A DNA stretch of 64,000 nucleotides from Algoriphagus sp. (GTDB lineage Bacteria > Bacteroidota > Bacteroidia > Cytophagales > Cyclobacteriaceae): assembly GCF_013373065.1 (NCBI RefSeq), contig NZ_JABXIN010000005.1:62001-126000 (forward strand), in the 5' to 3' direction. A program made the translations under genes and the position numbers. Under the pieces are notes generated by a model. It did not search any database. It was not told the DNA's origin and saw nothing but the letters and a program-made list of their open reading frames with translations. Shown here in pieces: positions 1-64,000 of the stretch (positions are counted from its first letter, which is position 1; every line of letters starts with the position of its first letter).

Positions 1-42
1 CATCCGTTTTAAAAAAGTCGTGGGAAAATTTCCAATTATCAC

Positions 43-66
43 AAAAAAGAGGCTTTCGCCCCTTTT
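43..66 (-). terminator. Intrinsic terminator of the M24 peptidase gene
   Basis: Read on the minus strand, the stem AAGGGGC / GCCTCTT closes a GAAA tetraloop (one G-U pair) and is followed by a run of T. It starts a few bases after the stop codon of the M24 peptidase gene. Confidence 0.7.
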
Positions 67-67
67 A

Positions 68-1420
68 TTAATTCCCTAAGTAATCAGAAGTCCGAGGAAT
101 AGCTAAAATCTTACGCTGCCTTCCATTGTAATAGGTAACTTTCTCTCCATCAAAAAACGCTCCCTCCTCTAGCATAATTCGCACATCCTTCTTCCACTCT
201 TCTACATACACAACCGCATTGAGTTCGATAGCATAACCCGTATTGGCATAAAGAGGATGATCTCCTGCTCCCGGTGTATCTCCCTGATTATCCCACATTC
301 CAATTGTAGGGCCGGCAGAATGACCATAAGACCCAAGCGGATGTGTGTAAATACTTCCTCTGATTCCTTCCTTTTCCATTTGAGAACGAGCTGCCCGAAG
401 AATCTCATTTCCAGTTCTGCCAGTTACATAGTTATCTGTCAAAATATCCTGCAAACGATTCCCCACTTCAAAAGCCTTTTGCAGATATGCCGGCACTTCT
501 GTTTCGCCTCGTTTTAGGACATAAGCCAACTCCTGTGTATCGGTATTCAAGCGGAGATAGGTAATACCAAAATCAATATGCAGCAAATCTCCCGGCATGA
601 TCGTCATTTCCGAAGGTCTCGAAAAAAAAGATCGCGTTGCCCCATCTGAATCCGGATCAGGACGTTGGATATCTACGGTTGGGTGAAACCAAGTGTCAAG
701 CTTCATTTCCTTGATTTTTTCCCGATACCACCATACTACATCTTCCGTAGTGGTTTTTCCTGGAGTAATGACACGGGCAGAAAGCCCCTCTTGAATAATA
801 TAATGTGCCAATTCTTGGATATGCCGGTAGGTAGCCATCTCCGATGATGTTCGTGTTTCCAACCACCGAACGGCCAATGTCTGTGCTGAAACTACCTGAT
901 CTTGGAATGCCTCAGGCAAGTAGGCCATGAAATCCTCATACTCTGAGTGAGTTAATCCATCGGCATGACCATAGTCCTTTGCCATATTCAAGCCGATTTT
1001 CTTTGGATTTTTTTCAGAAATCAACTCCATCAATGCCTTCCATTGGTTAGGTTGATTTTCAGGATCCCAAGCTCTTTTAAATGCTTTTCCTACATCATAT
1101 CGCGCAATAGCATAGGTTTCCACTTTTGCATTCGGCTGGGGTTGGTACATAACCAAAATAGTACGTCTTCGGGCGGCCATCCAGGTTGCGGGTAATAAAG
1201 TTCGAATTACTGGATCCTCATTGTATTCTCGCGAAATCACCACCCACATATCTATGCCCGTTTCTGTCATCAGATTAGGCAAAACGATTTCAATACGTTC
1301 ATCCAGCCAGGAATCTATCAATTCTGCCTGGGCTTTAAGAGGCAAAACTGCCGGCTCCTGCGCATGGCTAGGATTAAAAGACAAGAGAATGACTGATAAA
1401 AACAAAAAGTATTGCTTCAT
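68..1420 (-). CDS. Secreted M24 family metallopeptidase (Xaa-Pro aminopeptidase-like)
   Basis: The 450-residue protein begins with a signal peptide (cleavage likely after the SHAQ segment near residue 20), so it should act in the periplasm or outside the cell. A creatinase-like N-terminal domain (about 30-190) precedes a pita-bread M24 domain (about 195-440). The usual metal ligands can be picked out: Asp283 in HIDFG, Asp294 in NTDTQE, His367 in YGHSAG, Glu399 and a Glu near 418. The family cleaves N-terminal residues before proline. The gene stands alone, ends at a terminator, and is read in the same direction as the MATE gene 51 bases upstream. The substrate cannot be inferred. Confidence 0.88.
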   Translation of the reverse strand: MKQYFLFLSVILLSFNPSHAQEPAVLPLKAQAELIDSWLDERIEIVLPNLMTETGIDMWVVISREYNEDPVIRTLLPATWMAARRRTILVMYQPQPNAKVETYAIARYDVGKAFKRAWDPENQPNQWKALMELISEKNPKKIGLNMAKDYGHADGLTHSEYEDFMAYLPEAFQDQVVSAQTLAVRWLETRTSSEMATYRHIQELAHYIIQEGLSARVITPGKTTTEDVVWWYREKIKEMKLDTWFHPTVDIQRPDPDSDGATRSFFSRPSEMTIMPGDLLHIDFGITYLRLNTDTQELAYVLKRGETEVPAYLQKAFEVGNRLQDILTDNYVTGRTGNEILRAARSQMEKEGIRGSIYTHPLGSYGHSAGPTIGMWDNQGDTPGAGDHPLYANTGYAIELNAVVYVEEWKKDVRIMLEEGAFFDGEKVTYYNGRQRKILAIPRTSDYLGN

Positions 1421-1471
1421 GATGGGAGAAATTAGGTTTTAAATTTTCATCAGAAAAATAGAAAAAACATT

Positions 1472-2815
1472 TCAGACCTTTCCCAACTGAATTGCTTTTT
1501 GACTCAATTTGTAAAACCGATAAAAGAGCAGGGCTGCTGTTAAAGTAAGTCCAATCAATAGACCATACCAAATTCCTCTTTCTGCATATCCCCATTCGAA
1601 AGCCAATAAATACCCCAAGGGAAGACCGATTATCCAATATGCAATAAAAGTCAGCCAAGTGGGAAAGCGAACATCTTCCATTCCCCTTAGCACTCCCAAG
1701 CCAACAACTTGAACACCATCTGATAATTGAAACATTCCTGCAATTACCAAAAGAACCGCTGAAGTGGCAATGACATCCGGATCATCTATATAGAGCGTAG
1801 GAAGAAAATTTTTCAGGCTAATAAATAGAATGGCCGAAGTACTCATAATCATCAAAACCATCGCAAATACCATCATTCCTGCTTCCCGCATGGTCTTGTA
1901 ATCATTCCTTCCAATTTGATTACTTACCCGAACCATTCCCGCAGTGCCCAAACCTGCTGCCATCATATAGCTTATGGAAGCCAAATTAATAGCAATCTGA
2001 TGACTGGCAAGCGCTGTAACACCCAACCAACCCATCATAATAGCTGCCGAACCAAAGGCACTAACCTCGAATATAAATTGGAATCCTGTGGGAATACCAA
2101 TTTTCAAAATCCGAGTAATCATGGGAAAACTGATTTTTTTTAAACCCAGACTTAAATTGAATTGCCGATAGCGTTTGGACCCCAAAACATAGGCTCCCAT
2201 CAATAGGGCCATTAATACCCGGGAAATTAGAGTTGCCCATCCTGCTCCCATCAATCCCATTTCCGGAAAACCCAATTTTCCAAAAATCAATACCCAGTTT
2301 AAAAACACATTGACCAAATTGGAAAAAATGGTCACATACATAGCCTGCCGGGTTTGACTTAATCCTTCTGCAAACTGCTTAAAAGCCTGAAAAACCATAA
2401 ATGGCAGCATTGAGGCACTGATTACAAAAAGATAAGGAATAGCAGCATCAACGACCTCCTGAGGCTGATCAAGTGCCGATAAACCCGAAGAAAGCCCCAA
2501 AACAATAAAGGTTAGAATCAAGGCTGTAAATAGGTTGATCCACAGTCCATGACGTAGCAATTGACCAATTCTCTTGACTTTTCCCTTTCCTTCGGCTATG
2601 GAAACCAAAGGTGTAATCCCCATAGAAACCCCCATTCCGAACATCATCAAGACGAAAAAAATTGAATTTGCTAATGAGGCGGCTGCCAGTGGCAAAGCAC
2701 CCAATTGCCCGACCATCATGCTATCTGCCACACCAACCATCACTTGCCCCAATTGACTTAAAATGACAGGATAGGCAAGTTGAAAAGTAATTGAAAAATG
2801 CTCCCTTATTTTCAT
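1472..2815 (-). CDS. MATE family efflux transporter
   Basis: The 447-residue integral membrane protein has about twelve hydrophobic helices arranged as two six-helix halves. The N-terminal stretch YPVILSQLGQVMVGVADSMM is typical of NorM-type MATE exporters, which extrude cationic drugs or metabolites against sodium or protons. Length fits the family. Its start overlaps the stop of the NUDIX gene by four bases (2812-2815), so the two are probably co-transcribed. The substrate is unknown. Confidence 0.9.
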   Translation of the reverse strand: MKIREHFSITFQLAYPVILSQLGQVMVGVADSMMVGQLGALPLAAASLANSIFFVLMMFGMGVSMGITPLVSIAEGKGKVKRIGQLLRHGLWINLFTALILTFIVLGLSSGLSALDQPQEVVDAAIPYLFVISASMLPFMVFQAFKQFAEGLSQTRQAMYVTIFSNLVNVFLNWVLIFGKLGFPEMGLMGAGWATLISRVLMALLMGAYVLGSKRYRQFNLSLGLKKISFPMITRILKIGIPTGFQFIFEVSAFGSAAIMMGWLGVTALASHQIAINLASISYMMAAGLGTAGMVRVSNQIGRNDYKTMREAGMMVFAMVLMIMSTSAILFISLKNFLPTLYIDDPDVIATSAVLLVIAGMFQLSDGVQVVGLGVLRGMEDVRFPTWLTFIAYWIIGLPLGYLLAFEWGYAERGIWYGLLIGLTLTAALLFYRFYKLSQKAIQLGKV

Positions 2816-3357
2816 TCCAAATAGCCTAAGATTCTTGCAGCTTTTAAGATTCCGGCAATACTAATTCCATCTGTAATTTTTCCTTCCATTACCCAATTCA
2901 AAGCTTCTTGGAAAGGCAATTTCTTTATCTGTAGGACTTCAGTCTCTTCAAACTCCGGTTCTTCTTGCGTTAATTCTTCCGCAAGGAAAACAAAACCTTC
3001 TTCGTCTGTCACAGAATTGGAAGTATGGATTTTCATGATTTCGGTCCAACGTGAAGCAATTAAACCCGTCTCCTCTTTCAATTCACGTTGTGCGCTTTGA
3101 AGGATGTCCTGACCAATAGGGCCTCCTCCCATGGGGATTTCCCAAGAATAAGCCTCAAGGGTATAACGATATTGACCAACCAACCAAGTATTCCCCTCTG
3201 AATCAATGGGAATAATACCCAAAGCTTTATTTTTAAAATGAACCTTCCCATAAATTCCAGGATTACCAGCTGGATTTAGAATATCATGTTCTTCCAATTT
3301 AATCCAGGGATTCTCGTATAGAGGCTTGATTTTAAGGGTTTTCCAAGGATTTTCCAT
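2812..3357 (-). CDS. NUDIX hydrolase (ADP-ribose pyrophosphatase-like)
   Basis: The protein is about 181 residues from the start MENPWKTLKI. An upstream in-frame ATG at 3393 would add 12 residues, but that stretch lies inside the terminator of the preceding lrp gene, so the shorter start is preferred. The Nudix box is recognisable as GGPIGQ...RELKEETGL. The first Glu of the consensus is Gln here, while the catalytic REx(2)EE part is intact. The fold and N-terminal region resemble ADP-sugar pyrophosphatases that hydrolyse ADP-ribose. It overlaps the MATE gene downstream by four bases. Confidence 0.85.
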   Translation of the reverse strand: MENPWKTLKIKPLYENPWIKLEEHDILNPAGNPGIYGKVHFKNKALGIIPIDSEGNTWLVGQYRYTLEAYSWEIPMGGGPIGQDILQSAQRELKEETGLIASRWTEIMKIHTSNSVTDEEGFVFLAEELTQEEPEFEETEVLQIKKLPFQEALNWVMEGKITDGISIAGILKAARILGYLE

Positions 3358-3361
3358 AGCA

Positions 3362-3390
3362 TAAAAAAAGGGTGACTTACGCCACCCCTC
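3362..3390 (-). terminator. Intrinsic terminator of the lrp gene
   Basis: On the minus strand GGGTG and CACCC form a stem that is followed directly by seven T residues. It lies about 20 bases after the stop of the Lrp/AsnC gene and covers the extra N-terminal codons of the longest NUDIX reading frame. Confidence 0.7.
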
Positions 3391-3411
3391 CAATTATTTT
3401 TTCCAATTCAA

Positions 3412-3912
3412 TTAAGCGGGAATAGGCAATACTTTTGAATCCTTAAAGGTAGAAAGAATGACCATGGATTGCATGGAATCTACCTCCTTGATTTCTGATA
3501 CTTTTTCAAGCATTAATTTCTGATATGCCGTGATATCTTTTGCGATGATTTTAAGAATGAAATCGCCTGTACCCGTAATGTGATGACATTCAATGACTTC
3601 CGGAATCCCGTTAATTTCCTTCATGAAGGCATCAATGTTTGCTTTGTTATGACCAATTAGACTTACCAATACAAAAGTACTAACTCCCAATCCAATTTTC
3701 TCTGGATCAAGTTTAGCATGGTAACTCTTGATAATGCCTGACTGCTCCAATTTCTTTACACGCTCCAAGGTCGGAGCTGGAGATAAACCAATATCCTTTG
3801 AAAGTTGGGCGTTGGTTATCTTTGCATTGGCCTGAAGAATCTCAAGGATTTTTCGGTCAATTTTGTCAAACTTGATTCGGATACTATTATCTATGTTCTC
3901 TTGCATATACAA
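3412..3912 (-). CDS. Lrp/AsnC family transcriptional regulator
   Basis: The 166-residue protein has an N-terminal winged helix (about 12-75, with LDKIDRKIL-like IKFDKIDRKILEILQANAK split across the first helix, then LSKDIGLSPAPTLERVKKLE). A C-terminal RAM ligand-sensing domain follows (about 80-155). Family members bind amino acids and control amino-acid metabolism as oligomers. An inverted repeat overlaps its predicted promoter, which suggests autoregulation. The true start could be a few residues later than MYMQEN. No metabolic gene is next to it. Confidence 0.92.
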   Translation of the reverse strand: MYMQENIDNSIRIKFDKIDRKILEILQANAKITNAQLSKDIGLSPAPTLERVKKLEQSGIIKSYHAKLDPEKIGLGVSTFVLVSLIGHNKANIDAFMKEINGIPEVIECHHITGTGDFILKIIAKDITAYQKLMLEKVSEIKEVDSMQSMVILSTFKDSKVLPIPA

Positions 3913-3926
3913 AATATAATATGGTG

Positions 3927-3971
3927 CAAATTTATAATATTTACTGAAAGTTTTAAACCGCTTAAAACTTT
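3927..3971 (-). promoter_or_regulatory. lrp promoter with overlapping 10-bp inverted repeat
   Basis: On the minus strand a -7 box TAAATTTG occupies 3934-3927. The arms AAAGTTTTAA (3947-3956) and TTAAAACTTT (3962-3971) are a perfect 10-bp inverted repeat around ACCGC. The repeat lies where the -33 region is expected. This fits an operator for autoregulation. It has no T-tract, so it does not look like a terminator. Confidence 0.5.
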
Positions 3972-4103
3972 TTAGATGACAAAAATCGAAATTTTATTCA
4001 ATTTTCGGTCGATTTTGGCAAAGAAATAATTCAAATCCTTCAATCATTTAAGAAATTTTCAAATTTTCTCTTGTCTCAAATCAAAAAAACGTAAACTCTT
4101 GAG

Positions 4104-5315
4104 TTAAAGTTTATTCTTTTTGATAAAATCTCTCGCTGCCTGATGGGCGGGGTGTTTACGCTTTGCGTATTTCTTTACCTTCTTAAAATATTCTTTGGCT
4201 AGCTTATTTTGACCTTCCTCTAATGCAATTTGTCCTAATTGAACCAATGCATGGAGGTAATATCCACTTTCTTGGGATTCTGATTCTTCTCCGTACGAAA
4301 TGGTTTTCAAATAATAATATTTGGCTTTATCCCGATTTCCAATTCGTTCCTCAAATTGACCCAAGTAAAATGCCGCATGTCGGCCACTATTGGATTCGTA
4401 TCCCTCCCAACCTTCATCAATTCGTTTTAAGATTTCCTCAGACTCTTCTACAGCCTCGACCCATCTCCCCACAGTATATAAATGCCGGGCATAAGAGCGA
4501 TGGAAATAAGGGTTATTGGGGAATTTCTCGTGCAAATAAGAAGATATCCGGAGTGCTTCATAGGGCTTTTTTTCCTCAGATGCATAAAGCCTGAATAAAA
4601 AATACATAGCCTCTATCCGAGTATAAAAGGCATTACTAGCAACCTCCTCTAATTGTTGTAAGCCCAATTCCTTGTTCCCTTTTGGAAATAGGGCCAAGAC
4701 AGGTTTTAGCAATGGATAGTTTTCAGGAATCCACTCGGCAAAATAATTAAACAAGGCATCTCCAAGAAGTAACTCAGGGTTGAATTCCTCTTCTCCTCGA
4801 CTGAGTTCCATGTATTTTAGCGCGTTTTTTCCTGCCCACGCTGCCTTCGTCCAACTTTTTCGCTCGGCTAATAATCTTCCTTTAAAACCATAACCTGCCG
4901 CTAAAAAAAAGGCCGCCTCCTTATTTGTAGGATCCAAGTCATAGAGCGTTTCTGCTTTTTCATTGGCCCTATCTAAATAACCCAAGAATAAATCATCGTA
5001 TTTTTCATTGGTTACATCTATCTCAATTCTCCACCAGTAACCTAAAGCCATCAAAAATTCCGGCAAGGGGTGCTCTGGATATTGATAAGCAATAACCCGA
5101 AAATCCCGTTCAGCTGTTTCAAAATCAAAATTGTACATGCTGTTGATGGATTTCGTAATCCGGTATTGTAATCCACGATCCAAAAGTAAATAAGGAGATA
5201 CGTTGGCCTCATACAGGCTATCTGCTGGAGGCGACTGGGCCAAAGATATTTCCGTAGAAATCCCCATGGTACCAAGAATCCATAGCCAAAACAACATTTG
5301 AAATTTTCCCCTCAT
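4104..5315 (-). CDS. Secreted tetratricopeptide-repeat protein
   Basis: From the start MRGKFQMLFW the protein is 403 residues with a clear signal peptide ending near ISLAQ. The longer frame (start 5363) would place 16 charged residues before the signal peptide, so the inner start is chosen. The mature part is alpha-helical with several TPR-like units, for example around LYDLDPTNKEAAFFLAAGYG and near the C terminus at LVQLGQIALEEGQNKLAKEY. Such proteins act as periplasmic scaffolds. The partner is unknown. It is divergent from the membrane-protein gene at 5378. Confidence 0.8.
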   Translation of the reverse strand: MRGKFQMLFWLWILGTMGISTEISLAQSPPADSLYEANVSPYLLLDRGLQYRITKSINSMYNFDFETAERDFRVIAYQYPEHPLPEFLMALGYWWRIEIDVTNEKYDDLFLGYLDRANEKAETLYDLDPTNKEAAFFLAAGYGFKGRLLAERKSWTKAAWAGKNALKYMELSRGEEEFNPELLLGDALFNYFAEWIPENYPLLKPVLALFPKGNKELGLQQLEEVASNAFYTRIEAMYFLFRLYASEEKKPYEALRISSYLHEKFPNNPYFHRSYARHLYTVGRWVEAVEESEEILKRIDEGWEGYESNSGRHAAFYLGQFEERIGNRDKAKYYYLKTISYGEESESQESGYYLHALVQLGQIALEEGQNKLAKEYFKKVKKYAKRKHPAHQAARDFIKKNKL

Positions 5316-5377
5316 GGATGCAAAATTACCTCTAAAACTGATAAATATGCTATCTTTCCACATACTCTTCTATTACC

Positions 5378-6025
5378 ATGGCATTACCTTCAAGTCGATT
5401 ATCACAACGAATTCAAGAGCTCCTAGATTTTGACAAACGACTTTATTTTTTGCTTTTGGTTTTATTGTTTGTACTCATTCGCTTTTTAACAAACACGTTA
5501 ATCGTTGAAGCAATTCCAGATTCACAAAATTTAAAGAAATCCGGAGCCCTGACCTTTTTCTATATTTTTAACACACTGGAATATATATGGACTCCTTTTG
5601 CCCTTTTGTGGAAATTTACGGTCATATCTTTTCTAATATGGGTGGGAGCATTTGCGCTGGGCTATAAGGTTCCTTACAAAGAACTCTGGGAATTCGCTTT
5701 GGTTGCCGAGATTGTTTTTCTACTTCCTGAATTAGTTCGTTTTTTGATTTATTTAAATCCCGATACATCTATCACCTACCTCGAAATCCAAGAAAATAGA
5801 CCTCTGTCGCTTTTGAGTTTTATAGGCTATGAACAGGTAGAAGAACGTCTCCGCTACCCATTTGGAACTTTTAATTTCTTTGAATTAATCTATGGTGCGG
5901 TATGGGTATTAGGATTTCATAGTATCAGCAGAAGAAGTATACAGGAGTCCGTTTGGGTCATTCTGCTATCCTACTTCCTACCCTTGCTCATCTGGGTCAC
6001 TTGGTATGCGATGGTTTATCGCTAA
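5378..6025 (+). CDS. Hypothetical multi-pass membrane protein
   Basis: The 215-residue protein has about five hydrophobic segments (near 22-40, 58-85, 90-130, 160-180 and 190-212). It has no signal peptide and no recognised catalytic motif. The pattern resembles small Yip1-like or uncharacterised inner-membrane proteins of Bacteroidota, but I cannot assign a family. Its 3' end overlaps the convergent DUF2256 gene by 29 bases. Function unknown. Confidence 0.75.
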
Positions 6026-6158
6026 TTTTCTTAGAATTCCCAGCGCATCGCTTGGAACAATACTTCACATGCTCCCAATTTCGCTCCCATTTTTTTCGCC
6101 AAGAAAATGGCCTATTGCATACGGGACAAATTTTTTGTGGTAAAAACTGCTTTTTCAT
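5997..6158 (-). CDS. DUF2256 small zinc-ribbon-like protein
   Basis: This 53-residue gene starts one base after the stop of the photolyase gene. It has the DUF2256 pattern: [15 protein letters not shown], then VKYCSKRC, which gives two CxxC-like cysteine pairs suited to a zinc site, with aromatic and basic residues between them. DUF2256 genes are known mainly as neighbours of photolyase/cryptochrome genes. The tight coupling here supports a role alongside the flavoprotein, perhaps in nucleic-acid binding, but the function is unproven. It overlaps the convergent membrane-protein gene by 29 bases. Confidence 0.85.
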
Positions 6159-6159
6159 A

Positions 6160-7629
6160 TCAAGCCCATCGATTTGGCAACGTATGTTTAGAAAGAATTC
6201 GTTCAGCCTCCTTTTTTACTGCTGGCATTTTCTGAGCCCCCCAAACCCGATCTCTAGCCTCTTTCGCAGCTTTTTCCAAATCAATAATTGGAAAAGGATA
6301 GTCCACGCCTAAGCGTAATCCAAATTCCTCAAGTTCCAAGGGAGCTATTTTCCATGGTTCATGAATCAATTTCCCTGGAACTTTGGATAATTCAGGAACC
6401 CATTTTTTAATAAAAACTCCTTCGGGATCATGATCTTGCGATTGCTTTACTGGGTTATAAATCCGAACAGTATTTATACCAGTAACTCCGGCCTGCATCT
6501 GAATTTGTGGATAGTGAATTCCCGGTTCGAAATCCAAGAAAATCCGACCCAAATGGTTAGCGGCACTTATCCAATTTTGTTTTAGATGATGTGTCAAAAA
6601 AGAAACCAACATGGCTCGCATGCGAAAATTAAGGTACCCTGTCTGAATCAAACAACGCATACAAGCATCTACCAAAGGAAAACCTGTTTGTCCTGTTTCC
6701 CAGGCTTTGATGAAAGCTTCATTCGGGGAAGTATAAAAATCCAGGAAACCCCTATTGATCGGCTCATACTCCATCCGGCACTCCATTTCAAATTTCTGAA
6801 TAAAGTGACAATGCCAGCGAAGTCGGGATTGAAAATTTGTAAAGTTTCGAGCTTGGCCACTTTCTTTCTTTTTATCCTCTGAAGCTTGATACACTTGTCT
6901 TATTGAAAGGCAACCCCAAGCTAAATAAGGTGAAAGTCGGCTACAACCTGTTCGGCTCAATTCAGGTTTACTGATGTGCCGATTGTAATTTTTCACTCTA
7001 TGGTCTAGAAAGCTTCGCAAGTATCTCCACCCTAATCGCTCCCCTCCTTTTTGCATATAGGCATTGGAAGTTTTCCAATCCTCTGGAATCGGTTGATTGG
7101 GAAAGGAAGCAAAAAGCTCTTGGGGTAGTGAAAAAAAGGGTATCCCTGCTAATGGAATTTGAGCTATGGATTCCTTTGCGTAAGCAAACCAAGCTTCTCG
7201 CCAGCCTTTTCGGTTTCTTCTACCCCTTTGGACTCCTTGTTGCGAATATTCACACAAGGGAATCATTGCGTTTCGTAAAAAAGCCGACACTTTCTTGTCA
7301 CGTTCAAAGGTGATTCCTATGCCCGTTTCTTTGTGGGAATAAAGTCCCTGGATCTCAAAATGTTTTCTCAAAAATTCGAAAACCTCCAAAACCTCGGCAT
7401 GGAAAATTGCGATGCCTGCCTGATAAGGCTTTAATTGTTCCTGTAAATCCATCAAGCTCTCCCATACAAATCGCCAATGACGAAGATCACTTTGAGGTGC
7501 TGCAATCAAAGAAGGCTCAAATACAAAAAGGACTAGTACAGGATGTCCAGCTTTAGAAGCATAATATAATGGAGGATGATCATGAAGTCGAAGATCCCTC
7601 TTTAGCCAAACAATAGAAATTTTTTGCAC
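6160..7629 (-). CDS. Cryptochrome/DNA photolyase family protein
   Basis: The 489-residue protein has an N-terminal antenna-binding Rossmann domain (about 4-130, beginning [15 protein letters not shown]) and a C-terminal all-alpha FAD-binding domain (about 200-470). The FAD-domain signature reads [20 protein letters not shown] followed by FIKKWVPEL. This differs from the WQW...RIFNP form of the best-known class I CPD photolyases, so repair specificity (CPD or 6-4) or a signalling role cannot be decided. It forms an operon with DUF2256 and is divergent from the TIGR03643 gene by only 39 bases. Confidence 0.88.
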
Positions 7630-7668
7630 ATAAATTAAACCACGAGGCGAAAAGATGGTTTTTTCAAC

Positions 7669-7953
7669 ATGAAGAAAAATAGGACGTTTTCTGAGGAAGA
7701 ATTAGACCGAATCATTGAAATGGCATGGGAGGACCGGACTCCTTTTGACGCAATTGAACGGCAATTTGGCGTCAATGAATCTGAGGTGATTCAACTAATG
7801 CGAAAAAATATGAAAGCAAGTAGCTTCAGAATGTGGAGAGAAAGGGTTCAAGGAAGAAGTACAAAACATTCCAAAAAATCCGGTATTCAAATGGAGCGAT
7901 TTAAATGTACTCGGCAGCGGTCAATCAGCAACAACAAAATTTCAAAAAGATAA
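7669..7953 (+). CDS. TIGR03643 / DUF2805 family protein
   Basis: The 94-residue basic protein opens with [20 protein letters not shown], then [20 protein letters not shown] and [12 protein letters not shown]. This is the TIGR03643 (DUF2805) pattern. The central part resembles a helix-turn-helix, and the tail is Lys/Arg/Ser-rich, so nucleic-acid binding is plausible. The family co-occurs with photolyase/cryptochrome and DUF2256 genes, as here. The function is not established. Confidence 0.85.
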
Positions 7954-7980
7954 AAAAAGCGGGCCTAGACCCGCTTTTAA
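7953..7980. terminator. Bidirectional intrinsic terminator
   Basis: The perfect 9-bp stem AAAAGCGGG (7955-7963) / CCCGCTTTT (7970-7978), loop CCTAGA, has A and T runs on both sides. It can serve the TIGR03643 gene on the plus strand and the rhodanese gene on the minus strand. Confidence 0.85.
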
Positions 7981-7984
7981 TTTT

Positions 7985-8320
7985 TTAAACTACTTCAAAT
8001 GGCCAACTCATTATTCCGCGGGCCATATTTTTACAATTGGTAAAACCCATATCGGCCATAATCTCACAAGCTTGACCACTTCGGTTTCCGCTTCGACAAT
8101 AAACCAAATAAGTTTTATCCTTTGGAAGGTTTTTAATTTGGTCCACAAAATTTCGGGACATGATATCAATGTTTCTAGCTCCACGAAGTTTACCTGATGA
8201 AAACTCACCAGGAGTACGCACATCTAGAATTACTGTGTCTTTTTGAAGCATCAAATCATGGAATTCTCCAACAGAGATATCTTCGTAGTTTTTAGGTTTT
8301 GATTTAAAGAAGTCAAACAT
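7985..8320 (-). CDS. Single-domain rhodanese-like protein
   Basis: The 111-residue protein is one rhodanese domain with the active-site loop VYCRSGNRSG (Cys75) and the upstream LDVRTPGEF motif. Rhodaneses carry sulfane sulfur as a cysteine persulfide and can pass it to thiols or cyanide. No signal peptide is visible, so it should be cytoplasmic. It has its own predicted promoter with an upstream Crp-like palindrome. It lies in a cluster with a TauE/SafE exporter, a Crp/Fnr regulator and a sulfide:quinone oxidoreductase, which fits handling of persulfide from sulfide oxidation. Confidence 0.9.
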   Translation of the reverse strand: MFDFFKSKPKNYEDISVGEFHDLMLQKDTVILDVRTPGEFSSGKLRGARNIDIMSRNFVDQIKNLPKDKTYLVYCRSGNRSGQACEIMADMGFTNCKNMARGIMSWPFEVV

Positions 8321-8351
8321 GGTTGTTACATTTCAATTTTTAATACAGCCT

Positions 8352-8396
8352 CAAAAATACAGCCTTCAATAGGCCTTTGGCAGTAATTAAAATCAC
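8352..8396 (-). promoter_or_regulatory. Rhodanese promoter with Crp-like site
   Basis: On the minus strand the -7 box TATTTTTG is at 8359-8352. A palindrome GTAA-N6-TCAC (8383-8396, one mismatch from GTGA-N6-TCAC) is centred 30.5 bases upstream of the box. No TTTG -33 element is present, as expected for an activator-dependent promoter. Confidence 0.5.
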
Positions 8397-8400
8397 ATAA

Positions 8401-8655
8401 TTAGGCTTTTGCGAATTTTTTCCGAATAGAAATAATACTTAACCGAACCAAAAGAACCCAAGGGAATCCATGAAAAACCAAATCCCCCCAATCAATTAAC
8501 TTCATACCAACAGCACCTCCCATCACCCATCGGACTTTCCCAAAGAAGTGAGGTTCCGGGAAAAACGGAGCTAAACCCAAGGTCATGGTTAGGATTAAAA
8601 CGGTTCCCCAATTATTAAGTGGGTTTGTTGGTCTTACTTCTTTTTGCGTAGCCAT
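8401..8655 (-). CDS. Small inner-membrane protein
   Basis: The 84-residue protein has two hydrophobic segments (about 17-35 and 60-78) with the phrase FFGKVRWVMGGAVGMKLIDW between them. I do not recognise a named family. Its start lies 22 bases inside the end of the sterol-desaturase-like gene, so it is translationally coupled and presumably works in the same membrane process. It is the last gene of the TauE-desaturase operon. Confidence 0.75.
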   Translation of the reverse strand: MATQKEVRPTNPLNNWGTVLILTMTLGLAPFFPEPHFFGKVRWVMGGAVGMKLIDWGDLVFHGFPWVLLVRLSIISIRKKFAKA

Positions 8656-9512
8656 GGATAAGTGATTTGAGACCAGAAGGTCTTTGGAAACTCTTCAATT
8701 TTTTCGAAACCTAGTGGTTCATCTCGTCCTTCATTAGGAATGTAAGCCGTGCCAAATAAATAATCCCAAAGGCTCAACGAAATCCCAAAGTTTACACCAT
8801 GACTCCCTTCTGGCAAATGTTTGGCATGATGCCACAAATGCATGATGGGATTATTCAGGATATATTTAAAAGGTCCGTATGAAAGCTTCACATTGGCGTG
8901 ATTCAAATGGCCAATAGCAATGGTGAAAATATGCAGGATAAAGAAATCATCAAGACCAAAACCAATCATTGCTAGCGGAATGTATTGAATTGATTTATAG
9001 ACAATTGTCTCCATCCAATGATAGCGAAGATGGGCAGCAAAACCCATTTGCTCTACAGAATGGTGAACCTTATGAAACTCCCATAGCCAAGGGACATGAT
9101 GCAATAGTCTATGAGTATTCCATTGAATGAAATCGGCTACCAAAAACATCAATAGAAACTGCGTCCAAGTTGGCCAGGTAGCTACTTCAATAGCCACAAG
9201 GTTAGTAACTCCAAAGAGCCCCAAGAAATCATTGAACGCCTCTACCACCACATTGCTCAAGGAATTGTATACAATCAGCGAAAAGAGGAAGAAGTTAAAA
9301 AACATGTAAAAGGCATCCAGCCAAAAATCCTTTCGGAAAATTGGCTGGTTTTTCCTCCATGGAAATACTATTTCTAGAAGCCAAACCACAAGGGAAAGGC
9401 CTACTAACCAATAGAAGTAATTATGCCAAGAAGGATATAGAATCTCACTTTTTAGATAATTCCAATATCCGTAGTAACCGTCAAGAAAAATTTTAAAATA
9501 CTTTTCCAACAT
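8634..9512 (-). CDS. Sterol desaturase / fatty acid hydroxylase family protein
   Basis: The 292-residue membrane protein has the di-iron histidine boxes of the superfamily: HRLLHH, FHKVHH, and a late HLWHHAKH near the C terminus. Several transmembrane segments fill the N-terminal half. Members oxidise lipids (hydroxylation, desaturation, ether cleavage). The substrate here is unknown. It follows the TauE/SafE gene after 6 bases and overlaps the 84-residue membrane-protein gene, so it belongs to one transcript with a likely sulfur-related exporter. Confidence 0.9.
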   Translation of the reverse strand: MLEKYFKIFLDGYYGYWNYLKSEILYPSWHNYFYWLVGLSLVVWLLEIVFPWRKNQPIFRKDFWLDAFYMFFNFFLFSLIVYNSLSNVVVEAFNDFLGLFGVTNLVAIEVATWPTWTQFLLMFLVADFIQWNTHRLLHHVPWLWEFHKVHHSVEQMGFAAHLRYHWMETIVYKSIQYIPLAMIGFGLDDFFILHIFTIAIGHLNHANVKLSYGPFKYILNNPIMHLWHHAKHLPEGSHGVNFGISLSLWDYLFGTAYIPNEGRDEPLGFEKIEEFPKTFWSQITYPWLRKKK

Positions 9513-9518
9513 TTTGAT

Positions 9519-10328
9519 TTACAAACTCAATAATTCTTTGCCAATGATATAAATTCCCATAATCAATACAAACCAACCAAATCCTTTCTTCAAGGCTTTA
9601 TCATTGATCTTTTTGGACAGGGTACTACCGATGAATATCCCGATAACAGATAGCCCGGTAAATATCAACAGCATTTGCCAGTCGATGGTTTGGTTTCCCA
9701 AATCACCCAAGAATCCGATAAGGGATTTAGCTGCGATGATCAACAAAGATGTTCCTACTGCAAGCTTCATCGGAAGTCGAGCCAATAAAACCAAGGCTGG
9801 GATAATTAAGAATCCTCCTCCTGCACCAACAATTCCGGTAATGACACCTACAACAGATCCTTCCAATGCAATCATTGGAATATTGAATTTTACTTCTCCA
9901 TTTTCTTCTTCCTCTGACCCTTTCTTTTTGCCTTTGATCATCGAGTAAGAAGCTGCCAACATGATAATGGCGAAAAACACCATGATTCCGACATTCTTTG
10001 TTATTTCCATTTCTCCAATTGAAAACAATGGGTCAGGAAGCCAAGGAACTAGAAATTTTCGGGTTAGGAATACCGCAATAAAAGATGGAATAGCAAATAC
10101 AATTGCTGTTTTGTAATCCACCAATCCCTGACGCATGTAATTTCCTGCCCCGACTAAGGAAGTGGTACCAACCACAAATAGTGAATAGGCAGTTGCCAAC
10201 ACCGGATCTATATTTAAAATATATACCAATACAGGTACGGTCAGAATAGATCCACCGCCTCCAATTAGTCCAAGACTAACTCCGATAAGGATAGCAGCTA
10301 AATAACCTAAAATAATTATGATGTCCAT
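9519..10328 (-). CDS. TauE/SafE family sulfite/anion exporter
   Basis: The 269-residue protein has about eight transmembrane segments in two related halves. Each half carries a Gly-rich turn (GVSLGLIGGGGSILTVPVLV near 16-35, and VGVITGIVGAGGGFLIIPAL near 160-180), which is the TauE/SafE signature. The family exports sulfite, sulfoacetate or related anions. Its promoter carries a Crp-like palindrome and it heads the operon with the sterol-desaturase-like gene. Sulfite or thiosulfate release during sulfide detoxification is inferred from neighbours. Confidence 0.9.
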   Translation of the reverse strand: MDIIIILGYLAAILIGVSLGLIGGGGSILTVPVLVYILNIDPVLATAYSLFVVGTTSLVGAGNYMRQGLVDYKTAIVFAIPSFIAVFLTRKFLVPWLPDPLFSIGEMEITKNVGIMVFFAIIMLAASYSMIKGKKKGSEEEENGEVKFNIPMIALEGSVVGVITGIVGAGGGFLIIPALVLLARLPMKLAVGTSLLIIAAKSLIGFLGDLGNQTIDWQMLLIFTGLSVIGIFIGSTLSKKINDKALKKGFGWFVLIMGIYIIGKELLSL

Positions 10329-10354
10329 AGTTCTAGAATTTTCTAATTAAGTAA

Positions 10355-10399
10355 CAAAAGTAAGACACCCCCTACGGCAGCAGCAGTAACAAATGTTAC
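10355..10399 (-). promoter_or_regulatory. tauE promoter with Crp-like palindrome
   Basis: On the minus strand the -7 box TACTTTTG lies at 10362-10355. The perfect palindrome GTAAC-AAAT-GTTAC (10386-10399) is centred 30.5 bases upstream of it, the same spacing as at the rhodanese promoter. A second half-like GTAACAAAAGTAAG overlaps the -7 region (10351-10364). The rest of the 287-base spacer up to 10615 shows nothing else I can name. Confidence 0.5.
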
Positions 10400-10615
10400 A
10401 TTACCTACCCTATCCTTATTTGCCAAATACTGGACAGCTAGAATAAAAATCCAAACACATCAAACTAAAGGAAGGGAATGAATTTTGGCGACTTACATGC
10501 ATCAATTTCCGACATTAGATCATGATAAGCGGGTTGTTTTTATCTCTTTCCAAATTGATTTTTCTCATGTTTCTAGGGATAAATCCTTCTTATCTTAGGT
10601 AAAAAATAAACCGAA

Positions 10616-11416
10616 ATGAGAATTCTGATTCCTTTGGATTTTTCCAATAATTCAAAAAAAGCATTGGAGTATGCCTTGGGTTTGTTTCAAGACACCCAAA
10701 ATTCATTTGTCCTCAGTCATGTCATCGAAATGGTCTATGACTTTGCTTCACAGACGGCTATTGCAATTGATGGCATGCACTCAAGTGCCAAGAAACACTT
10801 AGCCGAGCTTGTCAGGTCCTACGAATCTCCTCATGCAACTTTTGAAACGGAGATATTGGAAGGAACTCCTTCCATCCAGCTAGCACGATTGGCCCTAGAA
10901 AAGAAAGTTGATTTAATAATTATGGGAACCCATGGAATCAGCGGTTTAAAAAAAGTGCTGGTAGGCTCTACGGCAGTCAATGTTCTTAAAGAATCTTCCA
11001 CCCCGGTGATGTTGGTCCCAGAAGAAGCCTCTCTATCCAGTGTTCGAAAGATTACCTTAGGTATAGAACTAGCCAACCATGAAGAACAAATGATTGAAAA
11101 GGTAGCAACCTGGTCGAAACTATGGGATATGGATTTACAGTTGATCCATGTTTCAAAGTCCGACAGTTTTGTCGAAAAACTTTCAATGCTTGGACTGGAA
11201 AAATACCTTCAAGAAAAATTAGGATACCTTCCTAAAATACATTCTCAAACTTCCTCAGATGTGATTCAAGGATTACAGGAATTTTTAAAGAAACATCCTG
11301 ATACCATGCTTGCAATGTGCCATTCTCAGAGAAGCCTTTGGGATCAATTTTTTGCAAAAGGAAAATCATTTGAAATGGCCTATCAGACACATAACCCTCT
11401 TTTGGTGATGCTCTGA
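10616..11416 (+). CDS. Universal stress protein, two UspA-like domains
   Basis: The 266-residue protein has a first UspA domain (1-140) that ends in the ATP-binding loop GTHGISGLKKVLVGS, the G-2x-G-9x-GS pattern. The second half (about 145-266) has the fold pattern but no intact loop, so only the first half is likely to bind ATP. Such proteins help survival under respiratory or nutrient stress. It sits between the TauE operon and the Crp/Fnr gene, convergent with the latter with one base between stops. Confidence 0.88.
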   Translation: MRILIPLDFSNNSKKALEYALGLFQDTQNSFVLSHVIEMVYDFASQTAIAIDGMHSSAKKHLAELVRSYESPHATFETEILEGTPSIQLARLALEKKVDLIIMGTHGISGLKKVLVGSTAVNVLKESSTPVMLVPEEASLSSVRKITLGIELANHEEQMIEKVATWSKLWDMDLQLIHVSKSDSFVEKLSMLGLEKYLQEKLGYLPKIHSQTSSDVIQGLQEFLKKHPDTMLAMCHSQRSLWDQFFAKGKSFEMAYQTHNPLLVML

Positions 11417-11417
11417 A

Positions 11418-12074
11418 TTATTTGCTGATCAACTCTTCAAAATCGTCTCTAATGTAGATCACATTGCGGCCAAGCTCAATCCATTTCTTTTTCTCGAGCT
11501 GCTTCAAAAGTCGTGAAATTACCTCTCTTGAGGTTCCCAACTCATTGGCGATTTCTTGATGGGTGGTATTGAGTTCGTTTGTTTTATGTTGTTTCATTTT
11601 GGTGACGATGTAGCGCATCAAGCGTTCATCCATCCGTTTGAAGGCAACTGCATCAAGTGCCACGAGCATTTCATGAAAGCGGCTTTGGTAGGTTTCGGAC
11701 ACAAAATCTTTCCATTGCTTAAACTCATCAGTCAGTTGTTCATGAAGAGAAACAGGGATTGCGATGATAGTCGTAGGTTCCTCTACTACAGCTTTTATCT
11801 CACTTGGTCTTGCAGCTGAACAACATGTCAAAGAAAGCGCACAGGTTTCACCCGCGTCCAAATAATACAAGAAAAGTTCCTTTCCATCTTCATCCATCCG
11901 CATCACTTTAATTGAGCCTTCCAGAACAATAGGAACCATCTTGACAAATTTCCCTGGCTCCATCAGTACTTTACCAGGCTCCAAATTCATCACCTGTCCT
12001 TTTTCCAAAAGTGTCTCAAGAAGTCTTGGATCTGTAAATTCGGGAAGGTATGTTTTTAATTCTTCTGTAGTCAT
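11418..12074 (-). CDS. Crp/Fnr family transcriptional regulator with Cys-rich effector domain
   Basis: The 218-residue protein has a cyclic-nucleotide-binding-like beta barrel (about 20-135) and a C-terminal winged helix (about 150-212) whose recognition helix reads GTSREVISRLLKQLEKK. The segment that normally forms the phosphate-binding cassette (GELAL...R) is replaced by GETCALSLTCCSAARPSEIK. This puts Cys78, Cys84 and Cys85 at the ligand pocket and removes the cAMP pattern. There is no N-terminal Fnr [4Fe-4S] cysteine set. Divergent from sulfide:quinone oxidoreductase, it is a plausible thiol or persulfide sensor; that is inference. Confidence 0.93.
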   Translation of the reverse strand: MTTEELKTYLPEFTDPRLLETLLEKGQVMNLEPGKVLMEPGKFVKMVPIVLEGSIKVMRMDEDGKELFLYYLDAGETCALSLTCCSAARPSEIKAVVEEPTTIIAIPVSLHEQLTDEFKQWKDFVSETYQSRFHEMLVALDAVAFKRMDERLMRYIVTKMKQHKTNELNTTHQEIANELGTSREVISRLLKQLEKKKWIELGRNVIYIRDDFEELISK

Positions 12075-12133
12075 CTGTAATGCGCTAATAGAGTAAGTAT
12101 AGTGTTCAGTTTAGAAAAAAGATGTTCTGGTAA

Positions 12134-12192
12134 CAAAAATATAATTCTAGATCAAATTTAGGCCATTTTTCCTAATGTGATAAAAATCACAT
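12134..12192 (-). promoter_or_regulatory. crp-like gene promoter with Crp-like site 1
   Basis: On the minus strand the -7 box TATTTTTG is at 12141-12134. The palindrome ATGTGA-N6-TCACAT (12175-12192) matches the Crp/Fnr consensus GTGA-N6-TCAC. It is centred 42.5 bases upstream of the -7 box, 12 bases (about one DNA turn) farther than at the other cluster promoters. This fits autoregulation. Confidence 0.55.
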
Positions 12193-12264
12193 AAGACCTA
12201 AGGTTCCAGAAATCAGTAACATCCCTTTAGTTTTTTCACAAATTAGATGAAATCATTCAATAAG

Positions 12265-12308
12265 GTGACGAATGTCACTAAATTAAGTGGAGGATATTTA
12301 TACCTTTT
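12265..12308 (+). promoter_or_regulatory. sqr promoter with Crp-like site 2
   Basis: The palindrome GTGAC-GAAT-GTCAC (12265-12278), which also reads GTGA-N6-TCAC, is centred 29.5 bases before a -7-like box TACCTTTT (12301-12308). The sqr start codon follows at 12332. The spacing matches class II activation. Confidence 0.55.
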
Positions 12309-12331
12309 CTTTATCAAAATAACCTTTTGCT

Positions 12332-13591
12332 ATGAAACATTATCAGATTGTAATCATCGGTGGAGGTACCGCCGGTATCACAGTGGCAGCCCAACTTAAA
12401 CTAAAAGATAAAAATCTTCAGATTGCCCTAATTGAACCTTCCGACAAGCATTATTATCAACCTGCATGGACTTTGGTAGGAGCTGGAACATTTGATTTTA
12501 AAGACACCGAACGAAATGAAGGGGATTATATTCCCAAAGGTGTTGAATGGATTAAAGACAAAGCAACTGGAATTGATCCTCATAAAAACCAGGTTGATAC
12601 AGCTTCATCTGGAAAAGTGAAATATGATTATTTGATTGTGGCACCCGGCTTGGTGATGGCTCCTGAATTAATTCCTGGATTAAAAGAAGCCATGGACAAA
12701 GGGGTAGTTTGCTCCAATTACACAGATCCTGAGCATACATGGGAAGTTCTTAAAAATTTCAAAGGCGGAAATGCGATTTTCACCCAACCAACCACGCCAA
12801 TTAAATGTGGAGGTGCACCTCAGAAAATTATGTATTTGGCCGAAGACTATTTCCGCAAGCACGGGATTAGAGACAAAGTTAATGTTGCATTCTATACTCC
12901 TGGAACCATTATTTTCGGTGTTCCGGATTTTGCAAAAACATTAAATAAAATCATCCACGATCGTAATATCCACTTCAAGCCATTTATGGCTCCCGTACGA
13001 ATCGATGCGAAAAATCAGGACATCTATTTTAAATATATCAAGCCCGAGGAGGAATATTCCATTCCTGAAAACAATCCAATGGGTGAAGAATTAGATGATT
13101 CAAAAGAAATCAAAGTTCATTTCGATATGTTGCATTTGGCACCCCCTCAGGCGGCGCCTAAATTCATCCAAGAGTCTGAAATTTCCATTCAGGAAGGCCC
13201 TGGAAAAGGCTGGGTAGATGTAGACATCCACTCATTACAACACTCTCGTTTTCCAAATATTTTCGCATTAGGTGACGTTGCACATTTACCAACTGCGAAA
13301 ACCGGAGCAGCCATCCGTAAACAGGCCCCTGTTGTTGTAGAAAACCTTTTGGGATTAATCAAGTCCAAAGAAGTTGGGCATGCATCCTATTCAGGATACT
13401 CTTCCTGTCCATTGGTAACCAGATATGGAAAAATGGTTTTGGCAGAATTTAAATATGACAATGTGAGAGACTCCGATCCAATGATTTCAAAATTTGTGGA
13501 TACTTCTAAGGAGCAATACAGTATGTGGCTGTTGAAAAAATACGGTCTACCGTTCATGTATTGGAATCTCATGCTTCGAGGAAAGGCCTAA
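12332..13591 (+). CDS. sqr: Sulfide:quinone oxidoreductase (FAD-dependent)
   Basis: The 419-residue protein opens with the FAD-binding loop IIGGGTAGITVA and has a second dinucleotide motif FALGDVA near residue 312. Cys159 in PIKCGGAPQK and Cys359 in GYSSCPLVT match the conserved redox cysteines of SQRs related to the mitochondrial type. Cys127 is a further candidate. The enzyme oxidises sulfide to a persulfide and passes electrons to the quinone pool at the inner membrane. A rhodanese and a sulfur-anion exporter in the same cluster would process the product. An intrinsic terminator follows. Confidence 0.9.
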   Translation: MKHYQIVIIGGGTAGITVAAQLKLKDKNLQIALIEPSDKHYYQPAWTLVGAGTFDFKDTERNEGDYIPKGVEWIKDKATGIDPHKNQVDTASSGKVKYDYLIVAPGLVMAPELIPGLKEAMDKGVVCSNYTDPEHTWEVLKNFKGGNAIFTQPTTPIKCGGAPQKIMYLAEDYFRKHGIRDKVNVAFYTPGTIIFGVPDFAKTLNKIIHDRNIHFKPFMAPVRIDAKNQDIYFKYIKPEEEYSIPENNPMGEELDDSKEIKVHFDMLHLAPPQAAPKFIQESEISIQEGPGKGWVDVDIHSLQHSRFPNIFALGDVAHLPTAKTGAAIRKQAPVVVENLLGLIKSKEVGHASYSGYSSCPLVTRYGKMVLAEFKYDNVRDSDPMISKFVDTSKEQYSMWLLKKYGLPFMYWNLMLRGKA

Positions 13592-13615
13592 GGCAACACC
13601 CGAAAGAACGAAAGG

Positions 13616-13644
13616 AAAAGCCCGAATAAATTCGGGCTTTTTTT
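13616..13644 (+). terminator. Intrinsic terminator after sqr
   Basis: The stem AGCCCGAA (13619-13626) / TTCGGGCT (13631-13638) with loop TAAA is followed by seven T residues, 25 bases after the sqr stop. Confidence 0.9.
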
Positions 13645-13698
13645 ATAACCAAAACATTATTTTTAAGTTTAATCGATTGTAAACCAATACCATATACA

Positions 13699-14285
13699 GT
13701 GAAGAAGATTCTTCTAACCACTTCGCTTTTTTTGATCTTGGCACTTTTACCTATGGCATGCAGTGATTTCTGTGGAAATCCCTGTTGCTGTGGTCCTGTA
13801 TTCGAAGTAAATGATTTTCGAATCCAATCATTTGAAACCATTTCCCTAACAACTTAAGGGCAGCAGGTAAGCCCAAACACCACACTTCCTTATATTTTCA
13901 TTACCAAGTCATTTCGCATAAAAGATATTGTAACCCTCACGGAGCGAACTCCTAGTTCAATTGCTCCTTTTGGTACAGCATACGCATGTAGCCCTCCTTC
14001 TCCCCAATCAAAGAAGTAGAACTAGGAAATGGAGAAATATTAAAAGTCGGTCAGGATCTGAGTGATTACTTTGAGATTAATCGATTTTTTACTGAACAAA
14101 CCAGACCTATTCCTGAATTTTTTGAAACTCCACTCCCCTTATTTTTGGAAGACTTATTCAAATTGGTTTGGATTAAGGATCCCGGCAAGGAAGTTTAGCT
14201 TCAATTTAGCATTCGAATTCTCATGGAAAATGGTCTAGATTTCAACCTTTCCAATGAAATCTAGAGTATTCGCTCCGCAAACTGA
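13699..14285 (+). pseudogene. Decayed Cys-rich lipoprotein gene
   Basis: The GTG-initiated frame encodes a lipoprotein signal (KKILLTTSLFLILALLPMAC) and a Cys-rich start (CSDFCGNPCCCGP), but it stops with TAA at 13855. The same frame continues as protein-like sequence for about 50 codons (GQQVSPNTTLPYIFITKSF...). Near 14000 the coding potential moves to another frame (IKEVELGNGEILKVGQDLSD...), which is again cut by TAG at 14196, followed by FSIRILMENGLDF and TAG at 14262. One frameshift and at least two or three in-frame stops therefore interrupt one ancestral reading frame of roughly 190 codons. I do not recognise the family with certainty. Confidence 0.75.
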
Positions 14286-14338
14286 TTTAAATCACCAAAA
14301 ATCTTTCGAATTTTTACTTAGATTCATTCCAAATAGTA

Positions 14339-14346
14339 TATTTTTG
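14339..14346 (+). promoter_or_regulatory. Predicted -7 element for feoAB
   Basis: TATTTTTG fits the Bacteroidota TAnnTTTG -7 box, 28 bases before the feoA start. The expected -33 position has only TTTTTA. No Fur-box-like palindrome was recognised. Confidence 0.45.
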
Positions 14347-14374
14347 CACCACAAAGGAGATAGCCAAATTCTTC

Positions 14375-14599
14375 ATGACAGCTGACCAACTATCCATTTC
14401 TGATTCGGCCACTATCGAATTACTTCAAGATTCTCCCTTGAAAGTGAATTTGATGGAATTAGGTTTTCTTCCTGGAAAGAAAATTACATTAAAGCACATA
14501 GCCCCTGCCAATGGCCCAATGGCTTTCCGACTTGATGAAACCCTACTTGCTTTAAGAAAAGAAGAAGCAGCGGTAATTCAGGTCAAAATCATTCAATAA
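14375..14599 (+). CDS. feoA: Ferrous iron transport protein A
   Basis: The 74-residue protein is one SH3-like FeoA domain, with LMELGFLPGKKITLKHIAP and MAFRLDETLLALRKEEA as recognisable family segments. FeoA is a small cytoplasmic partner of FeoB in Fe(II) uptake. It lies 3 bases before feoB, so the two are co-transcribed. Confidence 0.92.
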   Translation: MTADQLSISDSATIELLQDSPLKVNLMELGFLPGKKITLKHIAPANGPMAFRLDETLLALRKEEAAVIQVKIIQ

Positions 14600-14602
14600 T
14601 TC

Positions 14603-16738
14603 ATGGCTGAACCACTCGCTTCTACCTTGACAAAGACTCTGAAAATCGCCCTTATTGGCAATCCGAACGTTGGAAAAACGACTATTTTCAACTCCCTGAC
14701 CGGATTGAATCAAAAAATCGGGAATTATCCTGGGGTCACAGTAGATAAGAAAAAAGGAGTGATGGTTTATCAGGGTGCTTCCTATGAAATAATCGATCTT
14801 CCCGGTACCTATTCCCTATATCCAAATTCAGAAGATGAGGTCATCGTTCATAGGGTATTAAACCAATTAAGCGAAATCGAAAAGCCTGATTTTGTCTTGA
14901 TGGTAATTGATTCGGTTCAGCTTTCAAGAGGTTTATTTTTAGCCACCCAATTAATCGATTTGGGCTTGAACCTCGCAGTGGTTTTGAACATGTCTGATTT
15001 GGCAGAGAAAAGCCAGTTAGAAATCAAAACCTTTGAATTATTCAAAAAAATTGGAGTTCCTATACTTCAAACAGACGCAAGGCACCAAAAAGGGATTGAA
15101 CAGATCCGAGAGTTGATTCATCAACAGAATTTCTCAAATCCAGGCCCATTTATTGACACCGGAGAGTTTTTAGATGTAAGCGAGCTTAACGATGTCCGAG
15201 AATTTTTCAAAATCGATAACGATTACCGGGCCTACCAGATACTTCGCTTTGGATTAAAGGACAAAGGGATTTCTGAAAACAAAAGATCTTGGATTCAAAA
15301 CAAGCTTAAAGCCATAAAAATCGATCTTGAGGCGGCACAGCTGGAAGAAACGAAAATTCGATATCGGAAAATCAGCGAAATCATTCAGCAGGTTTTATCA
15401 AAAAAAAGCAAGGTTGAAAAAGAGGAATCTAAATTAGACAAGGTTCTTCTTCATCCATTTTTTGGCTATGCAATATTCATCGGAATCCTTCTTTTGATTT
15501 TCCAGGCAATCTTTGCCTGGGCATCTGTTCCCATGGATCTGATCGATGGGTTTTTCGCCAATATAAGTTCCTGGTTAACAGATGCTCTACCTGAAGGACC
15601 TCTAGCTGACTTATTGGCTGAGGGTGTTATTCCTGGGATTGGAGGCGTGGTGATTTTTATTCCTCAGATCGCTTTGCTTTTTGGGTTTCTCGCCATTCTG
15701 GAGGACACGGGCTACATGTCCAGGGTAGTTTTTCTGATGGACCGGTGGATGAGGCCATTTGGTCTACATGGAAAAAGTATAGTGCCCTTAGTTTCTGGGG
15801 TTGCATGCGCGATTCCTGGTGTGATGGCCGCTCGAAACATCGGAAACTGGAAAGAAAAAATTATCACCATCATGGTAACCCCATTGATGAGTTGCTCGGC
15901 AAGATTACCTGTTTACATCATCCTGATTGGCTTGGTAGTTCCTGATGAATTCCTATTTGGTTTTATCAATCTTCAGGCCTTGGCCCTCTTGGGTTTGTAT
16001 TTGCTAGGAATTGTAGGCGTTCTAGTCACGGCTTTTGTTTTAAAATCAATATTAAAAACCGAAGAAAAATCATTCTTAATGGTAGAACTTCCTACTTACC
16101 GTACGCCAAGATGGAAAGATGTTCTGTTGACGATGTATAACAAATCCTTGACTTTCATCACTGAAGCAGGAAAGGTTATTTTAGCCATTTCGGTTATCCT
16201 TTGGATTCTTGGTTCCTATGGACCTCCATCAACCATGGATTCCATCCGTCAAGAGCGGGATCTAAAGATTGCTAATGCAAGCAGTCAAGAAGAAATCGAG
16301 ACCATAGAAACTGAAGCCTCCTCTGCCCTATTAGAAAATTCCTTTATAGGAATCATGGGTAGAGCAATAGAACCGGCTATTCGTCCCCTAGGATACGATT
16401 GGAAAATTGGAATTGCTTTGATAACATCCTTTGCCGCGAGAGAAGTATTTGTCTCTACTATGGCTACCATCTACAGTATAGGAGGTGATCCGGAGGATGA
16501 TGCAACTATTCGCGAAACTTTAAATAGACAGATCAACCCGAATACAGGTGATAAGGTATTCAACAAAGCGACAGCCTTTTCCTTGATGGTGTTTTATGTT
16601 TTCGCGATGCAATGTATGAGTACCTTGGCGGTGGTTTATCGAGAAACGAAGGGTTGGAAATGGCCAATTATTCAAACTGTGTACATGACCTCCTTGGCTT
16701 ATATTGCAGCCCTCATCACTTACCAAATCTTCTCTTGA
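14603..16738 (+). CDS. feoB: Ferrous iron transporter B
   Basis: The 711-residue protein has an N-terminal G domain with G1 GNPNVGKTT, the PGTYSL switch region and a LNMSD-type G4 motif, then a helical spacer to about residue 270. The membrane domain has two Gate repeats (around 330-460 and 500-700) with the family signatures GYMSRV and SCSARLPVY. It imports Fe(II) across the inner membrane. FeoA precedes it by 3 bases and a small Cys-rich partner follows after one base. Confidence 0.96.
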   Translation: MAEPLASTLTKTLKIALIGNPNVGKTTIFNSLTGLNQKIGNYPGVTVDKKKGVMVYQGASYEIIDLPGTYSLYPNSEDEVIVHRVLNQLSEIEKPDFVLMVIDSVQLSRGLFLATQLIDLGLNLAVVLNMSDLAEKSQLEIKTFELFKKIGVPILQTDARHQKGIEQIRELIHQQNFSNPGPFIDTGEFLDVSELNDVREFFKIDNDYRAYQILRFGLKDKGISENKRSWIQNKLKAIKIDLEAAQLEETKIRYRKISEIIQQVLSKKSKVEKEESKLDKVLLHPFFGYAIFIGILLLIFQAIFAWASVPMDLIDGFFANISSWLTDALPEGPLADLLAEGVIPGIGGVVIFIPQIALLFGFLAILEDTGYMSRVVFLMDRWMRPFGLHGKSIVPLVSGVACAIPGVMAARNIGNWKEKIITIMVTPLMSCSARLPVYIILIGLVVPDEFLFGFINLQALALLGLYLLGIVGVLVTAFVLKSILKTEEKSFLMVELPTYRTPRWKDVLLTMYNKSLTFITEAGKVILAISVILWILGSYGPPSTMDSIRQERDLKIANASSQEEIETIETEASSALLENSFIGIMGRAIEPAIRPLGYDWKIGIALITSFAAREVFVSTMATIYSIGGDPEDDATIRETLNRQINPNTGDKVFNKATAFSLMVFYVFAMQCMSTLAVVYRETKGWKWPIIQTVYMTSLAYIAALITYQIFS

Positions 16739-16739
16739 T

Positions 16740-16856
16740 ATGTGGCAAGAAATCATCATAGCGCTAATTGGACTTGGAGCATTGGTTTATTTATGGAAGC
16801 ATTTTTTCGGAAAACCAAGCAAAAAGCCGGGCTGTGAAAAGTGCGCAGGTTATTGA
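16740..16856 (+). CDS. FeoB-associated Cys-rich membrane protein
   Basis: This 38-residue gene begins one base after the feoB stop (TGATATG). A single N-terminal hydrophobic helix (IIIALIGLGALVYLW) is followed by basic residues and the C-terminal CEKC pair. This is the pattern of the small FeoB-associated Cys-rich family, thought to assist FeoB at the membrane, possibly by binding iron. Position and motif agree. Confidence 0.8.
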   Translation: MWQEIIIALIGLGALVYLWKHFFGKPSKKPGCEKCAGY

Positions 16857-16904
16857 ACTTTCACATTTCATGAGCTTTTCCTGATTTTTTGATATTTTCA
16901 GCCC

Positions 16905-18380
16905 ATGGGCAAAGTAGCCAATCAAAGCTTTCAAACAGCAATTTTTTCCTACCTAGGAGTGGTCGTTGGCTATATAAATGTCCTTTGGCTCTATCCCTAT
17001 GCATTAGAAGCAGCCCAATTAGGCACCTTTCGGACCATTCAAGATTTAGCTTTACTGATTGTACCTTTTGCTCAGTTGGGCTTGGGGCATGGAATTACCC
17101 GATATTTCCCAAAGTTGGAAAAAGGACAAACAGCGTTTTTAAGTTTCAGTCTGTTGCTGTCCATGTTCGGCTTTCTTATAGTTGCCACCATTTTTTGGGT
17201 ATTTCAAAATCAAATTATCTCCCTTTTCGCTTCCAATTCCCCAGAAGTTATTCGGTATTTATGGATCGTTTTATTTATTACTTTTTTGGCATTGGCTAAT
17301 TCGATTTTGGATGCCTATAGTCGTTCCTTTTTAAAAGTTTCCATTCCAACCTTCTTTCGAGAGGTATTCTTAAGACTACTCACTGGACTTTGGATTTTAA
17401 CCTTTCTAATGAATTGGATCAATTTTGATCAAATGATGGCCGGCTTAATTGGAGTCTATGCACTTCCTCTTCTCGGCATGCTCATTTATTTGTCCTGGTT
17501 GAAAGTCATCAATATTGACTTTTCTTGGAACCAATTCCCCGCTGGCTTCCGAGGTGCATTTATTCGGTTTAGCTTGATTACATTTTTAGCAACAGCGGCT
17601 TCTACCCTGATAATGAAAATTGATTCCATAATGGTCAGTTCCATGATTAGTTTGGAAGCCAATGCCATTTACACCATTGCTTTCAGCATGGCTTTGGTAA
17701 TTGAAATGCCACGCAGAGCCATCTCGCAGGTCATTATGCCCGTCATCGCAAAGCAATTTGCAGACAATAAACTGGATGAAATCAATCAACTCTATAAGCA
17801 AGTATCCAAGCGACAATTATACCTCTGCCTATTACTTTTTCTGGGGATTTGGATCAATATTGATTCCATTTATTATTTGATTCCAAACCGTGCGATCTAT
17901 GAAAGTGGGAAATGGGTAGTTTTTTGGATTGGCTTAGGTAAAGTAATTGACGCTGGATTTTCTGCTAACTCGGAGATTCTCGTTTTTTCTAAGTATTACA
18001 AGTTCAATCTCACTGCGACAGTTATTATGAGTGCAATGATCATTTTTTTGAATTACCTCTTAATCCCTGTATTTGGAATTGAAGGTGCTGCCATCGCATC
18101 GGCATTGGTCATGCTTGCCTTTAATTTGACCAAGTATGGTTATCTAAAAATGAAGCTTGGATTTTCTCCATTTAGCCTAGAAAGTCTAAAAATCATCGTC
18201 CTAGGGATAGCGACTTTGTTTATGTTGAATTTTGTTCCAGAATGCGAAGCCCCCTTTATTGATCTTTTCTTGAAAAGCAGCTTGATTATAGTTATTTATT
18301 TGGGTGCAGCACTGATAGGATTTTCTGGAAAAGAGGAACTCCAATGGCTAGTTAAAAAAGTAAAAAAGCCTGGATCTTAG
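16905..18380 (+). CDS. Polysaccharide/lipid flippase of the MOP superfamily
   Basis: The 491-residue protein has about fourteen hydrophobic helices. The start FQTAIFSYLGVVVGYINVLW and the charged RYFPKLEKGQ loop are typical of Wzx/O-antigen flippases in the polysaccharide biosynthesis family. These move lipid-linked sugars across the inner membrane. No glycosyltransferase is nearby, so the substrate is open. It starts 48 bases after the feo operon and could be read through from it. Confidence 0.82.
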   Translation: MGKVANQSFQTAIFSYLGVVVGYINVLWLYPYALEAAQLGTFRTIQDLALLIVPFAQLGLGHGITRYFPKLEKGQTAFLSFSLLLSMFGFLIVATIFWVFQNQIISLFASNSPEVIRYLWIVLFITFLALANSILDAYSRSFLKVSIPTFFREVFLRLLTGLWILTFLMNWINFDQMMAGLIGVYALPLLGMLIYLSWLKVINIDFSWNQFPAGFRGAFIRFSLITFLATAASTLIMKIDSIMVSSMISLEANAIYTIAFSMALVIEMPRRAISQVIMPVIAKQFADNKLDEINQLYKQVSKRQLYLCLLLFLGIWINIDSIYYLIPNRAIYESGKWVVFWIGLGKVIDAGFSANSEILVFSKYYKFNLTATVIMSAMIIFLNYLLIPVFGIEGAAIASALVMLAFNLTKYGYLKMKLGFSPFSLESLKIIVLGIATLFMLNFVPECEAPFIDLFLKSSLIIVIYLGAALIGFSGKEELQWLVKKVKKPGS

Positions 18381-18822
18381 AGTGTTACAAACCTCCATAT
18401 AGACAAGATTTGAGCTGCCTGAAGTCCGCAAACTTCCACTGTTATCCTGCCCGAAGGACGAGGCCCCGATAGATATCAGGGTGAGGCCTGTTTTTGGAAA
18501 GGGCTTCACTCGGTATTGTAATTAAATTGTGAAGTTTGAACATGTCAGCGATCCAGGCTTGTGCAAATATACGGATAATACAGCAAGAGGTTGAAAATCG
18601 ATGCCTCTAATTCTTTTCAAAAAATATAAGGTCTGAATACACAACAAAACAAAAAGTCCCAAGAACCCGTAAATCATAGCATTTATTCTGTAATGAAGAG
18701 GTTATGAGGGATTAATTCTGAATAATCATTTAAAATATTGGAATTTTCAATATTTTATTTCAAAATTTAACCTAGCTCTTCCAATATAAACTTAACTTTG
18801 CATTCTAAAATTTTAGAAACCC
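18381..18822. other. 442-base spacer with a degenerate palindromic repeat
   Basis: No gene is visible. Around 18448-18490 the sequence GAGGCCCCGATAGATATC followed by AGGGTGAGGCC forms a hairpin. It resembles the CCCGATAGCTATCGGG palindromes near 62.1-62.5 kb. An AT-rich hairpin AATATTG / CAATATT lies near 18734-18755. The end of the spacer holds the promoter of the next stress-protein gene. Confidence 0.5.
18793..18800 (+). promoter_or_regulatory. Predicted -7 element for the second stress-protein gene
   Basis: TAACTTTG matches TAnnTTTG, 22 bases before the start codon at 18823. A weak TTTA lies at the -33 position. Confidence 0.45.
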
Positions 18823-19743
18823 ATGTACTTGATTAAGAAAATGATTGTTTGTCTTGACCAAAGTCCTTTGGACAAGACCTTAATTGAATTTGCCAGGTTT
18901 GTTGCTTCAGTTAATCATAGCAAAAAGATTTTTTTTGTAAATGTTATTAAAAACCTATCTGTTCCGAAAGAAGTCCTTGAAGAGTTCCCAAATTTGATCG
19001 AAAACATGGTTTCTGAGCGGCAGGATGCCATGAAAAAAGCCGTAGCGGAAGTTTTTGGAAATCAGAAAGACGTCTCACTTAATTACATTGTCAAGGAAGG
19101 GAATTTATCCAAAAAAATATTGAAACTCGCCGAGGAGAAATCAGTGGATATGATCCTGATTGGGCGTAAAACAAACCTTCCTGGAACCGGTATTGCTGCC
19201 TTGAGACTTGCAAGAAGAGCAAGTTGTTCTTTATTAATAGTCCCGGAAGATTCTGTTCCAAAGGTGAAAAAAATATTGGTTCCTTCTGATTTTTCAGAGT
19301 ATTCAAAAGATGCCATGGAGGAAGCAATCATGATTGCCGAACGCCACGGAAATGCAGAAATCATCTGTCAAAACGTATACAACGTCCCTTCTGGATATCA
19401 CTTTACAGGTAAAACCTACGAGGAATTTACCCAAATCATGCAGATGCATGCCGAAATAAATTATAAGAAATTTATCCGGAAGATAGACACCAAGGGAATC
19501 AAAATCACTCCTATCTATACACAAGATGACGATGATGATCCTGTACAGGAAATTATTTCCAAAGCGCTTGAGATTGAGGCTGACGGAATCATCATTGGAG
19601 CAAAAGGAAGAACGGCTGCAACAGCCTTATTTATTGGAAGTATGGCAGAGCGCTTGATTCAGTTCAACGACAGTCTTCCTTTACTGGTCACTCGACCAAA
19701 AGGAAAGAATGCCGGAATTCTGGATTACATTCTTGAAATCTAA
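18823..19743 (+). CDS. Tandem universal stress protein
   Basis: The 306-residue protein has two UspA domains (about 5-145 and 147-292). The second keeps the ATP loop GAKGRTAATALFIGS (G-2x-G-9x-GS). The first has a changed loop starting GRKTNLPGTG. This is the reverse of the stress protein at 10616, where only the first loop is intact. A short Asp-rich stretch (DDDDD near 230) lies in the second domain. Its stop overlaps the convergent metallopeptidase gene by four bases. Confidence 0.88.
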   Translation: MYLIKKMIVCLDQSPLDKTLIEFARFVASVNHSKKIFFVNVIKNLSVPKEVLEEFPNLIENMVSERQDAMKKAVAEVFGNQKDVSLNYIVKEGNLSKKILKLAEEKSVDMILIGRKTNLPGTGIAALRLARRASCSLLIVPEDSVPKVKKILVPSDFSEYSKDAMEEAIMIAERHGNAEIICQNVYNVPSGYHFTGKTYEEFTQIMQMHAEINYKKFIRKIDTKGIKITPIYTQDDDDDPVQEIISKALEIEADGIIIGAKGRTAATALFIGSMAERLIQFNDSLPLLVTRPKGKNAGILDYILEI

Positions 19744-20633
19744 AGTCTTTCAGAGCCGAAAGTATCTCCTTGAGTTAAATCCCCCGTATCAAAACCCTTT
19801 TTGAACCAACGCATGCGTTGAGCAGATGTCCCATGCGTAAACGAATCTGGGACCACTCCACCTGTGGCCTGCTTTTGAAGTCGGTCATCTCCAATAGCAT
19901 TCGCTGCATTTAGTGCTTCTTCCAAATCACCAGCTTCCATCATCCCACTGATTTTTTGGGAATGATGCGCCCAAACCCCAGCCAAAAAATCTGCCTGCAA
20001 CTCTAATCGAACAGAATACTGATTGTACTCTTTGTCTGAAATTTGACCGCGTAAGGACTGAACCTCATCAGTAATCCCCATTAAGTTTTGAATATGATGA
20101 CCCACCTCATGGGCAATCACATAAGCTTGGGCAAAATCACCCGGTGCATTCAATTTACGCTCCATTTCTTCAAAAAAGCTAAGATCGATATATAGCTTTT
20201 CATCCGCAGGACAATAAAAAGGACCAGTCGCCGCACTTGCATTTCCGCATGCTGAGGAAACCGCACCAGAAAAAAGAACCAAGGTCGGTTCTCGATAATT
20301 TTCCAAAAGCTCGCTCCAAATGAGTTCGGTATCACCCAAAATCACTGCACTAAATTCAGCCAAACGATCTTCCTCCGCAGAAGGTGTATACGCAACTTCT
20401 GTGGCAAAACCTTGTCCTCCACTCCCCATGATACTTCCCAAAAATTGGAGAGGGTTGGTGCCTGTGACTAAGGAAAAGACCACCAAAACACCTACAATGA
20501 TCAATCCTGTTTTAGAAAATAACAACCTTACCAATGATCCAAGGAGTAAAGGATTTAATCCTCCGCCCGATCCGGCTCGCTGGCCTCTACGATCTTCGAT
20601 ATTGCTACTTTTCTTTCTGCCTTGCCACTTCAT
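19740..20633 (-). CDS. Neutral zinc metallopeptidase (YpfJ family)
   Basis: The 297-residue protein has a Gly/Arg-rich N terminus, one transmembrane helix (about 30-55, LLFSKTGLIIVGVLVVFSLV) and an extracytoplasmic domain with the zinc motif HEVGHHIQ. Later come ELQADFLAGVWAHHS and the SFTHGTSAQRMRWFKKG ending of the family. This is the putative neutral zinc metallopeptidase family (YpfJ/KPN_00166). The substrate is unknown. Confidence 0.92.
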   Translation of the reverse strand: MKWQGRKKSSNIEDRRGQRAGSGGGLNPLLLGSLVRLLFSKTGLIIVGVLVVFSLVTGTNPLQFLGSIMGSGGQGFATEVAYTPSAEEDRLAEFSAVILGDTELIWSELLENYREPTLVLFSGAVSSACGNASAATGPFYCPADEKLYIDLSFFEEMERKLNAPGDFAQAYVIAHEVGHHIQNLMGITDEVQSLRGQISDKEYNQYSVRLELQADFLAGVWAHHSQKISGMMEAGDLEEALNAANAIGDDRLQKQATGGVVPDSFTHGTSAQRMRWFKKGFDTGDLTQGDTFGSERL

Positions 20634-20755
20634 AATGTTCTATTTTAAAAATAAATGAGCCTAATCGATTGTTTCTAGACAAGATCTACTTTTTATCAAC
20701 GCTAAAAATAGCCAAATTAGAAGGACTTATTATTCAAAACCCAAAAACCAAACCT

Positions 20756-21535
20756 ATGAAATTCCCGAAAAACCTGCTTCACTATTTGGCAGCCTCTGTT
20801 CTTTTCACCTTTACCATTGCGCCTTTATTTGGCCAAGTTGGCGTAGGTGTAAAACCTATTAAAGGTGCAGAACTATTATTAGATGGAAGCAAGGAAATGC
20901 TTCTTAAAAATTGGCAATACTGGGAAGGGCCTCGATTTTCTGCCCAAGCTCCTATTAAATGGATGGAAGTGACCGACCCTGTAGATGGTGGCAAGGCAAT
21001 CAGCAGTAATGACCCAGCAGCTGCTGGCGGAAAATATGGAGCAGCAGACATTGTAACTAAAAATGAATACCGAGATTTCCGGGCTCATGTAGAGTTTTTG
21101 GTGAATAATGAAGGAGGAAATAGTGGAGTTTACCTCCAAAACCGCTATGAAATTCAAATTTTGGATGGCGATTATGGACTTCACGGCATGGCTGCAGTCA
21201 TCAACGAACACCTACCAAAGGAACAAGCCTACAATGGGGTTGGAAAATGGAATGCTTATGACATTCTTTTCAAAGCTGCCCGATTTGAAAATGGAAAGTT
21301 GACTGAAAAAGCACGAGTCACCATTTATTTCAATGGAAAAAAAATCCATGAGGATGTAGAAATCCAGCAAGTATGGGGTGGCCCAAATTCTGGAATTGAC
21401 GGAGGAAATGATGGAGGAAAGGGAATCACAGACCGTCCAGGAGGATTAAAACTTCAAGCCGAAGGGCATGAGGTTTTCTATCGAAACATTTGGATCAAAC
21501 CCGAGAACCTAGACGGTAAATCGACAGATTTTTAA
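20756..21535 (+). CDS. Secreted DUF1080 (3-keto-disaccharide hydrolase-like) protein
   Basis: From MKFPKNLLHY the protein is 259 residues with a signal peptide ending near LFGQ. A longer frame from 20669 would put 29 residues ahead of the signal peptide, so the inner start is chosen. The DUF1080 beta-sandwich (about 40-255) includes NNEGGNSGVYLQNRYEIQIL and the C-terminal PGGLKLQAEGHEVFYRNIWI. Related domains act on 3-keto sugars or glycans. The exact substrate is not evident. A terminator follows. Confidence 0.87.
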   Translation: MKFPKNLLHYLAASVLFTFTIAPLFGQVGVGVKPIKGAELLLDGSKEMLLKNWQYWEGPRFSAQAPIKWMEVTDPVDGGKAISSNDPAAAGGKYGAADIVTKNEYRDFRAHVEFLVNNEGGNSGVYLQNRYEIQILDGDYGLHGMAAVINEHLPKEQAYNGVGKWNAYDILFKAARFENGKLTEKARVTIYFNGKKIHEDVEIQQVWGGPNSGIDGGNDGGKGITDRPGGLKLQAEGHEVFYRNIWIKPENLDGKSTDF

Positions 21536-21537
21536 TA

Positions 21538-21572
21538 AAAAAAGGCTTCCAAAAATGGAAGCCTTCTTTATT
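21538..21572. terminator. Bidirectional intrinsic terminator
   Basis: The 9-bp stem AAGGCTTCC (21542-21550) / GGAAGCCTT (21557-21565) with loop AAAAAT has an A-run before it and T-rich DNA after it. It lies between the convergent DUF1080 and TonB-domain genes. Confidence 0.85.
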
Positions 21573-21583
21573 TTCCGTGTCAA

Positions 21584-21997
21584 TTAACCTAACTTAAAGC
21601 GAATAGGAAGTCGCATTTCTGTTCGAACAGGTTGATCTTCTTTGATTCCAGGAGTCCAGTTTGGAGAAAGCTTTAACACTCGTAAGGCCTCTTCGTCGCA
21701 GCCTCCTCCTATTCCTCGAAGTACTTGAGTTTCGGAAATAGATCCATCCTTTTCAATTACAAATTTTAGAACAACTGTCCCCTCAATTTTTTTGCTGCGT
21801 GCAGTGGTAGGATACTTCAAGTTAGTGGCTATATGTGTAATCCAACCATCCATGCCTCCAGGAGGTTTTGGTGGAGAATCCAAGGTTTCCATTTCACTAA
21901 TTGAAACAATAGATTCCTGAGCCAAAACCATCTGCGCCGTTCCTAGGAAAAAAAGTACAAAAGCAATTCCTCCAATTCTATTTATCAAATATTTCAT
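21584..21997 (-). CDS. TonB C-terminal domain protein
   Basis: The 137-residue protein has a signal peptide or membrane anchor (RIGGIAFVLFFLGTAQMVLA) and a TonB_C domain (about 50-137) with YPTTARSKKIEGTVVLKFVI and GCDEEALRVL. It lacks the Pro-rich linker of a classical TonB. It is strikingly similar to the C-terminal domain of the BlaR1-like protein encoded just upstream, so the two arose by duplication. It is the third gene of the blaI-blaR1-tonB operon, 17 bases after blaR1. Confidence 0.85.
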   Translation of the reverse strand: MKYLINRIGGIAFVLFFLGTAQMVLAQESIVSISEMETLDSPPKPPGGMDGWITHIATNLKYPTTARSKKIEGTVVLKFVIEKDGSISETQVLRGIGGGCDEEALRVLKLSPNWTPGIKEDQPVRTEMRLPIRFKLG

Positions 21998-22014
21998 CCT
22001 AATGAATTATGGTA

Positions 22015-23289
22015 TTAACTCAGTTTAAATCGAATTGGCAATCGCATACGAGTTCGGACCTCCCGACCTCTTTGCTTTCCAGGCTCCCAATTTGGAGCAT
22101 TCTGAATCACTCGTAATGCCTCTTCATCACAGCCAGCTCCAATTCCCCGAAGTATTTCCACATCAGAAATTGATCCATCAGTGTTTACCACAAATGCCAA
22201 AACCACGGTACCTTCTATCCCCGTTTCTTTTGCTTTTGCAGGATATTTCAAATTATTCATCAAATAGTCACTCCATGCCGACATTCCTCCACTGGGCTTT
22301 GGCATATCTTCCACGACATCAAAAATCTCATCTGCCCCTATCTCCACTAATTTACCGTTAACCATACCCTTCAACTCTGTATCACCGTCTTCATTAATAA
22401 CCTCGACAATATTTTCCGGCTTAATATTTTCTTCATCAGAGATATTTTGATCACAAGCAAAAACCAGCACAAACAAGGCAGCAAGCGGTAAAATCATCAA
22501 AAAACGGCTTTTTGCTAAATATTTTGACTTCTCTCGATTCATCATAAGAATTCGTTTTTTGGTTTGAAATTGATTGAAACTATGCGCGAGTTGCCATCCT
22601 CTATCTTGAACAATCAAGCGAAGAAGCAACCTAGAATAATCAAAAGAAGAATAAGTGGAAATCACCCCTTGGTCAGCCTGGAATTCATGGACTTCCCGGA
22701 GAAATTTCTCAACAAGAATAACCATGGGATTAAACCAAAAAAGCGACTTAAAAACATGGATAAACACTAAATCCCAGGAATGCTTTTTGGCAACATGAAC
22801 AGACTCATGTAGGAAAATTTGTTGATGATCTGAGTTTTCCGGATCAAACTTGGGGAGTAAAATCACCCCAAAGAAAGAAGCAGGTTCAAACTTTGGATGG
22901 ATAGCCAATAACTTTCCTTGATACTCAAATTTTTCAGCTAATTGTAGCTGGAAAATCGGTTTAAGCAAGCCAAGGAAAACCCTAATCAAACTGAAGCCCA
23001 GACCTAAGAAATAAAGAACCGAAACAACGATTAACCAATTAAACCCTTGGCTGGATGAATCCTCAACCCCTATCTCAAAAGTGGGCAATAAATATTCCTG
23101 AATAGCAGCTGTAGAACTTTCTACTTGAAAGGATAAAAAGGGTAAAGTCACCGAAAAAGCCATTAATAACAGGAGGTAAATCCTGTTTTCATCAAAAAAC
23201 GTAAGCTTTTCCAAGACAAGCTTATAGAATAATAAGCCTATTCCCAGAATTATGCTACCCTCTACCCAAAAATCTATCAGTGCATTCAT
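22015..23289 (-). CDS. BlaR1-like M56 metallopeptidase with TonB C-terminal domain
   Basis: The 424-residue protein has N-terminal transmembrane helices (about 10-100) around an M56 peptidase domain with the zinc motif HESVH (161-165). A fourth helix near 265-285 ends in a Cys. A periplasmic TonB_C domain (about 325-424, with YPAKAKETGIEGTVVLAFVV) completes it. BlaR1/MecR1-type proteins sense an outside signal and cleave their partner repressor. Replacing the penicillin-binding sensor by a TonB-like domain is common in Bacteroidota. It overlaps blaI by four bases. Confidence 0.9.
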   Translation of the reverse strand: MNALIDFWVEGSIILGIGLLFYKLVLEKLTFFDENRIYLLLLMAFSVTLPFLSFQVESSTAAIQEYLLPTFEIGVEDSSSQGFNWLIVVSVLYFLGLGFSLIRVFLGLLKPIFQLQLAEKFEYQGKLLAIHPKFEPASFFGVILLPKFDPENSDHQQIFLHESVHVAKKHSWDLVFIHVFKSLFWFNPMVILVEKFLREVHEFQADQGVISTYSSFDYSRLLLRLIVQDRGWQLAHSFNQFQTKKRILMMNREKSKYLAKSRFLMILPLAALFVLVFACDQNISDEENIKPENIVEVINEDGDTELKGMVNGKLVEIGADEIFDVVEDMPKPSGGMSAWSDYLMNNLKYPAKAKETGIEGTVVLAFVVNTDGSISDVEILRGIGAGCDEEALRVIQNAPNWEPGKQRGREVRTRMRLPIRFKLS

Positions 23290-23660
23290 TTCTTGGGTTT
23301 TTTCTCTGCCTCATCAATAAACTTTTGCAAATCCTCAATTTCGTTTGGAGAAATCTCTTTTTCCTTGACCATAAACGAAAGGAAGTTGCTGACCGAACCT
23401 TGGAAGAAATTACTTACCATATGATTTATTCTTCCTTTCGAATATTCCTCCTGAGTTATCAAAGGAATATACATATGCGTATTTCCATACACTTTGTGGG
23501 TTAAATACCCCTTGCTCTCAAGCAATCTAACCGTTGAGGCTATGGTCGTATATGGAGGCTTGGGCTCTTCCAATTCATTAAGTACATCCCGAATCAAGCC
23601 TTGCCCCAAGTTCCAAAGTACACGCATGATTCGCTCCTCTTGTGCTGAAATCTCTTTCAT
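23286..23660 (-). CDS. BlaI/MecI/CopY family repressor
   Basis: The 124-residue protein has a BlaI-type winged helix (about 5-75: SAQEERIMRVLWNLGQGLIR, YTTIASTVRLLESKGYL) and a C-terminal helical dimerisation part. Such repressors bind inverted repeats and are removed by cleavage by the co-encoded BlaR1-type protease. It heads the operon. A TCGTA-N4-TACGA palindrome lies 45 bases upstream of its start. Confidence 0.92.
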   Translation of the reverse strand: MKEISAQEERIMRVLWNLGQGLIRDVLNELEEPKPPYTTIASTVRLLESKGYLTHKVYGNTHMYIPLITQEEYSKGRINHMVSNFFQGSVSNFLSFMVKEKEISPNEIEDLQKFIDEAEKKPKK

Positions 23661-23704
23661 AATTCCAATACTATAATTTATTTTTTATTTAAACAACTAT
23701 TTTT

Positions 23705-23718
23705 TCGTAATTCTACGA
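23705..23718. promoter_or_regulatory. Candidate BlaI operator
   Basis: TCGTA-ATTC-TACGA is a perfect 5+5 inverted repeat upstream of blaI. BlaI-type repressors bind short dyads of this size near their own promoter. No other copy was noticed in the window. Confidence 0.4.
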
Positions 23719-23791
23719 GAATCACAAACTATCCTCAAGTTATTAAAAATAAGAGGAATGGAAAAAAGTTATTTAAAAACAAGAAAGAGAA

Positions 23792-24625
23792 TCAATCTGA
23801 AGGAAGGATATCGATGGTTTCGAACAATACAGGGCCAACCAAAAAATATCCCAAATGTTCTCCTAAACCTTGAACGCGTCGAATATTACTATCAGGATTT
23901 TGAGGAGGAGGACTGAAAAGTCCACCATCATTAAACAACAAACCTACTAACTGGCTGAAATATTCATAAGCTCCTTTATTCATCCGAAAGAGTTCCAGTC
24001 TTATCCGATCACCTTCTTTAAAAGCATAATTTAATTCCAGCCCTTCTTCAAAAAATTCAACTCCGAACGTATCGTCAAATAGTAGGTAATCATCCCGGTC
24101 ATTCTTTAAGGTATCATTTTCAATGACCCGAATCCGATAGTAATTGTCTTCTTCAAAAGGAATTTTCCCGTAGGCTTTGATATAATATCCTTCATCCCGA
24201 AACAAGCGTTCCTCCTGGAATTCATAAGACAGACTATCCAAAATGGGAGCCTCCAACATCTCGCCATTGCCTGTATAAATATTTCCTTTCCATCGAACTT
24301 CAAGTTCATAGGTCTCCCCTATTTGCGCTATTCTTCTTGGATCAACTGGCTTGTAAAAGGAAAGCTGATTAACGAAGGAAAAAGGAATAACCTCTCCTGT
24401 CCTTAAATTCCGTATTGAAACTTCAGCATCTGCAATAACTGGAGCATCAGTATTTTCAAAATAGTCTTGGGCAAGGGTAATTTTAACTTCATTAAGTGCA
24501 GGAACATTTGTCCATTTTGCTTCAATCATAGGAATTTCACCATCGATCGTAGCCAAAGGAAGATCAACTTCTTCCTGACACCCAAAACATAACACTACAA
24601 AAAGCCAAACCAGATACTTTCTCAT
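23792..24625 (-). CDS. DUF4249 family lipoprotein
   Basis: The 277-residue protein has a lipoprotein signal (VWLFVVLCFGC, lipid Cys near 16) and a beta-rich DUF4249 domain. Members are usually encoded next to a TonB-dependent receptor and are taken to be its surface-exposed partner. Here the start codon shares one base with the receptor stop (TAATG), so translation is coupled. The ligand is unknown. Confidence 0.88.
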   Translation of the reverse strand: MRKYLVWLFVVLCFGCQEEVDLPLATIDGEIPMIEAKWTNVPALNEVKITLAQDYFENTDAPVIADAEVSIRNLRTGEVIPFSFVNQLSFYKPVDPRRIAQIGETYELEVRWKGNIYTGNGEMLEAPILDSLSYEFQEERLFRDEGYYIKAYGKIPFEEDNYYRIRVIENDTLKNDRDDYLLFDDTFGVEFFEEGLELNYAFKEGDRIRLELFRMNKGAYEYFSQLVGLLFNDGGLFSPPPQNPDSNIRRVQGLGEHLGYFLVGPVLFETIDILPSD

Positions 24626-27018
24626 TAAAATTGAAAATTATAGGTGATCGAAGGAAGAAAAGTAAAGAGGTAAGTCATGATAATTCCCTGTCGAGAAGAG
24701 GTAATGGGCTCTCCATCTCCCGGGCTAAAACCAATATCATCATTATAGATTTCCCGAAATTCATAGGCAAAAGGATTTTTCCTTCCATAAAGGTTATAGA
24801 CACTAAAGTTCCAGCTTCCTCTCCATTTTTTTCCTTTATTGGCATTTTTCCAGGTTATGGAAGCGTCCATCCGATGATAGTCTGGATATCGGTCTTCGTT
24901 CCGGAAAGGTGAAAACAAAGGAAGTTGCTGGTTATCGGAAGTATAAGTTCCAATAGGAAAGGTGACAGCTTGCCCTGTGGTATAAACAAAAGTTACCCCT
25001 GCAGACCATTTTGGGGAAAATTCATGATTTAAAACCAAGGTGATATCATGAGGCCGATCAAATCTTGGATTATAGGGCTCTCCTAGGCTTATTTCTTCGA
25101 TTTGTCTCCAGGCTCTTGACCAGGTGTATGCCAACCAACCGGTTGTTTTCCCCATGTTCTTCCTCAACAAAAACTCCACACCGTAACTCCACCCTCTTCC
25201 CGACAAAAGCTCCGTTTCTACATTATCGGTAAATAAAACCTGCGCACCATTCCGAAGGTCAATGATTCCCTCGAGTGTCTTATAATATCCTTCGATAGAT
25301 AATTCCCATTTATTTTCTTGGAAATTCCTAAAGAACCCAAGAGATACTTGATCGCTTCGAATAGGACTGACATAACGATCTGCCAAAATCCAACGATCTA
25401 TTGGCAAACCTGCTGAACTATTGGATGCGATTTGTACGTATTGAAAATTTCGATTGTAGGCAGATTTGATCGAAAATCGATCATTAATCAAGTATCGAAA
25501 TGCTAACCGAGGTTCCAATCCCTGATAAAACTGAATGTTTTCAAATCGATCGTAGCGGACAGAATCAATGACTTCTGCATCTGGTCCAGGAATACCCCCT
25601 TCATAAATATATTCTACTCCTGACCCTAATTGATTAAACAAACCCCGGCGCAAACCTCCTTCAACGCTAAACTTGGAACTCAATTCCAAACTTGTCCCTA
25701 CAAATAAATTATTCAATAATCCATTTTTTGGGTTGGTAGAAATAGGTTGGAAAGTATTTCCAGGACTGGGTTCTAATTTAATTGGTGAAAACCGGTAAAA
25801 CTGAGAATGAAAACCCCAATAGGAAGAAAACTTATCCCCTAACAAAGACCAAGTCCCCTTTAAACCAGATTCAGAAAGGCTATTCCCCCAGATAAACCCA
25901 CTGTCAGGATCATCAAAATCCAATTGATAATTATATCTGGAATGGTAGGCATCTAAGTCAAAAAAAGCTTGATCTGTGATATTTCTAGACCATTGAACAG
26001 CAGTCACCCAGTTGCTCCATCCAAGACCAAATTGATCATCCAAACCCAAAAAATCTCGCCCCTGATAGGTACTAATACTGATTCGATCCCGATCCCCAAC
26101 CCGAAAAACTACTTTCCCGCTTAAATCATGAAAGTTGAGTTTGTTATTTCTAATTTCCTCATCGGAGGAAAAGCCTAAAAACACATCTGCATAGGTCCTT
26201 CTTCCAGAAACAACAAAGGTTGAATTTTCAGAAAAAAGCGGACCATCTATAGTCAAACGAGAAGAGATCGTACCGATCCCACCTTCCCCATGAATTTTTG
26301 AATTATTCCCTTCTTTTAGGGAAACATCAATCAAGGAGGACAATCTTCCTCCAAAAGAAGCAGGCATATTTCCCTTATACAACTCAACCTCACTTAATGC
26401 ATCCGGATTGAAAACGGAAAAGAATCCAAAAAAATGAGAAGGATTGTAAACAGGTGCTCCATCTAGTTGAACTAAATTCTGATCCGCTGAACCCCCTCTT
26501 ACAAAAAGCCCTGTTGTGCCCTCTCCTGCAGTCTGAACACCAGGAAGAAGTTGGAGACTCCGCAATAAATCCACTTCTCCAAACAAGGCGGGAATGTTTT
26601 TGATCGTTTGAATGGGTACACGATTTTTCCCTGTTTCTAAGCTTCTCAAATTTTCATCCGGACGTAATTCTTGAACCAAAACCTCCTCCAAAGACAATTC
26701 TTCAGGACTTAAAAAAAAGCGCAATGGCTTCTCTAGATCCTTGGCAGTTATTTCTCGAGTAGAAGTTTCATATCCAATAAAAGAGACGGTCAAAACCGCT
26801 GGAAGGCTAGGTGTGGTAATCGAAAACCTTCCCTCCAAATCAGCAACTACACCAGAGCTGAAATCCTCTTCCCAATAAATACTTGCTCCCGGAAGTGGAA
26901 GTGAATTTTCCCGATCGAATATGATTCCCTGTAACTGAGGAAGGCCCTGAGCTATTGAAAGACGCGTGAAAAAAAGAAGAAAGAAAACAACAAAAAGGGT
27001 TTTAAACCGAAATTTCAT
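24625..27018 (-). CDS. TonB-dependent receptor with CarboxypepD-reg-like domain
   Basis: The 797-residue outer-membrane protein has a signal peptide (to about 23), a carboxypeptidase-regulatory-like domain (about 28-110, LQGIIFDRENSLPLPGASIY), a plug (about 120-230, with LFVRGGSADQNLVQLDGAPV) and a 22-strand barrel to the C-terminal NFQF. It takes up a substrate in a TonB-dependent way and probably works with the DUF4249 lipoprotein encoded next. No SusD-like partner is present. The length is at the short end for the group. Confidence 0.93.
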   Translation of the reverse strand: MKFRFKTLFVVFFLLFFTRLSIAQGLPQLQGIIFDRENSLPLPGASIYWEEDFSSGVVADLEGRFSITTPSLPAVLTVSFIGYETSTREITAKDLEKPLRFFLSPEELSLEEVLVQELRPDENLRSLETGKNRVPIQTIKNIPALFGEVDLLRSLQLLPGVQTAGEGTTGLFVRGGSADQNLVQLDGAPVYNPSHFFGFFSVFNPDALSEVELYKGNMPASFGGRLSSLIDVSLKEGNNSKIHGEGGIGTISSRLTIDGPLFSENSTFVVSGRRTYADVFLGFSSDEEIRNNKLNFHDLSGKVVFRVGDRDRISISTYQGRDFLGLDDQFGLGWSNWVTAVQWSRNITDQAFFDLDAYHSRYNYQLDFDDPDSGFIWGNSLSESGLKGTWSLLGDKFSSYWGFHSQFYRFSPIKLEPSPGNTFQPISTNPKNGLLNNLFVGTSLELSSKFSVEGGLRRGLFNQLGSGVEYIYEGGIPGPDAEVIDSVRYDRFENIQFYQGLEPRLAFRYLINDRFSIKSAYNRNFQYVQIASNSSAGLPIDRWILADRYVSPIRSDQVSLGFFRNFQENKWELSIEGYYKTLEGIIDLRNGAQVLFTDNVETELLSGRGWSYGVEFLLRKNMGKTTGWLAYTWSRAWRQIEEISLGEPYNPRFDRPHDITLVLNHEFSPKWSAGVTFVYTTGQAVTFPIGTYTSDNQQLPLFSPFRNEDRYPDYHRMDASITWKNANKGKKWRGSWNFSVYNLYGRKNPFAYEFREIYNDDIGFSPGDGEPITSSRQGIIMTYLFTFLPSITYNFQF

Positions 27019-27157
27019 GAGTTAAAAGGTGGAAACACTTGTTTCAAGACGTGCGGAGAAAATTAATGTTTGTTAATTTTTATTTTCTGTTCCCATTCTA
27101 AACCAACCGTCCATCCTAAAGGTTATTTCCTTCCCAATTATTTTTTAATTTCAGGCC

Positions 27158-28123
27158 ATGATTTGGGCCTATCCAGATTTTCGGTTGATAGTAATTTTAG
27201 GAGCTGTTTTCGTACTCCTTTACCTATTCTATATTTCTAGATTTTGGAGAATAAATAGACGCCTAAAGGTTGAAAAAAGGAGATTACTAACCAAGTTATT
27301 TCTCCGTAGCCTTTACTTTATCCTTTTCTTAATAGCCTTTGCTGGGCCTTCTATAGGAACTTCTACCAAAGAGGTGAAGGAAGAAGGCAAGGACATTTTT
27401 CTTGCAGTGGACCTTTCCCAATCCATGAATGCGACTGATATCGGTCCAAGCAGGCTTCAACGAATCAAATTTGAATTAAAAGAACTAATTAAAAGCTTCC
27501 CTTCAGATCGGATAGGTTTGATCATTTTTTCATCAGAAGCCTACATGCAATGCCCCTTGACCTTTGACCAAAATGTATTACAATTATATATTGATGGGTT
27601 AAATACGGGCTTGGTCCCAAATGCCGGAACGGATCTTAGCGGACCGCTGCGAATGGCGTTTGACCGATTTTCCAATGACCCTTCACCAGAGGTAAAATCC
27701 AAGTCGGTAGTTCTGATTTCCGATGGTGAGGATTTTGGCGAGGATTATGAGTCAGTGATTAGCTCTTTAGCTGATGCAGGTATCAAAGTTTACTCTTTGG
27801 GAATTGGTACCGAATCCGGCAGTCCTATTCCGCGAGGAAATGGAGTTGTAATAGACCCAAACACTGGGAAACCTGCTGAAAGTAAATTGGATCGAACCTC
27901 CCTTCAGCGAATTGCTGTAGAGACTGGTGGCCAGTATTTTGAAATTTCAGATCAAACCCAAGAAATTTCAAATTTAGTAGCCAATTTGGAACAGCTGAAA
28001 GGCGGAACAATTGGAACCCGTCAAGTCGAAACCTCTTCCAATAAATATTTCTATTTTCTGCTGGCAGGCTTAGTACTTTCCATTATCGATATGATTTTAC
28101 CCATTAAAACCATTAAACTATAG
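27158..28123 (+). CDS. VWA domain membrane protein (BatB-like)
   Basis: The 321-residue protein has two N-terminal membrane helices (about 8-27 and 48-66), a von Willebrand A domain (about 80-275) with the MIDAS motif DLSQSMNATD, and a last helix near 295-318. This is the arrangement of Bat (aerotolerance-related) proteins. It is followed after 2 bases by TPR-type genes, as in bat operons, but moxR, DUF58 and the other bat genes are not next to it. Confidence 0.88.
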   Translation: MIWAYPDFRLIVILGAVFVLLYLFYISRFWRINRRLKVEKRRLLTKLFLRSLYFILFLIAFAGPSIGTSTKEVKEEGKDIFLAVDLSQSMNATDIGPSRLQRIKFELKELIKSFPSDRIGLIIFSSEAYMQCPLTFDQNVLQLYIDGLNTGLVPNAGTDLSGPLRMAFDRFSNDPSPEVKSKSVVLISDGEDFGEDYESVISSLADAGIKVYSLGIGTESGSPIPRGNGVVIDPNTGKPAESKLDRTSLQRIAVETGGQYFEISDQTQEISNLVANLEQLKGGTIGTRQVETSSNKYFYFLLAGLVLSIIDMILPIKTIKL

Positions 28124-28125
28124 GT

Positions 28126-28770
28126 ATGAATTGGGCAAAACTGGTTATAGGTATTTTATTGCTAATTCCTTCCTCTTGGACTATTAACTCCAAGATGAAT
28201 GCTGCAATTGATGTGGCAGCAGAAAGTTATGCAAATGGGGAATATGAGCAATCCCTCCAGAATCATCTAGCCCTGCAAGAACAATTTGGTATTCAGTCTT
28301 CGGAATTGGATTTTGATTTAGGTCTAAGCTCACAAAATTCTGAAAAATTGGAAGAAGCTAGTGGCTTTTATGACAAAGCGAGTATAAGTCCAGATGCCGT
28401 ATTGGCATCTTTTGCCTTTAACCAAGGAGGTGTTTTACTTGGCAATAAGAAGGAATACGAAGTGGCTTTGAGTAAATTTAAAACTGCTCTCATTAAAGAC
28501 CCATTGAATGAGGTAGCTCGACACAATTATGAGCTATTGGCAAGATGGCTGAAGCGGGATGAAGAGCGAAAAAATCAAGAACAGAATCAGCCTGAACCTT
28601 CGGAATTCGCAAAACGAAAAAAAGCAGAAGCAGACCGATTGGTTGAACAATTTAGGTTCAAGGATGCGTTAAATTTAATGACGGATGCGCTAGAACAGGA
28701 TCCTACAGTTGCAGCCTATCAAGAGTTTATTACCCATCTACAAGAAGTTACAGAAATCAATGAAAAATAA
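28126..28770 (+). CDS. TPR protein of the Bat operon (BatC-like)
   Basis: The 214-residue protein has an N-terminal hydrophobic signal or anchor (LVIGILLLIPSSWTI) and TPR-like helices (about 30-145, for example YEVALSKFKTALIKDPLNEV). A charged linker (KRDEERKNQEQNQPEP) follows and then a last repeat. Such proteins form periplasmic scaffolds with VWA partners. The next gene starts 11 bases before its stop. Confidence 0.75.
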   Translation: MNWAKLVIGILLLIPSSWTINSKMNAAIDVAAESYANGEYEQSLQNHLALQEQFGIQSSELDFDLGLSSQNSEKLEEASGFYDKASISPDAVLASFAFNQGGVLLGNKKEYEVALSKFKTALIKDPLNEVARHNYELLARWLKRDEERKNQEQNQPEPSEFAKRKKAEADRLVEQFRFKDALNLMTDALEQDPTVAAYQEFITHLQEVTEINEK

Positions 28771-29371
28771 GTTCTTTTTATTGCTCCTATTAATTGGCTT
28801 CCTGAGTATTCAGGGGAATGCTCAAACTGCCGGAGACTTTTTTAACCGGGCAGCTCGCTCCTATGTCAAAACTGAACGGGAGAATGCCCTTAATACCGTA
28901 AATGAAGGTCTCAGCAGATTCCCCAGCGACCCAAAACTGAAGGCTTTAAAGGAAAAGCTGGAGCAAGAGCAAGAAGAAGAACAAAATCAAAATCAGGAAC
29001 AACAAAACCAACAAAATCAGGAGCAGCAGCAACAAAACCAACAAAGCCAGGGCGAGCAAGGAGAGCAACAGGAAAATCAGGAGCAAGGGGATAAAACCGA
29101 TCAAGACCAAGCCAAGGAATCACAATCAGGAGATCCACAGGAAAAAAGTCAAGATCCGGCAAGCGAAAACGCGAATGATCAAATGGATGCGAATCTAGCC
29201 GATCGGCAAAAAGCATTGGAGGAGTTCAAGGAAAAACTAAAAGCCATGAACCTGACACCCGAGCAAGCAGCTCAAATCCTAGAAAGTATGAATGCTGCTG
29301 ATTTACGATACATACAGCAAAATCGCAAGAAAGCAACCCAACGGCCCAAGCGGGGAATTCCTGATTGGTAA
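28760..29371 (+). CDS. Gln/Glu-rich TPR-type secreted protein
   Basis: From MKNKFFLLLLLIGFLSIQ the protein is 203 residues with a signal peptide ending at NAQ. This start overlaps the preceding gene by 11 bases and is preferred over the ATG at 28709, which would add 17 residues before the signal. A short TPR-like part (about 20-65) is followed by a long Gln/Glu low-complexity stretch (about 68-140) and a helical tail that ends GIPDW. BatC/BatE-type proteins in bat operons often have such tracts. Confidence 0.75.
   Translation: MKNKFFLLLLLIGFLSIQGNAQTAGDFFNRAARSYVKTERENALNTVNEGLSRFPSDPKLKALKEKLEQEQEEEQNQNQEQQNQQNQEQQQQNQQSQGEQGEQQENQEQGDKTDQDQAKESQSGDPQEKSQDPASENANDQMDANLADRQKALEEFKEKLKAMNLTPEQAAQILESMNAADLRYIQQNRKKATQRPKRGIPDW
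28965..29110 (+). repeat. Low-complexity CAA/CAG/GAA-rich tract
   Basis: The codons for Gln, Asn and Glu alternate as CAAAAT, CAGGAG and CAACAA units without stops. The tract lies inside the third bat-like gene and encodes its Gln-rich linker. It is prone to length change by slippage. Confidence 0.7.
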
Positions 29372-29415
29372 GTCATTAGATTCTAAAATTTATTTCTCAG
29401 ATAAACCCAAATACA

Positions 29416-30597
29416 ATGTTTAAAGAAGTTTATATCGTTTCTGCAGTTCGAACACCTCTTGGAAGTTTTGGAGGTAAACTTTCAGGCTTAACTGCCATCG
29501 AACTTGGAACAACAGCTATCAAAGGAGCTCTTGAAAAATCCGGCGTTAAGGCTGATGCCGTTCAAGAAGTCTTTATGGGAAATGTGATTTCTGCCAACCT
29601 TGGCCAAGCTCCTGCTCGTCAAGCTGCCATTGGTGCGGGAATTGGTTACAATGTGCCTTGCACAACTGTCAATAAAGTTTGTGCTTCCGGAATGAAAGCA
29701 ATCATGTTTGGAGCACAATCTATTATGCTAGGCATAAATGACGTGGTAGTTACAGGAGGTATGGAAAGCATGTCCAATGTACCTTTTTATGTACCAAAAG
29801 CACGTTTTGGATATAAATATGGAAATGCAGAATTAGTAGATGGCTTGGTGAAGGATGGGCTTTTTGAAGTTTACTACAAATTCCCAATGGGAAATTGCGC
29901 AGACAATACAGCCAGGGAAATGAACATCAGCCGGGAAGAACAAGATGCCTATGCCATTCAATCCTATCAGCGAGCTGCCGATGCATGGGCAAAAGGATAT
30001 TTCAAAGATGAGGTAGTTCCTGTAGAATTGAAGGGTAGAAAGGGAGAAACAATTCTGATTGAAGAAGATGAGGAATATAAAAACGTAATGTTTGAAAAAA
30101 TCCCTTCGCTCCGACCTGTTTTTGAAAAAGATGGAACTGTCACTGCTGCCAATGCATCTACAATGAATGACGGGGCTTCTGCCTTAGTTTTGGTTAGTAA
30201 AGAAAAAGCAGATGAATTAGGCTTAAAACCTTTAGCTAAAATTCGTGGATTTGCAGATGCTGCCACAGACCCACTTTGGTTTACCACAGCTCCTGCCCTA
30301 GCCATCCCAAAAGCCCTTAAGCATGCAGGTTTAGGAGCTGATGAAGTCGATTTCTACGAAATAAATGAAGCTTTCTCTGCTGTTGCTTTGGCGAATCAAA
30401 AAGAATTGAACCTGAACCCAGAAAAACTTAATGTCTACGGTGGAGCTGTTTCACTAGGACATCCATTAGGTGCTTCCGGTGCGAGAATTATCTCCACCTT
30501 GAATTCAGTATTGCACCAACAAGCAGGTAATATTGGGGTAGCCGGAATCTGTAATGGAGGAGGTGGAGCCTCTGCCATGGTTATCGAAAAAATGTAA
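29416..30597 (+). CDS. Acetyl-CoA C-acetyltransferase (thiolase)
   Basis: The 393-residue protein has the usual thiolase length and motifs: nucleophile Cys in NKVCASGMKA (about 88), NEAFSAVA, GHPLGASGAR with the catalytic His, and CNGGGGASAM with the second Cys near the C terminus. It condenses or cleaves acetyl-CoA/acetoacetyl-CoA. The gene is alone between terminated neighbours, so the pathway (acetoacetyl-CoA synthesis or beta-oxidation) is not fixed by context. Confidence 0.94.
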   Translation: MFKEVYIVSAVRTPLGSFGGKLSGLTAIELGTTAIKGALEKSGVKADAVQEVFMGNVISANLGQAPARQAAIGAGIGYNVPCTTVNKVCASGMKAIMFGAQSIMLGINDVVVTGGMESMSNVPFYVPKARFGYKYGNAELVDGLVKDGLFEVYYKFPMGNCADNTAREMNISREEQDAYAIQSYQRAADAWAKGYFKDEVVPVELKGRKGETILIEEDEEYKNVMFEKIPSLRPVFEKDGTVTAANASTMNDGASALVLVSKEKADELGLKPLAKIRGFADAATDPLWFTTAPALAIPKALKHAGLGADEVDFYEINEAFSAVALANQKELNLNPEKLNVYGGAVSLGHPLGASGARIISTLNSVLHQQAGNIGVAGICNGGGGASAMVIEKM

Positions 30598-30607
30598 ATT
30601 AATTTGT

Positions 30608-30641
30608 AATCCGCGGCAGCGAATCTGTCGCGGATTTTTTT
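30608..30641 (+). terminator. Intrinsic terminator after the thiolase gene
   Basis: The 12-bp stem AATCCGCGGCAG (30608-30619) / CTGTCGCGGATT (30625-30636) with one G-U pair and loop CGAAT is followed by T residues. It ends directly at the ATG of the next gene (30642). Confidence 0.85.
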
Positions 30642-31718
30642 ATGAAAAAGCTCTTTTTAAGTCTCTTTTTGTGCCTCAGCCTACATACCGTCTTGGGACA
30701 GGAAGCGGTACGCACCTATTATGACGAGCAGAAATTAATGCTCAAAGAGTTTTACTATACTGTAAATGGGAAAGCAGAAGGTCCATTAAAACGATATGAT
30801 GAAGAAGGTCGGCTCGTATTGATCGGACAATTGAAAAATGATCAACGGGAAGGGTTATTCATTGAACTCAATCCTGAAACTGGAGACACCTTACGTATTA
30901 TCCCCTATGTCCAAAATAAAAAAGAAGGGTTAGGTAAAAACTTTTACGTCAATGGAGCTATTCATCAAGAATTGACTTACATAGACGACCAAATCCAAGG
31001 GAAAGTAACCACCCATTTTGAAAATGGTCAAATCCAAGACGTCACCCAATTCGAATCAGGGTTACCAACGGGAAAAAGCGAACGATTTTTTAAAAATGGA
31101 CAGGCTGAGCGAATCGCCTTCTATAAGGATGGTCAGCTAAATGGTGAATTGCTTGAATACTATCCCAATGGAAACCTAAAAAGAAAAGCTACCTATGAAA
31201 ATGGCGATTTAGAAGGCCATGAGATTACCTATTTTGAAAATGGAAAAACCCAATCTGACATAGAATTTAAAAAGGGAGTCTATCATGGAGCTTTTCTAGA
31301 ATACTTTCCAAATGGAGAAAAAAGAACGGAGGCAATTTATAAAAATGGAATAGAAACGGGGACCACCCGAGAATATTTTGAAAATGGCCAAATCCGTTCA
31401 GAAATTAGTTTCAAAAGTGGGATCCCTACAAGCCCTCTTAAAGGTTATCATCAAAACGGGAATATTTCACTCATCCGGGAGTTTGAACCAAAATCAGATT
31501 TGGTGTCGAAAGAGACGGTTTACCATCCCAATGGTCAACTCTACATGGAAATAAACTATGAAAATGGCTATGCCGAAGGTGAAGTGAGAGTGTATCGTGA
31601 GAATGGAAGTCTAGAGGAAATCCGTTATTTCAAAAACAACCGCCCTACAGGAACATGGCTTTTCTTTGACGAGGAAGGAAATCAGATCCGGTCAGAGTCA
31701 AAGGAAAACAAAATCTAG
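30642..31718 (+). CDS. YwqK/MORN-type repeat protein, secreted
   Basis: The 358-residue protein has a signal peptide (to about 20, LHTVLGQ) and about a dozen repeats of roughly 22 residues of the form Y(x)NG(x)...G...YF(x)NGQ. These match the YwqK/MORN_2 family (toxin-antitoxin YwqK-like antitoxin annotation). In Bacteroidota such secreted repeats are common and their role is not known. No toxin gene is adjacent, so an antitoxin role is not supported here. Confidence 0.85.
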   Translation: MKKLFLSLFLCLSLHTVLGQEAVRTYYDEQKLMLKEFYYTVNGKAEGPLKRYDEEGRLVLIGQLKNDQREGLFIELNPETGDTLRIIPYVQNKKEGLGKNFYVNGAIHQELTYIDDQIQGKVTTHFENGQIQDVTQFESGLPTGKSERFFKNGQAERIAFYKDGQLNGELLEYYPNGNLKRKATYENGDLEGHEITYFENGKTQSDIEFKKGVYHGAFLEYFPNGEKRTEAIYKNGIETGTTREYFENGQIRSEISFKSGIPTSPLKGYHQNGNISLIREFEPKSDLVSKETVYHPNGQLYMEINYENGYAEGEVRVYRENGSLEEIRYFKNNRPTGTWLFFDEEGNQIRSESKENKI

Positions 31719-31787
31719 CGAAAGGATTCCTGAACAAATCATCCATCAAAAAGAAAGCTTTTCTATTTTTGTCAAAACAATACGCTC

Positions 31788-32732
31788 ATGAACCAAGCCA
31801 TCAAGGAAACCCGATTCCAATTTCCCGGACAGATTGACTTTTATAAAGGAAAGGTGCGGGATGTCTATATTTTCGAAAAGGAATTGGTGGTCGTTGCTTC
31901 TGATCGGATTTCCGCTTTTGATGTCGTATTACCCCGAGCGATTCCGTTTAAGGGACAAGTTCTCAACCAAATAGCGGCAAAATTCCTAGCATCTACAGCT
32001 GATATCGTTCCGAATTGGGTAGCATCAACTCCAGATCCAAATGTAACTATTGGAAAGCGTTGTGAACCATTCAAAGTGGAAATGGTCATCCGTGGTTACC
32101 TTTCAGGACATGCTGCAAGGGAATATAAAGCAGGAAAAAGGTTGATTTGTGGAGTTCCCATGCCAGAAGGAATGAGGGAAAACGATCCATTCCCTACCCC
32201 AATCATTACCCCTACTACCAAAGCATCTGAAGGACACGATGAAGATATTTCCCGAGAAGATATTCTAAGAAAGGGAATCGTCAGCGAGGAGGATTATGTT
32301 GTTTTGGAAAAATACACAAGAGCTTTGTTCCAAAGAGGACAGGAAATGGCCGCTGAAAAAGGATTAATTTTGGTGGATACCAAATATGAATTCGGAAAAC
32401 AGGATGGAAAAATCTATCTCATCGATGAAATCCATACTCCGGATTCAAGTCGCTACTTCTATGCTGATGGTTACGAAGAAAATCAGCAAAAAGGACTTCC
32501 ACAGCGACAGCTTTCAAAGGAATTTGTCCGACAATGGTTGATCGAAAATGGATTCCAGGGCAAGGAAGGACAACAAGTTCCTGAAATGACGGATGAAATT
32601 GTAGATAGCATTTCTGATCGCTATATTGAGTTGTTTGAAAAAATAACAGGCGAAAAATTCCAAAAAGCTAACACCAACCATATTGAAGAACGAATTGAAA
32701 AAGCAATTCTAAACTATTTATCAGAAAACTAA
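31788..32732 (+). CDS. purC: Phosphoribosylaminoimidazole-succinocarboxamide synthase
   Basis: The 314-residue protein is of the longer SAICAR synthetase type. It shows [20 protein letters not shown] and SAFDVVLP near the N terminus, then [12 protein letters not shown] and [10 protein letters not shown]. It joins CAIR and aspartate in purine synthesis. No other pur gene is nearby. Confidence 0.96.
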
Positions 32733-32744
32733 ACAGAACTATGA

Positions 32745-32804
32745 AATGCCCATGAGACTTCTTCTCATTCAGGGTGATGCCCTGATTTAACAGGGTTGGG
32801 CATT
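32745..32804 (+). ncRNA. Candidate structured leader RNA before the STAS-rnz operon
   Basis: The outer stem AATGCCC (32745-32751) / GGGCATT (32798-32804) encloses the hairpin ATGAGA / TCTCAT (32752-32757 / 32763-32768). It also encloses two mutually exclusive hairpins that share CCCTG at 32780-32784: with CAGGG at 32770-32774, or with CAGGG at 32791-32795. A 12-codon frame from the ATG at 32752 ends in TAA at 32788-32790. Such a competition is typical of regulatory leaders. I match it to no named riboswitch. Confidence 0.4.
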
Positions 32805-32836
32805 CCATGCAGCCACTTAAAACAAATATTAAAGAG

Positions 32837-33220
32837 ATGAAATACAGCATTGATAAGAAAGAGCAATATGTAATTTTCACCCCATTGGAAGAGAAATTAG
32901 ATTCTTCCTTGGCTCCAAAATTGAAATCCGAATTATTGACGGTGCACGCAGAAGGCTACGCCAAACTAGTGTTGGATTTGAGCAATGTAAAATATGTGGA
33001 TTCTTCTGGATTGAGCGCCCTATTGGTTGGAGACCGTGAGTATGGAAACAATGGTGGCCTTTTTCTGATTTCAGGAGTTCAGGATCACGTCATGAAATTA
33101 TTAAAGATTTCAATGCTGGATAAAAAGCTTAATCTGGTGGCAGATTTGGAAGAAGCTGGAGAAACTATCTTCATGCACGAAATCGAAAACGGAGAAAGCG
33201 AAGAGGAAACGGAAGATTGA
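32837..33220 (+). CDS. STAS domain protein (anti-sigma factor antagonist-like)
   Basis: From MKYSIDKKEQ the protein is 127 residues. The ATG at 32807 would add ten residues without similarity, so the inner start is preferred. The STAS fold is clear and YVDSSGLSALL carries the phosphorylatable Ser (56 or 57) of SpoIIAA-type antagonists. It would bind an anti-sigma kinase, but none is encoded here. The acidic tail overlaps the start of rnz. Confidence 0.88.
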   Translation: MKYSIDKKEQYVIFTPLEEKLDSSLAPKLKSELLTVHAEGYAKLVLDLSNVKYVDSSGLSALLVGDREYGNNGGLFLISGVQDHVMKLLKISMLDKKLNLVADLEEAGETIFMHEIENGESEEETED

Positions 33221-34134
33221 GACCTGAATTCGAGGTAACGATATTGGGGAATACTTCTTCTATTCCCGTACACGGCAGAAACCATTCTGCTCAAATTGTC
33301 CAAATTGGACAGGAGTTGATACTTATCGACTGCGGAGAAGCAACCCAAATCCAACTTCGGAAATTCAAAATCAAAACCTCCAAACTAGACTACATCTTCA
33401 TTTCCCATCTCCACGGAGATCATTACTTAGGATTAGTAGGCCTGCTTTCAAGTTTCCATTTAGGAAAACGAAGCAGGCCTTTGACAATTTATGGACCACA
33501 AGGTTTGGATGAAATCATCACCACTCACTTTCGCTGGAGCAATACGAGACTTTCTTATCCTATTCATTTTCAGGAAACTAAGGATGATCAGCTAAATTTA
33601 TTACTGAATCATCCAAAGTTTATGGTTTATAGCTTTCCTCTAAAACATCGGCTTCCTACTACAGGCTTTCTTGTCCGTGAAAAACCAAGGTTGAGGAACT
33701 TGATCAAAGCAAAATTAGAGGAGCAAAAATTACCATTAGAAGCTATTCAATCGCTGAGACAGGGAATGGATCACATCGGAGTTGATGGCTCATTTTATGC
33801 CGTAAGGGAATATTGCTATCCACCGGATCCCGTCAGAGCGTATGCCTATTGTTCGGACACGATTTATTGGCCGGACTTGAAAGACTATATCCAAGGGGTT
33901 GATTTGCTTTATCATGAATCCACCTTTCTTGAACCAGATAAAGAGCGAGCTTCGGTCACATTCCATTCCACAGCTTCTCAAGCGGCAGAAATTGCAAAAA
34001 TGAGTAAAGTCAAAAAACTCCTTTTAGGACATTTTTCTTCTCGATACAAAGATTTGACAGGGATGAAGAATGAAGCTGAAACCATCTTCCAAGAGGTTGA
34101 GTTGAGTGAAGAAGGAAAAACTTACAGCATATGA
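33217..34134 (+). CDS. rnz: Ribonuclease Z
   Basis: The 305-residue metallo-beta-lactamase-fold nuclease has the zinc motif SHLHGDHYLG (about 63-72) and late His residues in HESTFLE and LLGHFSSRY. RNase Z matures tRNA 3' ends. The start is a TTG that overlaps the TGA of the STAS gene (TTGA). No ATG near the conserved EFEVTILGN beginning exists, so TTG is the best start and translation is coupled. Confidence 0.93.
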   Translation: MRPEFEVTILGNTSSIPVHGRNHSAQIVQIGQELILIDCGEATQIQLRKFKIKTSKLDYIFISHLHGDHYLGLVGLLSSFHLGKRSRPLTIYGPQGLDEIITTHFRWSNTRLSYPIHFQETKDDQLNLLLNHPKFMVYSFPLKHRLPTTGFLVREKPRLRNLIKAKLEEQKLPLEAIQSLRQGMDHIGVDGSFYAVREYCYPPDPVRAYAYCSDTIYWPDLKDYIQGVDLLYHESTFLEPDKERASVTFHSTASQAAEIAKMSKVKKLLLGHFSSRYKDLTGMKNEAETIFQEVELSEEGKTYSI

Positions 34135-34922
34135 CTCACACCGAATCCGCAAAAAAAACCAATCTATTTATGGTGCTGGGATCGATATTCCTAACCAATG
34201 CCATTTTAGCGGAAATCATTGGAGTTAAAATCTTTTCTGCAGAAAAGACCTTCGGCTTTGAGCCGGTAAGTTGGACCTTCTTTGATGAGTATGTGCTGGA
34301 TTTCAATTTGACGGCCGGTGCAGTTATCTGGCCCATCGTTTTTATAACTACCGATATCATCAATGAATATTTCGGAAAGCAAGGCGTTCGAAAAGTAAGT
34401 TTTATTACTGCCGGCTTGATTGCCTATATTTTTGTTGTCATCACAGTAGTCACCAAATTAGTTCCTGCTGATTTCTGGCTGGAAGTTAACGCGATAACAC
34501 CTTTTGGAGAAGAGTTTGACATCTCCTATGCTTTCAATACCATATTCAGACAAGGCTTAGGAATTATTGTTGGTTCGCTAACCGCCTTTTTATTGGGACA
34601 ATTGGTGGATGTCTTTGTTTTCCAACGCCTACGCGCGGTTACAGGATCAAAAATGATTTGGCTTCGAGCAACCGGTTCCACCTTGGTTAGTCAGTTTTTT
34701 GACTCTTTTGTCGTCTTGGGCATTGCATTTTATTTGTTTGGTAATTGGAGCATCAGTCAGGTAGTTGCGGTTGGAATCATCAATTATGTCTATAAATTCA
34801 CAGTAGCAATTGTCCTCACCCCACTATTATATGTGGGCCATAGCCTTATTGATCAGTATCTAGGAAAAGAATTAGCTGAAAAAATGATGAAGGAAGCATC
34901 CTCAGATCGAACCTTTTTATAG
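34131..34922 (+). CDS. Queuosine precursor transporter (YhhQ/DUF165 family)
   Basis: The 263-residue membrane protein has about six to seven helices and the family segments FITTDIINEYFGKQGVRKVS and WLRATGSTLVSQFFDSFVV. YhhQ proteins import queuosine precursors (preQ0/preQ1) for tRNA modification. It overlaps rnz by four bases (ATGA), so a tRNA-processing enzyme and a tRNA-modification transporter share a transcript. Confidence 0.9.
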   Translation: MTHTESAKKTNLFMVLGSIFLTNAILAEIIGVKIFSAEKTFGFEPVSWTFFDEYVLDFNLTAGAVIWPIVFITTDIINEYFGKQGVRKVSFITAGLIAYIFVVITVVTKLVPADFWLEVNAITPFGEEFDISYAFNTIFRQGLGIIVGSLTAFLLGQLVDVFVFQRLRAVTGSKMIWLRATGSTLVSQFFDSFVVLGIAFYLFGNWSISQVVAVGIINYVYKFTVAIVLTPLLYVGHSLIDQYLGKELAEKMMKEASSDRTFL

Positions 34923-35004
34923 TCCATTATACTTTTTCTTGCCGAATATTTTTCTAAGAATTGCTAAATATTTTTAAGAATATTCTAAATGATTATTCAC
35001 ATCC

Positions 35005-35036
35005 TTTGTTTTACAAAATAATTATCCATACTTTTG
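35005..35036 (+). promoter_or_regulatory. Promoter of the DEAD-box helicase gene
   Basis: TTTG (35005-35008), a 20-base spacer and TACTTTTG (35029-35036) match the Bacteroidota -33/-7 consensus in full. Transcription should begin near 35043, which gives a leader of about 95 bases. Confidence 0.7.
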
Positions 35037-35078
35037 CACCGTCAATTTTGATACAGAAATTTTTTTTCTGAACCGTGA

Positions 35079-35134
35079 TTTCCTTACTGTCGCTTGTCTG
35101 GGATCAAGGAACATGGCAGGAAAAAGTAAGGAAA
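35079..35134 (+). promoter_or_regulatory. Leader hairpin hiding the helicase start region
   Basis: TTTCCTTACT (35079-35088) pairs perfectly with AGTAAGGAAA (35125-35134), which ends four bases before the ATG. A smaller inner pairing CTTG / CAAG is possible. The helix would cover the translation-initiation region. Confidence 0.5.
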
Positions 35135-35138
35135 CATC

Positions 35139-36860
35139 ATGGAAAACAACACAAAATTCTCAGACCTGGGGATTTCTAAAGAAATCTTACAGGCAGTGGA
35201 AGAGATGGGCTATACCCAACCTTCCCCCATTCAAGAACAAGCTATCCCCTACATCCTAGAAGGTCATGACGTAATTGGTCAGGCTCAAACTGGAACAGGA
35301 AAAACTGCTGCATTTGCCATTCCAATCATTGATTTGGTAGATCCAGATTTTCACAAGCCTCAGGCAATTATTCTTTGCCCTACCCGAGAGCTTGCTGTTC
35401 AAGTTGAAGGGGAATTTCAAAAACTTGCCAAGTATCACCGAAAAATCAGTTCTGTAGCCATTTATGGAGGCGAATCAATTGACAAGCAGATTCGAATCCT
35501 CAAGAAAGGTGTACAAATTGTAGTCGGTACTCCAGGCCGTGTTCAAGATCATATTGATCGAGGAACATTGAAATTGGATGATGCAGGAATCATCGTTTTG
35601 GACGAGGCAGATGAAATGCTAGATATGGGATTCCGGGACGATATTGAAGCAATCCTTCAGGAAATGCCAGAAGAAAGACAAACCGTCTTCTTCTCTGCAA
35701 CCATGGCCAAACCTATCATGGATTTGACCAGAAAGTATCAGAACGAGCCACATATCATCAAAATCGCTAAAAAAGAATTGACGGTAGATCGGATAGAGCA
35801 AATCTATTATGAGGTAAAACCAACCTTAAAGATGGAATTGATGGTTCGATTGATGACCGTAAATAATTACAACCTATCAGTCGTTTTCTGTAACACCAAG
35901 CGAATGACTGACGAGGTGACCGAATCTTTGGGTTCTAGAGGAATCTTAGCCGAAGCCCTACACGGAGACCTTTCGCAAGCTCAACGTGACAAGGTGATGG
36001 GCAAATTCCGAAAAGGACTTTGCAATGTCTTGGTAGCAACTGACGTAGCTGCAAGAGGAATTGACGTAGACAATGTAGAGGCTGTCTTCAATTTTGATTT
36101 GCCTTTGGATGAAGAATACTATGTTCACCGAATCGGTAGAACAGGTCGTGCTGGAAAATCCGGTGTGGCGATCAACTTTGTGACCGGTCGACGTGACATG
36201 CACAAAATCAATGATTTAGAGCGGTTCACGAAAGCGAGTATTTCCCGAATGGACCCTCCTTCCGTGTCTGAACTGATCGAAATGAAAAAGCGACAGTTAG
36301 TAAAGGACGTGCATCGTACCCTTGCCAAAGAAGAAGACAATCAAATCTTTGAAGAAACCTTGGGTCAACTATTAACAGAAGGTTTGACTCCTGAGCAAGT
36401 TGCACTTGGTCTTATCAAAATGACTATGGGTGAGGCTGTTCAAGAATTAAGAGATCAGGATTTCTCCTTGCCTTCTTACCAAGATCGAAGAAGAGAGCGA
36501 GGCGAGCGATCTGAAAGAGGCGGTCGATTCGAAAGAGGAGGAAGAGATGGAGGTCGTGAGCGAAGAGGCGATCGTAGAGAGGGTGGCCGTGAGCGAAGAG
36601 GTGGCGGAAGAGCTACCGAAGCCAATATGACACGTCTGTTCCTGAACTTAGGTAAAAAGGATAGAATTCGCCCAAATGATATCGTAGGAGCCATCGCAGG
36701 AGAAGCCGGAATCCCCGGAAAGAGCATTGGTGGAATTGATATCTATGAGAATTTCTCTTTTGTGGATGTGCCGAAAAAAGATGCAGATCACGTGATTCGC
36801 ACCATGAAGCAGAACACCATCAAAGGAAAATCCGTAAACATGGAAATATCAAAAGGTTGA
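35139..36860 (+). CDS. DEAD-box RNA helicase with DbpA-type RNA-binding domain
   Basis: The 573-residue protein has all helicase motifs in order: Q motif FSDLGIS...PSPIQ, AQTGTGKT, PTRELA, TPGR, DEAD, SAT, ARGID and HRIGRTGRAG. A helical region (about 380-445) and an Arg/Gly/Glu-rich tract (about 447-490) follow. The C-terminal DbpA/CsdA RNA-binding domain (about 492-570) completes it. It resembles cold-shock helicases (DeaD/CsdA) that remodel rRNA and mRNA. It has a full promoter, a hairpin leader and its own terminator. Confidence 0.95.
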   Translation: MENNTKFSDLGISKEILQAVEEMGYTQPSPIQEQAIPYILEGHDVIGQAQTGTGKTAAFAIPIIDLVDPDFHKPQAIILCPTRELAVQVEGEFQKLAKYHRKISSVAIYGGESIDKQIRILKKGVQIVVGTPGRVQDHIDRGTLKLDDAGIIVLDEADEMLDMGFRDDIEAILQEMPEERQTVFFSATMAKPIMDLTRKYQNEPHIIKIAKKELTVDRIEQIYYEVKPTLKMELMVRLMTVNNYNLSVVFCNTKRMTDEVTESLGSRGILAEALHGDLSQAQRDKVMGKFRKGLCNVLVATDVAARGIDVDNVEAVFNFDLPLDEEYYVHRIGRTGRAGKSGVAINFVTGRRDMHKINDLERFTKASISRMDPPSVSELIEMKKRQLVKDVHRTLAKEEDNQIFEETLGQLLTEGLTPEQVALGLIKMTMGEAVQELRDQDFSLPSYQDRRRERGERSERGGRFERGGRDGGRERRGDRREGGRERRGGGRATEANMTRLFLNLGKKDRIRPNDIVGAIAGEAGIPGKSIGGIDIYENFSFVDVPKKDADHVIRTMKQNTIKGKSVNMEISKG

Positions 36861-36885
36861 TTATAGGTTAAGGTTAATTTGGTTT

Positions 36886-36918
36886 AAGCACATTTCTTTC
36901 GGGAAATGTGCTTTTTTT
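36886..36918 (+). terminator. Intrinsic terminator after the helicase gene
   Basis: The stem AAGCACATTTC (36886-36896) / GGAAATGTGCTT (36902-36913) around a short TTTCG-type loop is followed by a T-run. It covers the ATG at 36908 of the longest rsmE frame, which argues for the inner rsmE start. Confidence 0.85.
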
Positions 36919-36934
36919 GTGTAAAAATGGATCT

Positions 36935-37639
36935 ATGCCTCTCTTTTTTCAGGAAAATAGCACCGCTCCTATCATCACTCTAAGTCTCGATGAGTCCAAG
37001 CATTTGATTCGGGTATTACGGCACAAAACCGGAGATGAAGTTCAAGTTACCGATGGAGCCGGAAACCTTTTTCATTGCAAAATCAGCATTCCTGATCCCA
37101 AAAAAACACAACTGACAGTCGTATCTACAGAAATCATCCCGGAAGAAGATTTTCAAATTCATTTGGCAATTTCCCCAACCAAAAGTCCAGACCGAATAGA
37201 GTGGATGGTGGAAAAAATTACTGAAATCGGATTTGATACGCTTTATTTAATGAAAAGCCAGCATTCTGAGCGGACCTTTTTGAAAACAGATCGGCTGGAA
37301 AAAAAGATTGTTTCAGCCTGCAAACAGAGCAAGCAATATCGAAAACCTAATATCCAAAGTGATTGGGATTTCAAGGACTTGATTAGCTCCAAAGAATTCG
37401 AGGACTTCCAAAAATTCATTGCTTATGTAGACGAGGATCATCAAAATCATCTTTTTGATGTAGCAAAAGCAAAAGGAAAGTACTTGATTCTAATTGGACC
37501 AGAAGGAGATTTTGATCCTCAGGAAATCAAAGAAGCCCTAGCAAATGGATTCCTACCTGTTTCATTGGGAAAAAGTCGGCTCCGTACCGAAACTGCGGGA
37601 TTGGCAGCCGTACAGATGCTACAGATAATCAACAGGTAA
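36935..37639 (+). CDS. rsmE: 16S rRNA m3U1498 methyltransferase
   Basis: From MPLFFQENST the protein is 234 residues, the family length. An N-terminal PUA-like part contains HLIRVLRHKTGDEVQVTDG. The SPOUT methyltransferase part has LIGPEGDFDPQEI and LGKSRLRTETA, which form the AdoMet knot. It methylates U1498 of 16S rRNA. Confidence 0.95.
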   Translation: MPLFFQENSTAPIITLSLDESKHLIRVLRHKTGDEVQVTDGAGNLFHCKISIPDPKKTQLTVVSTEIIPEEDFQIHLAISPTKSPDRIEWMVEKITEIGFDTLYLMKSQHSERTFLKTDRLEKKIVSACKQSKQYRKPNIQSDWDFKDLISSKEFEDFQKFIAYVDEDHQNHLFDVAKAKGKYLILIGPEGDFDPQEIKEALANGFLPVSLGKSRLRTETAGLAAVQMLQIINR

Positions 37640-37765
37640 GCAATTTTTACCTCCTATTTCACTTGAGGACGTAGCCAATTAACTCAAGAAATTCTTAATT
37701 TAGAGTTGTGCTAAAACCTTCACGCTAGAGGTTTATAAGTTTTTACATTTTTAAAGTCTAGAGTT

Positions 37766-38113
37766 GTGCCCTACAAAGAACGCGTTATCGAGAAAAAATA
37801 CCACTCCATTGGTGAAGTGGCTTCTATGTTTAAAGTAGCTCCATCTTTAATCCGCTATTGGGAAGGTGAATTTGATATCATCCGACCCAAGAAGGATAAA
37901 AAGGGAAATCGCCGATATACCAAGGATGATATTCAGAAAATCCGATACGTTTACCATTTGGTCAAGGAAAAAGGCTACACTTTGGATGGGGCCCGCGAAG
38001 TGATCGCACAAGGGAAAGAAAAGGGTTTGGACAAAGTTGAAGCGGTCCAAAAGCTTCAAGAAATCAAAGATTTTTTAATGACTTTGCGGGACGAAATCAA
38101 TGGGAAATCTTGA
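37766..38113 (+). CDS. MerR family transcriptional regulator
   Basis: The 115-residue protein has a MerR winged helix (about 12-80: YHSIGEVASMFKVAPSLIRY, RYTKDDIQKIRYVYHLVKEK). It ends in a short coiled helix without an effector domain. The start is a GTG. This small form is widespread in Bacteroidota and its targets are unknown. Its end overlaps dprA by 14 bases. Confidence 0.9.
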   Translation: MPYKERVIEKKYHSIGEVASMFKVAPSLIRYWEGEFDIIRPKKDKKGNRRYTKDDIQKIRYVYHLVKEKGYTLDGAREVIAQGKEKGLDKVEAVQKLQEIKDFLMTLRDEINGKS

Positions 38114-39218
38114 TCATGAACAAATCCGTTATTTTCTAGCCTTATCCTTAGCTCCTAAAATTGGACCGGGCGTTTTAAAAGCTATTCTTGCCTACGCTGG
38201 TTCTGCGAAAGGATTTTTTGAAATCCCCAAAGGCAAAGCTTCTAAAATCCCGAAAGTAGGCCCTAAACTTCTTGCCATTCGGGAATCCAAAAATGAGTTG
38301 CTTCGAAAAGCAGATGAGCTCATCAATCTTGCTGAGAAAAAGAATTTTCAAATTCGAACCTTTTTGGACCCAAAATTTCCCAATCGCCTTAAATCGATTG
38401 AAGATGCTCCTGCCCTTCTTTTTTCAAAAGGTGTTAATGACTTAGAATTTGAAAAATCCATTGGAATAGTAGGTACCCGAAGTGCAACTGATTATGGAAA
38501 ATCAGCCACCCGAAAAATAGTAGAAGACCTTGCACTTTATAAACCTGTGATAGTTTCCGGACTTGCCTACGGGATAGACATTGAGGCTCACCGGGCAGCA
38601 TTACAATCTGGTTTACCCACCATAGCTGTAATGGGGTCCCCTATCGATCAAATTTACCCTGCTGTCCATCGAAAGACTGCAGAGCAATTGCAAGAAACAG
38701 GTGCCTTACTCAGTGAATATGCACCTGGGTCGAAGATGATGCCCGGGAATTTCCCGGCGAGAAACCGAATCATTGCTGGCCTCTCAGATGCATTGATAGT
38801 CGTAGAAGCTGCAGCAAAAGGAGGAGCACTGATCACTGCCGAAATTGCCTACAGTTATGATAAGGAAATTTTTGCGGTACCAGGAAACCTCCAATCGACC
38901 TATTCCGAAGGCTGCAATCATTTGATCAAAAAAATGAAAGCCTCTATCTACACCGGTCCTGATGATATTGCAGAGGCACTTTTTTGGTCCAAACCGGGTG
39001 AAAGCAAAGTTTCCAAACCCAAATTGGACTTGACACACCGGGACAAAGAAGAACAACTCATCCTTTCACTTCTGCAGGAAAAAGGAGAATCAGAAATCGA
39101 TCAAATCTCTTACGCTACAGATATTCCTTTAGGGATATTATCCTCCAAATTATTATCTCTCGAATTTGAAGGAATAGTCAAGTCCCTACCGGGTAAAAAA
39201 TTCAAATTGTTGGTTTGA
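38100..39218 (+). CDS. dprA: DNA-processing protein A
   Basis: The 372-residue protein has an N-terminal helix-hairpin-like part (about 1-80). The Rossmann-type DprA core contains GIVGTRSATDYGK, VSGLAYGID and FPARNRIIAGLS, followed by a C-terminal winged helix (about 310-370). DprA loads RecA on incoming single-stranded DNA during transformation. It starts inside the merR-like gene. Confidence 0.95.
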   Translation: MGNLDHEQIRYFLALSLAPKIGPGVLKAILAYAGSAKGFFEIPKGKASKIPKVGPKLLAIRESKNELLRKADELINLAEKKNFQIRTFLDPKFPNRLKSIEDAPALLFSKGVNDLEFEKSIGIVGTRSATDYGKSATRKIVEDLALYKPVIVSGLAYGIDIEAHRAALQSGLPTIAVMGSPIDQIYPAVHRKTAEQLQETGALLSEYAPGSKMMPGNFPARNRIIAGLSDALIVVEAAAKGGALITAEIAYSYDKEIFAVPGNLQSTYSEGCNHLIKKMKASIYTGPDDIAEALFWSKPGESKVSKPKLDLTHRDKEEQLILSLLQEKGESEIDQISYATDIPLGILSSKLLSLEFEGIVKSLPGKKFKLLV

Positions 39219-39219
39219 C

Positions 39220-39771
39220 TTAGCGGGACTTAAGCTTACGAATCAACTTTGGGTAATACCAAAGATAGAAGCCACTTAAAGCCAAAAGGATTAATCCCAA
39301 AGAAGTCAAGGTCGAATAAAAAAGCTTTGCGCCTTCGTCTCCTGCTGTGTAATAATCCACAATGCTTCCATCGTGAAGCTTTTCGATCCAGTCTGAATGA
39401 CGGGTAGAAATGGATAATACTTCTCCTGAATATCCGTCTACCTGAACCTCTGAAAAGTGTTTTTTAAAGGTAACCTTTGCAATGCCCTTATCCGGTCGAA
39501 TATCAATTCGATCTACTGCTGGATCTCTTCCAAGTTTGTGCATTTCCTCCTCCCCGATTCTAACCATTTCCGAGGGTAAAATCCAAGTTCCGTTTTCTAC
39601 CTGTGTCTTTTGGGTTGGAGGCAGCAGCTCAACTTTCTTTTTCCAGGCAAGTAAAATGGAAGTGATGCCGATCAACAAGAAAAAAATGATCAAGGGAATC
39701 CCCAACCACTTATGAATAGTTCTATAAAGCCGGACTGTCTTTGCTTTTTGCTGAATGGAGGAGTTTCCCAT
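39220..39771 (-). CDS. PepSY domain membrane protein
   Basis: The 183-residue protein has two transmembrane helices (about 18-40 and 148-172) on either side of an extracytoplasmic PepSY-like domain (about 60-140, DKGIAKVTFKKHFSEVQVDG). Such proteins are often reductase- or iron-uptake-associated. It begins 6 bases after the HMG-CoA-lyase-like gene and may be the last gene of the methionine operon. Its role there is unclear. Confidence 0.85.
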   Translation of the reverse strand: MGNSSIQQKAKTVRLYRTIHKWLGIPLIIFFLLIGITSILLAWKKKVELLPPTQKTQVENGTWILPSEMVRIGEEEMHKLGRDPAVDRIDIRPDKGIAKVTFKKHFSEVQVDGYSGEVLSISTRHSDWIEKLHDGSIVDYYTAGDEGAKLFYSTLTSLGLILLALSGFYLWYYPKLIRKLKSR

Positions 39772-39777
39772 AGGTAC

Positions 39778-40626
39778 TTATAAAAAAATCGTATTCGCGA
39801 GTTTCATGGCTTCCCCAAGTTCCCCATGATTTAAATTCAAATCATATCCTTCTTGCTCCAAAGTTTCAATCATCACCTCTGTAGCCATATTCCCCACCAA
39901 TTCATCCTTGGCCATGGGACAACCTCCAAAACCCTGCAAGGCCCCATCAAATCTTCTACAACCTCCTTTTAGCCCTGCAATCACTTTCTCTTCAATTTGA
40001 TCTTTTCGACTGTGCAAATGAGCTCCAAAAGTAATGTGGGGAAATGCCTGGGTTTGTACTTCAAATAGTTTGGAAATCAATTCCGGAGTGGCCACACCAA
40101 TGGTATCACTCAACGAAATGGTCTTTATTTCCAATTCATCTAACTTCTGAACAAATTCTGCCACCAATTCAGGGGAATACGGATCGCCATAGGGATTTCC
40201 AAACCCCATACTAAGGTAAACCACCTGCTCTTTTCCCTTCACGTGACAAAGATTTTGGATGGTTTCTACTGTTTCCAATGCCTGGGCTATACTGGCTTTG
40301 GTATTTCGCTGTTGAAAAGTCTCAGAAAGAGAAAGCGGAAAACCCAAATAATCGATCTCTTCAAATTGAAGGGCATCCTCAGCGCCTCGAACATTGGCAA
40401 CAATTGCCAAAAGTTTGGATTTGCTCTTATGAAGATCGAGCATTTCCAAAACTTCTGCAGTATCCCGCATCTGTGGAATGGCCTTGGGACTCACAAAACT
40501 CCCAAAATCAATAGTATGAAAGCCCACTTCGAGCAATTGATTAATATAAGCAGCCTTGATGGCAGAGTCGATGTAATCGGGAAGCCCTTGCATGGCATCC
40601 CTCGGACATTCGATTAATTGAATCAT
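39778..40626 (-). CDS. Hydroxymethylglutaryl-CoA lyase-like enzyme
   Basis: The 282-residue TIM-barrel protein of the DRE-TIM family keeps the PRD start (ECPRDAMQ), FVSPKAIPQM, SDTIGVATP and the Cys loop GFGGCPMAKDELVGN of HMG-CoA lyases. Two departures are seen: GPRDGLQ is ECPRDAMQ, and the metal-site segment reads HLHSRKDQ instead of HxHDTxGQ, although both His are kept. It should cleave HMG-CoA or a related acyl-CoA. It lies 52 bases after metF in a methionine operon, an unexpected place. Confidence 0.82.
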   Translation of the reverse strand: MIQLIECPRDAMQGLPDYIDSAIKAAYINQLLEVGFHTIDFGSFVSPKAIPQMRDTAEVLEMLDLHKSKSKLLAIVANVRGAEDALQFEEIDYLGFPLSLSETFQQRNTKASIAQALETVETIQNLCHVKGKEQVVYLSMGFGNPYGDPYSPELVAEFVQKLDELEIKTISLSDTIGVATPELISKLFEVQTQAFPHITFGAHLHSRKDQIEEKVIAGLKGGCRRFDGALQGFGGCPMAKDELVGNMATEVMIETLEQEGYDLNLNHGELGEAMKLANTIFL

Positions 40627-40678
40627 ACTCGAAGATAGGGAGAATCAAGAAAATGAATGGGAGGATTTGGAAGAGCGG

Positions 40679-41632
40679 TTAAAATACCTCCTTGGCAATC
40701 TTGTAAGTAGCATCCGCCTTACTCATGGTATAGAAATGCAAACTTGGAACTCCTGCCGCTACCAATTCCTTGGACTGCTCAATAGCCCAATCAATCCCCA
40801 CTTCTTTTACCTCTGCATTCGTCTTACACTTCTCCAATTCATCCATCAGTGCATCCGGAAGATCCAAATAAAAAGTTCGTGGCAACATGGTGATTTGATT
40901 TACAGTCGTGATGGGCTTAATTCCCGGAATGATTGGAACCTCAATTCCTATTTCCCGGACTTTCTTGACAAATTCAAAATACTTCTGATTATCAAAAAAC
41001 ATCTGAGTCACGATGTATTCGGCTCCTTTATCAACTTTTTCTTTCAGGTATTTCAAGTCAAATTTCAAGGAAGGAGCCTCGAAATGCTTCTCAGGATAGC
41101 CGGCCACGCCAACGCAAAATTCGGTATGAAAACTGGTCTCAGTTTCCTCATGCAAGTATTTTCCTTGATTCATTCGGACGATTTGCTCCACCAATTCGCT
41201 TGCATAGTGATGCCCGTCTTTTTCAGGAATAAACTTCCCATCAGTTTTAGGGGCATCTCCACGCAAAGCCAGGACATTATCCACCCCGATAAAATTCAAA
41301 TCAATCAACGCGTTCTCCGTTTCTTCCTTGGTGAATCCTCCACACAATAAATGCGGGACAGCATCCACATGAAAGCGGTTCATGATAGCTGCACAAATCC
41401 CCACCGTACCAGGTCTTTTTTTGGTACTTATCTTCTCCAAAAGTCCATTCGGATGCTTTTTGTAAATGTATTCCTCTCGATGGTAGGTTACATCCACGAA
41501 GGGAGGCTTGAATTCCATCAAAGGCTCAATTCCTTCCAACAAATCCTTCAAACTCTGCCCTTTTAAGGGTGGTAAAATCTCAAATGAAAAAAGCGTGGAC
41601 TTCGCGTTTTTTAGGTGTTCAGTTATTTTCAT
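40679..41632 (-). CDS. metF: Methylenetetrahydrofolate reductase
   Basis: The 317-residue FAD-dependent TIM barrel opens with FSFEILPPLKG and has VDVTYHR, NVLALRGDAP and IVTQMFFDN, all family hallmarks. It makes 5-methyltetrahydrofolate, the methyl donor for methionine synthase. It starts 4 bases after the stop of the large MetH gene. Confidence 0.96.
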   Translation of the reverse strand: MKITEHLKNAKSTLFSFEILPPLKGQSLKDLLEGIEPLMEFKPPFVDVTYHREEYIYKKHPNGLLEKISTKKRPGTVGICAAIMNRFHVDAVPHLLCGGFTKEETENALIDLNFIGVDNVLALRGDAPKTDGKFIPEKDGHHYASELVEQIVRMNQGKYLHEETETSFHTEFCVGVAGYPEKHFEAPSLKFDLKYLKEKVDKGAEYIVTQMFFDNQKYFEFVKKVREIGIEVPIIPGIKPITTVNQITMLPRTFYLDLPDALMDELEKCKTNAEVKEVGIDWAIEQSKELVAAGVPSLHFYTMSKADATYKIAKEVF

Positions 41633-41636
41633 GCGA

Positions 41637-44330
41637 TTAAGCTTCTACAGTAGGTTTTGGTTGATAGGCCAAATTGGGTGATAATAATCGTTCGGCTTGG
41701 GCTACGGAAATTCCTTTTCGCTCTGCATAGGAAGCTACTTGATCCTCTCCTATTTTCCCGAGACCAAAATACTTGGCTTCAGGATGAGCAAAATAAAAGC
41801 CAGAAACGGAGCTAGTAGGCAACATGGCATAACTGGAGGTTAGTGTAATGCCAACGGTGTTTTCCATATCCAGAATCTTAGAAATCGTTTCCTTCTCTGA
41901 ATGCTCTGGACAAGCCGGATATCCCGGAGCAGGACGAATTCCTTGATACGCTTCTCGGATCAAAGCATCATTATCCAGCTGTTCATTCTTGACATAGCCC
42001 CAATAATCTCTTCTCACCAATTCATGCACATATTCGGCAGCTGCCTCAGCCAAACGATCTGCCAAGGCTTTCAACAAAATATCATGGTAATCGTCTCCTT
42101 TTGCTTGAAATTCTGCTGATTTTTTATCCATATCCAAACCAGCAGTCACTGCAAAACATCCCAAATAATCTACTTGATCGGGATGGATATAATCAGCCAA
42201 AGAACGATTTGGAACCCCCTTCCCTTTTTTACCCTGCTGTCTCAAGAAATGAAACTGACCTAAAGTCAAACCTGAATTATGAGGATCTAAAAGACTCACA
42301 TCATCCCCATTTCGTTTTACAGGAATCAGGGAAAATACAGCTTTAGCGGAAAGCCATTTCTCAGCAATTAATTGATCCAACATGGTTTGAGCATCAGCAA
42401 AAAGTTTTTTAGCCTCCTCTCCAACTACTGGATCTTCCAATATCTTGGGATAGCGTCCGCTCAACATCCAGGTATTGAAAAAAGGTGTCCAATCGATATA
42501 TTCCCGCAATATATTCAGGTCCAACTCTTCCAAAACAGTCTTTCCCAAAACCTTTGGTTTTACAGGTTCAAAATGAGCCCAATCAATGGCTACAGGGTTA
42601 GATTTTGCTTCCTCGTAAGAAATGAGCTGCTTGATGGATTGCTTAGCTTCATGCTCAATGCGAAGCTGCTTATAGGTTTCTTTGATTTTTTGATGATAAG
42701 CGGCTCGTGTTTCTTCTGAAATCGCCTCTCCTGCAATGGGCACAGACTTACTGGCATCTGTTACATGTACTACAGTTCCGGAATATACCGGATCGATTTT
42801 CACTGCTGTATGGATTCGGGAAGTAGTAGCCCCTCCAATCAATAAAGGGATCTTTAACCCTTGTCGCTCCATTTCAGAGGCCACATTCACCATTTCATCC
42901 AAGGAAGGAGTGATCAACCCGCTCAAACCGATGATATCTACCTTATTTTTCACGGCTTCATCAATAATCTTTTGAGCATCTACCATCACTCCCAAATCAA
43001 TAATCTGGTAACTATTGCAAGCCAAGACAACCCCCACGATATTCTTTCCGATATCATGCACATCCCCCTTCACCGTAGCAAGCAAAATTTTCTTCAAACT
43101 GGAAGCTTCCTGTCCTTCTTCTGGCAAAGGCATAAAGGGCTCCAAATAGGCTACTGCCTTCTTCATCACCCGGGCAGATTTAACTACCTGAGGCAAAAAC
43201 ATTTTCCCCTCTCCAAAGAGATCCCCTACCACATTCATCCCGTCCATCAAAGGACCTTCGATTACTTTCAAAGGATCTTTCAACTCTAATCTAGCCGCTT
43301 CGGTATCCTCAATGATGTAATCCAAAATACCTTTTACCAAGGCATGCTCTATTCGTTTGGAAACAGGATCATTTCGCCAAGCTTCACTGATGGCTTCCTT
43401 TTTACCTGAAGCTTTCACCGTTTCTGCGAAATCTAAGAGACGCTCAGTAGCATCTGACCTTCGGTCAAAAAGTACATCCTCAACACGCTCCAGCAAATCC
43501 TTTGGAATATCATCATACACCTCCAACATGGTTGGATTAACGATTCCCATGTCCATTCCATGATGGATGGCATGGTAAAGAAAAGCAGCGTGCATGGCTT
43601 CTCGTACCGGATTGTTTCCTCGGAAGGAAAAAGATACATTGGAAACCCCTCCACTTACCTTCGCGCCGGGTAGATTTTCTTTGATCCATTTGGTAGCCAA
43701 AAAGAAATCCAAGGCATTTCGTCGATGTTCTTCCATCCCAGTCGCAACCGGGAAAATATTAGGATCAAAAATGATGTCCTGAGGATTGAATTTGACCTGC
43801 TCAACCAAAATCTTATAACTCCTTGAACAGATTTCAATCCGTCTCTCCAAGGTGTCAGCCTGCCCCTGTTCATCAAAAGCCATCACAACAACTGCCGCTC
43901 CAAATTTCTTAATGGTTTTTGCCTGTTGGATAAACTCTTCCTCCCCATTTTTCAGTGAGATTGAATTCACAATTCCCTTTCCTTGGATGCATTTCAGACC
44001 AGCCAAAATGATATTCCATTTGGAACTGTCAATCATGATTGGGATCCGGCTGATTTCAGGTTCAGAGGCGATCAGGTTGAGAAACTTGACCATAGCGGCC
44101 TCTCCATCCAACATGCCTTCATCCATGCAGACATCTAATACCTGCGCCCCTCCTCGAACTTGATCCAAAGCCACTTCCAAGGCTTCATCATACTGTTCAT
44201 TGAGGATCAAACGGGCAAACTTCTTAGAACCAGTGACATTGGTTCGCTCTCCAATATTGACAAAATTGATCGTAGGGGTAAATACCAATGGTTCTAGCCC
44301 CGATAATTTCAAATAATTCGACTTATACAT
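41637..44330 (-). CDS. metH: Methionine synthase, folate/cobalamin/activation part of split MetH
   Basis: The 897-residue protein holds the last three MetH modules. The pterin-binding barrel is about 5-280 ([16 protein letters not shown]). The cobalamin module is about 300-560, with the His ligand motif DVHDIGKN. The AdoMet activation domain is about 600-890 ([12 protein letters not shown]). It needs the homocysteine-binding module encoded by the preceding gene, whose end it overlaps by 8 bases. With the 352-residue partner the total length matches a complete MetH. Confidence 0.95.
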
Positions 44331-45381
44331 TTTCCTCCCCTTCTACTAGTTCTTCCTCTACTTTACGAGGCGAATAACAAGCTGCAATCTTCGCCAATTC
44401 CCGAATATGATCCGGAGTAGTTCCACAGCATCCTCCCAAAATATTAAGCATACCATCTTTTAAGAATGGCTCCATTTCATGTCCCATTTCACCTGCGCCC
44501 TGGTCATAGGCTCCAAATTCATTCGGAAGCCCGGCATTGGGATAGGCTGAAACATAAAAGGGAGCCTTGTCTGCCAAGACCTTGAGATAAGGGCGCAATT
44601 CTTTGGCCCCTAAAGCACAATTCAAACCCACTGAAAACAATGGCACATGAGAAACAGAAATCAGAAACGCTTCGGTAGTCTGCCCGGAAAGGGTCCGACC
44701 AGAAGCATCGGTAATCGTTCCGGAAATCATAATTGGAATTCCGCCTTCGTGAGGATCTAAAGGCATGGACCGCTCTTCAAATACATCCTGAATAGCAAAT
44801 AATGCAGCCTTAGCATTCAAGGTATCGAAAATCGTCTCCACCAAAAGTATATCCACACCTCCATCCAAAAGTCCTCTTACTTGTTCGGCATAGGCTGCAG
44901 CCAACTGATCAAAAGTAATGGCGCGATATCCTGGATCATTGACATCCGGGGAAATAGAAGCAGTCCGATTGGTAGGCCCCATTGCTCCAGCCACAAAGCG
45001 AGGTTTATGGGGTTCTTTTGCGGTAAATTCATCAGCGACTTCCCGGGCGATTTTAGCAGAAGCCAGATTCAACTCATAGGCAAGGTGTGACAAACCATAA
45101 TCCTCCTGCGCAATCGAAGTTCCAGAAAATGTATTGGTTTCAATGATATCGGCTCCAGCCTCCAAGTATTCACGATGAATAGCCTTGATGATATCAGGTC
45201 TGCTTAATGAGAGTAAATCATTGTTGCCTTTCAGAGCCTTGGGATGGTTTTTAAGCGCAGGCGTTCGAAAATCATCTTCGGTCAAGGTATACCGTTGAAT
45301 CATCGTACCCATGGCACCATCGAGCACCAAGATTCTGTTTTTAATGACATTTAGGAGTAATTGCGTTCTGTTTTGCATCAT
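44323..45381 (-). CDS. Homocysteine S-methyltransferase part of split MetH
   Basis: The 352-residue barrel holds the zinc-binding homocysteine module of Met[11 protein letters not shown] at the start, GLNCALGA and the Cys pair in GGCCGTTP near the end. It transfers the methyl group from cobalamin on the partner protein to homocysteine. As first gene after the SAM-I riboswitch, it is expected to be shut off when S-adenosylmethionine is abundant. Confidence 0.93.
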
Positions 45382-45418
45382 TCGTTGTAATCGTTCAAAA
45401 AGCTAATCGAGCAAAACA

Positions 45419-45447
45419 CGGAGAAAAGTACAGGGTAATCTTTTCCG
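45419..45447 (-). promoter_or_regulatory. Possible expression-platform hairpin of the SAM-I riboswitch
   Basis: On the minus strand CGGAAAAG pairs with CTTTTCTCCG (one bulge) just after the aptamer, and a short TTTT lies a few bases farther. It is a modest candidate for a terminator or start-masking helix. Confidence 0.35.
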
Positions 45448-45543
45448 CTCATCTTTTTCCGGCGAATCCGGAATGGGAATTAGCACCTTGTTTACAGGTT
45501 GCTAAGACGTCGTAGGGCCCTTCCCTCGGTCTTTCTCGATAAG
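45448..45543 (-). ncRNA. SAM-I (S-box) riboswitch
   Basis: On the minus strand the aptamer runs from CTTATCGAGAAAGACCGAGG to GATGAG, which closes P1 with the first six bases. The S-box core is recognisable: GAGGGA, then GGCCCTACGA, TTAGCAACCTG, and AGGTGCTAATTCC. It lies 67 bases ahead of the split metH operon, the typical place for a SAM-sensing switch. Confidence 0.88.
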
Positions 45544-45548
45544 CCTCC

Positions 45549-45556
45549 CAAAGGTA
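45549..45556 (-). promoter_or_regulatory. -7 element of the methionine operon
   Basis: On the minus strand TACCTTTG (TAnnTTTG) ends six bases before the first aptamer base, so transcription would start at the riboswitch 5' end. A TTTT lies near the -33 position. Confidence 0.5.
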
Positions 45557-45632
45557 ATAGCAAAAGCGCAATAAAACTAGATGATCCGGATGAAAAGCAG
45601 TATGCATGTAAAGGTATCCTTCAAGTCTACCC

Positions 45633-46949
45633 TTAAGGTCTTACACCAATCCCAAACATCAGATAAGGAGCTGACATATATCCAGCCATATCCAATTCAC
45701 CTAAACGGTAATTGGCCAAGGCCAATTCATAGCCCATGGATACCGAAAAGACTAAATCAAACCATTTTCGTTTGGTCATCGGGTGCGCATACTCTACGAA
45801 TACTTCCGGTTTGGCCATCAAGCCACTGTTTTTTAAATACCCGTCAAACTTTCGCTGTTCAAATAGCTCTGGAAAATCAGGTTTTTCGACCTGACTCAAG
45901 GTATAGCGGATATTACCAAAGCCCACACCACCCAAAGCACCCATGCCAAAATTTTTGTATTTCAAAAACTTCAATCCTCCATTGGCATAGATTCGAAGAC
46001 TATTCAGCGTTTGGGATTTTAATGAATTAGCCGAACCATCCATAGACAGATTATAGACTTCCACGCCATACAGAACACCTTCAGTTTCCCCGGTAATTTT
46101 AATACCCAGGTTAGATGGCCTGCCCTTCAATGGTTCATAACCAGCCTCTTCCAATTGATTATTCAGACGATCAGGTTTTGTAAAGTGAATACCTGAAACC
46201 AATTGTAAAGCGATGGAGGCATCCTTGTAAAAGAAATTACGATCGGGAATACTTAATCCTGCCCCTACCCGAATAAAGGCCCCACTTTGGGTATTTTGAA
46301 AGGACATATCCGAAAGATTCCACTTTCCTTCAAAAGGGCTAAAAGCATATCCGAGCTTGGCGATCACGTCCAAGGATTCTTTTCTCCCGGGAAGAGGAAA
46401 ATCGTAGCTCAGCTGAAATCCAATCTCCGTTAAAAAATCCCCATACTTCCTGCTACCTTTATGGATATTGTTTTCTCGCAGAATAAAACCCAACTCAGGA
46501 TCTGCTAAAAAATCCACCAGATTGTTTGGTGCTTCCTTGGGTAGCATTTGAAAATTCAAAAAACCCATTCCCAAAGACATGTAATGAATCAACTGGAACT
46601 TGGATTCTTCGGTAAAAGAATACCCAACGTTCAACAATACGCGTGAGGTCCTATAACTTAGGCGATAGCCATCCAATTCGCTTCTTTTCCCTTGATTATG
46701 GTAAAGTTCCAAACCCAATACAAAATCATTGATTCGATTCTGATAGCCCAGCCCTATTGTTTGATAGCGATTTCGCAAGGGCGTCAGTCCTCGATCTTCC
46801 AGCATTTGATTAAACTGATTGAGCTTGGCCCCACTAGTGCCCATCACAGCGTAAAAAGTACTTCGCTTCGTTATCAATCCTTGAGAACGGCTTAGTGCTG
46901 GTGAAAGCAATAAAGAAATCAGAATGAATATCCTGAAAAAATTAGGCAT
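45633..46949 (-). CDS. Predicted outer-membrane beta-barrel protein
   Basis: The 438-residue protein has a signal peptide (IFILISLLLSPALSRSQG) and alternating hydrophobic/polar beta strands throughout, for example VLLNVGYSFTEE and FGMGALGGVGFGNIRY. It ends in YLMFGIGVRP. No named family is recognised. It stands between the riboswitch and the hybrid kinase, on the same strand. Confidence 0.7.
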   Translation of the reverse strand: MPNFFRIFILISLLLSPALSRSQGLITKRSTFYAVMGTSGAKLNQFNQMLEDRGLTPLRNRYQTIGLGYQNRINDFVLGLELYHNQGKRSELDGYRLSYRTSRVLLNVGYSFTEESKFQLIHYMSLGMGFLNFQMLPKEAPNNLVDFLADPELGFILRENNIHKGSRKYGDFLTEIGFQLSYDFPLPGRKESLDVIAKLGYAFSPFEGKWNLSDMSFQNTQSGAFIRVGAGLSIPDRNFFYKDASIALQLVSGIHFTKPDRLNNQLEEAGYEPLKGRPSNLGIKITGETEGVLYGVEVYNLSMDGSANSLKSQTLNSLRIYANGGLKFLKYKNFGMGALGGVGFGNIRYTLSQVEKPDFPELFEQRKFDGYLKNSGLMAKPEVFVEYAHPMTKRKWFDLVFSVSMGYELALANYRLGELDMAGYMSAPYLMFGIGVRP

Positions 46950-47003
46950 TATAGATGGCTTTTTCGGTAAACAAATTTATCAGCCTTTGTGGCAAAATTT
47001 GTG

Positions 47004-50000
47004 CTAATCCGATAAAAGACTTTTTGCACGCAGGTATTTTGAGAGTTTTTCAAACAAAACTTCAGGAGAAAATGGCTTTGGCACGTAATCATTGATGCCC
47101 GCCTCAAGCAACTCATTCTTAACTTCTTCCAAGGAAGATGCCGTCAAGGCAAGAATAGGAACCTGAGCCTTTTTTGGGTTTGGATTCTTCCTTACTTTTT
47201 TAGCTACTTCAAAACCATCCAAATGTGGCATTTGCAAGTCTAATAATAAAATATCAAAGGTTTCATGATCGAATTTATCCATGGCATCCTTCCCATCCAC
47301 AGCCAATTCCAAATGCCCCACCTTCCACTTTTGAAGGAATTTTTTAATCAAAACCTGATTTACCGCATTATCCTCTGCCACCAAAACCGAATACCCTTCT
47401 AGGGAACGGGAAGCTGCATGGGCAGGCTCTTGATCTTCTTCCAGATGCCGTCGGTCAACCTGGAATGGTACCTCAAATTCAAAAATACTTCCACCTTCCG
47501 GATTCGGATAATAGTTGATTTCTCCTTCAAAAAGCTCAACCAAGCGCTTGACAATCGCCAAACCTAAACCTGTTCCTCCATATTTTCTGGTTGTATCCGA
47601 CGAAGCCTGGGTAAAGGCTTCAAAAATGTGTGTTGCTTTATCGGCAGGAATCCCAATTCCGGTATCCTCAAAACGGAACTGAACCCGGATTCGTCCATCT
47701 GGATCGGTTCCCCTTTCCTGAAGACGGATTCGAATGAAACCCTTTTCGGTAAACTTGATGGCATTACTCACCAAATTATTAATCACCTGTCCAATGCGCA
47801 GCGAGTCTGCTAATAACCATTGTGGAATAGACTCATCAAACTCACAGGAAATTTTCAAGCCTTTTTCATGCGCTTGGAAACTATGTGAATGAATAATCCG
47901 ATGTAAAAGGTGGCGTAGGTCCAAAGGCAAATGCTCCAATTCAATTTTTCCGGAGTCAATTTTATTGTAATCCAGAATGTCATTGATAAGCGCCATCAGA
48001 CTTTCCGCAGAAAACTGAAGCGTCTTGAGGTTTTCCAATTGATCTGGACGTGGGTCATCTTCCATCAAGAAATGGGAAAGTCCAATCACCGCATTCATAG
48101 GAGTCCGAATCTCATGACTCATCACCGATAAGAACTGGGACTTGATACGCGAAGCTTCTTCTGCATTTTCCTTTGCCTTCACCAACTCTTTTTGAGCCTC
48201 CTTCAGTTTGGAAATATCCCGAGCAATACCGGTGTAAAGACGGCGTTTTCCGTCTTTGTCGGAAATGATCTTTCCATGGGAATTAAAAATTCGGGTTTCG
48301 CCGTTTTTATGCATCAATCGGAATTCCAAAAATTGATGTTCGGAGAGGAAGTCTCGACTTTCCTGCTGCATTTCCTGAAAGACGTTCAAATCATCCGGAT
48401 GGAGGAAATCAAAAATGCTTCTACCTACCACTTCCTCAACCTCATAATCTAGGAATTGCTTGACATTGGGTGAGATATAATCAAAAACATAACTGTCCGT
48501 CAAAGAGAAAATAATCTCCGTGGATTCCTCTACCAAGGTTCTGTATTTTTCTTCTGAATCTTCCAGCTGTTTTTTAGCCAGATATTCATCAGTCACATCC
48601 CGAATAATGCTCAGCGCATAGGCAACTTCCCCATTTTCGATAATGGGACGAATGATCCGGTGATAATTTCGATCCTTAAACTCAAATTCGGATTCGACCA
48701 CCTCCTGATGCTGATACACCCGATCCAAAATAGAGGAGACTTCTTTTGAATTAGTGATTGAGATATCTGAAAGGTATTTTCCTTCAAAATTATCACGGCT
48801 AAAACCCCAATTTTCAAAATTGGTACCCTCGGCCAAAATATATTTCCGATCCTTATCAAGCAGGAAAATATTGGTTCCGGGTATTTGGGATGCCAACATC
48901 CGATACTGCTTTTCTTTTTCCTCTTTAAACTGAACAAAGTTTTTTCGCTCAGTAATATCCTGGAACAAGCCCTGATGCATGGTGATTTTTCCTTGAAAAT
49001 CCAGTACATCGGAAGTCCTGTCCTCTACCCAAACATAGTCACCTGCAGCATTTTGAATTCGATACTCTCCGGAAAAAGAAAGGATTCCTGAATCCGTTTT
49101 TCTTGAATCGCGAAGGGAAACAATAGCATCACGGTCATCCGGATGGATCAAGTCTAGGAATGAAATATTTTTTCCCATCAATTCAGACGACTGATAGCCA
49201 AATTGACTGATATTCTCCGAGATGTATTCAATGCGGTAATTATCGTTCGGGTCCACCTGAAACAAAACCGCAGGACTATTCTCAGCAATCATTCGAGCTC
49301 GGGAAGCCAACTTCTCACTTTCACGTTTTTCACTCAAATTCCTCAGAATCAGTGAATAGCCAATCTTATCCTGATTTTCTGAATAAATAGCCTGAATAGA
49401 AATTTCAAAAGGAGAAATGGGAGTATGGAGCGTCTCCAATGTCACTTCACCTTTCCAAACTTTCCCCTCCTCGACCTTTTTAATTAAGGTAGAAATAGAT
49501 GGCGAACCATTTTCGACATCACATTGCAACAAGTCATCTACATTTCCCCGAAAGGAAGCGGAAGTTTCCGGACAACAAAGTTGTATGGCAGCCCCATTGA
49601 GGTAGATGACATCCAAATTCAAATTAGTCACCACAATCGGATCGCTTACCTGTGCCAAAATCTGGGATTGTAACCGCAAATGTTCCTCAGCAGCGCGCTT
49701 ATGGGTCACATCCGTACAAAAGCCTGTAACTTCCAGTCCCTGACTCAGGAAGTTTTCACGGGTTTCTATTTCATAAGCTATAAAGGCTGTTCCTCCAGAG
49801 TCATTTTTTATAGTAAACTCCCCAGATTCCTGACTTTTTTCCTGAATGCTTTTCTTTAACTTTTTGACAAAATCTGACCGAGTCCCCTTGTCAATCTTAT
49901 AAATCAAGGTGGAAAATTCCGCCGTCAAAGGTTCTGTTCCCAATCCAAAAAGTTCGGCCAATCCACCTGAAATGTAGAAAAGGTCTTTTTGGGTACTGTA

Positions 50001-51305
50001 ACGCCAAGAGCCAGATTTAGAAAGTCGCTCGGTCGTGGCCAGCAAACTCTCATTCCGTTGAATTCTTCTTGTCAACCAACTACCCGAATAAGCTCCTGCC
50101 AAAATATCTCCCAGCTGTCGGAAGATCTGCAATTGTTTTTCTGTGTATTCCAATTTAGCGCTCACAATCTCATAGCTCAAAACGCCACGAAGCTTGTTCG
50201 CAGAGATCATTGGGATCAATAACAAATAGCGCCAGTTTTCCTTTTTATCAGGACATTCCACCAATTTGACGATCCCCTTTTCCAACCGGGTTTTTCGGGC
50301 CGTGATCTCTTGATGAATATCTTGAAAATTCGTCTTGGTGTTTTCGCCACTAACCCAACTATTCAGGAGTTCCTGTTCATCTGTATCCCGATTGACAATC
50401 CATATTTGTCCTAATTCCGCATGCAGGAACTGACCAAATTTTTCCAATAAAAACTGAAATTCCTTTTCAGGCTGTGTAAGGGAGGCATTGATAATACGAG
50501 CAGATACCTGATTGATCAGGTTTTCAATTTCATAACGGCGCTGCAAGTCCCGGTCCATCTGTATGAAATCGGTAATATCCCGACTTGAAAAGAGAACCCC
50601 GTTAATCTCCGGGTGATGGAGCAAGTTTTTTGCAAAACTTTCTAGGTAGATCCGCTCTCCATTTTGGCGATTAATCCAAAAATCAACAGCGACCTCCCGA
50701 TCAGAAAGCAATACGTCTTCAAAACTCCCCTTCACGATTTGGATGACTCCTGCTTGGATAAATTCATTAAAATTCCGTCCTACAATCGCCTCGGAAGGAA
50801 AGCCTAATTTTTCGCTGACCGAATCAGAAATAAACTTGTAATTCCCTTTTTCATCCAGAATCGCAATCAAATCATGACTGTGATTCAAAATACTCTGCAT
50901 ATAGCTGAGTTCCTCCCGGGCTTCGATATCCTTTTCCAACAAGAAATTCTCCCCTACCGAATCCCCGAAATAACGGATCGGGTTTGCCTTGACGATCAAA
51001 AATCGAGAACTATAGGTAGAAGGCAGATTGGTAAAGGACCATTCCATCCGCAACATTTTCCCGTCTTTTTGCTCAATAGACTTGAAATAGCGGGAATTAG
51101 GAACTTCTCCCCCTTCATAAAAGGATTGAATCTGTTCGATTAATTCCGGTTGGGAAAACCAAGTCTCCCAAGCTTGGGGCAGATTTTTAAAATTCTCTGT
51201 TGAGTAACGATTCCAAAAAATAATCTCCTCCCGATCCATCAAGAACAAAGGCTCTTGAATCTCATTCAGAAAATCAGAAATATCAAATTGTTTAAAATTA
51301 CTCAT
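47004..51305 (-). CDS. Multi-PAS/GAF hybrid sensor histidine kinase
   Basis: From MSNFKQFDIS the protein is 1433 residues. The ATG at 51347 would add 14 unlikely residues. It is a chain of about seven PAS/PAC sensors with one GAF-like domain (about 265-430). A HisKA domain (VMSHEIRTPMN, phospho-His), an HATPase domain (GTGLGLAIVKRL) and a C-terminal receiver (VLVAEDNAVNQ, phospho-acceptor Asp in LLLDLQMP) follow. No transmembrane helix is evident, so it senses a cytoplasmic signal. Its output partner is not adjacent. Confidence 0.92.
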   Translation of the reverse strand: MSNFKQFDISDFLNEIQEPLFLMDREEIIFWNRYSTENFKNLPQAWETWFSQPELIEQIQSFYEGGEVPNSRYFKSIEQKDGKMLRMEWSFTNLPSTYSSRFLIVKANPIRYFGDSVGENFLLEKDIEAREELSYMQSILNHSHDLIAILDEKGNYKFISDSVSEKLGFPSEAIVGRNFNEFIQAGVIQIVKGSFEDVLLSDREVAVDFWINRQNGERIYLESFAKNLLHHPEINGVLFSSRDITDFIQMDRDLQRRYEIENLINQVSARIINASLTQPEKEFQFLLEKFGQFLHAELGQIWIVNRDTDEQELLNSWVSGENTKTNFQDIHQEITARKTRLEKGIVKLVECPDKKENWRYLLLIPMISANKLRGVLSYEIVSAKLEYTEKQLQIFRQLGDILAGAYSGSWLTRRIQRNESLLATTERLSKSGSWRYSTQKDLFYISGGLAELFGLGTEPLTAEFSTLIYKIDKGTRSDFVKKLKKSIQEKSQESGEFTIKNDSGGTAFIAYEIETRENFLSQGLEVTGFCTDVTHKRAAEEHLRLQSQILAQVSDPIVVTNLNLDVIYLNGAAIQLCCPETSASFRGNVDDLLQCDVENGSPSISTLIKKVEEGKVWKGEVTLETLHTPISPFEISIQAIYSENQDKIGYSLILRNLSEKRESEKLASRARMIAENSPAVLFQVDPNDNYRIEYISENISQFGYQSSELMGKNISFLDLIHPDDRDAIVSLRDSRKTDSGILSFSGEYRIQNAAGDYVWVEDRTSDVLDFQGKITMHQGLFQDITERKNFVQFKEEKEKQYRMLASQIPGTNIFLLDKDRKYILAEGTNFENWGFSRDNFEGKYLSDISITNSKEVSSILDRVYQHQEVVESEFEFKDRNYHRIIRPIIENGEVAYALSIIRDVTDEYLAKKQLEDSEEKYRTLVEESTEIIFSLTDSYVFDYISPNVKQFLDYEVEEVVGRSIFDFLHPDDLNVFQEMQQESRDFLSEHQFLEFRLMHKNGETRIFNSHGKIISDKDGKRRLYTGIARDISKLKEAQKELVKAKENAEEASRIKSQFLSVMSHEIRTPMNAVIGLSHFLMEDDPRPDQLENLKTLQFSAESLMALINDILDYNKIDSGKIELEHLPLDLRHLLHRIIHSHSFQAHEKGLKISCEFDESIPQWLLADSLRIGQVINNLVSNAIKFTEKGFIRIRLQERGTDPDGRIRVQFRFEDTGIGIPADKATHIFEAFTQASSDTTRKYGGTGLGLAIVKRLVELFEGEINYYPNPEGGSIFEFEVPFQVDRRHLEEDQEPAHAASRSLEGYSVLVAEDNAVNQVLIKKFLQKWKVGHLELAVDGKDAMDKFDHETFDILLLDLQMPHLDGFEVAKKVRKNPNPKKAQVPILALTASSLEEVKNELLEAGINDYVPKPFSPEVLFEKLSKYLRAKSLLSD

Positions 51306-51432
51306 GAAAAAGTAATAGAGCTTGGGTGTTGATGGCCCTAATATCACAAAAAGATCACTTAAAAAACAAGTTTAAGAGATATTTATCCTAGGGGTAACAA
51401 GGGAATTTGAGAAAAAATCAAGTCTCTTAATT

Positions 51433-51740
51433 GGTTCAAGTCTACAGACCTGCCTCTCGTCAGGCAGGCTTAATTGGTTCAAGTCTCCAGACCTGCCTTC
51501 CGTCAGGCAGGCTTGGACCATCGAATAGGCAGTCTCTTGACTGCCAATCAATCCAAACAACCAGTCTGAAGACTGTATTGGTTGATGCACAAGTCAAAAG
51601 ACTTGCGCTATGGGTTAAGGAGGAACTGGTTCAAGTTTCAGGAACTGCCTTCTGTCTCGCAGGCTTAAGTGGTTCAAGTCTCCAGACCTGCCTCCCGTCA
51701 GGCAGGCTTGGACCATTGGAAAGGCAGTCTTCAGACTGCT
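51433..51740. repeat. REP-like palindrome cluster, left of RAYT
   Basis: Units of GGTTCAAGTCTNCAGACC plus CCTGCCTNNCGTCAGGCAGG occur at 51433, 51476, 51629 (diverged) and 51670. Between them lie GGCAGTCTCTTGACTGCC (51528), CAGTCTGAAGACTG (51562), CAAGTCAAAAGACTTG (51590) and GGCAGTCTTCAGACTGC (51723). One full unit from 51476 to 51627 is about 152 bases. Stems are conserved while loop bases differ. Confidence 0.8.
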
Positions 51741-51751
51741 ATTCAATCATC

Positions 51752-52306
51752 CTAATCGATCAAAATAACATCAATTAGTTTTTCAGGTAATCCAGCATAA
51801 TTTTTTGCACTACTGTACAAATATTCTTCAGCTAGGCACACAATTCCTGACTTCACAGGATTTTGGTGGATATAATTCAAACATCGGATTACCTTATCAT
51901 TCGTATTTAATTCTATTGGTTGATTATGTTGCTGCCAAAATTGAAAATTTGTATTGTTAACATTTTTCCTTCCTGCCTTCCCAAATCTTTCTAATAAAAA
52001 GGTTCTCCTACTTTCTGAGGAGGATTTTTTAATTGCTTCAATAATTTTATTAGATGTGTATTTTTTTATATCCCTTATTAGATCTTCAATTCTTGATTCT
52101 CCATTTCTTCCAATAATTAAATGAATATGATTGGACATAATACAAAAGGCACACAAATCCAACCCCTTGTTTTGTTGGCAGTACCTCAGTGAATTCAAGA
52201 AAATATCTCTGTACTCTTGTCTTGTAAATACATCAATCCACTCAATAACTGTAAAAGTCACGAAATACAATTTTTCCTGATCCCATATTTTGTACTTTCT
52301 ACTCAT
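51752..52306 (-). CDS. REP-associated tyrosine transposase (RAYT)
   Basis: The 184-residue Y1_Tnp protein has the HUH motif in MSNHIHLIIGR and the later LIRDIKKYTSNKI, where the Tyr should attack single-stranded DNA. It begins YKIWDQEKLYFVTFTVIEWI, as RAYTs do. RAYTs act on REP palindromes in trans. Matching palindromes flank this gene on both sides. Confidence 0.9.
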   Translation of the reverse strand: MSRKYKIWDQEKLYFVTFTVIEWIDVFTRQEYRDIFLNSLRYCQQNKGLDLCAFCIMSNHIHLIIGRNGESRIEDLIRDIKKYTSNKIIEAIKKSSSESRRTFLLERFGKAGRKNVNNTNFQFWQQHNQPIELNTNDKVIRCLNYIHQNPVKSGIVCLAEEYLYSSAKNYAGLPEKLIDVILID

Positions 52307-52351
52307 CTGATTGATTTCCTGTTAACTAAAATAATATTTATAAATAAAAAT

Positions 52352-52547
52352 ACAGTCAGGAGACTGTGTTATTTAAAGCACAAGTCAGAAGACTTGCGCT
52401 ATGGGTTAAAGGGAATCTGGTTCAAGTCTCCAGACCTGCCTTCCGTCAGGCAGGCTTGGAACATCGAATAGGCAGAATTTTGACTGCCAACCAATCCAAC
52501 TAACAGTCTGAAGACTGTATTGATTGATGCACAAGTCGGGAGACTTG
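52352..52547. repeat. REP-like palindrome cluster, right of RAYT
   Basis: This 349-base spacer between RAYT and smc holds ACAGTCAGGAGACTGT (52352), CAAGTCAGAAGACTTG (52381), the GGTTCAAGTCTCCAGACC unit with its CCTGCC...GGCAGG partner (52419), GGCAGAATTTTGACTGCC (52471), CAGTCTGAAGACTG (52504) and CAAGTCGGGAGACTTG (52532). The order matches the left cluster. Confidence 0.8.
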
Positions 52548-52638
52548 CGCTAGAATGAGTAACCCCATTTCGCTAAAGGCCTATTTCCCTTTTTCAGTTT
52601 AATCTTTCAATTTTTCCTACTATTTTGTTCCTTTTTAC

Positions 52639-52645
52639 AAGGAGG
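52639..52645 (+). promoter_or_regulatory. Strong Shine-Dalgarno of smc
   Basis: AAGGAGG ends 10 bases before the ATG at 52656. Canonical Shine-Dalgarno sequences are otherwise almost absent from this window, so this one stands out. Confidence 0.5.
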
Positions 52646-52655
52646 AAAAAACTAC

Positions 52656-55600
52656 ATGTTACTTAGTAAACTGGAGATCAAGGGTTTTAAGAGTTTTGGG
52701 GACCGCATGGTCATCCATTTTGATAAAGGAATCACCGGTGTGGTGGGGCCAAATGGATGCGGAAAATCCAACGTAGTCGATGCCATTCGCTGGGTTTTAG
52801 GTGAACAAAAAACCCGCATGCTGCGCTCCGACAAGATGGAAAACGTCATCTTCAACGGGACCAAAAACCGGAAGCCTTCCAACTTGGCTGAAGTTTCTCT
52901 GACTTTTGAAAATACCAAAAACCTCCTCCCTACTGAGTACACGCATGTTACCATCACCCGGCGCTATTACCGTTCCGGTGAAAGTGAATACCAAATCAAC
53001 GGCGTCACTTGCCGCTTGAAGGATATTACCAACCTCTTTATGGATACAGGGATCAACTCCAACTCCTACGCCATCATCGAACTCAAAATGATCGACGAGT
53101 TGCTGAATGATAAAAACAACTCCCGACGCGAATTATTCGAAGAGGCAGCAGGAATCTCCAAGTTCAAAACCCGCAAAAAAGAAACCCTCCGAAAATTGGA
53201 AGACACCGACGCAGACTTAGATCGCGTGGAAGATTTGCTTTATGAGATCGAGAAAAACCTCAAATCTCTGGAAAAGCAGGCCAGACAAGCTTCCAAATAC
53301 TTTGAGATCAAAGCGGAATACAAAACGGCTAGCATCAATCTGGCCAAGAAAAGCATCGAGAAGCAAAGTCAATCCCTGCTCGATAGTAATCGGCGCATTC
53401 AGGAGGAAACGGATCGAAAAGTCCAAATCCAATCACAAATCGCGGATCAGGAAGCCCTGCTTTCTCAATTAAAGACCGAGCTGATCTCCAAGGAAAAGCT
53501 GCTCGCTTCTCGACAGCGCACCCTCAACGAGCATGTTAATAAAATCCGCTCCTTCGAATCAGAAAAGAAAATCAAAAACGAACGCCTCCGTTTCTTAGAA
53601 GACCGCTCCCAAAAGTTGCGCGAACAAATCGATGCAGATCGCAAATCAAATGACCGCGCAGGTTTCTCCATTCGTTCCCTGCAACAGGAGCTCGAATCTG
53701 CCGAAAAAATGCTGGCAGAAAAAGAACACATCGTTGCAGAACTCCGGGAAGCCTATGACTCCCAAAAGTTAATCCAAACGGAAAAGCAGCACCAGCAAAA
53801 AAGCCTTCAAGCGCGCTATGAGCAGTTGAAAGAACGGGTATATCAGCTCAATAAGGATTTGGAGATCAAACAAATCCAGCTTTCTACCCTTAAGCAGGAA
53901 TTGGAGCGGACATCCACGGATGATTCCAATCAGGAAGCTTCCTTGGTGGACTTCGAAGCCAAAATGATGGACCTCTCCCGAGAACTCGATCAGGAAAACA
54001 AGGAATTTGAGGTTTTGAAAAGCAAACAGGAAGACCTGGATCAAAAGATGGAAGAGTCTTCCCGCGTGATCGAAATGATCCGGGAAGAACTGACCACGAC
54101 TTCCCGCAAGCTGGATTCCAAACAAAACGAGTTTAATCTCACCAAATCCTTGGTAGAAAATCTGGAAGGTTTCCCCGAAGCCATCAAATTCCTTAAGAAA
54201 AACTCCACCTGGGCCAAGGATGTACCTCTCCTCTCCGATCTCCTGACAACGGACGAACAGTACCGCGTGACCATTGAGAATTACCTAGAGGGCTACATGA
54301 ATTATTATGTGGTAGATACCGAAGCCCAGGCCATCGCCGCCATCCAATTACTCTCGGATGCTTCTCGAGGCAAGGCCAATTTCTTTGTCTTGGAGCATTT
54401 TGAGCGCTTCAAGCCCAGCCCAACCAAGCTATTTTCCAATGCCATCGCGGCCACAGAAATCATCGAATTCGATGTCAAATACAGTCGCTTGATCAATTTT
54501 ATCCTGGACAATGTCTACATCGTGCAGGGGGAATACAAGGATTTCCCAACGGATTCGGAAGCCATTTTCATTGCCGAAAGCGGCAAATACACCAAGCGGA
54601 AGTTTTCCCTTTCCGGGGGTTCGGTAGGTCTCTTCGAAGGAAAGCGTATCGGCCGGGCCAAAAACCTGGAAAAGCTGGACAAGGAAATCAAAGACCTCAA
54701 TAAAAAGGTTTCCGCTACCCGCGCCAATCTGGACCAAAAGCTTTCCGAGCTCTCCAAGCTGAAGGAAATTTCCTTCAAAAAGCAACTGGAAGAAAAGCAG
54801 GCTCAACTCAACGAGCTCAACCAATCCTATGTATCGGTTCGCACCAAAAAGGAACAGCTCGCCGAACTTCTTTCCTCCAATGCCAACAAGCGGGAGGATA
54901 TTCTGGATCGCATCTCCGAACTGGAAGAGAGCCTGACCGACATTCAACCGGCCTTGCTGGAGGAGCGGGCAGAGTTTGAATCCCTGGCCCAAGACCTGGA
55001 CATCCTCACCGAGGAAGTGGAAAAGGAATCCCAGGTACTTTCCGAAAAGTCCCAGGCCTACAATCAGGAAAACATTCTCTACCATCAACAACTCAACCGC
55101 GTCAATAGCCTGAATCAGGAAATTGAATTCAAGCAAAATGCCTACGATTCCTCCAAGGAGCGCATCGAGAAATCCCAACAGGAACTCGGACAGCTCGACT
55201 CCGAGATCAAAAGCCTACTCGAAAACAACGAGGTCAAGGATGAGGAACTGATCGAGTTGTATGCTGAAAAAGAAGGCATCGAACAGGGCGTGACTGAGGC
55301 AGAAAAGGATTACTACGGCAGCAGGGGACTCATCGATGAGACCGATCAAAAAATCCGCAGCCTGCAAAAAGCCAAGGAAGGGCATGATATTCTCCTACAG
55401 GAGCTGCAGCAAGGAATCAACGAGATCAAGCTGAAAATGACCTCCATGAAGGAGCGCCTCAGCGTTGAATTCGAACTGGACTTGGATCAACTGATGCAGG
55501 AAAATCCAGCCCTGGATGCCGAATTTGCAGACTTTTCCGAAGAGAATCTCCGCAACTTGGTGCAAAAACAAAAGGACAAACTGGAAAAGATGGGTCCGAT

Positions 55601-56195
55601 CAACCCCATGGCCATGGAGGCCTACGACGAGATCAAGGAGCGCCATACCTTTATCCAAGGGCAAAAGGAAGACCTAGTCAAGGCCAAGGAATCCCTGCTT
55701 ACCACCATTTCCGAGATCGATCAAGTCGCCAAGGAGACCTTCTTGGATGCCTTCGGCAAAATCAAGGACAACTTCGTCAAGGTCTTCCGGTCCCTCTTTA
55801 CCGAGCAGGACGACTGCGATATCAAGCTCACTGATCCGGACAATCCCCTGGAGTCCAGCATCGAAATCATGGCCAAGCCCAAGGGCAAGCGTCCCCTGAC
55901 TATCAATCAGCTTAGCGGTGGGGAAAAAACCCTGACGGCCACTTCCCTCCTCTTTTCCATCTACCTGCTGAAGCCGGCGCCTTTCTGTATCTTCGATGAG
56001 GTGGACGCCCCGCTGGACGATGCCAACATCGACAAGTTCAATCAGATCATCCACCGCTTCAGCGAGGAGAGCCAGTTTATCATCGTGACCCACAACAAGC
56101 GCACCATGGCCAGCACTGATATCATCTACGGCATCACCATGATCGAAGCAGGGGTTTCAAGAGTGGTTCCAGTGGATTTAAGGGAGTTGGCTTGA
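52656..56195 (+). CDS. smc: Chromosome segregation protein SMC
   Basis: The 1179-residue protein has the SMC layout: N-terminal Walker A GPNGCGKSN (about 32-40), a long coiled coil (about 170-500), a hinge (about 510-670), a second coiled coil (about 680-1000) and a C-terminal ATPase half. That half carries the signature LSGGEKTLTATS and Walker B FDEVDAPLDDAN. It organises and condenses the chromosome with ScpA/ScpB, which are not encoded here. The 3' half uses many C/G-ending codons and is clearly richer in GC than its neighbours. Confidence 0.97.
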   Translation: MLLSKLEIKGFKSFGDRMVIHFDKGITGVVGPNGCGKSNVVDAIRWVLGEQKTRMLRSDKMENVIFNGTKNRKPSNLAEVSLTFENTKNLLPTEYTHVTITRRYYRSGESEYQINGVTCRLKDITNLFMDTGINSNSYAIIELKMIDELLNDKNNSRRELFEEAAGISKFKTRKKETLRKLEDTDADLDRVEDLLYEIEKNLKSLEKQARQASKYFEIKAEYKTASINLAKKSIEKQSQSLLDSNRRIQEETDRKVQIQSQIADQEALLSQLKTELISKEKLLASRQRTLNEHVNKIRSFESEKKIKNERLRFLEDRSQKLREQIDADRKSNDRAGFSIRSLQQELESAEKMLAEKEHIVAELREAYDSQKLIQTEKQHQQKSLQARYEQLKERVYQLNKDLEIKQIQLSTLKQELERTSTDDSNQEASLVDFEAKMMDLSRELDQENKEFEVLKSKQEDLDQKMEESSRVIEMIREELTTTSRKLDSKQNEFNLTKSLVENLEGFPEAIKFLKKNSTWAKDVPLLSDLLTTDEQYRVTIENYLEGYMNYYVVDTEAQAIAAIQLLSDASRGKANFFVLEHFERFKPSPTKLFSNAIAATEIIEFDVKYSRLINFILDNVYIVQGEYKDFPTDSEAIFIAESGKYTKRKFSLSGGSVGLFEGKRIGRAKNLEKLDKEIKDLNKKVSATRANLDQKLSELSKLKEISFKKQLEEKQAQLNELNQSYVSVRTKKEQLAELLSSNANKREDILDRISELEESLTDIQPALLEERAEFESLAQDLDILTEEVEKESQVLSEKSQAYNQENILYHQQLNRVNSLNQEIEFKQNAYDSSKERIEKSQQELGQLDSEIKSLLENNEVKDEELIELYAEKEGIEQGVTEAEKDYYGSRGLIDETDQKIRSLQKAKEGHDILLQELQQGINEIKLKMTSMKERLSVEFELDLDQLMQENPALDAEFADFSEENLRNLVQKQKDKLEKMGPINPMAMEAYDEIKERHTFIQGQKEDLVKAKESLLTTISEIDQVAKETFLDAFGKIKDNFVKVFRSLFTEQDDCDIKLTDPDNPLESSIEIMAKPKGKRPLTINQLSGGEKTLTATSLLFSIYLLKPAPFCIFDEVDAPLDDANIDKFNQIIHRFSEESQFIIVTHNKRTMASTDIIYGITMIEAGVSRVVPVDLRELA

Positions 56196-56240
56196 AAAAA
56201 CTAATTGATTATTTTTGATTTTGAATTGAATTTTTAATGA

Positions 56241-58220
56241 ATGCTTAATTTTTATTACAGTGATTCAATAAATCTTTTTCTAGAAAAAAGTATTGAATCT
56301 ATCATTGGTGAAATAGCTATAACAAATCAATTTGGAAATAACCAGAATGAAGTTTTTGCCTGGGAAAACCAGATCAAAATTCTTAAAGAGGCATTAGGAG
56401 GTAAAGATGGCCTTTTATACTTTGAGTTTTCAGTTCCAAGAATGGGAAAGAGAATTGATTGCCTCCTCATTATTCAAAACATCGTATTTATTCTTGAATT
56501 CAAAGTTGGGGAAAAAGAATTCCATACTCATAATATTGAACAGGTATGGGATTATGCACTTGATTTAAAAAGTTTTCATCAACCAAGTCATGATTCTATT
56601 TTGATTCCAATACTTATCGCAACTAATGCTAAAAATTCAATAATTGAATTTAAAACTACCTCTCATAATGACTTTCTATTTAAACCCATTAAAACAAATG
56701 CAAGTGACCTTAAAATTGCAATCGAAAAAGCTTTAGATTCTTTTGGGGACCTCGAAAGGAAAATAGGTAATTCCTATGCAAAGGGAAGTTACCAACCCGT
56801 TCCTACAATTATTGAAGCAGCGGTTAGTTTATACAAAAATCATACTGTTGAAGAAATAACAAAAAGTGATTCGGATGCAAAAAACCTAAATCGAACTACG
56901 AATTACATTTCAGAACAAATCAGATTTGCCAAATCCTTTGGAAAAAAGATAATTTGTTTTGTAACTGGTGTCCCTGGTGCTGGTAAAACTCTAGTTGGAT
57001 TAAAGGTAGCGACTGACCATTTGGATAAAGAACTTGGGGATTCTAGTGTTTATTTATCTGGAAATGGTCCATTAGTTGCTGTTTTACAAGAAGCCCTGGC
57101 AAGAGATAAAGTAGAGCAAGAAAGATCCAAAGGAAATCGAATCACGAAGAATGAGGCATTAAAAGGTGTAAAATCATTTATACAAATAATACACCACTAC
57201 AGAGACGAATACCTTCGTGATAAATCAGCTCCATACGACCATGTAGCTATTTTTGATGAAGCCCAACGAGCTTGGACAAAAGACCAAACAATAAATTTCA
57301 TGGTAAGGAAGAAAGGGATATTAGGCTTTGATTCCTCAGAACCTGAATTCCTTATTTCTTGCTTAGACAGACATAAAGATTGGGCAGTAATTGTTTGCCT
57401 AGTGGGAGGAGGACAGGAAATTAACACAGGGGAAGCAGGAATTTCTGAATGGATAACAGCAATTAAGACTAAATTTCGAGATTGGGAAACTCATATTTCT
57501 CCTCACCTTTTTGATTCAGAGTATAATGCCATGGATTCAATTCTTGATCTAAAAAATGAATGCAAGGTAGTTTTTAATCCCGATCTCCATCTAGGTGTTT
57601 CTATGCGATCAATTAGAGCAGAAAAACTTTCTCTTTTTGTAAAGCAATTATTGGATTTAAAGAAAGAAGAATCAAAACAAACTTTGGAAAGTTTTCAAGA
57701 ACAATATCCAATTGTTATAACAAGATCAATTGAATCTGCAAAAACTTGGTTAAAGGAAAAAGCGAGAGGTTCTGAAAGATATGGTATTGTTGTGTCCTCC
57801 CAAGCATATAGATTAAAGCCACTTGCAATTGATGTAAGATCACCAATAAATCCTGTTCATTGGTTTCTTAATGGGAAAGATGACATAAGATCATCCTATT
57901 TTTTAGAGGATGTTGCTACTGAATTCCAAGTCCAAGGATTAGAACTTGATTGGGCATGCGTGACTTGGGATGGAGATTTGAGATACTCAGATTCCGGATG
58001 GAAAACATTTTCATTTAAAGGAAATAAATGGCAAAAAATCAATAAAGAAGAAAGACAAAAGTATCTAATCAATGCTTATCGAGTGCTTTTAACTCGAGCT
58101 AGGAAAGGAATGGTACTGGTAGTCCCTGAAGGTAATCCAGAAGATCACTCAAGGTTGCCCGAATTTTATGATAAAACATTTGAATATTTTAAGTCTATGG
58201 GATTACGAACTATAAGTTAA
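56241..58220 (+). CDS. DUF2075 helicase with N-terminal PD-(D/E)XK nuclease-like domain
   Basis: The 659-residue protein has an N-terminal restriction-endonuclease-like region with Asp73 in KRIDCLL and Glu86-x-Lys88 in ILEFKVG, the PD-(D/E)XK pattern. A P-loop ATPase of the DUF2075 type follows: Walker A GVPGAGKT (243-250), DEAQ box FDEAQRAW (338-345), and a late LINAYRVLLTRARKGM motif VI-like segment. The gene is very AT-rich beside GC-rich smc. Such nuclease-helicases occur in restriction and anti-phage contexts. The biological role here is inferred. Confidence 0.85.
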   Translation: MLNFYYSDSINLFLEKSIESIIGEIAITNQFGNNQNEVFAWENQIKILKEALGGKDGLLYFEFSVPRMGKRIDCLLIIQNIVFILEFKVGEKEFHTHNIEQVWDYALDLKSFHQPSHDSILIPILIATNAKNSIIEFKTTSHNDFLFKPIKTNASDLKIAIEKALDSFGDLERKIGNSYAKGSYQPVPTIIEAAVSLYKNHTVEEITKSDSDAKNLNRTTNYISEQIRFAKSFGKKIICFVTGVPGAGKTLVGLKVATDHLDKELGDSSVYLSGNGPLVAVLQEALARDKVEQERSKGNRITKNEALKGVKSFIQIIHHYRDEYLRDKSAPYDHVAIFDEAQRAWTKDQTINFMVRKKGILGFDSSEPEFLISCLDRHKDWAVIVCLVGGGQEINTGEAGISEWITAIKTKFRDWETHISPHLFDSEYNAMDSILDLKNECKVVFNPDLHLGVSMRSIRAEKLSLFVKQLLDLKKEESKQTLESFQEQYPIVITRSIESAKTWLKEKARGSERYGIVVSSQAYRLKPLAIDVRSPINPVHWFLNGKDDIRSSYFLEDVATEFQVQGLELDWACVTWDGDLRYSDSGWKTFSFKGNKWQKINKEERQKYLINAYRVLLTRARKGMVLVVPEGNPEDHSRLPEFYDKTFEYFKSMGLRTIS

Positions 58221-58371
58221 CTAATATCACGGCGCTTATTTATTAGGAAATGCTTCCTTCTGCTAATTATAAATTACCAATAACATTTTATATCCCTATG
58301 AAATTTAATTTCCTTTAAAGCTAAACTCATTCTTTTCTATATATAACTTTTAACCACAAACTAATTACGTT

Positions 58372-58992
58372 ATGGCAACATGTATTATTTGCGGTGAGTA
58401 CACCAAGTTTACCGGAGGCCTTTGTATTTCCTGCTATTCCAAAAAGAATGAAACTCATAGAGCAGAAGAAAATGATAATCTAGAAGTCGAGCCAAAATCA
58501 GGTCTTCCAGAAGACCAAAAGCGGTATAGGTATAACATGATCAAAGGGCGAATTGCTGAGACATTAATTCAAGAATTATTTTTGAGTTTGAATTTCAATG
58601 TATTTCGATTTGGGATGGAAAATACCATTCCTGGAATTATGGAATTACTAAAAGGAGTTCGGACAGATGTAGCTCATGAAATCCGCCGAATGCCAGACTT
58701 TGTCATGCAAAATCCTGTTAATAAGGAAGTCTATTTTATTGAAGTGAAGTTTCGAGCTAATGGTACATTTACTAAAAATGACCTTCCCAAGAATTATCCT
58801 TATGCAAACGCCTACATTATTTTGGTGTCCAAAAAACATATTAAATGTATAACTGTACCGGAATTGATGGATGGAAAGGAAATCAATCCGGAATCAAAAA
58901 ATTACTTGGTATCAAGAAAAGAATTTGATTTAGATAAGGAGGTAATCATTGAATTCTGTAAGTTCGCAACCCAATTTTTTGAAAGCGTTTAG
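58372..58992 (+). CDS. Zinc-ribbon PD-(D/E)XK nuclease-like protein
   Basis: The 206-residue protein begins with a zinc ribbon (Cys4, Cys7, Cys18, Cys21) and an acidic linker. A domain with the PD-(D/E)XK pattern follows: Glu63 in RIAETLIQELF, Pro108-Asp109 in RMPDF, and Glu124-x-Lys126 in YFIEVKFRA. I do not recognise a named family. It lies 151 bases after the DUF2075 gene, on the same strand and equally AT-rich, and may work with it on foreign DNA. That link is inference. Confidence 0.7.
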   Translation: MATCIICGEYTKFTGGLCISCYSKKNETHRAEENDNLEVEPKSGLPEDQKRYRYNMIKGRIAETLIQELFLSLNFNVFRFGMENTIPGIMELLKGVRTDVAHEIRRMPDFVMQNPVNKEVYFIEVKFRANGTFTKNDLPKNYPYANAYIILVSKKHIKCITVPELMDGKEINPESKNYLVSRKEFDLDKEVIIEFCKFATQFFESV

Positions 58993-59131
58993 ATAAAAAG
59001 AATAAGTTATTTTCTCAACTAAGAAAAAATTGTATCTTTTCTCATATCATAAATAATAGAGTATCGAATTATTTGTCAAAGCTTCCCAAGTACCCTCTCC
59101 CACTTCAGAAGCCTATTTCACATCTTCATTA

Positions 59132-59178
59132 CGCTGGCATTCGGATTCATTTTCCGAATGGTAATTTAAGGGCCAGCG
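59132..59178. repeat. Nested inverted repeat
   Basis: CGCTGGC (59132-59138) pairs with GCCAGCG (59172-59178). Inside it CATTCGGA (59138-59145) pairs with TCCGAATG (59153-59160). Together they form a two-tier hairpin in a spacer without genes. Confidence 0.6.
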
Positions 59179-59234
59179 CTGGAATAAATAATAAACTCAT
59201 AGCCTTTGGATTAAAAACCAGGGCTATAAGATTG

Positions 59235-59253
59235 TGTCGTACCTACGGTAATG
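59235..59253. repeat. Half copy of the CTACCCAG two-hairpin element
   Basis: TGTCGTACCTACGGTA matches the left hairpin of the dispersed element found at 59371 and in the 61.9-62.6 kb spacer, but the CTACCCAG core and right hairpin are missing. Confidence 0.4.
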
Positions 59254-59306
59254 GTTGATGGAAAGAAATACCTTTATAATGGAAGGTTTTTTGTAAACAG
59301 TAAATC

Positions 59307-59345
59307 GTAAAAAGTAAGTAGTACTACTTACCACTTACTTTTTAC
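59307..59345. repeat. AT-rich inverted repeat
   Basis: GTAAAAAGTAAG (59307-59318) and CTTACTTTTTAC (59334-59345) are a perfect 12-bp inverted repeat. The loop itself contains the palindrome GTAGTACTAC. A related stretch, TTTACCACTTAC then TTTACTACTTACAA, recurs at 61776-61803. Confidence 0.6.
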
Positions 59346-59370
59346 TACTTACAAACCCCATGGCATGATT

Positions 59371-59438
59371 GCGTACCTCCGGCACGAGGAAAATTTCGAT
59401 TTGCCGATTACTACCCAGATTACGTGCCTAGCGGCACT
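59371..59438. repeat. Two-hairpin CTACCCAG element, copy A
   Basis: Left hairpin CGTACCTCCGGCACG, 22-base spacer, core CTACCCAGAT, then right hairpin GTGCC-TAGC-GGCAC. The core and both hairpins recur in three other copies in this window. Confidence 0.7.
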
Positions 59439-59581
59439 TAGCAAGAATCGACAGCATCTCTTGGAAATTTTTTTGCTCAAGTTCAAAGTAGACCGGTACG
59501 ATTGAATAGCTATAAGCCTCTATAAACCAATAGTATACTCGAAAAAAATATGTAAATTATTAAATCAAAAGCTGTAAAACC

Positions 59582-59995
59582 ATGAGATCACTTAGCCCCA
59601 TTCTAGCATTTTTTTGGCTAATCTTTTCTTGTCAAACGTATAAGCCAATTGCATCGGAAAACCTTCCAGAAACTACAGCAGAAAATCATTCAGAACTTAT
59701 CGAACAATACCTCAGCTTGTTAGAAAAAGATGCTGATATAAAAATTTCAACCAAATCAGGACGGGAACTAGAACTAACCTACGAATCACATACATCGGAT
59801 ACCTTGTATGCAAAATTTAATATGCCTAAAAATAAATTCCCTACTAAAATTGCCCTACAGGAAATTGATGAGTTAAAAGTATCAAAACCAGATATTCCAC
59901 TTACAATTCTTCTTTCAGGTCTTACTGCACTTGGAATTTACATTATGATTGACACGGCGATTTCAAATATGAATTTTGGAGGGTTTTCCTTTTGA
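59582..59995 (+). CDS. Small putative lipoprotein
   Basis: The 137-residue protein has a lipoprotein-type signal (ILAFFWLIFSC, Cys near 18) and a mixed beta domain (about 45-105). A C-terminal hydrophobic helix (LTILLSGLTALGIYIMIDTA) follows. I do not recognise a family. Codon use and AT content resemble the rest of the region. It is convergent with the lipoprotein gene at 60084. Confidence 0.65.
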   Translation: MRSLSPILAFFWLIFSCQTYKPIASENLPETTAENHSELIEQYLSLLEKDADIKISTKSGRELELTYESHTSDTLYAKFNMPKNKFPTKIALQEIDELKVSKPDIPLTILLSGLTALGIYIMIDTAISNMNFGGFSF

Positions 59996-60083
59996 GTTTC
60001 TTCTAAATGGATTATTCCCAGCTTTTTTGAAAAAATTAAACTATAAAGCATCTGATTAATTCCTCAAAAACGATCTCTTTTGC

Positions 60084-60716
60084 CTATCGAAGTTGGTAAC
60101 CTGTCAACGTATGAACCCGATCAGAATCACTCTTGGTAACCACTCCATTTTGATCAATCGTATAGAATAGTTCTCGTTTTTCAGAAATCCCAACCCCCTT
60201 TTGAAATGTATAAATCCTTACCCTACTTTGGGAGAGATCATAAGCTAAAGAGTCCTTTGCAATAAGGTATTCCTGACCATTAATTACTTTTTTCCCACCC
60301 ATTATCCAATGCCAAGCAGGGATATTGTCTTCTCTGTGATACAAAAGAAACCATTCTGAAGGCTTTTCTTTGATATATCGAGTCGTTAAAAACTCCCCTA
60401 CTACATTGTAGATATTTGTATCACCACCTATGTACATAATCCAATACCCACCAAAATGGGGAGAATCACTCTCTTTATCAATACGACCGTCTCCCACAGT
60501 CCAAGTTTCATGGTGGGTACTTGTAACCTCCCCATTATCTTTGACCATATTCACCTCATAGTTCCAAGAATTATTTCTCATAATCGGAAAATAATGAATG
60601 GCCATTTCGGGCCGTTGAGGCTCTTCATCCTCACAAGAGGAAAATCCAATGATCAATAAAAGAAAAGTCAAACCAATCATTACCTTTAAAATCATTGTTT
60701 TCAGTTCAGCCAGCAT
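60084..60716 (-). CDS. Putative lipoprotein of unknown function
   Basis: The 210-residue protein has a lipobox (LLLIIGFSSC, Cys near 28) after a hydrophobic stretch. The domain that follows is rich in aromatic residues (YFPIMRNNSWNYEV, WYHR-like motifs), as in secreted Bacteroidota lipoproteins that begin with a statement like HYFPLxxGxxWxY. The start could also be the internal Met8 or Met13. Function unknown. Confidence 0.7.
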   Translation of the reverse strand: MLAELKTMILKVMIGLTFLLLIIGFSSCEDEEPQRPEMAIHYFPIMRNNSWNYEVNMVKDNGEVTSTHHETWTVGDGRIDKESDSPHFGGYWIMYIGGDTNIYNVVGEFLTTRYIKEKPSEWFLLYHREDNIPAWHWIMGGKKVINGQEYLIAKDSLAYDLSQSRVRIYTFQKGVGISEKRELFYTIDQNGVVTKSDSDRVHTLTGYQLR

Positions 60717-61060
60717 TTTTTATTGTATTTCAAATTAGATCAAACAACATCAAAAAGATATCAATCAATAGCCTTCAAACAAAGTATAGGCATCAGGGAG
60801 TTTGGTGATAATTATCATGCTTGTAGGAATGAAATAAAAAACCAGCCTTTAAGAGATTGCCCCAGTTCTTGTCTTCACAAAGAGCAATTTGTTCCAAATA
60901 CCGGCACTTGATATAAATAAGAATGCATAAAAAAATAGATTCGTCAATGTGTGCGATGGATCAAGGCGACAGTGAGGCTTGAGTTGGCCTTGCAGATTGA
61001 AGTTTTGCTTATTTTAAAATCGAACCTCGAGCCTTTCAAAAGCTCATACGAGAATAAGCT
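60717..61060. other. 344-base spacer without a recognised gene
   Basis: Apart from a small CAAGGC / GCCTTG hairpin (60962-60967 / 60987-60992) within GC-richer DNA, nothing stands out. A 62-codon open frame from 60723 has no signal, motif or start context to support it. Confidence 0.5.
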
Positions 61061-61618
61061 TTAGAAAAACTTCAAATAATCAATCCACAAGTGAAAGCTT
61101 CCCTCCTGCTTATCAGCAAGAATAAAACCTATCCGCTGAATATCCTTCAAGCGCTGGGGATCTATACCTTGCTGTAAAGTGGAACCCATCCGGCTGATCT
61201 CAAAATCCTTTAGAGGAATGGTTACAGTCACCCATTCCTGAGACTCAGCTCCAAACTTTGCTCGGTACTTGGGTAAGTAAAAAGGAAGATCTTTTTCAAT
61301 CAAAATCTCAAACTTACGCTTGGTATCGGATTTAAAGCGTACCTCACAATAGCTGTAGGAAGACAAGTCATACTTTCCGTATGGACTTCGAAGGGAAACA
61401 AAACCTCCGTTATTCTCCAAGGAAACTCTTCCTTCAAACAGTAAAGCATCGGCACTCAATTTCGCTTGGGATTGGGAAAGTCCTCCCATTACCCCGTCAT
61501 TGACAATTGACCACCTTCCAAAATCCTTGCCCTCTCCAAAATCAAAAATCAATGCCTCTTTCATAATCAGCGGGTTAACATTTAACCAAAATAATAAGGA
61601 AATACCGAACAGCCACAT
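61061..61618 (-). CDS. CIA30 family protein
   Basis: The 185-residue protein has a hydrophobic N terminus (LFGISLLFWLNVNPLI) and a CIA30/galactose-binding-like beta domain: WSIVNDGVMGGLSQSQ, GFVSLRSPYGKYDLS, and a C-terminal FILADKQEGSFHLWIDYLKF. The family name comes from a complex I assembly factor, but bacterial members are not characterised. The start could be Met19, which would remove the hydrophobic segment. Confidence 0.88.
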   Translation of the reverse strand: MWLFGISLLFWLNVNPLIMKEALIFDFGEGKDFGRWSIVNDGVMGGLSQSQAKLSADALLFEGRVSLENNGGFVSLRSPYGKYDLSSYSYCEVRFKSDTKRKFEILIEKDLPFYLPKYRAKFGAESQEWVTVTIPLKDFEISRMGSTLQQGIDPQRLKDIQRIGFILADKQEGSFHLWIDYLKFF

Positions 61619-61875
61619 ACTTGGACAATAGCGAAAGGCAGGATTTTGTTTGCTTTAGGAGAAAAATTCTTGGGTGTTCCATGCACTGCTTGTCGGGCTT
61701 CTAATAGGATAAGTAATGACTTAGAAGCTGGAAATAGTATTGCAAAAGTGAGTGGTTAATGGTAGGTAGTGACTGTTTACCACTTACCCTTTACTACTTA
61801 CAAGCCGCCACTGTTCGTGCCTGCCTTTGCTGCAGGCAGGTCTTCACGAAAGGTTGAATTCCATCCCCTTTTATT

Positions 61876-61943
61876 CCGTACCTACGGCACTTGCAATTAC
61901 ATCGTATTGCCTTTAGCTACCCAGCTTCCGTGCCTAGCGGCAC
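61876..61943. repeat. Two-hairpin CTACCCAG element, copy B
   Basis: Left hairpin CCGTACCTACGGCAC, core CTACCCAG (61917-61924), right hairpin GTGCC-TAGC-GGCAC (61930-61943). Same order and spacing as copy A. Confidence 0.7.
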
Positions 61944-61981
61944 TTTTCAAGAAATATAGATTAATCAATGATCCACACATT

Positions 61982-62014
61982 GAGACTGCTTCGCCCTTCG
62001 GGACTCGCAGTGAC
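61982..62014. repeat. CTGCTTCG...CGCAGTGACG palindrome
   Basis: GAGACTGCTTCGCCCTTCGG followed by GACTCGCAGTGACG folds with CTGC / GCAG and an inner GC-rich stem. It resembles the short dispersed palindromes with a CGCAATGACG end that are seen in many bacterial genomes. Confidence 0.55.
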
Positions 62015-62055
62015 GTTTCGACACAAAGCAAAGAAAAACCATAATTAAAAGTCTA

Positions 62056-62287
62056 ACCACCGTGTGCGGTGAGCCGATGCAGCCCCGCCTGCAGCAGGCA
62101 TGAACGGGGTGTGCGGTAGGTTTGTGGGTGGAATCACGATAGCTATCGGGGTGCGTCTTGTCCCGATAGGTATCGGGATTGGTTCTTTTGGGTTAAGCCA
62201 AAAGAACATAAAAAATATTCCGTACCTCCGGCACGGGAATGGATTATGAAATTCTTATTGCTACCCAGATCAAGTGCCTAACGGCAC
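62056..62287. repeat. Composite repeat unit 1
   Basis: Order: CCGTGTGCGGTG and GATGCAGCC, then CGATAGCTATCGGGGTGCG, TCCCGATAGGTATCGGGA, the perfect hairpin GTTCTTTTGG (62182-62191) / CCAAAAGAAC (62198-62207), then two-hairpin element copy C (62220-62287: CCGTACCTCCGGCACGG, CTACCCAGAT, GTGCCTAACGGCAC). Confidence 0.7.
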
Positions 62288-62329
62288 TAGTCCACAATCA
62301 GGAGGACTTCAAAGAAAATTCCGTTTTGC

Positions 62330-62581
62330 CAACGTATGCGGTGGGATGACGCAGCCGTGCCTGTAACAGACAGGAGCATGGAGCGCGCTGAAAATGCGCG
62401 GGGAGCCCCGATTTTTATCGGGGTGCGACTTGTCCCGATAGCTATCGGGATTGGTTCTTTTGGGTCAAAGCCTGTCCCGATTTATCGGGGCCAAAAGAAC
62501 ATATAAAAAATGCCGTACCTACGGCACGGGAAAAGATTTCGGAACAACCTTTTCTACCCAGATCAATTGCCTAGCGGCAAT
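62330..62581. repeat. Composite repeat unit 2
   Basis: It repeats unit 1 in the same order: CGTATGCGGTG and GACGCAGCC, ATCGGGGTGCG, CCCGATAGCTATCGGG, GTTCTTTTGG (62454-62463) / CCAAAAGAAC (62491-62500), then element copy D (62512-62580). Here the loop of the GTTCTTTTGG hairpin has an insertion that contains its own CCCGATTTATCGGG palindrome. Confidence 0.7.
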
Positions 62582-62644
62582 TATCATCGAACGAATTCCG
62601 TTGAACCCAGACCAATTTTAAATCTTCAAATCTTTCAATCCTAT

Positions 62645-63094
62645 TCAAATCCTCCTTACCATCTCTATATGCTCAATCCCATCTTCATCATAGACATCTC
62701 CTTCTGATTGAAAACCCAAGGATTCATAAAAACCTAAGGCATAGGTTTGAGCTCCCAATCGAATAGCACATGGCCCATAGAGTTCTTGGCAGGCTTCAAT
62801 CCCTAGCTCCATGACCTTTCTCCCAAAACCTTTGCGTCTCACAGAAGGGGCTGTTACTACTCGACCTATTGCCACTTCTTCATAGGATAATCCTGCAGGA
62901 ACGATCCGACAATACCCAACCAAATCCTGTTCTTGGTAAAGGAGAAGATGATGACATTTTTGGTCCTTGTTGTCCTGATCCAGAAAAACACAGTCTTGCT
63001 CAACCACAAAAACCTCACTTCGTAACCGAAGCAAATTATACAATTCATCCAAGGTGAGTTCGTAAAATGCTTTGAGGCGATGCGACAGATTCAT
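62645..63094 (-). CDS. GNAT family acetyltransferase (ElaA-like)
   Basis: The 149-residue protein is an ElaA-type GNAT domain: LTLDELYNLLRLRSEVFVVEQ at the start, GRVVTAPSVRRKGFGRKVME as the acetyl-CoA loop, and LGAQTYALGFYESLGFQ near the end. It acetylates an unknown small molecule or protein in the cytoplasm. It stands alone beside the repeat island. Confidence 0.92.
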   Translation of the reverse strand: MNLSHRLKAFYELTLDELYNLLRLRSEVFVVEQDCVFLDQDNKDQKCHHLLLYQEQDLVGYCRIVPAGLSYEEVAIGRVVTAPSVRRKGFGRKVMELGIEACQELYGPCAIRLGAQTYALGFYESLGFQSEGDVYDEDGIEHIEMVRRI

Positions 63095-63356
63095 GGGGTT
63101 AGAATTCCGGTTAATTACTCATTCATTTTATGGAAGATCAAATATAGCTGTATTCAGAAGAATTGGCCGTAATTCTTTGCCTCTACCCACAGCCTTCCCT
63201 TTATGTGATGACCCTAAATTTTCTTAATACTTTCATCCAATGCAACTTAATCGGAAAAAGGCATTCAAACTCAAAAAAGATCTTCCCTTTTCTTCACATA
63301 AAACCACAAACAAAAAAAGATCAAATTGATTATATTTTGAGCGAATACGAATCTTT

Positions 63357-64000
63357 ATGGAACAGTTTATTACCTATTTCGAAGACCTTTCCCCGCTCTA
63401 CAAACTCCTTTGGGTCGTTGCCTGTCTGGGCTTTGTTTGGACCTTGGAATTAATCATCCCTCTGGTTCGCCACCAATACGATAAAGTCCGTCATGATGGC
63501 ATCAACCTGGTTTTTCTAAGCATGTCCATGGTGATCAATGTATTGGTAGGCATCGCTACAGTGGGTGTCTTCTATTGGATCAGCACCTCCAAATTTGGTC
63601 TTTTAAACCTAGTTGATTTACCCTTTTGGGCGGAACTTCTGATTGCCGTAATGGCTTTGGACTTTTTTGCTCAGTATGTGGCTCATTACCTTTTGCACCG
63701 GGTACGATGGATGTGGAAGTTTCACTTGGTTCATCACAGTGATACCAAAGTAGATGCGACCACAGGTACGCGTCACCATCCTGGAGATTACTTTATCCGT
63801 GAACTCTTTTCCATCGCGACAGTCATCGTATTTGGGATTCCGGTAGCCTTCTATGTTTTCTATCGAATTTGCACGGTGTTTTTCACCTATGTGACCCATG
63901 CTAATATTTCTTTGCCGGTATGGATTGACAAGCCGTTGAGCTATGTCTTTATCACTCCCAATGTGCATAAGTTCCACCATCATTTCGAGCGTCCTTGGAC
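63357..64000 (+). CDS. Sterol desaturase family protein, cut by the window end
   Basis: The frame starting MEQFITYFEDLSPLYKLLW stays open to the last base, so the C terminus is missing. At least four membrane segments are visible. The di-iron His boxes HYLLH, FHLVHHSD and TRHHPGD, and later HKFHHH, mark the fatty-acid hydroxylase superfamily. It is a different subgroup from the gene at 8634. The 262-base spacer before it (63095-63356) shows nothing I can name. Confidence 0.88.
   Translation, partial: MEQFITYFEDLSPLYKLLWVVACLGFVWTLELIIPLVRHQYDKVRHDGINLVFLSMSMVINVLVGIATVGVFYWISTSKFGLLNLVDLPFWAELLIAVMALDFFAQYVAHYLLHRVRWMWKFHLVHHSDTKVDATTGTRHHPGDYFIRELFSIATVIVFGIPVAFYVFYRICTVFFTYVTHANISLPVWIDKPLSYVFITPNVHKFHHHFERPW

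Follow-up and report, generated by a model that had tools for sequence, protein, structure and literature searches.

A cysteine-bearing Crp/Fnr-type regulator beside sqr in Algoriphagus probably activates a sulfide-detoxification regulon

E. coli CRP reads GTGA through residues R180, E181 and R185, and at its class II promoters the site lies at −41.5, the classical position for class II CRP activators. FNR is another cysteine-bearing member of the Crp/Fnr superfamily, and in this it resembles the regulator described here, but its cysteines lie elsewhere in the protein and its reading residues are different. Fnr-type regulators sense oxygen, NO or redox state. Control of sqr, of persulfide dioxygenase genes or of both is described for regulators of other families, namely SqrR/BigR (ArsR family), CstR (CsoR-like) and FisR (sigma-54 activator), and cysteines act as sensors in CstR, SqrR, BigR and Cupriavidus FisR according to passages of PMC9774590, PMC9918477 and PMC7315123. 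OxyR, LasR, OhrR and MarR-type proteins are named as further sulfane-sulfur responders in passages of PMC9774590 and PMC9918477. Crp appears in PMC9774590 in the reference list alone, and passages of PMC7315123 give A. baumannii Crp as a persulfidated protein with an effect unknown there. Among the titles and abstract openings listed from the open-access literature, no Crp/Fnr persulfide sensor controlling sqr was found, the nearest case being the persulfidation of A. baumannii Crp. Sensing of sulfide or persulfide is described for ArsR, CsoR-like and sigma-54 regulators, and for none in Bacteroidota within the literature covered.

The window analysed here is a stretch of 64,000 nucleotides from the genome of an Algoriphagus species. 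It carries a gene for a Crp/Fnr-type regulator of 218 aa (11418..12074, minus strand) and, divergent from it, sqr (12332..13591, plus strand), which encodes a putative sulfide:quinone oxidoreductase of 419 aa. Residues 1-417 of the latter match mitochondrial SQOR structures (E 5e-103), and the product scores below the cut-off of the NCBIfam SQR model (249.8 of 525 bits). The 257-bp spacer between the two genes holds two exact GTGA-N6-TCAC palindromes, GTGATAAAAATCAC on the regulator side (12177..12190) and GTGACGAATGTCAC on the sqr side (12265..12278), both at the coordinates given by an earlier sequence-only reading of this DNA. They are the only two exact matches in the 64-kb window, where 0.54 are expected. 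Of 100 dinucleotide shuffles of the window, 15 contained at least two exact palindromes somewhere. When the 257-bp spacer itself was shuffled by mononucleotides 20,000 times, at least one exact palindrome arose in 0.19% of the shuffles and two in none. The whole genome contains 38 exact palindromes, compared with 22 matches to a reversed control pattern, a mild enrichment only. Likely sites are marked by promoter position and not by the bare palindrome.

The −7 box of Bacteroidota promoters has the form TAnnTTTG and lies at −12 to −5, as given in passages of PMC9723704. With the box placed there, a palindrome whose centre is 33 or 34 bp from that of the box would be centred at −41.5 or −42.5. 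The −7 box of sqr, TACCTTTT (12301..12308, plus strand), is centred 33 bp from palindrome 2. The distance of 29.5 bp from the centre of this palindrome (12271.5) to the first base of the box agrees with the sequence-only reading, as does the 42.5 bp from the centre of palindrome 1 (12183.5) to the first base of TATTTTTG, the box named there for the regulator gene. Two overlapping candidates are present at that place on the minus strand (12134..12143), TATTTTTG (12141-12134, offset 46) and TATATTTT (12143-12136, offset 44). The two spacings had been said to differ by about one DNA turn; the difference is 13 bp with the box that was named, which is not quite a turn, and 11 bp with TATATTTT. A further candidate that the earlier reading lacked, the exact box TAAATTTG (12153..12160, minus strand), has an offset of 27.

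The same measurements were taken in relatives, for which the best 80 of 113 confirmed regulator loci in named genomes (L046-L125) were used in one scan. These genomes are related to each other and are not independent samples. Among sqr promoters, a box with at most one mismatch was found at 33 bp in 16 of 27 and at 32 or 34 bp in none, and no sqr-side box in this set was exact. The set excludes eight of 35 spacers (the window among the 35) that lacked an exact site 45-75 bp upstream of sqr. Regulator promoters gave a box with at most one mismatch at 33 bp in 37 cases and at 34 bp in 17, together 54 of 63, after 18 of 81 promoters with no usable site or too little sequence had been left out. 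The window's own regulator promoter is one of the nine without this spacing; like those of L046 and L047, and no others in the set, it has an exact box at 46. Since both promoters are spaced at 33-34 bp in most relatives, the longer spacing at the regulator promoter of the window is a local exception.

Conservation of the palindromes themselves was followed in the same loci. In 34 of the 80, sqr lies beside the regulator gene in divergent orientation, and every one of these 34 spacers carries at least one exact palindrome; two exact palindromes are present in 22 and two with at most one mismatch in 27. The sequence-only reading would have counted it against its proposal if close relatives with the gene pair had lost the palindromes; none of the 34 had lost both. 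Exact sites number 58 in the 35 spacers (window plus 34), whereas 300 mononucleotide shuffles gave 0.07 on average and never more than 2. Chance occurrence of the spacer palindromes was rejected on the strength of the shuffles and of this conservation. Taken together, the 80 loci yield 80 exact sites, which comprise 67 distinct 20-mers, 62 of which read GTGAY-N4-RTCAC. The background was gauged on the ORFs of 150 residues or more in the 80 loci, 620 in all. An exact palindrome lies within 200 bp upstream of 92 of them, and 87 of the 92 are the regulator gene or sqr. Of the remaining five, L117 has two, at tauE and at the gene divergent from it, and L068, L096 and L097 have one each.

The other 46 regulator loci have no sqr in the fetched stretch. 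Exact palindromes within 300 bp upstream of the regulator gene are kept in 24 of these, 49-64 bp before its start in 23 and 41 bp before it in one; the position in the 23 fits autoregulation. The remaining 22 have no exact palindrome in the 300 bp upstream, and 11 of them have none even at one mismatch. These 11 are L088, L091, L103, L111, L117, L118 and L120-L123, with L084 as the eleventh, where just 60 bases of upstream DNA were at hand; L118, L120, L121 and L123 are from Cyclobacterium. The reverse arrangement was seen in L213, one of 30 fetched sqr loci, where sqr lies apart from the regulator gene and yet keeps its palindrome and a box at 33 bp.

Two additional promoters within the window, whose sites the sequence-only reading had overlooked, show the same architecture. 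The tauE-like transporter gene (PF01925; 9519..10328, minus strand) is preceded by a third site with two mismatches, GTAACATTTGTTAC on the tauE strand (10386..10399, minus strand), and by a −7 box, TACTTTTG (10355..10362, minus strand), whose centre is 34 bp from that of the site. Next after tauE are a fatty-acid-hydroxylase-like gene (PF04116; 8634..9512, minus strand) and a small gene of 84 aa for which no family was found (8401..8655, minus strand), both presumed to share its transcript. A site with two mismatches or fewer lies 50-85 bp upstream in 57 of 57 tauE promoters, those of the window and of 56 loci (1 exact, 48 with one mismatch, 8 with two), a generous count because the best site within that range was chosen. 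The box position, unlike the site, was not chosen, and it lies at 33 bp in 20 and at 34 bp in 37 of these promoters, the box being perfect in 56 of 57. The fourth site, GTGATTTTAATTAC on the rhodanese strand (8383..8396, minus strand), has one mismatch and precedes a gene for a single-domain rhodanese (PF00581; 7985..8320, minus strand), with a perfect box, TATTTTTG (8352..8359, minus strand), centred 34 bp away. Site and box at 33 or 34 bp were found together in 32 of 36 rhodanese promoters (window plus 35 loci whose rhodanese has 60% identity or more), the exceptions being L054, L055, L056 and L057.

With the tauE and rhodanese sites included, the working site pattern is probably GTRA-N6-TYAC. 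Comparison thus supports a putative regulon with shared promoter architecture and four sites within the window. The proposal that the neighbouring regulator controls itself and sqr is borne out as far as conserved sites, spacing and the recognition helix described below can speak to it; it appears too narrow, for the likely regulon takes in tauE and the rhodanese gene too. A further sequence one mismatch from the consensus, CTGATTTAAATCAC, lies at 14282-14295, upstream of a feoB gene (PF02421). It was dropped as a regulon site, there being no −7 box at 33 or 34 bp on either strand.

The regulator matches PF00027 (36.5 bits) and PF13545 (52.6 bits), both above cut-off, which places it in the Crp/Fnr superfamily; PF00325 is matched too, and no ArsR, CsoR or sigma-54 activator domain is among its Pfam matches. 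It therefore differs in protein family from SqrR, CstR and FisR, for which persulfide chemistry is reported in the passages covered; what it has is an invariant cysteine pair known from sequence. Its nearest named orthologue, in A. limi, is 98% identical. A structure model was built from 48 sequences, and the best of five had a mean pLDDT of 86.8 (others 70.0-84.9) and a pTM of 0.65. The predicted fold is CRP-like: in Foldseek, 4ev0 was matched with E 6e-14, the two of its chains that were listed having a TM of 0.67-0.75; for most of the other Crp/Fnr chains listed the TM was about 0.4-0.57, and the 50 matches listed were of Crp/Fnr type. P. gingivalis HcpR is matched by fold (9day_B, 16% identity) and is absent from the sequence matches at E ≤ 0.001. 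The best sequence match among solved structures is 3dv8, a Crp/Fnr protein of Eubacterium rectale (E 3e-23), which is about 22% identical and has C-x5-C in the same place but not the CC pair.

The recognition helix, R183-E-V-I-S-R188 (codons 11511..11528, minus strand), aligns with R180, E181 and R185 of E. coli CRP, the residue letters of which were checked against 1g6n. R183, E184 and R188, the CRP-type R-E-x3-R reading residues, are present in 81 of 81 orthologues. CRP thus shares with this regulator and its sites both the fold and the GTGA-N6-TCAC core, whereas the E. coli CRP model gives the regulator 57.5 bits against a cut-off of 266. The likeness ends at the effector pocket. The only cysteines of the regulator, C78, C84 and C85, are invariant in 81 of 81 orthologues, and when the protein is aligned with CRP they lie within the phosphate-binding cassette for cAMP. 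The stretch C78-A-L-S-L-T-C84-C85 (codons 11820..11843, minus strand) occupies the loop that holds cAMP in CRP and is the proposed thiol switch. In the model, loop 74-92 is free of helix, with a pLDDT of 60 in one block. The cassette of CRP, with E72, R82 and S83, is not kept: E72 has no counterpart, R82 corresponds to K or R89, and S83 is replaced by P90 in 80 of 81 orthologues. With the cassette not conserved, cAMP was judged an unlikely effector.

Sites elsewhere in the genome were studied by reading 12 of the 38 palindromes in context, in addition to the spacer pair; they were chosen mostly by their inner bases (Y..R), so the sample is not unbiased. Three of the 12 fall inside a long ORF. 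Several of the others precede genes for a protein with metallo-beta-lactamase and rhodanese domains that resembles persulfide dioxygenases, for a 1-Cys peroxiredoxin and for a SoxB-like protein, and one adjoins the genes for cytochrome bd and a paralogous Crp/Fnr protein. The SoxB-like and dioxygenase-like proteins both score below curated cut-offs, and these names denote likenesses. A gapped pattern of palindrome plus box was found at 147 places in 59 genomes of the genus, against 45 for the reversed control, and at five against one in the source genome. The five precede the sqr, dioxygenase-like, peroxiredoxin, SoxB-like and cydA/paralogue genes.

The promoters of these genes were then compared across loci, counting palindromes within 200 bp and boxes at 33 or 34 bp with the source genome included. 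The best 30 of 34 dioxygenase-like loci had a palindrome in 22 and a box in 22. All 19 peroxiredoxin matches were used, and palindrome and box were each found in 15. For sqr (best 30 of 39), the palindrome is present in 30 of 30 and the box in 17, leaving 13 without such a box. The corresponding figures for the SoxB-like gene (best 30 of 37) are 23 and 14 of 30, nine of the 23 palindrome-bearing promoters being boxless. The promoters of 10 close paralogues all carry a palindrome, with a box on the paralogue side in one. A DUF302 gene (C9) has a palindrome in the source genome, but with a palindrome in five of the best 30 of 33 loci (the source genome included) and a box in none it was rejected as a regulon member and provides an internal negative. 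The eight dioxygenase-like genes without a palindrome (L268, L271-L277) belong to draft genomes of 2.2-2.6 Mb. Their promoters have a box in common, GTATCTTTA.

Since relatives keep the palindromes, mostly at a fixed distance from the box, and since palindromes also precede other sulfur genes, these are likely sites of the regulator. We consider it likely, though well short of certain, that the neighbouring regulator uses them to activate, as a single regulon for sulfide detoxification, sqr and its own gene, tauE, the rhodanese gene and unlinked sulfur genes. The predicted class II position, with box and palindrome centres 33 or 34 bp apart, is found in the window at sqr, tauE and the rhodanese gene, and outside it at the regulator promoters counted above and at dioxygenase-like and peroxiredoxin genes. 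A dimer bound at −41.5 or −42.5 would lie beside RNA polymerase, as a class II activator does, and could stand in for a weak −33 element. The invariant cysteines, the lost cAMP cassette and the sulfur-gene neighbours make a thiol sensor of persulfide likely, and the regulator is probably a thiol-sensing Crp/Fnr activator of sulfide and persulfide detoxification. SQR would make persulfides or polysulfides that react with C78 and C84 (with C85), at the place of cAMP in CRP, and this reaction would alter the affinity of the dimer for DNA. In the pathway so controlled, SQR would convert sulfide to persulfide, the dioxygenase together with rhodanese would carry the sulfur on to sulfite, and TauE would take it out of the cell.

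The identity of the binding protein bears on this proposal, for the source genome encodes three Crp/Fnr proteins above the HTH_Crp_2 cut-off. One of the other two, with a T-E-S-V-I-R helix, is the FNR-like protein of the genome. The second adjoins cydAB, is 41% identical to the regulator of the window, and keeps the R-E-x3-R helix as well as C78 and C84. This shared helix and cysteine pair, and the palindrome in 10 of 10 paralogue promoters, are what would speak for some other Crp/Fnr protein, above all this paralogue, being the chief binder of the sites or of some of them, a reading that we regard as quite improbable. Close paralogues that share the reading residues occur in 10 of 59 genus genomes (the source genome included), whereas the sqr sites are kept in the best 30 of 39 loci. 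The peroxiredoxin site, moreover, is kept in five genomes with no intact close paralogue (G316, G319, G321, G082 and G331), and in three of these, G316, G319 and G321, the window-type protein is the sole R-E-x3-R protein among those over the cut-off. G082 has one extra Crp/Fnr protein, with the helix S-R-Q-T-V-S-M. In G331, an A. limi-like genome (L344), the paralogue is seen as a 63-residue piece with the HTH. Since the site is kept without the close paralogue, the window-type regulator is the best common candidate for the binding protein. That the palindromes are functionless matches has in its favour the modest genome-wide excess of the bare pattern over its control; with conservation and near-constant spacing across relatives against it, we hold this to be vanishingly improbable.

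The remaining alternatives accept the neighbour as the binder and differ in what it senses or does. The regulator might respond not to persulfide but to NO, to oxygen or to redox state in general, possibly by way of a metal or an Fe-S cluster on C78, C84 and C85, in which case the sulfur genes would belong to a broader respiratory response. Fnr-type regulators do sense such signals, a site and the paralogue adjoin cytochrome bd, and another site precedes the peroxiredoxin gene, all of which speak for a reading that we hold to be rather unlikely: the targets and neighbours followed here are mostly sulfur-oxidation genes, and the N-terminal 4Fe-4S cysteine cluster of FNR is absent, the regulator holding C78, C84 and C85 alone. 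Alternatively, the regulator may be a repressor sitting over the −33 region and released by persulfide in the manner of SqrR and CstR. We think this improbable. In its favour, the site overlaps the place of the −33 element. The sites of repressors can move, whereas class II activators need the −41.5/−42.5 position. The near-constant −41.5/−42.5 position at many promoters, with nine of 63 regulator promoters off this spacing, thus argues against repression. What speaks for it, besides the overlap, is that CstR and SqrR, as regulators of sulfide oxidation, are themselves repressors according to passages of PMC9918477.

If the proposed activator is what it appears to be, a Crp/Fnr persulfide regulator would explain how H2S removal is controlled in these bacteria. 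It would be the Bacteroidota counterpart of SqrR, CstR and FisR, with the CRP scaffold re-used and protein thiols replacing cAMP. As this environmental genus is in culture, the proposal can be tested directly on the sites, the spacing and two cysteines.

Relatives of the regulator at E ≤ 1e-35 were found in 95 of 296 Bacteroidota genomes. The distant set comprised the 25 homologues with fetched DNA (L309-L333), L308 (79% identical) being left out. A sulfur gene of the marker set lies within about 1.5 kb of 17 of the 25. The same marker search gave 0 of 11 for other HTH loci, 2 of 6 for FNR-type loci and 1 of 30 for DUF302 loci as controls, 6 of the 19 peroxiredoxin loci (mostly through cydB) and 5 of 15 palindrome loci of the source genome. 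C-x5-C is present in 23 of 25 distant homologues. An exact palindrome was found in six or fewer of the 25 loci and several recognition helices are changed, which argues that the DNA site is not phylum-wide. A broader claim, which we advance tentatively and would place a little short of an even chance, is that these proteins form a phylum-wide Bacteroidota branch of the Crp/Fnr superfamily in which a C-x5-CC thiol loop replaces the cyclic-nucleotide pocket. Such a persulfide-sensing class II activator would be the first sulfur-sensing switch on the CRP scaffold and would drive the whole sulfide-to-sulfite route together with its own gene.

Two additional palindromes were followed in the source genome alone, and no regulon membership is claimed for them. 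One (L163:5295; G000:C30:312294) lies 87 bp upstream of a YceI-like gene. The other (L161:5209; G000:C17:23208) has a second dioxygenase-like gene on one side and a porin-like gene, followed by a sulfur-transport gene (PF04143), on the other.
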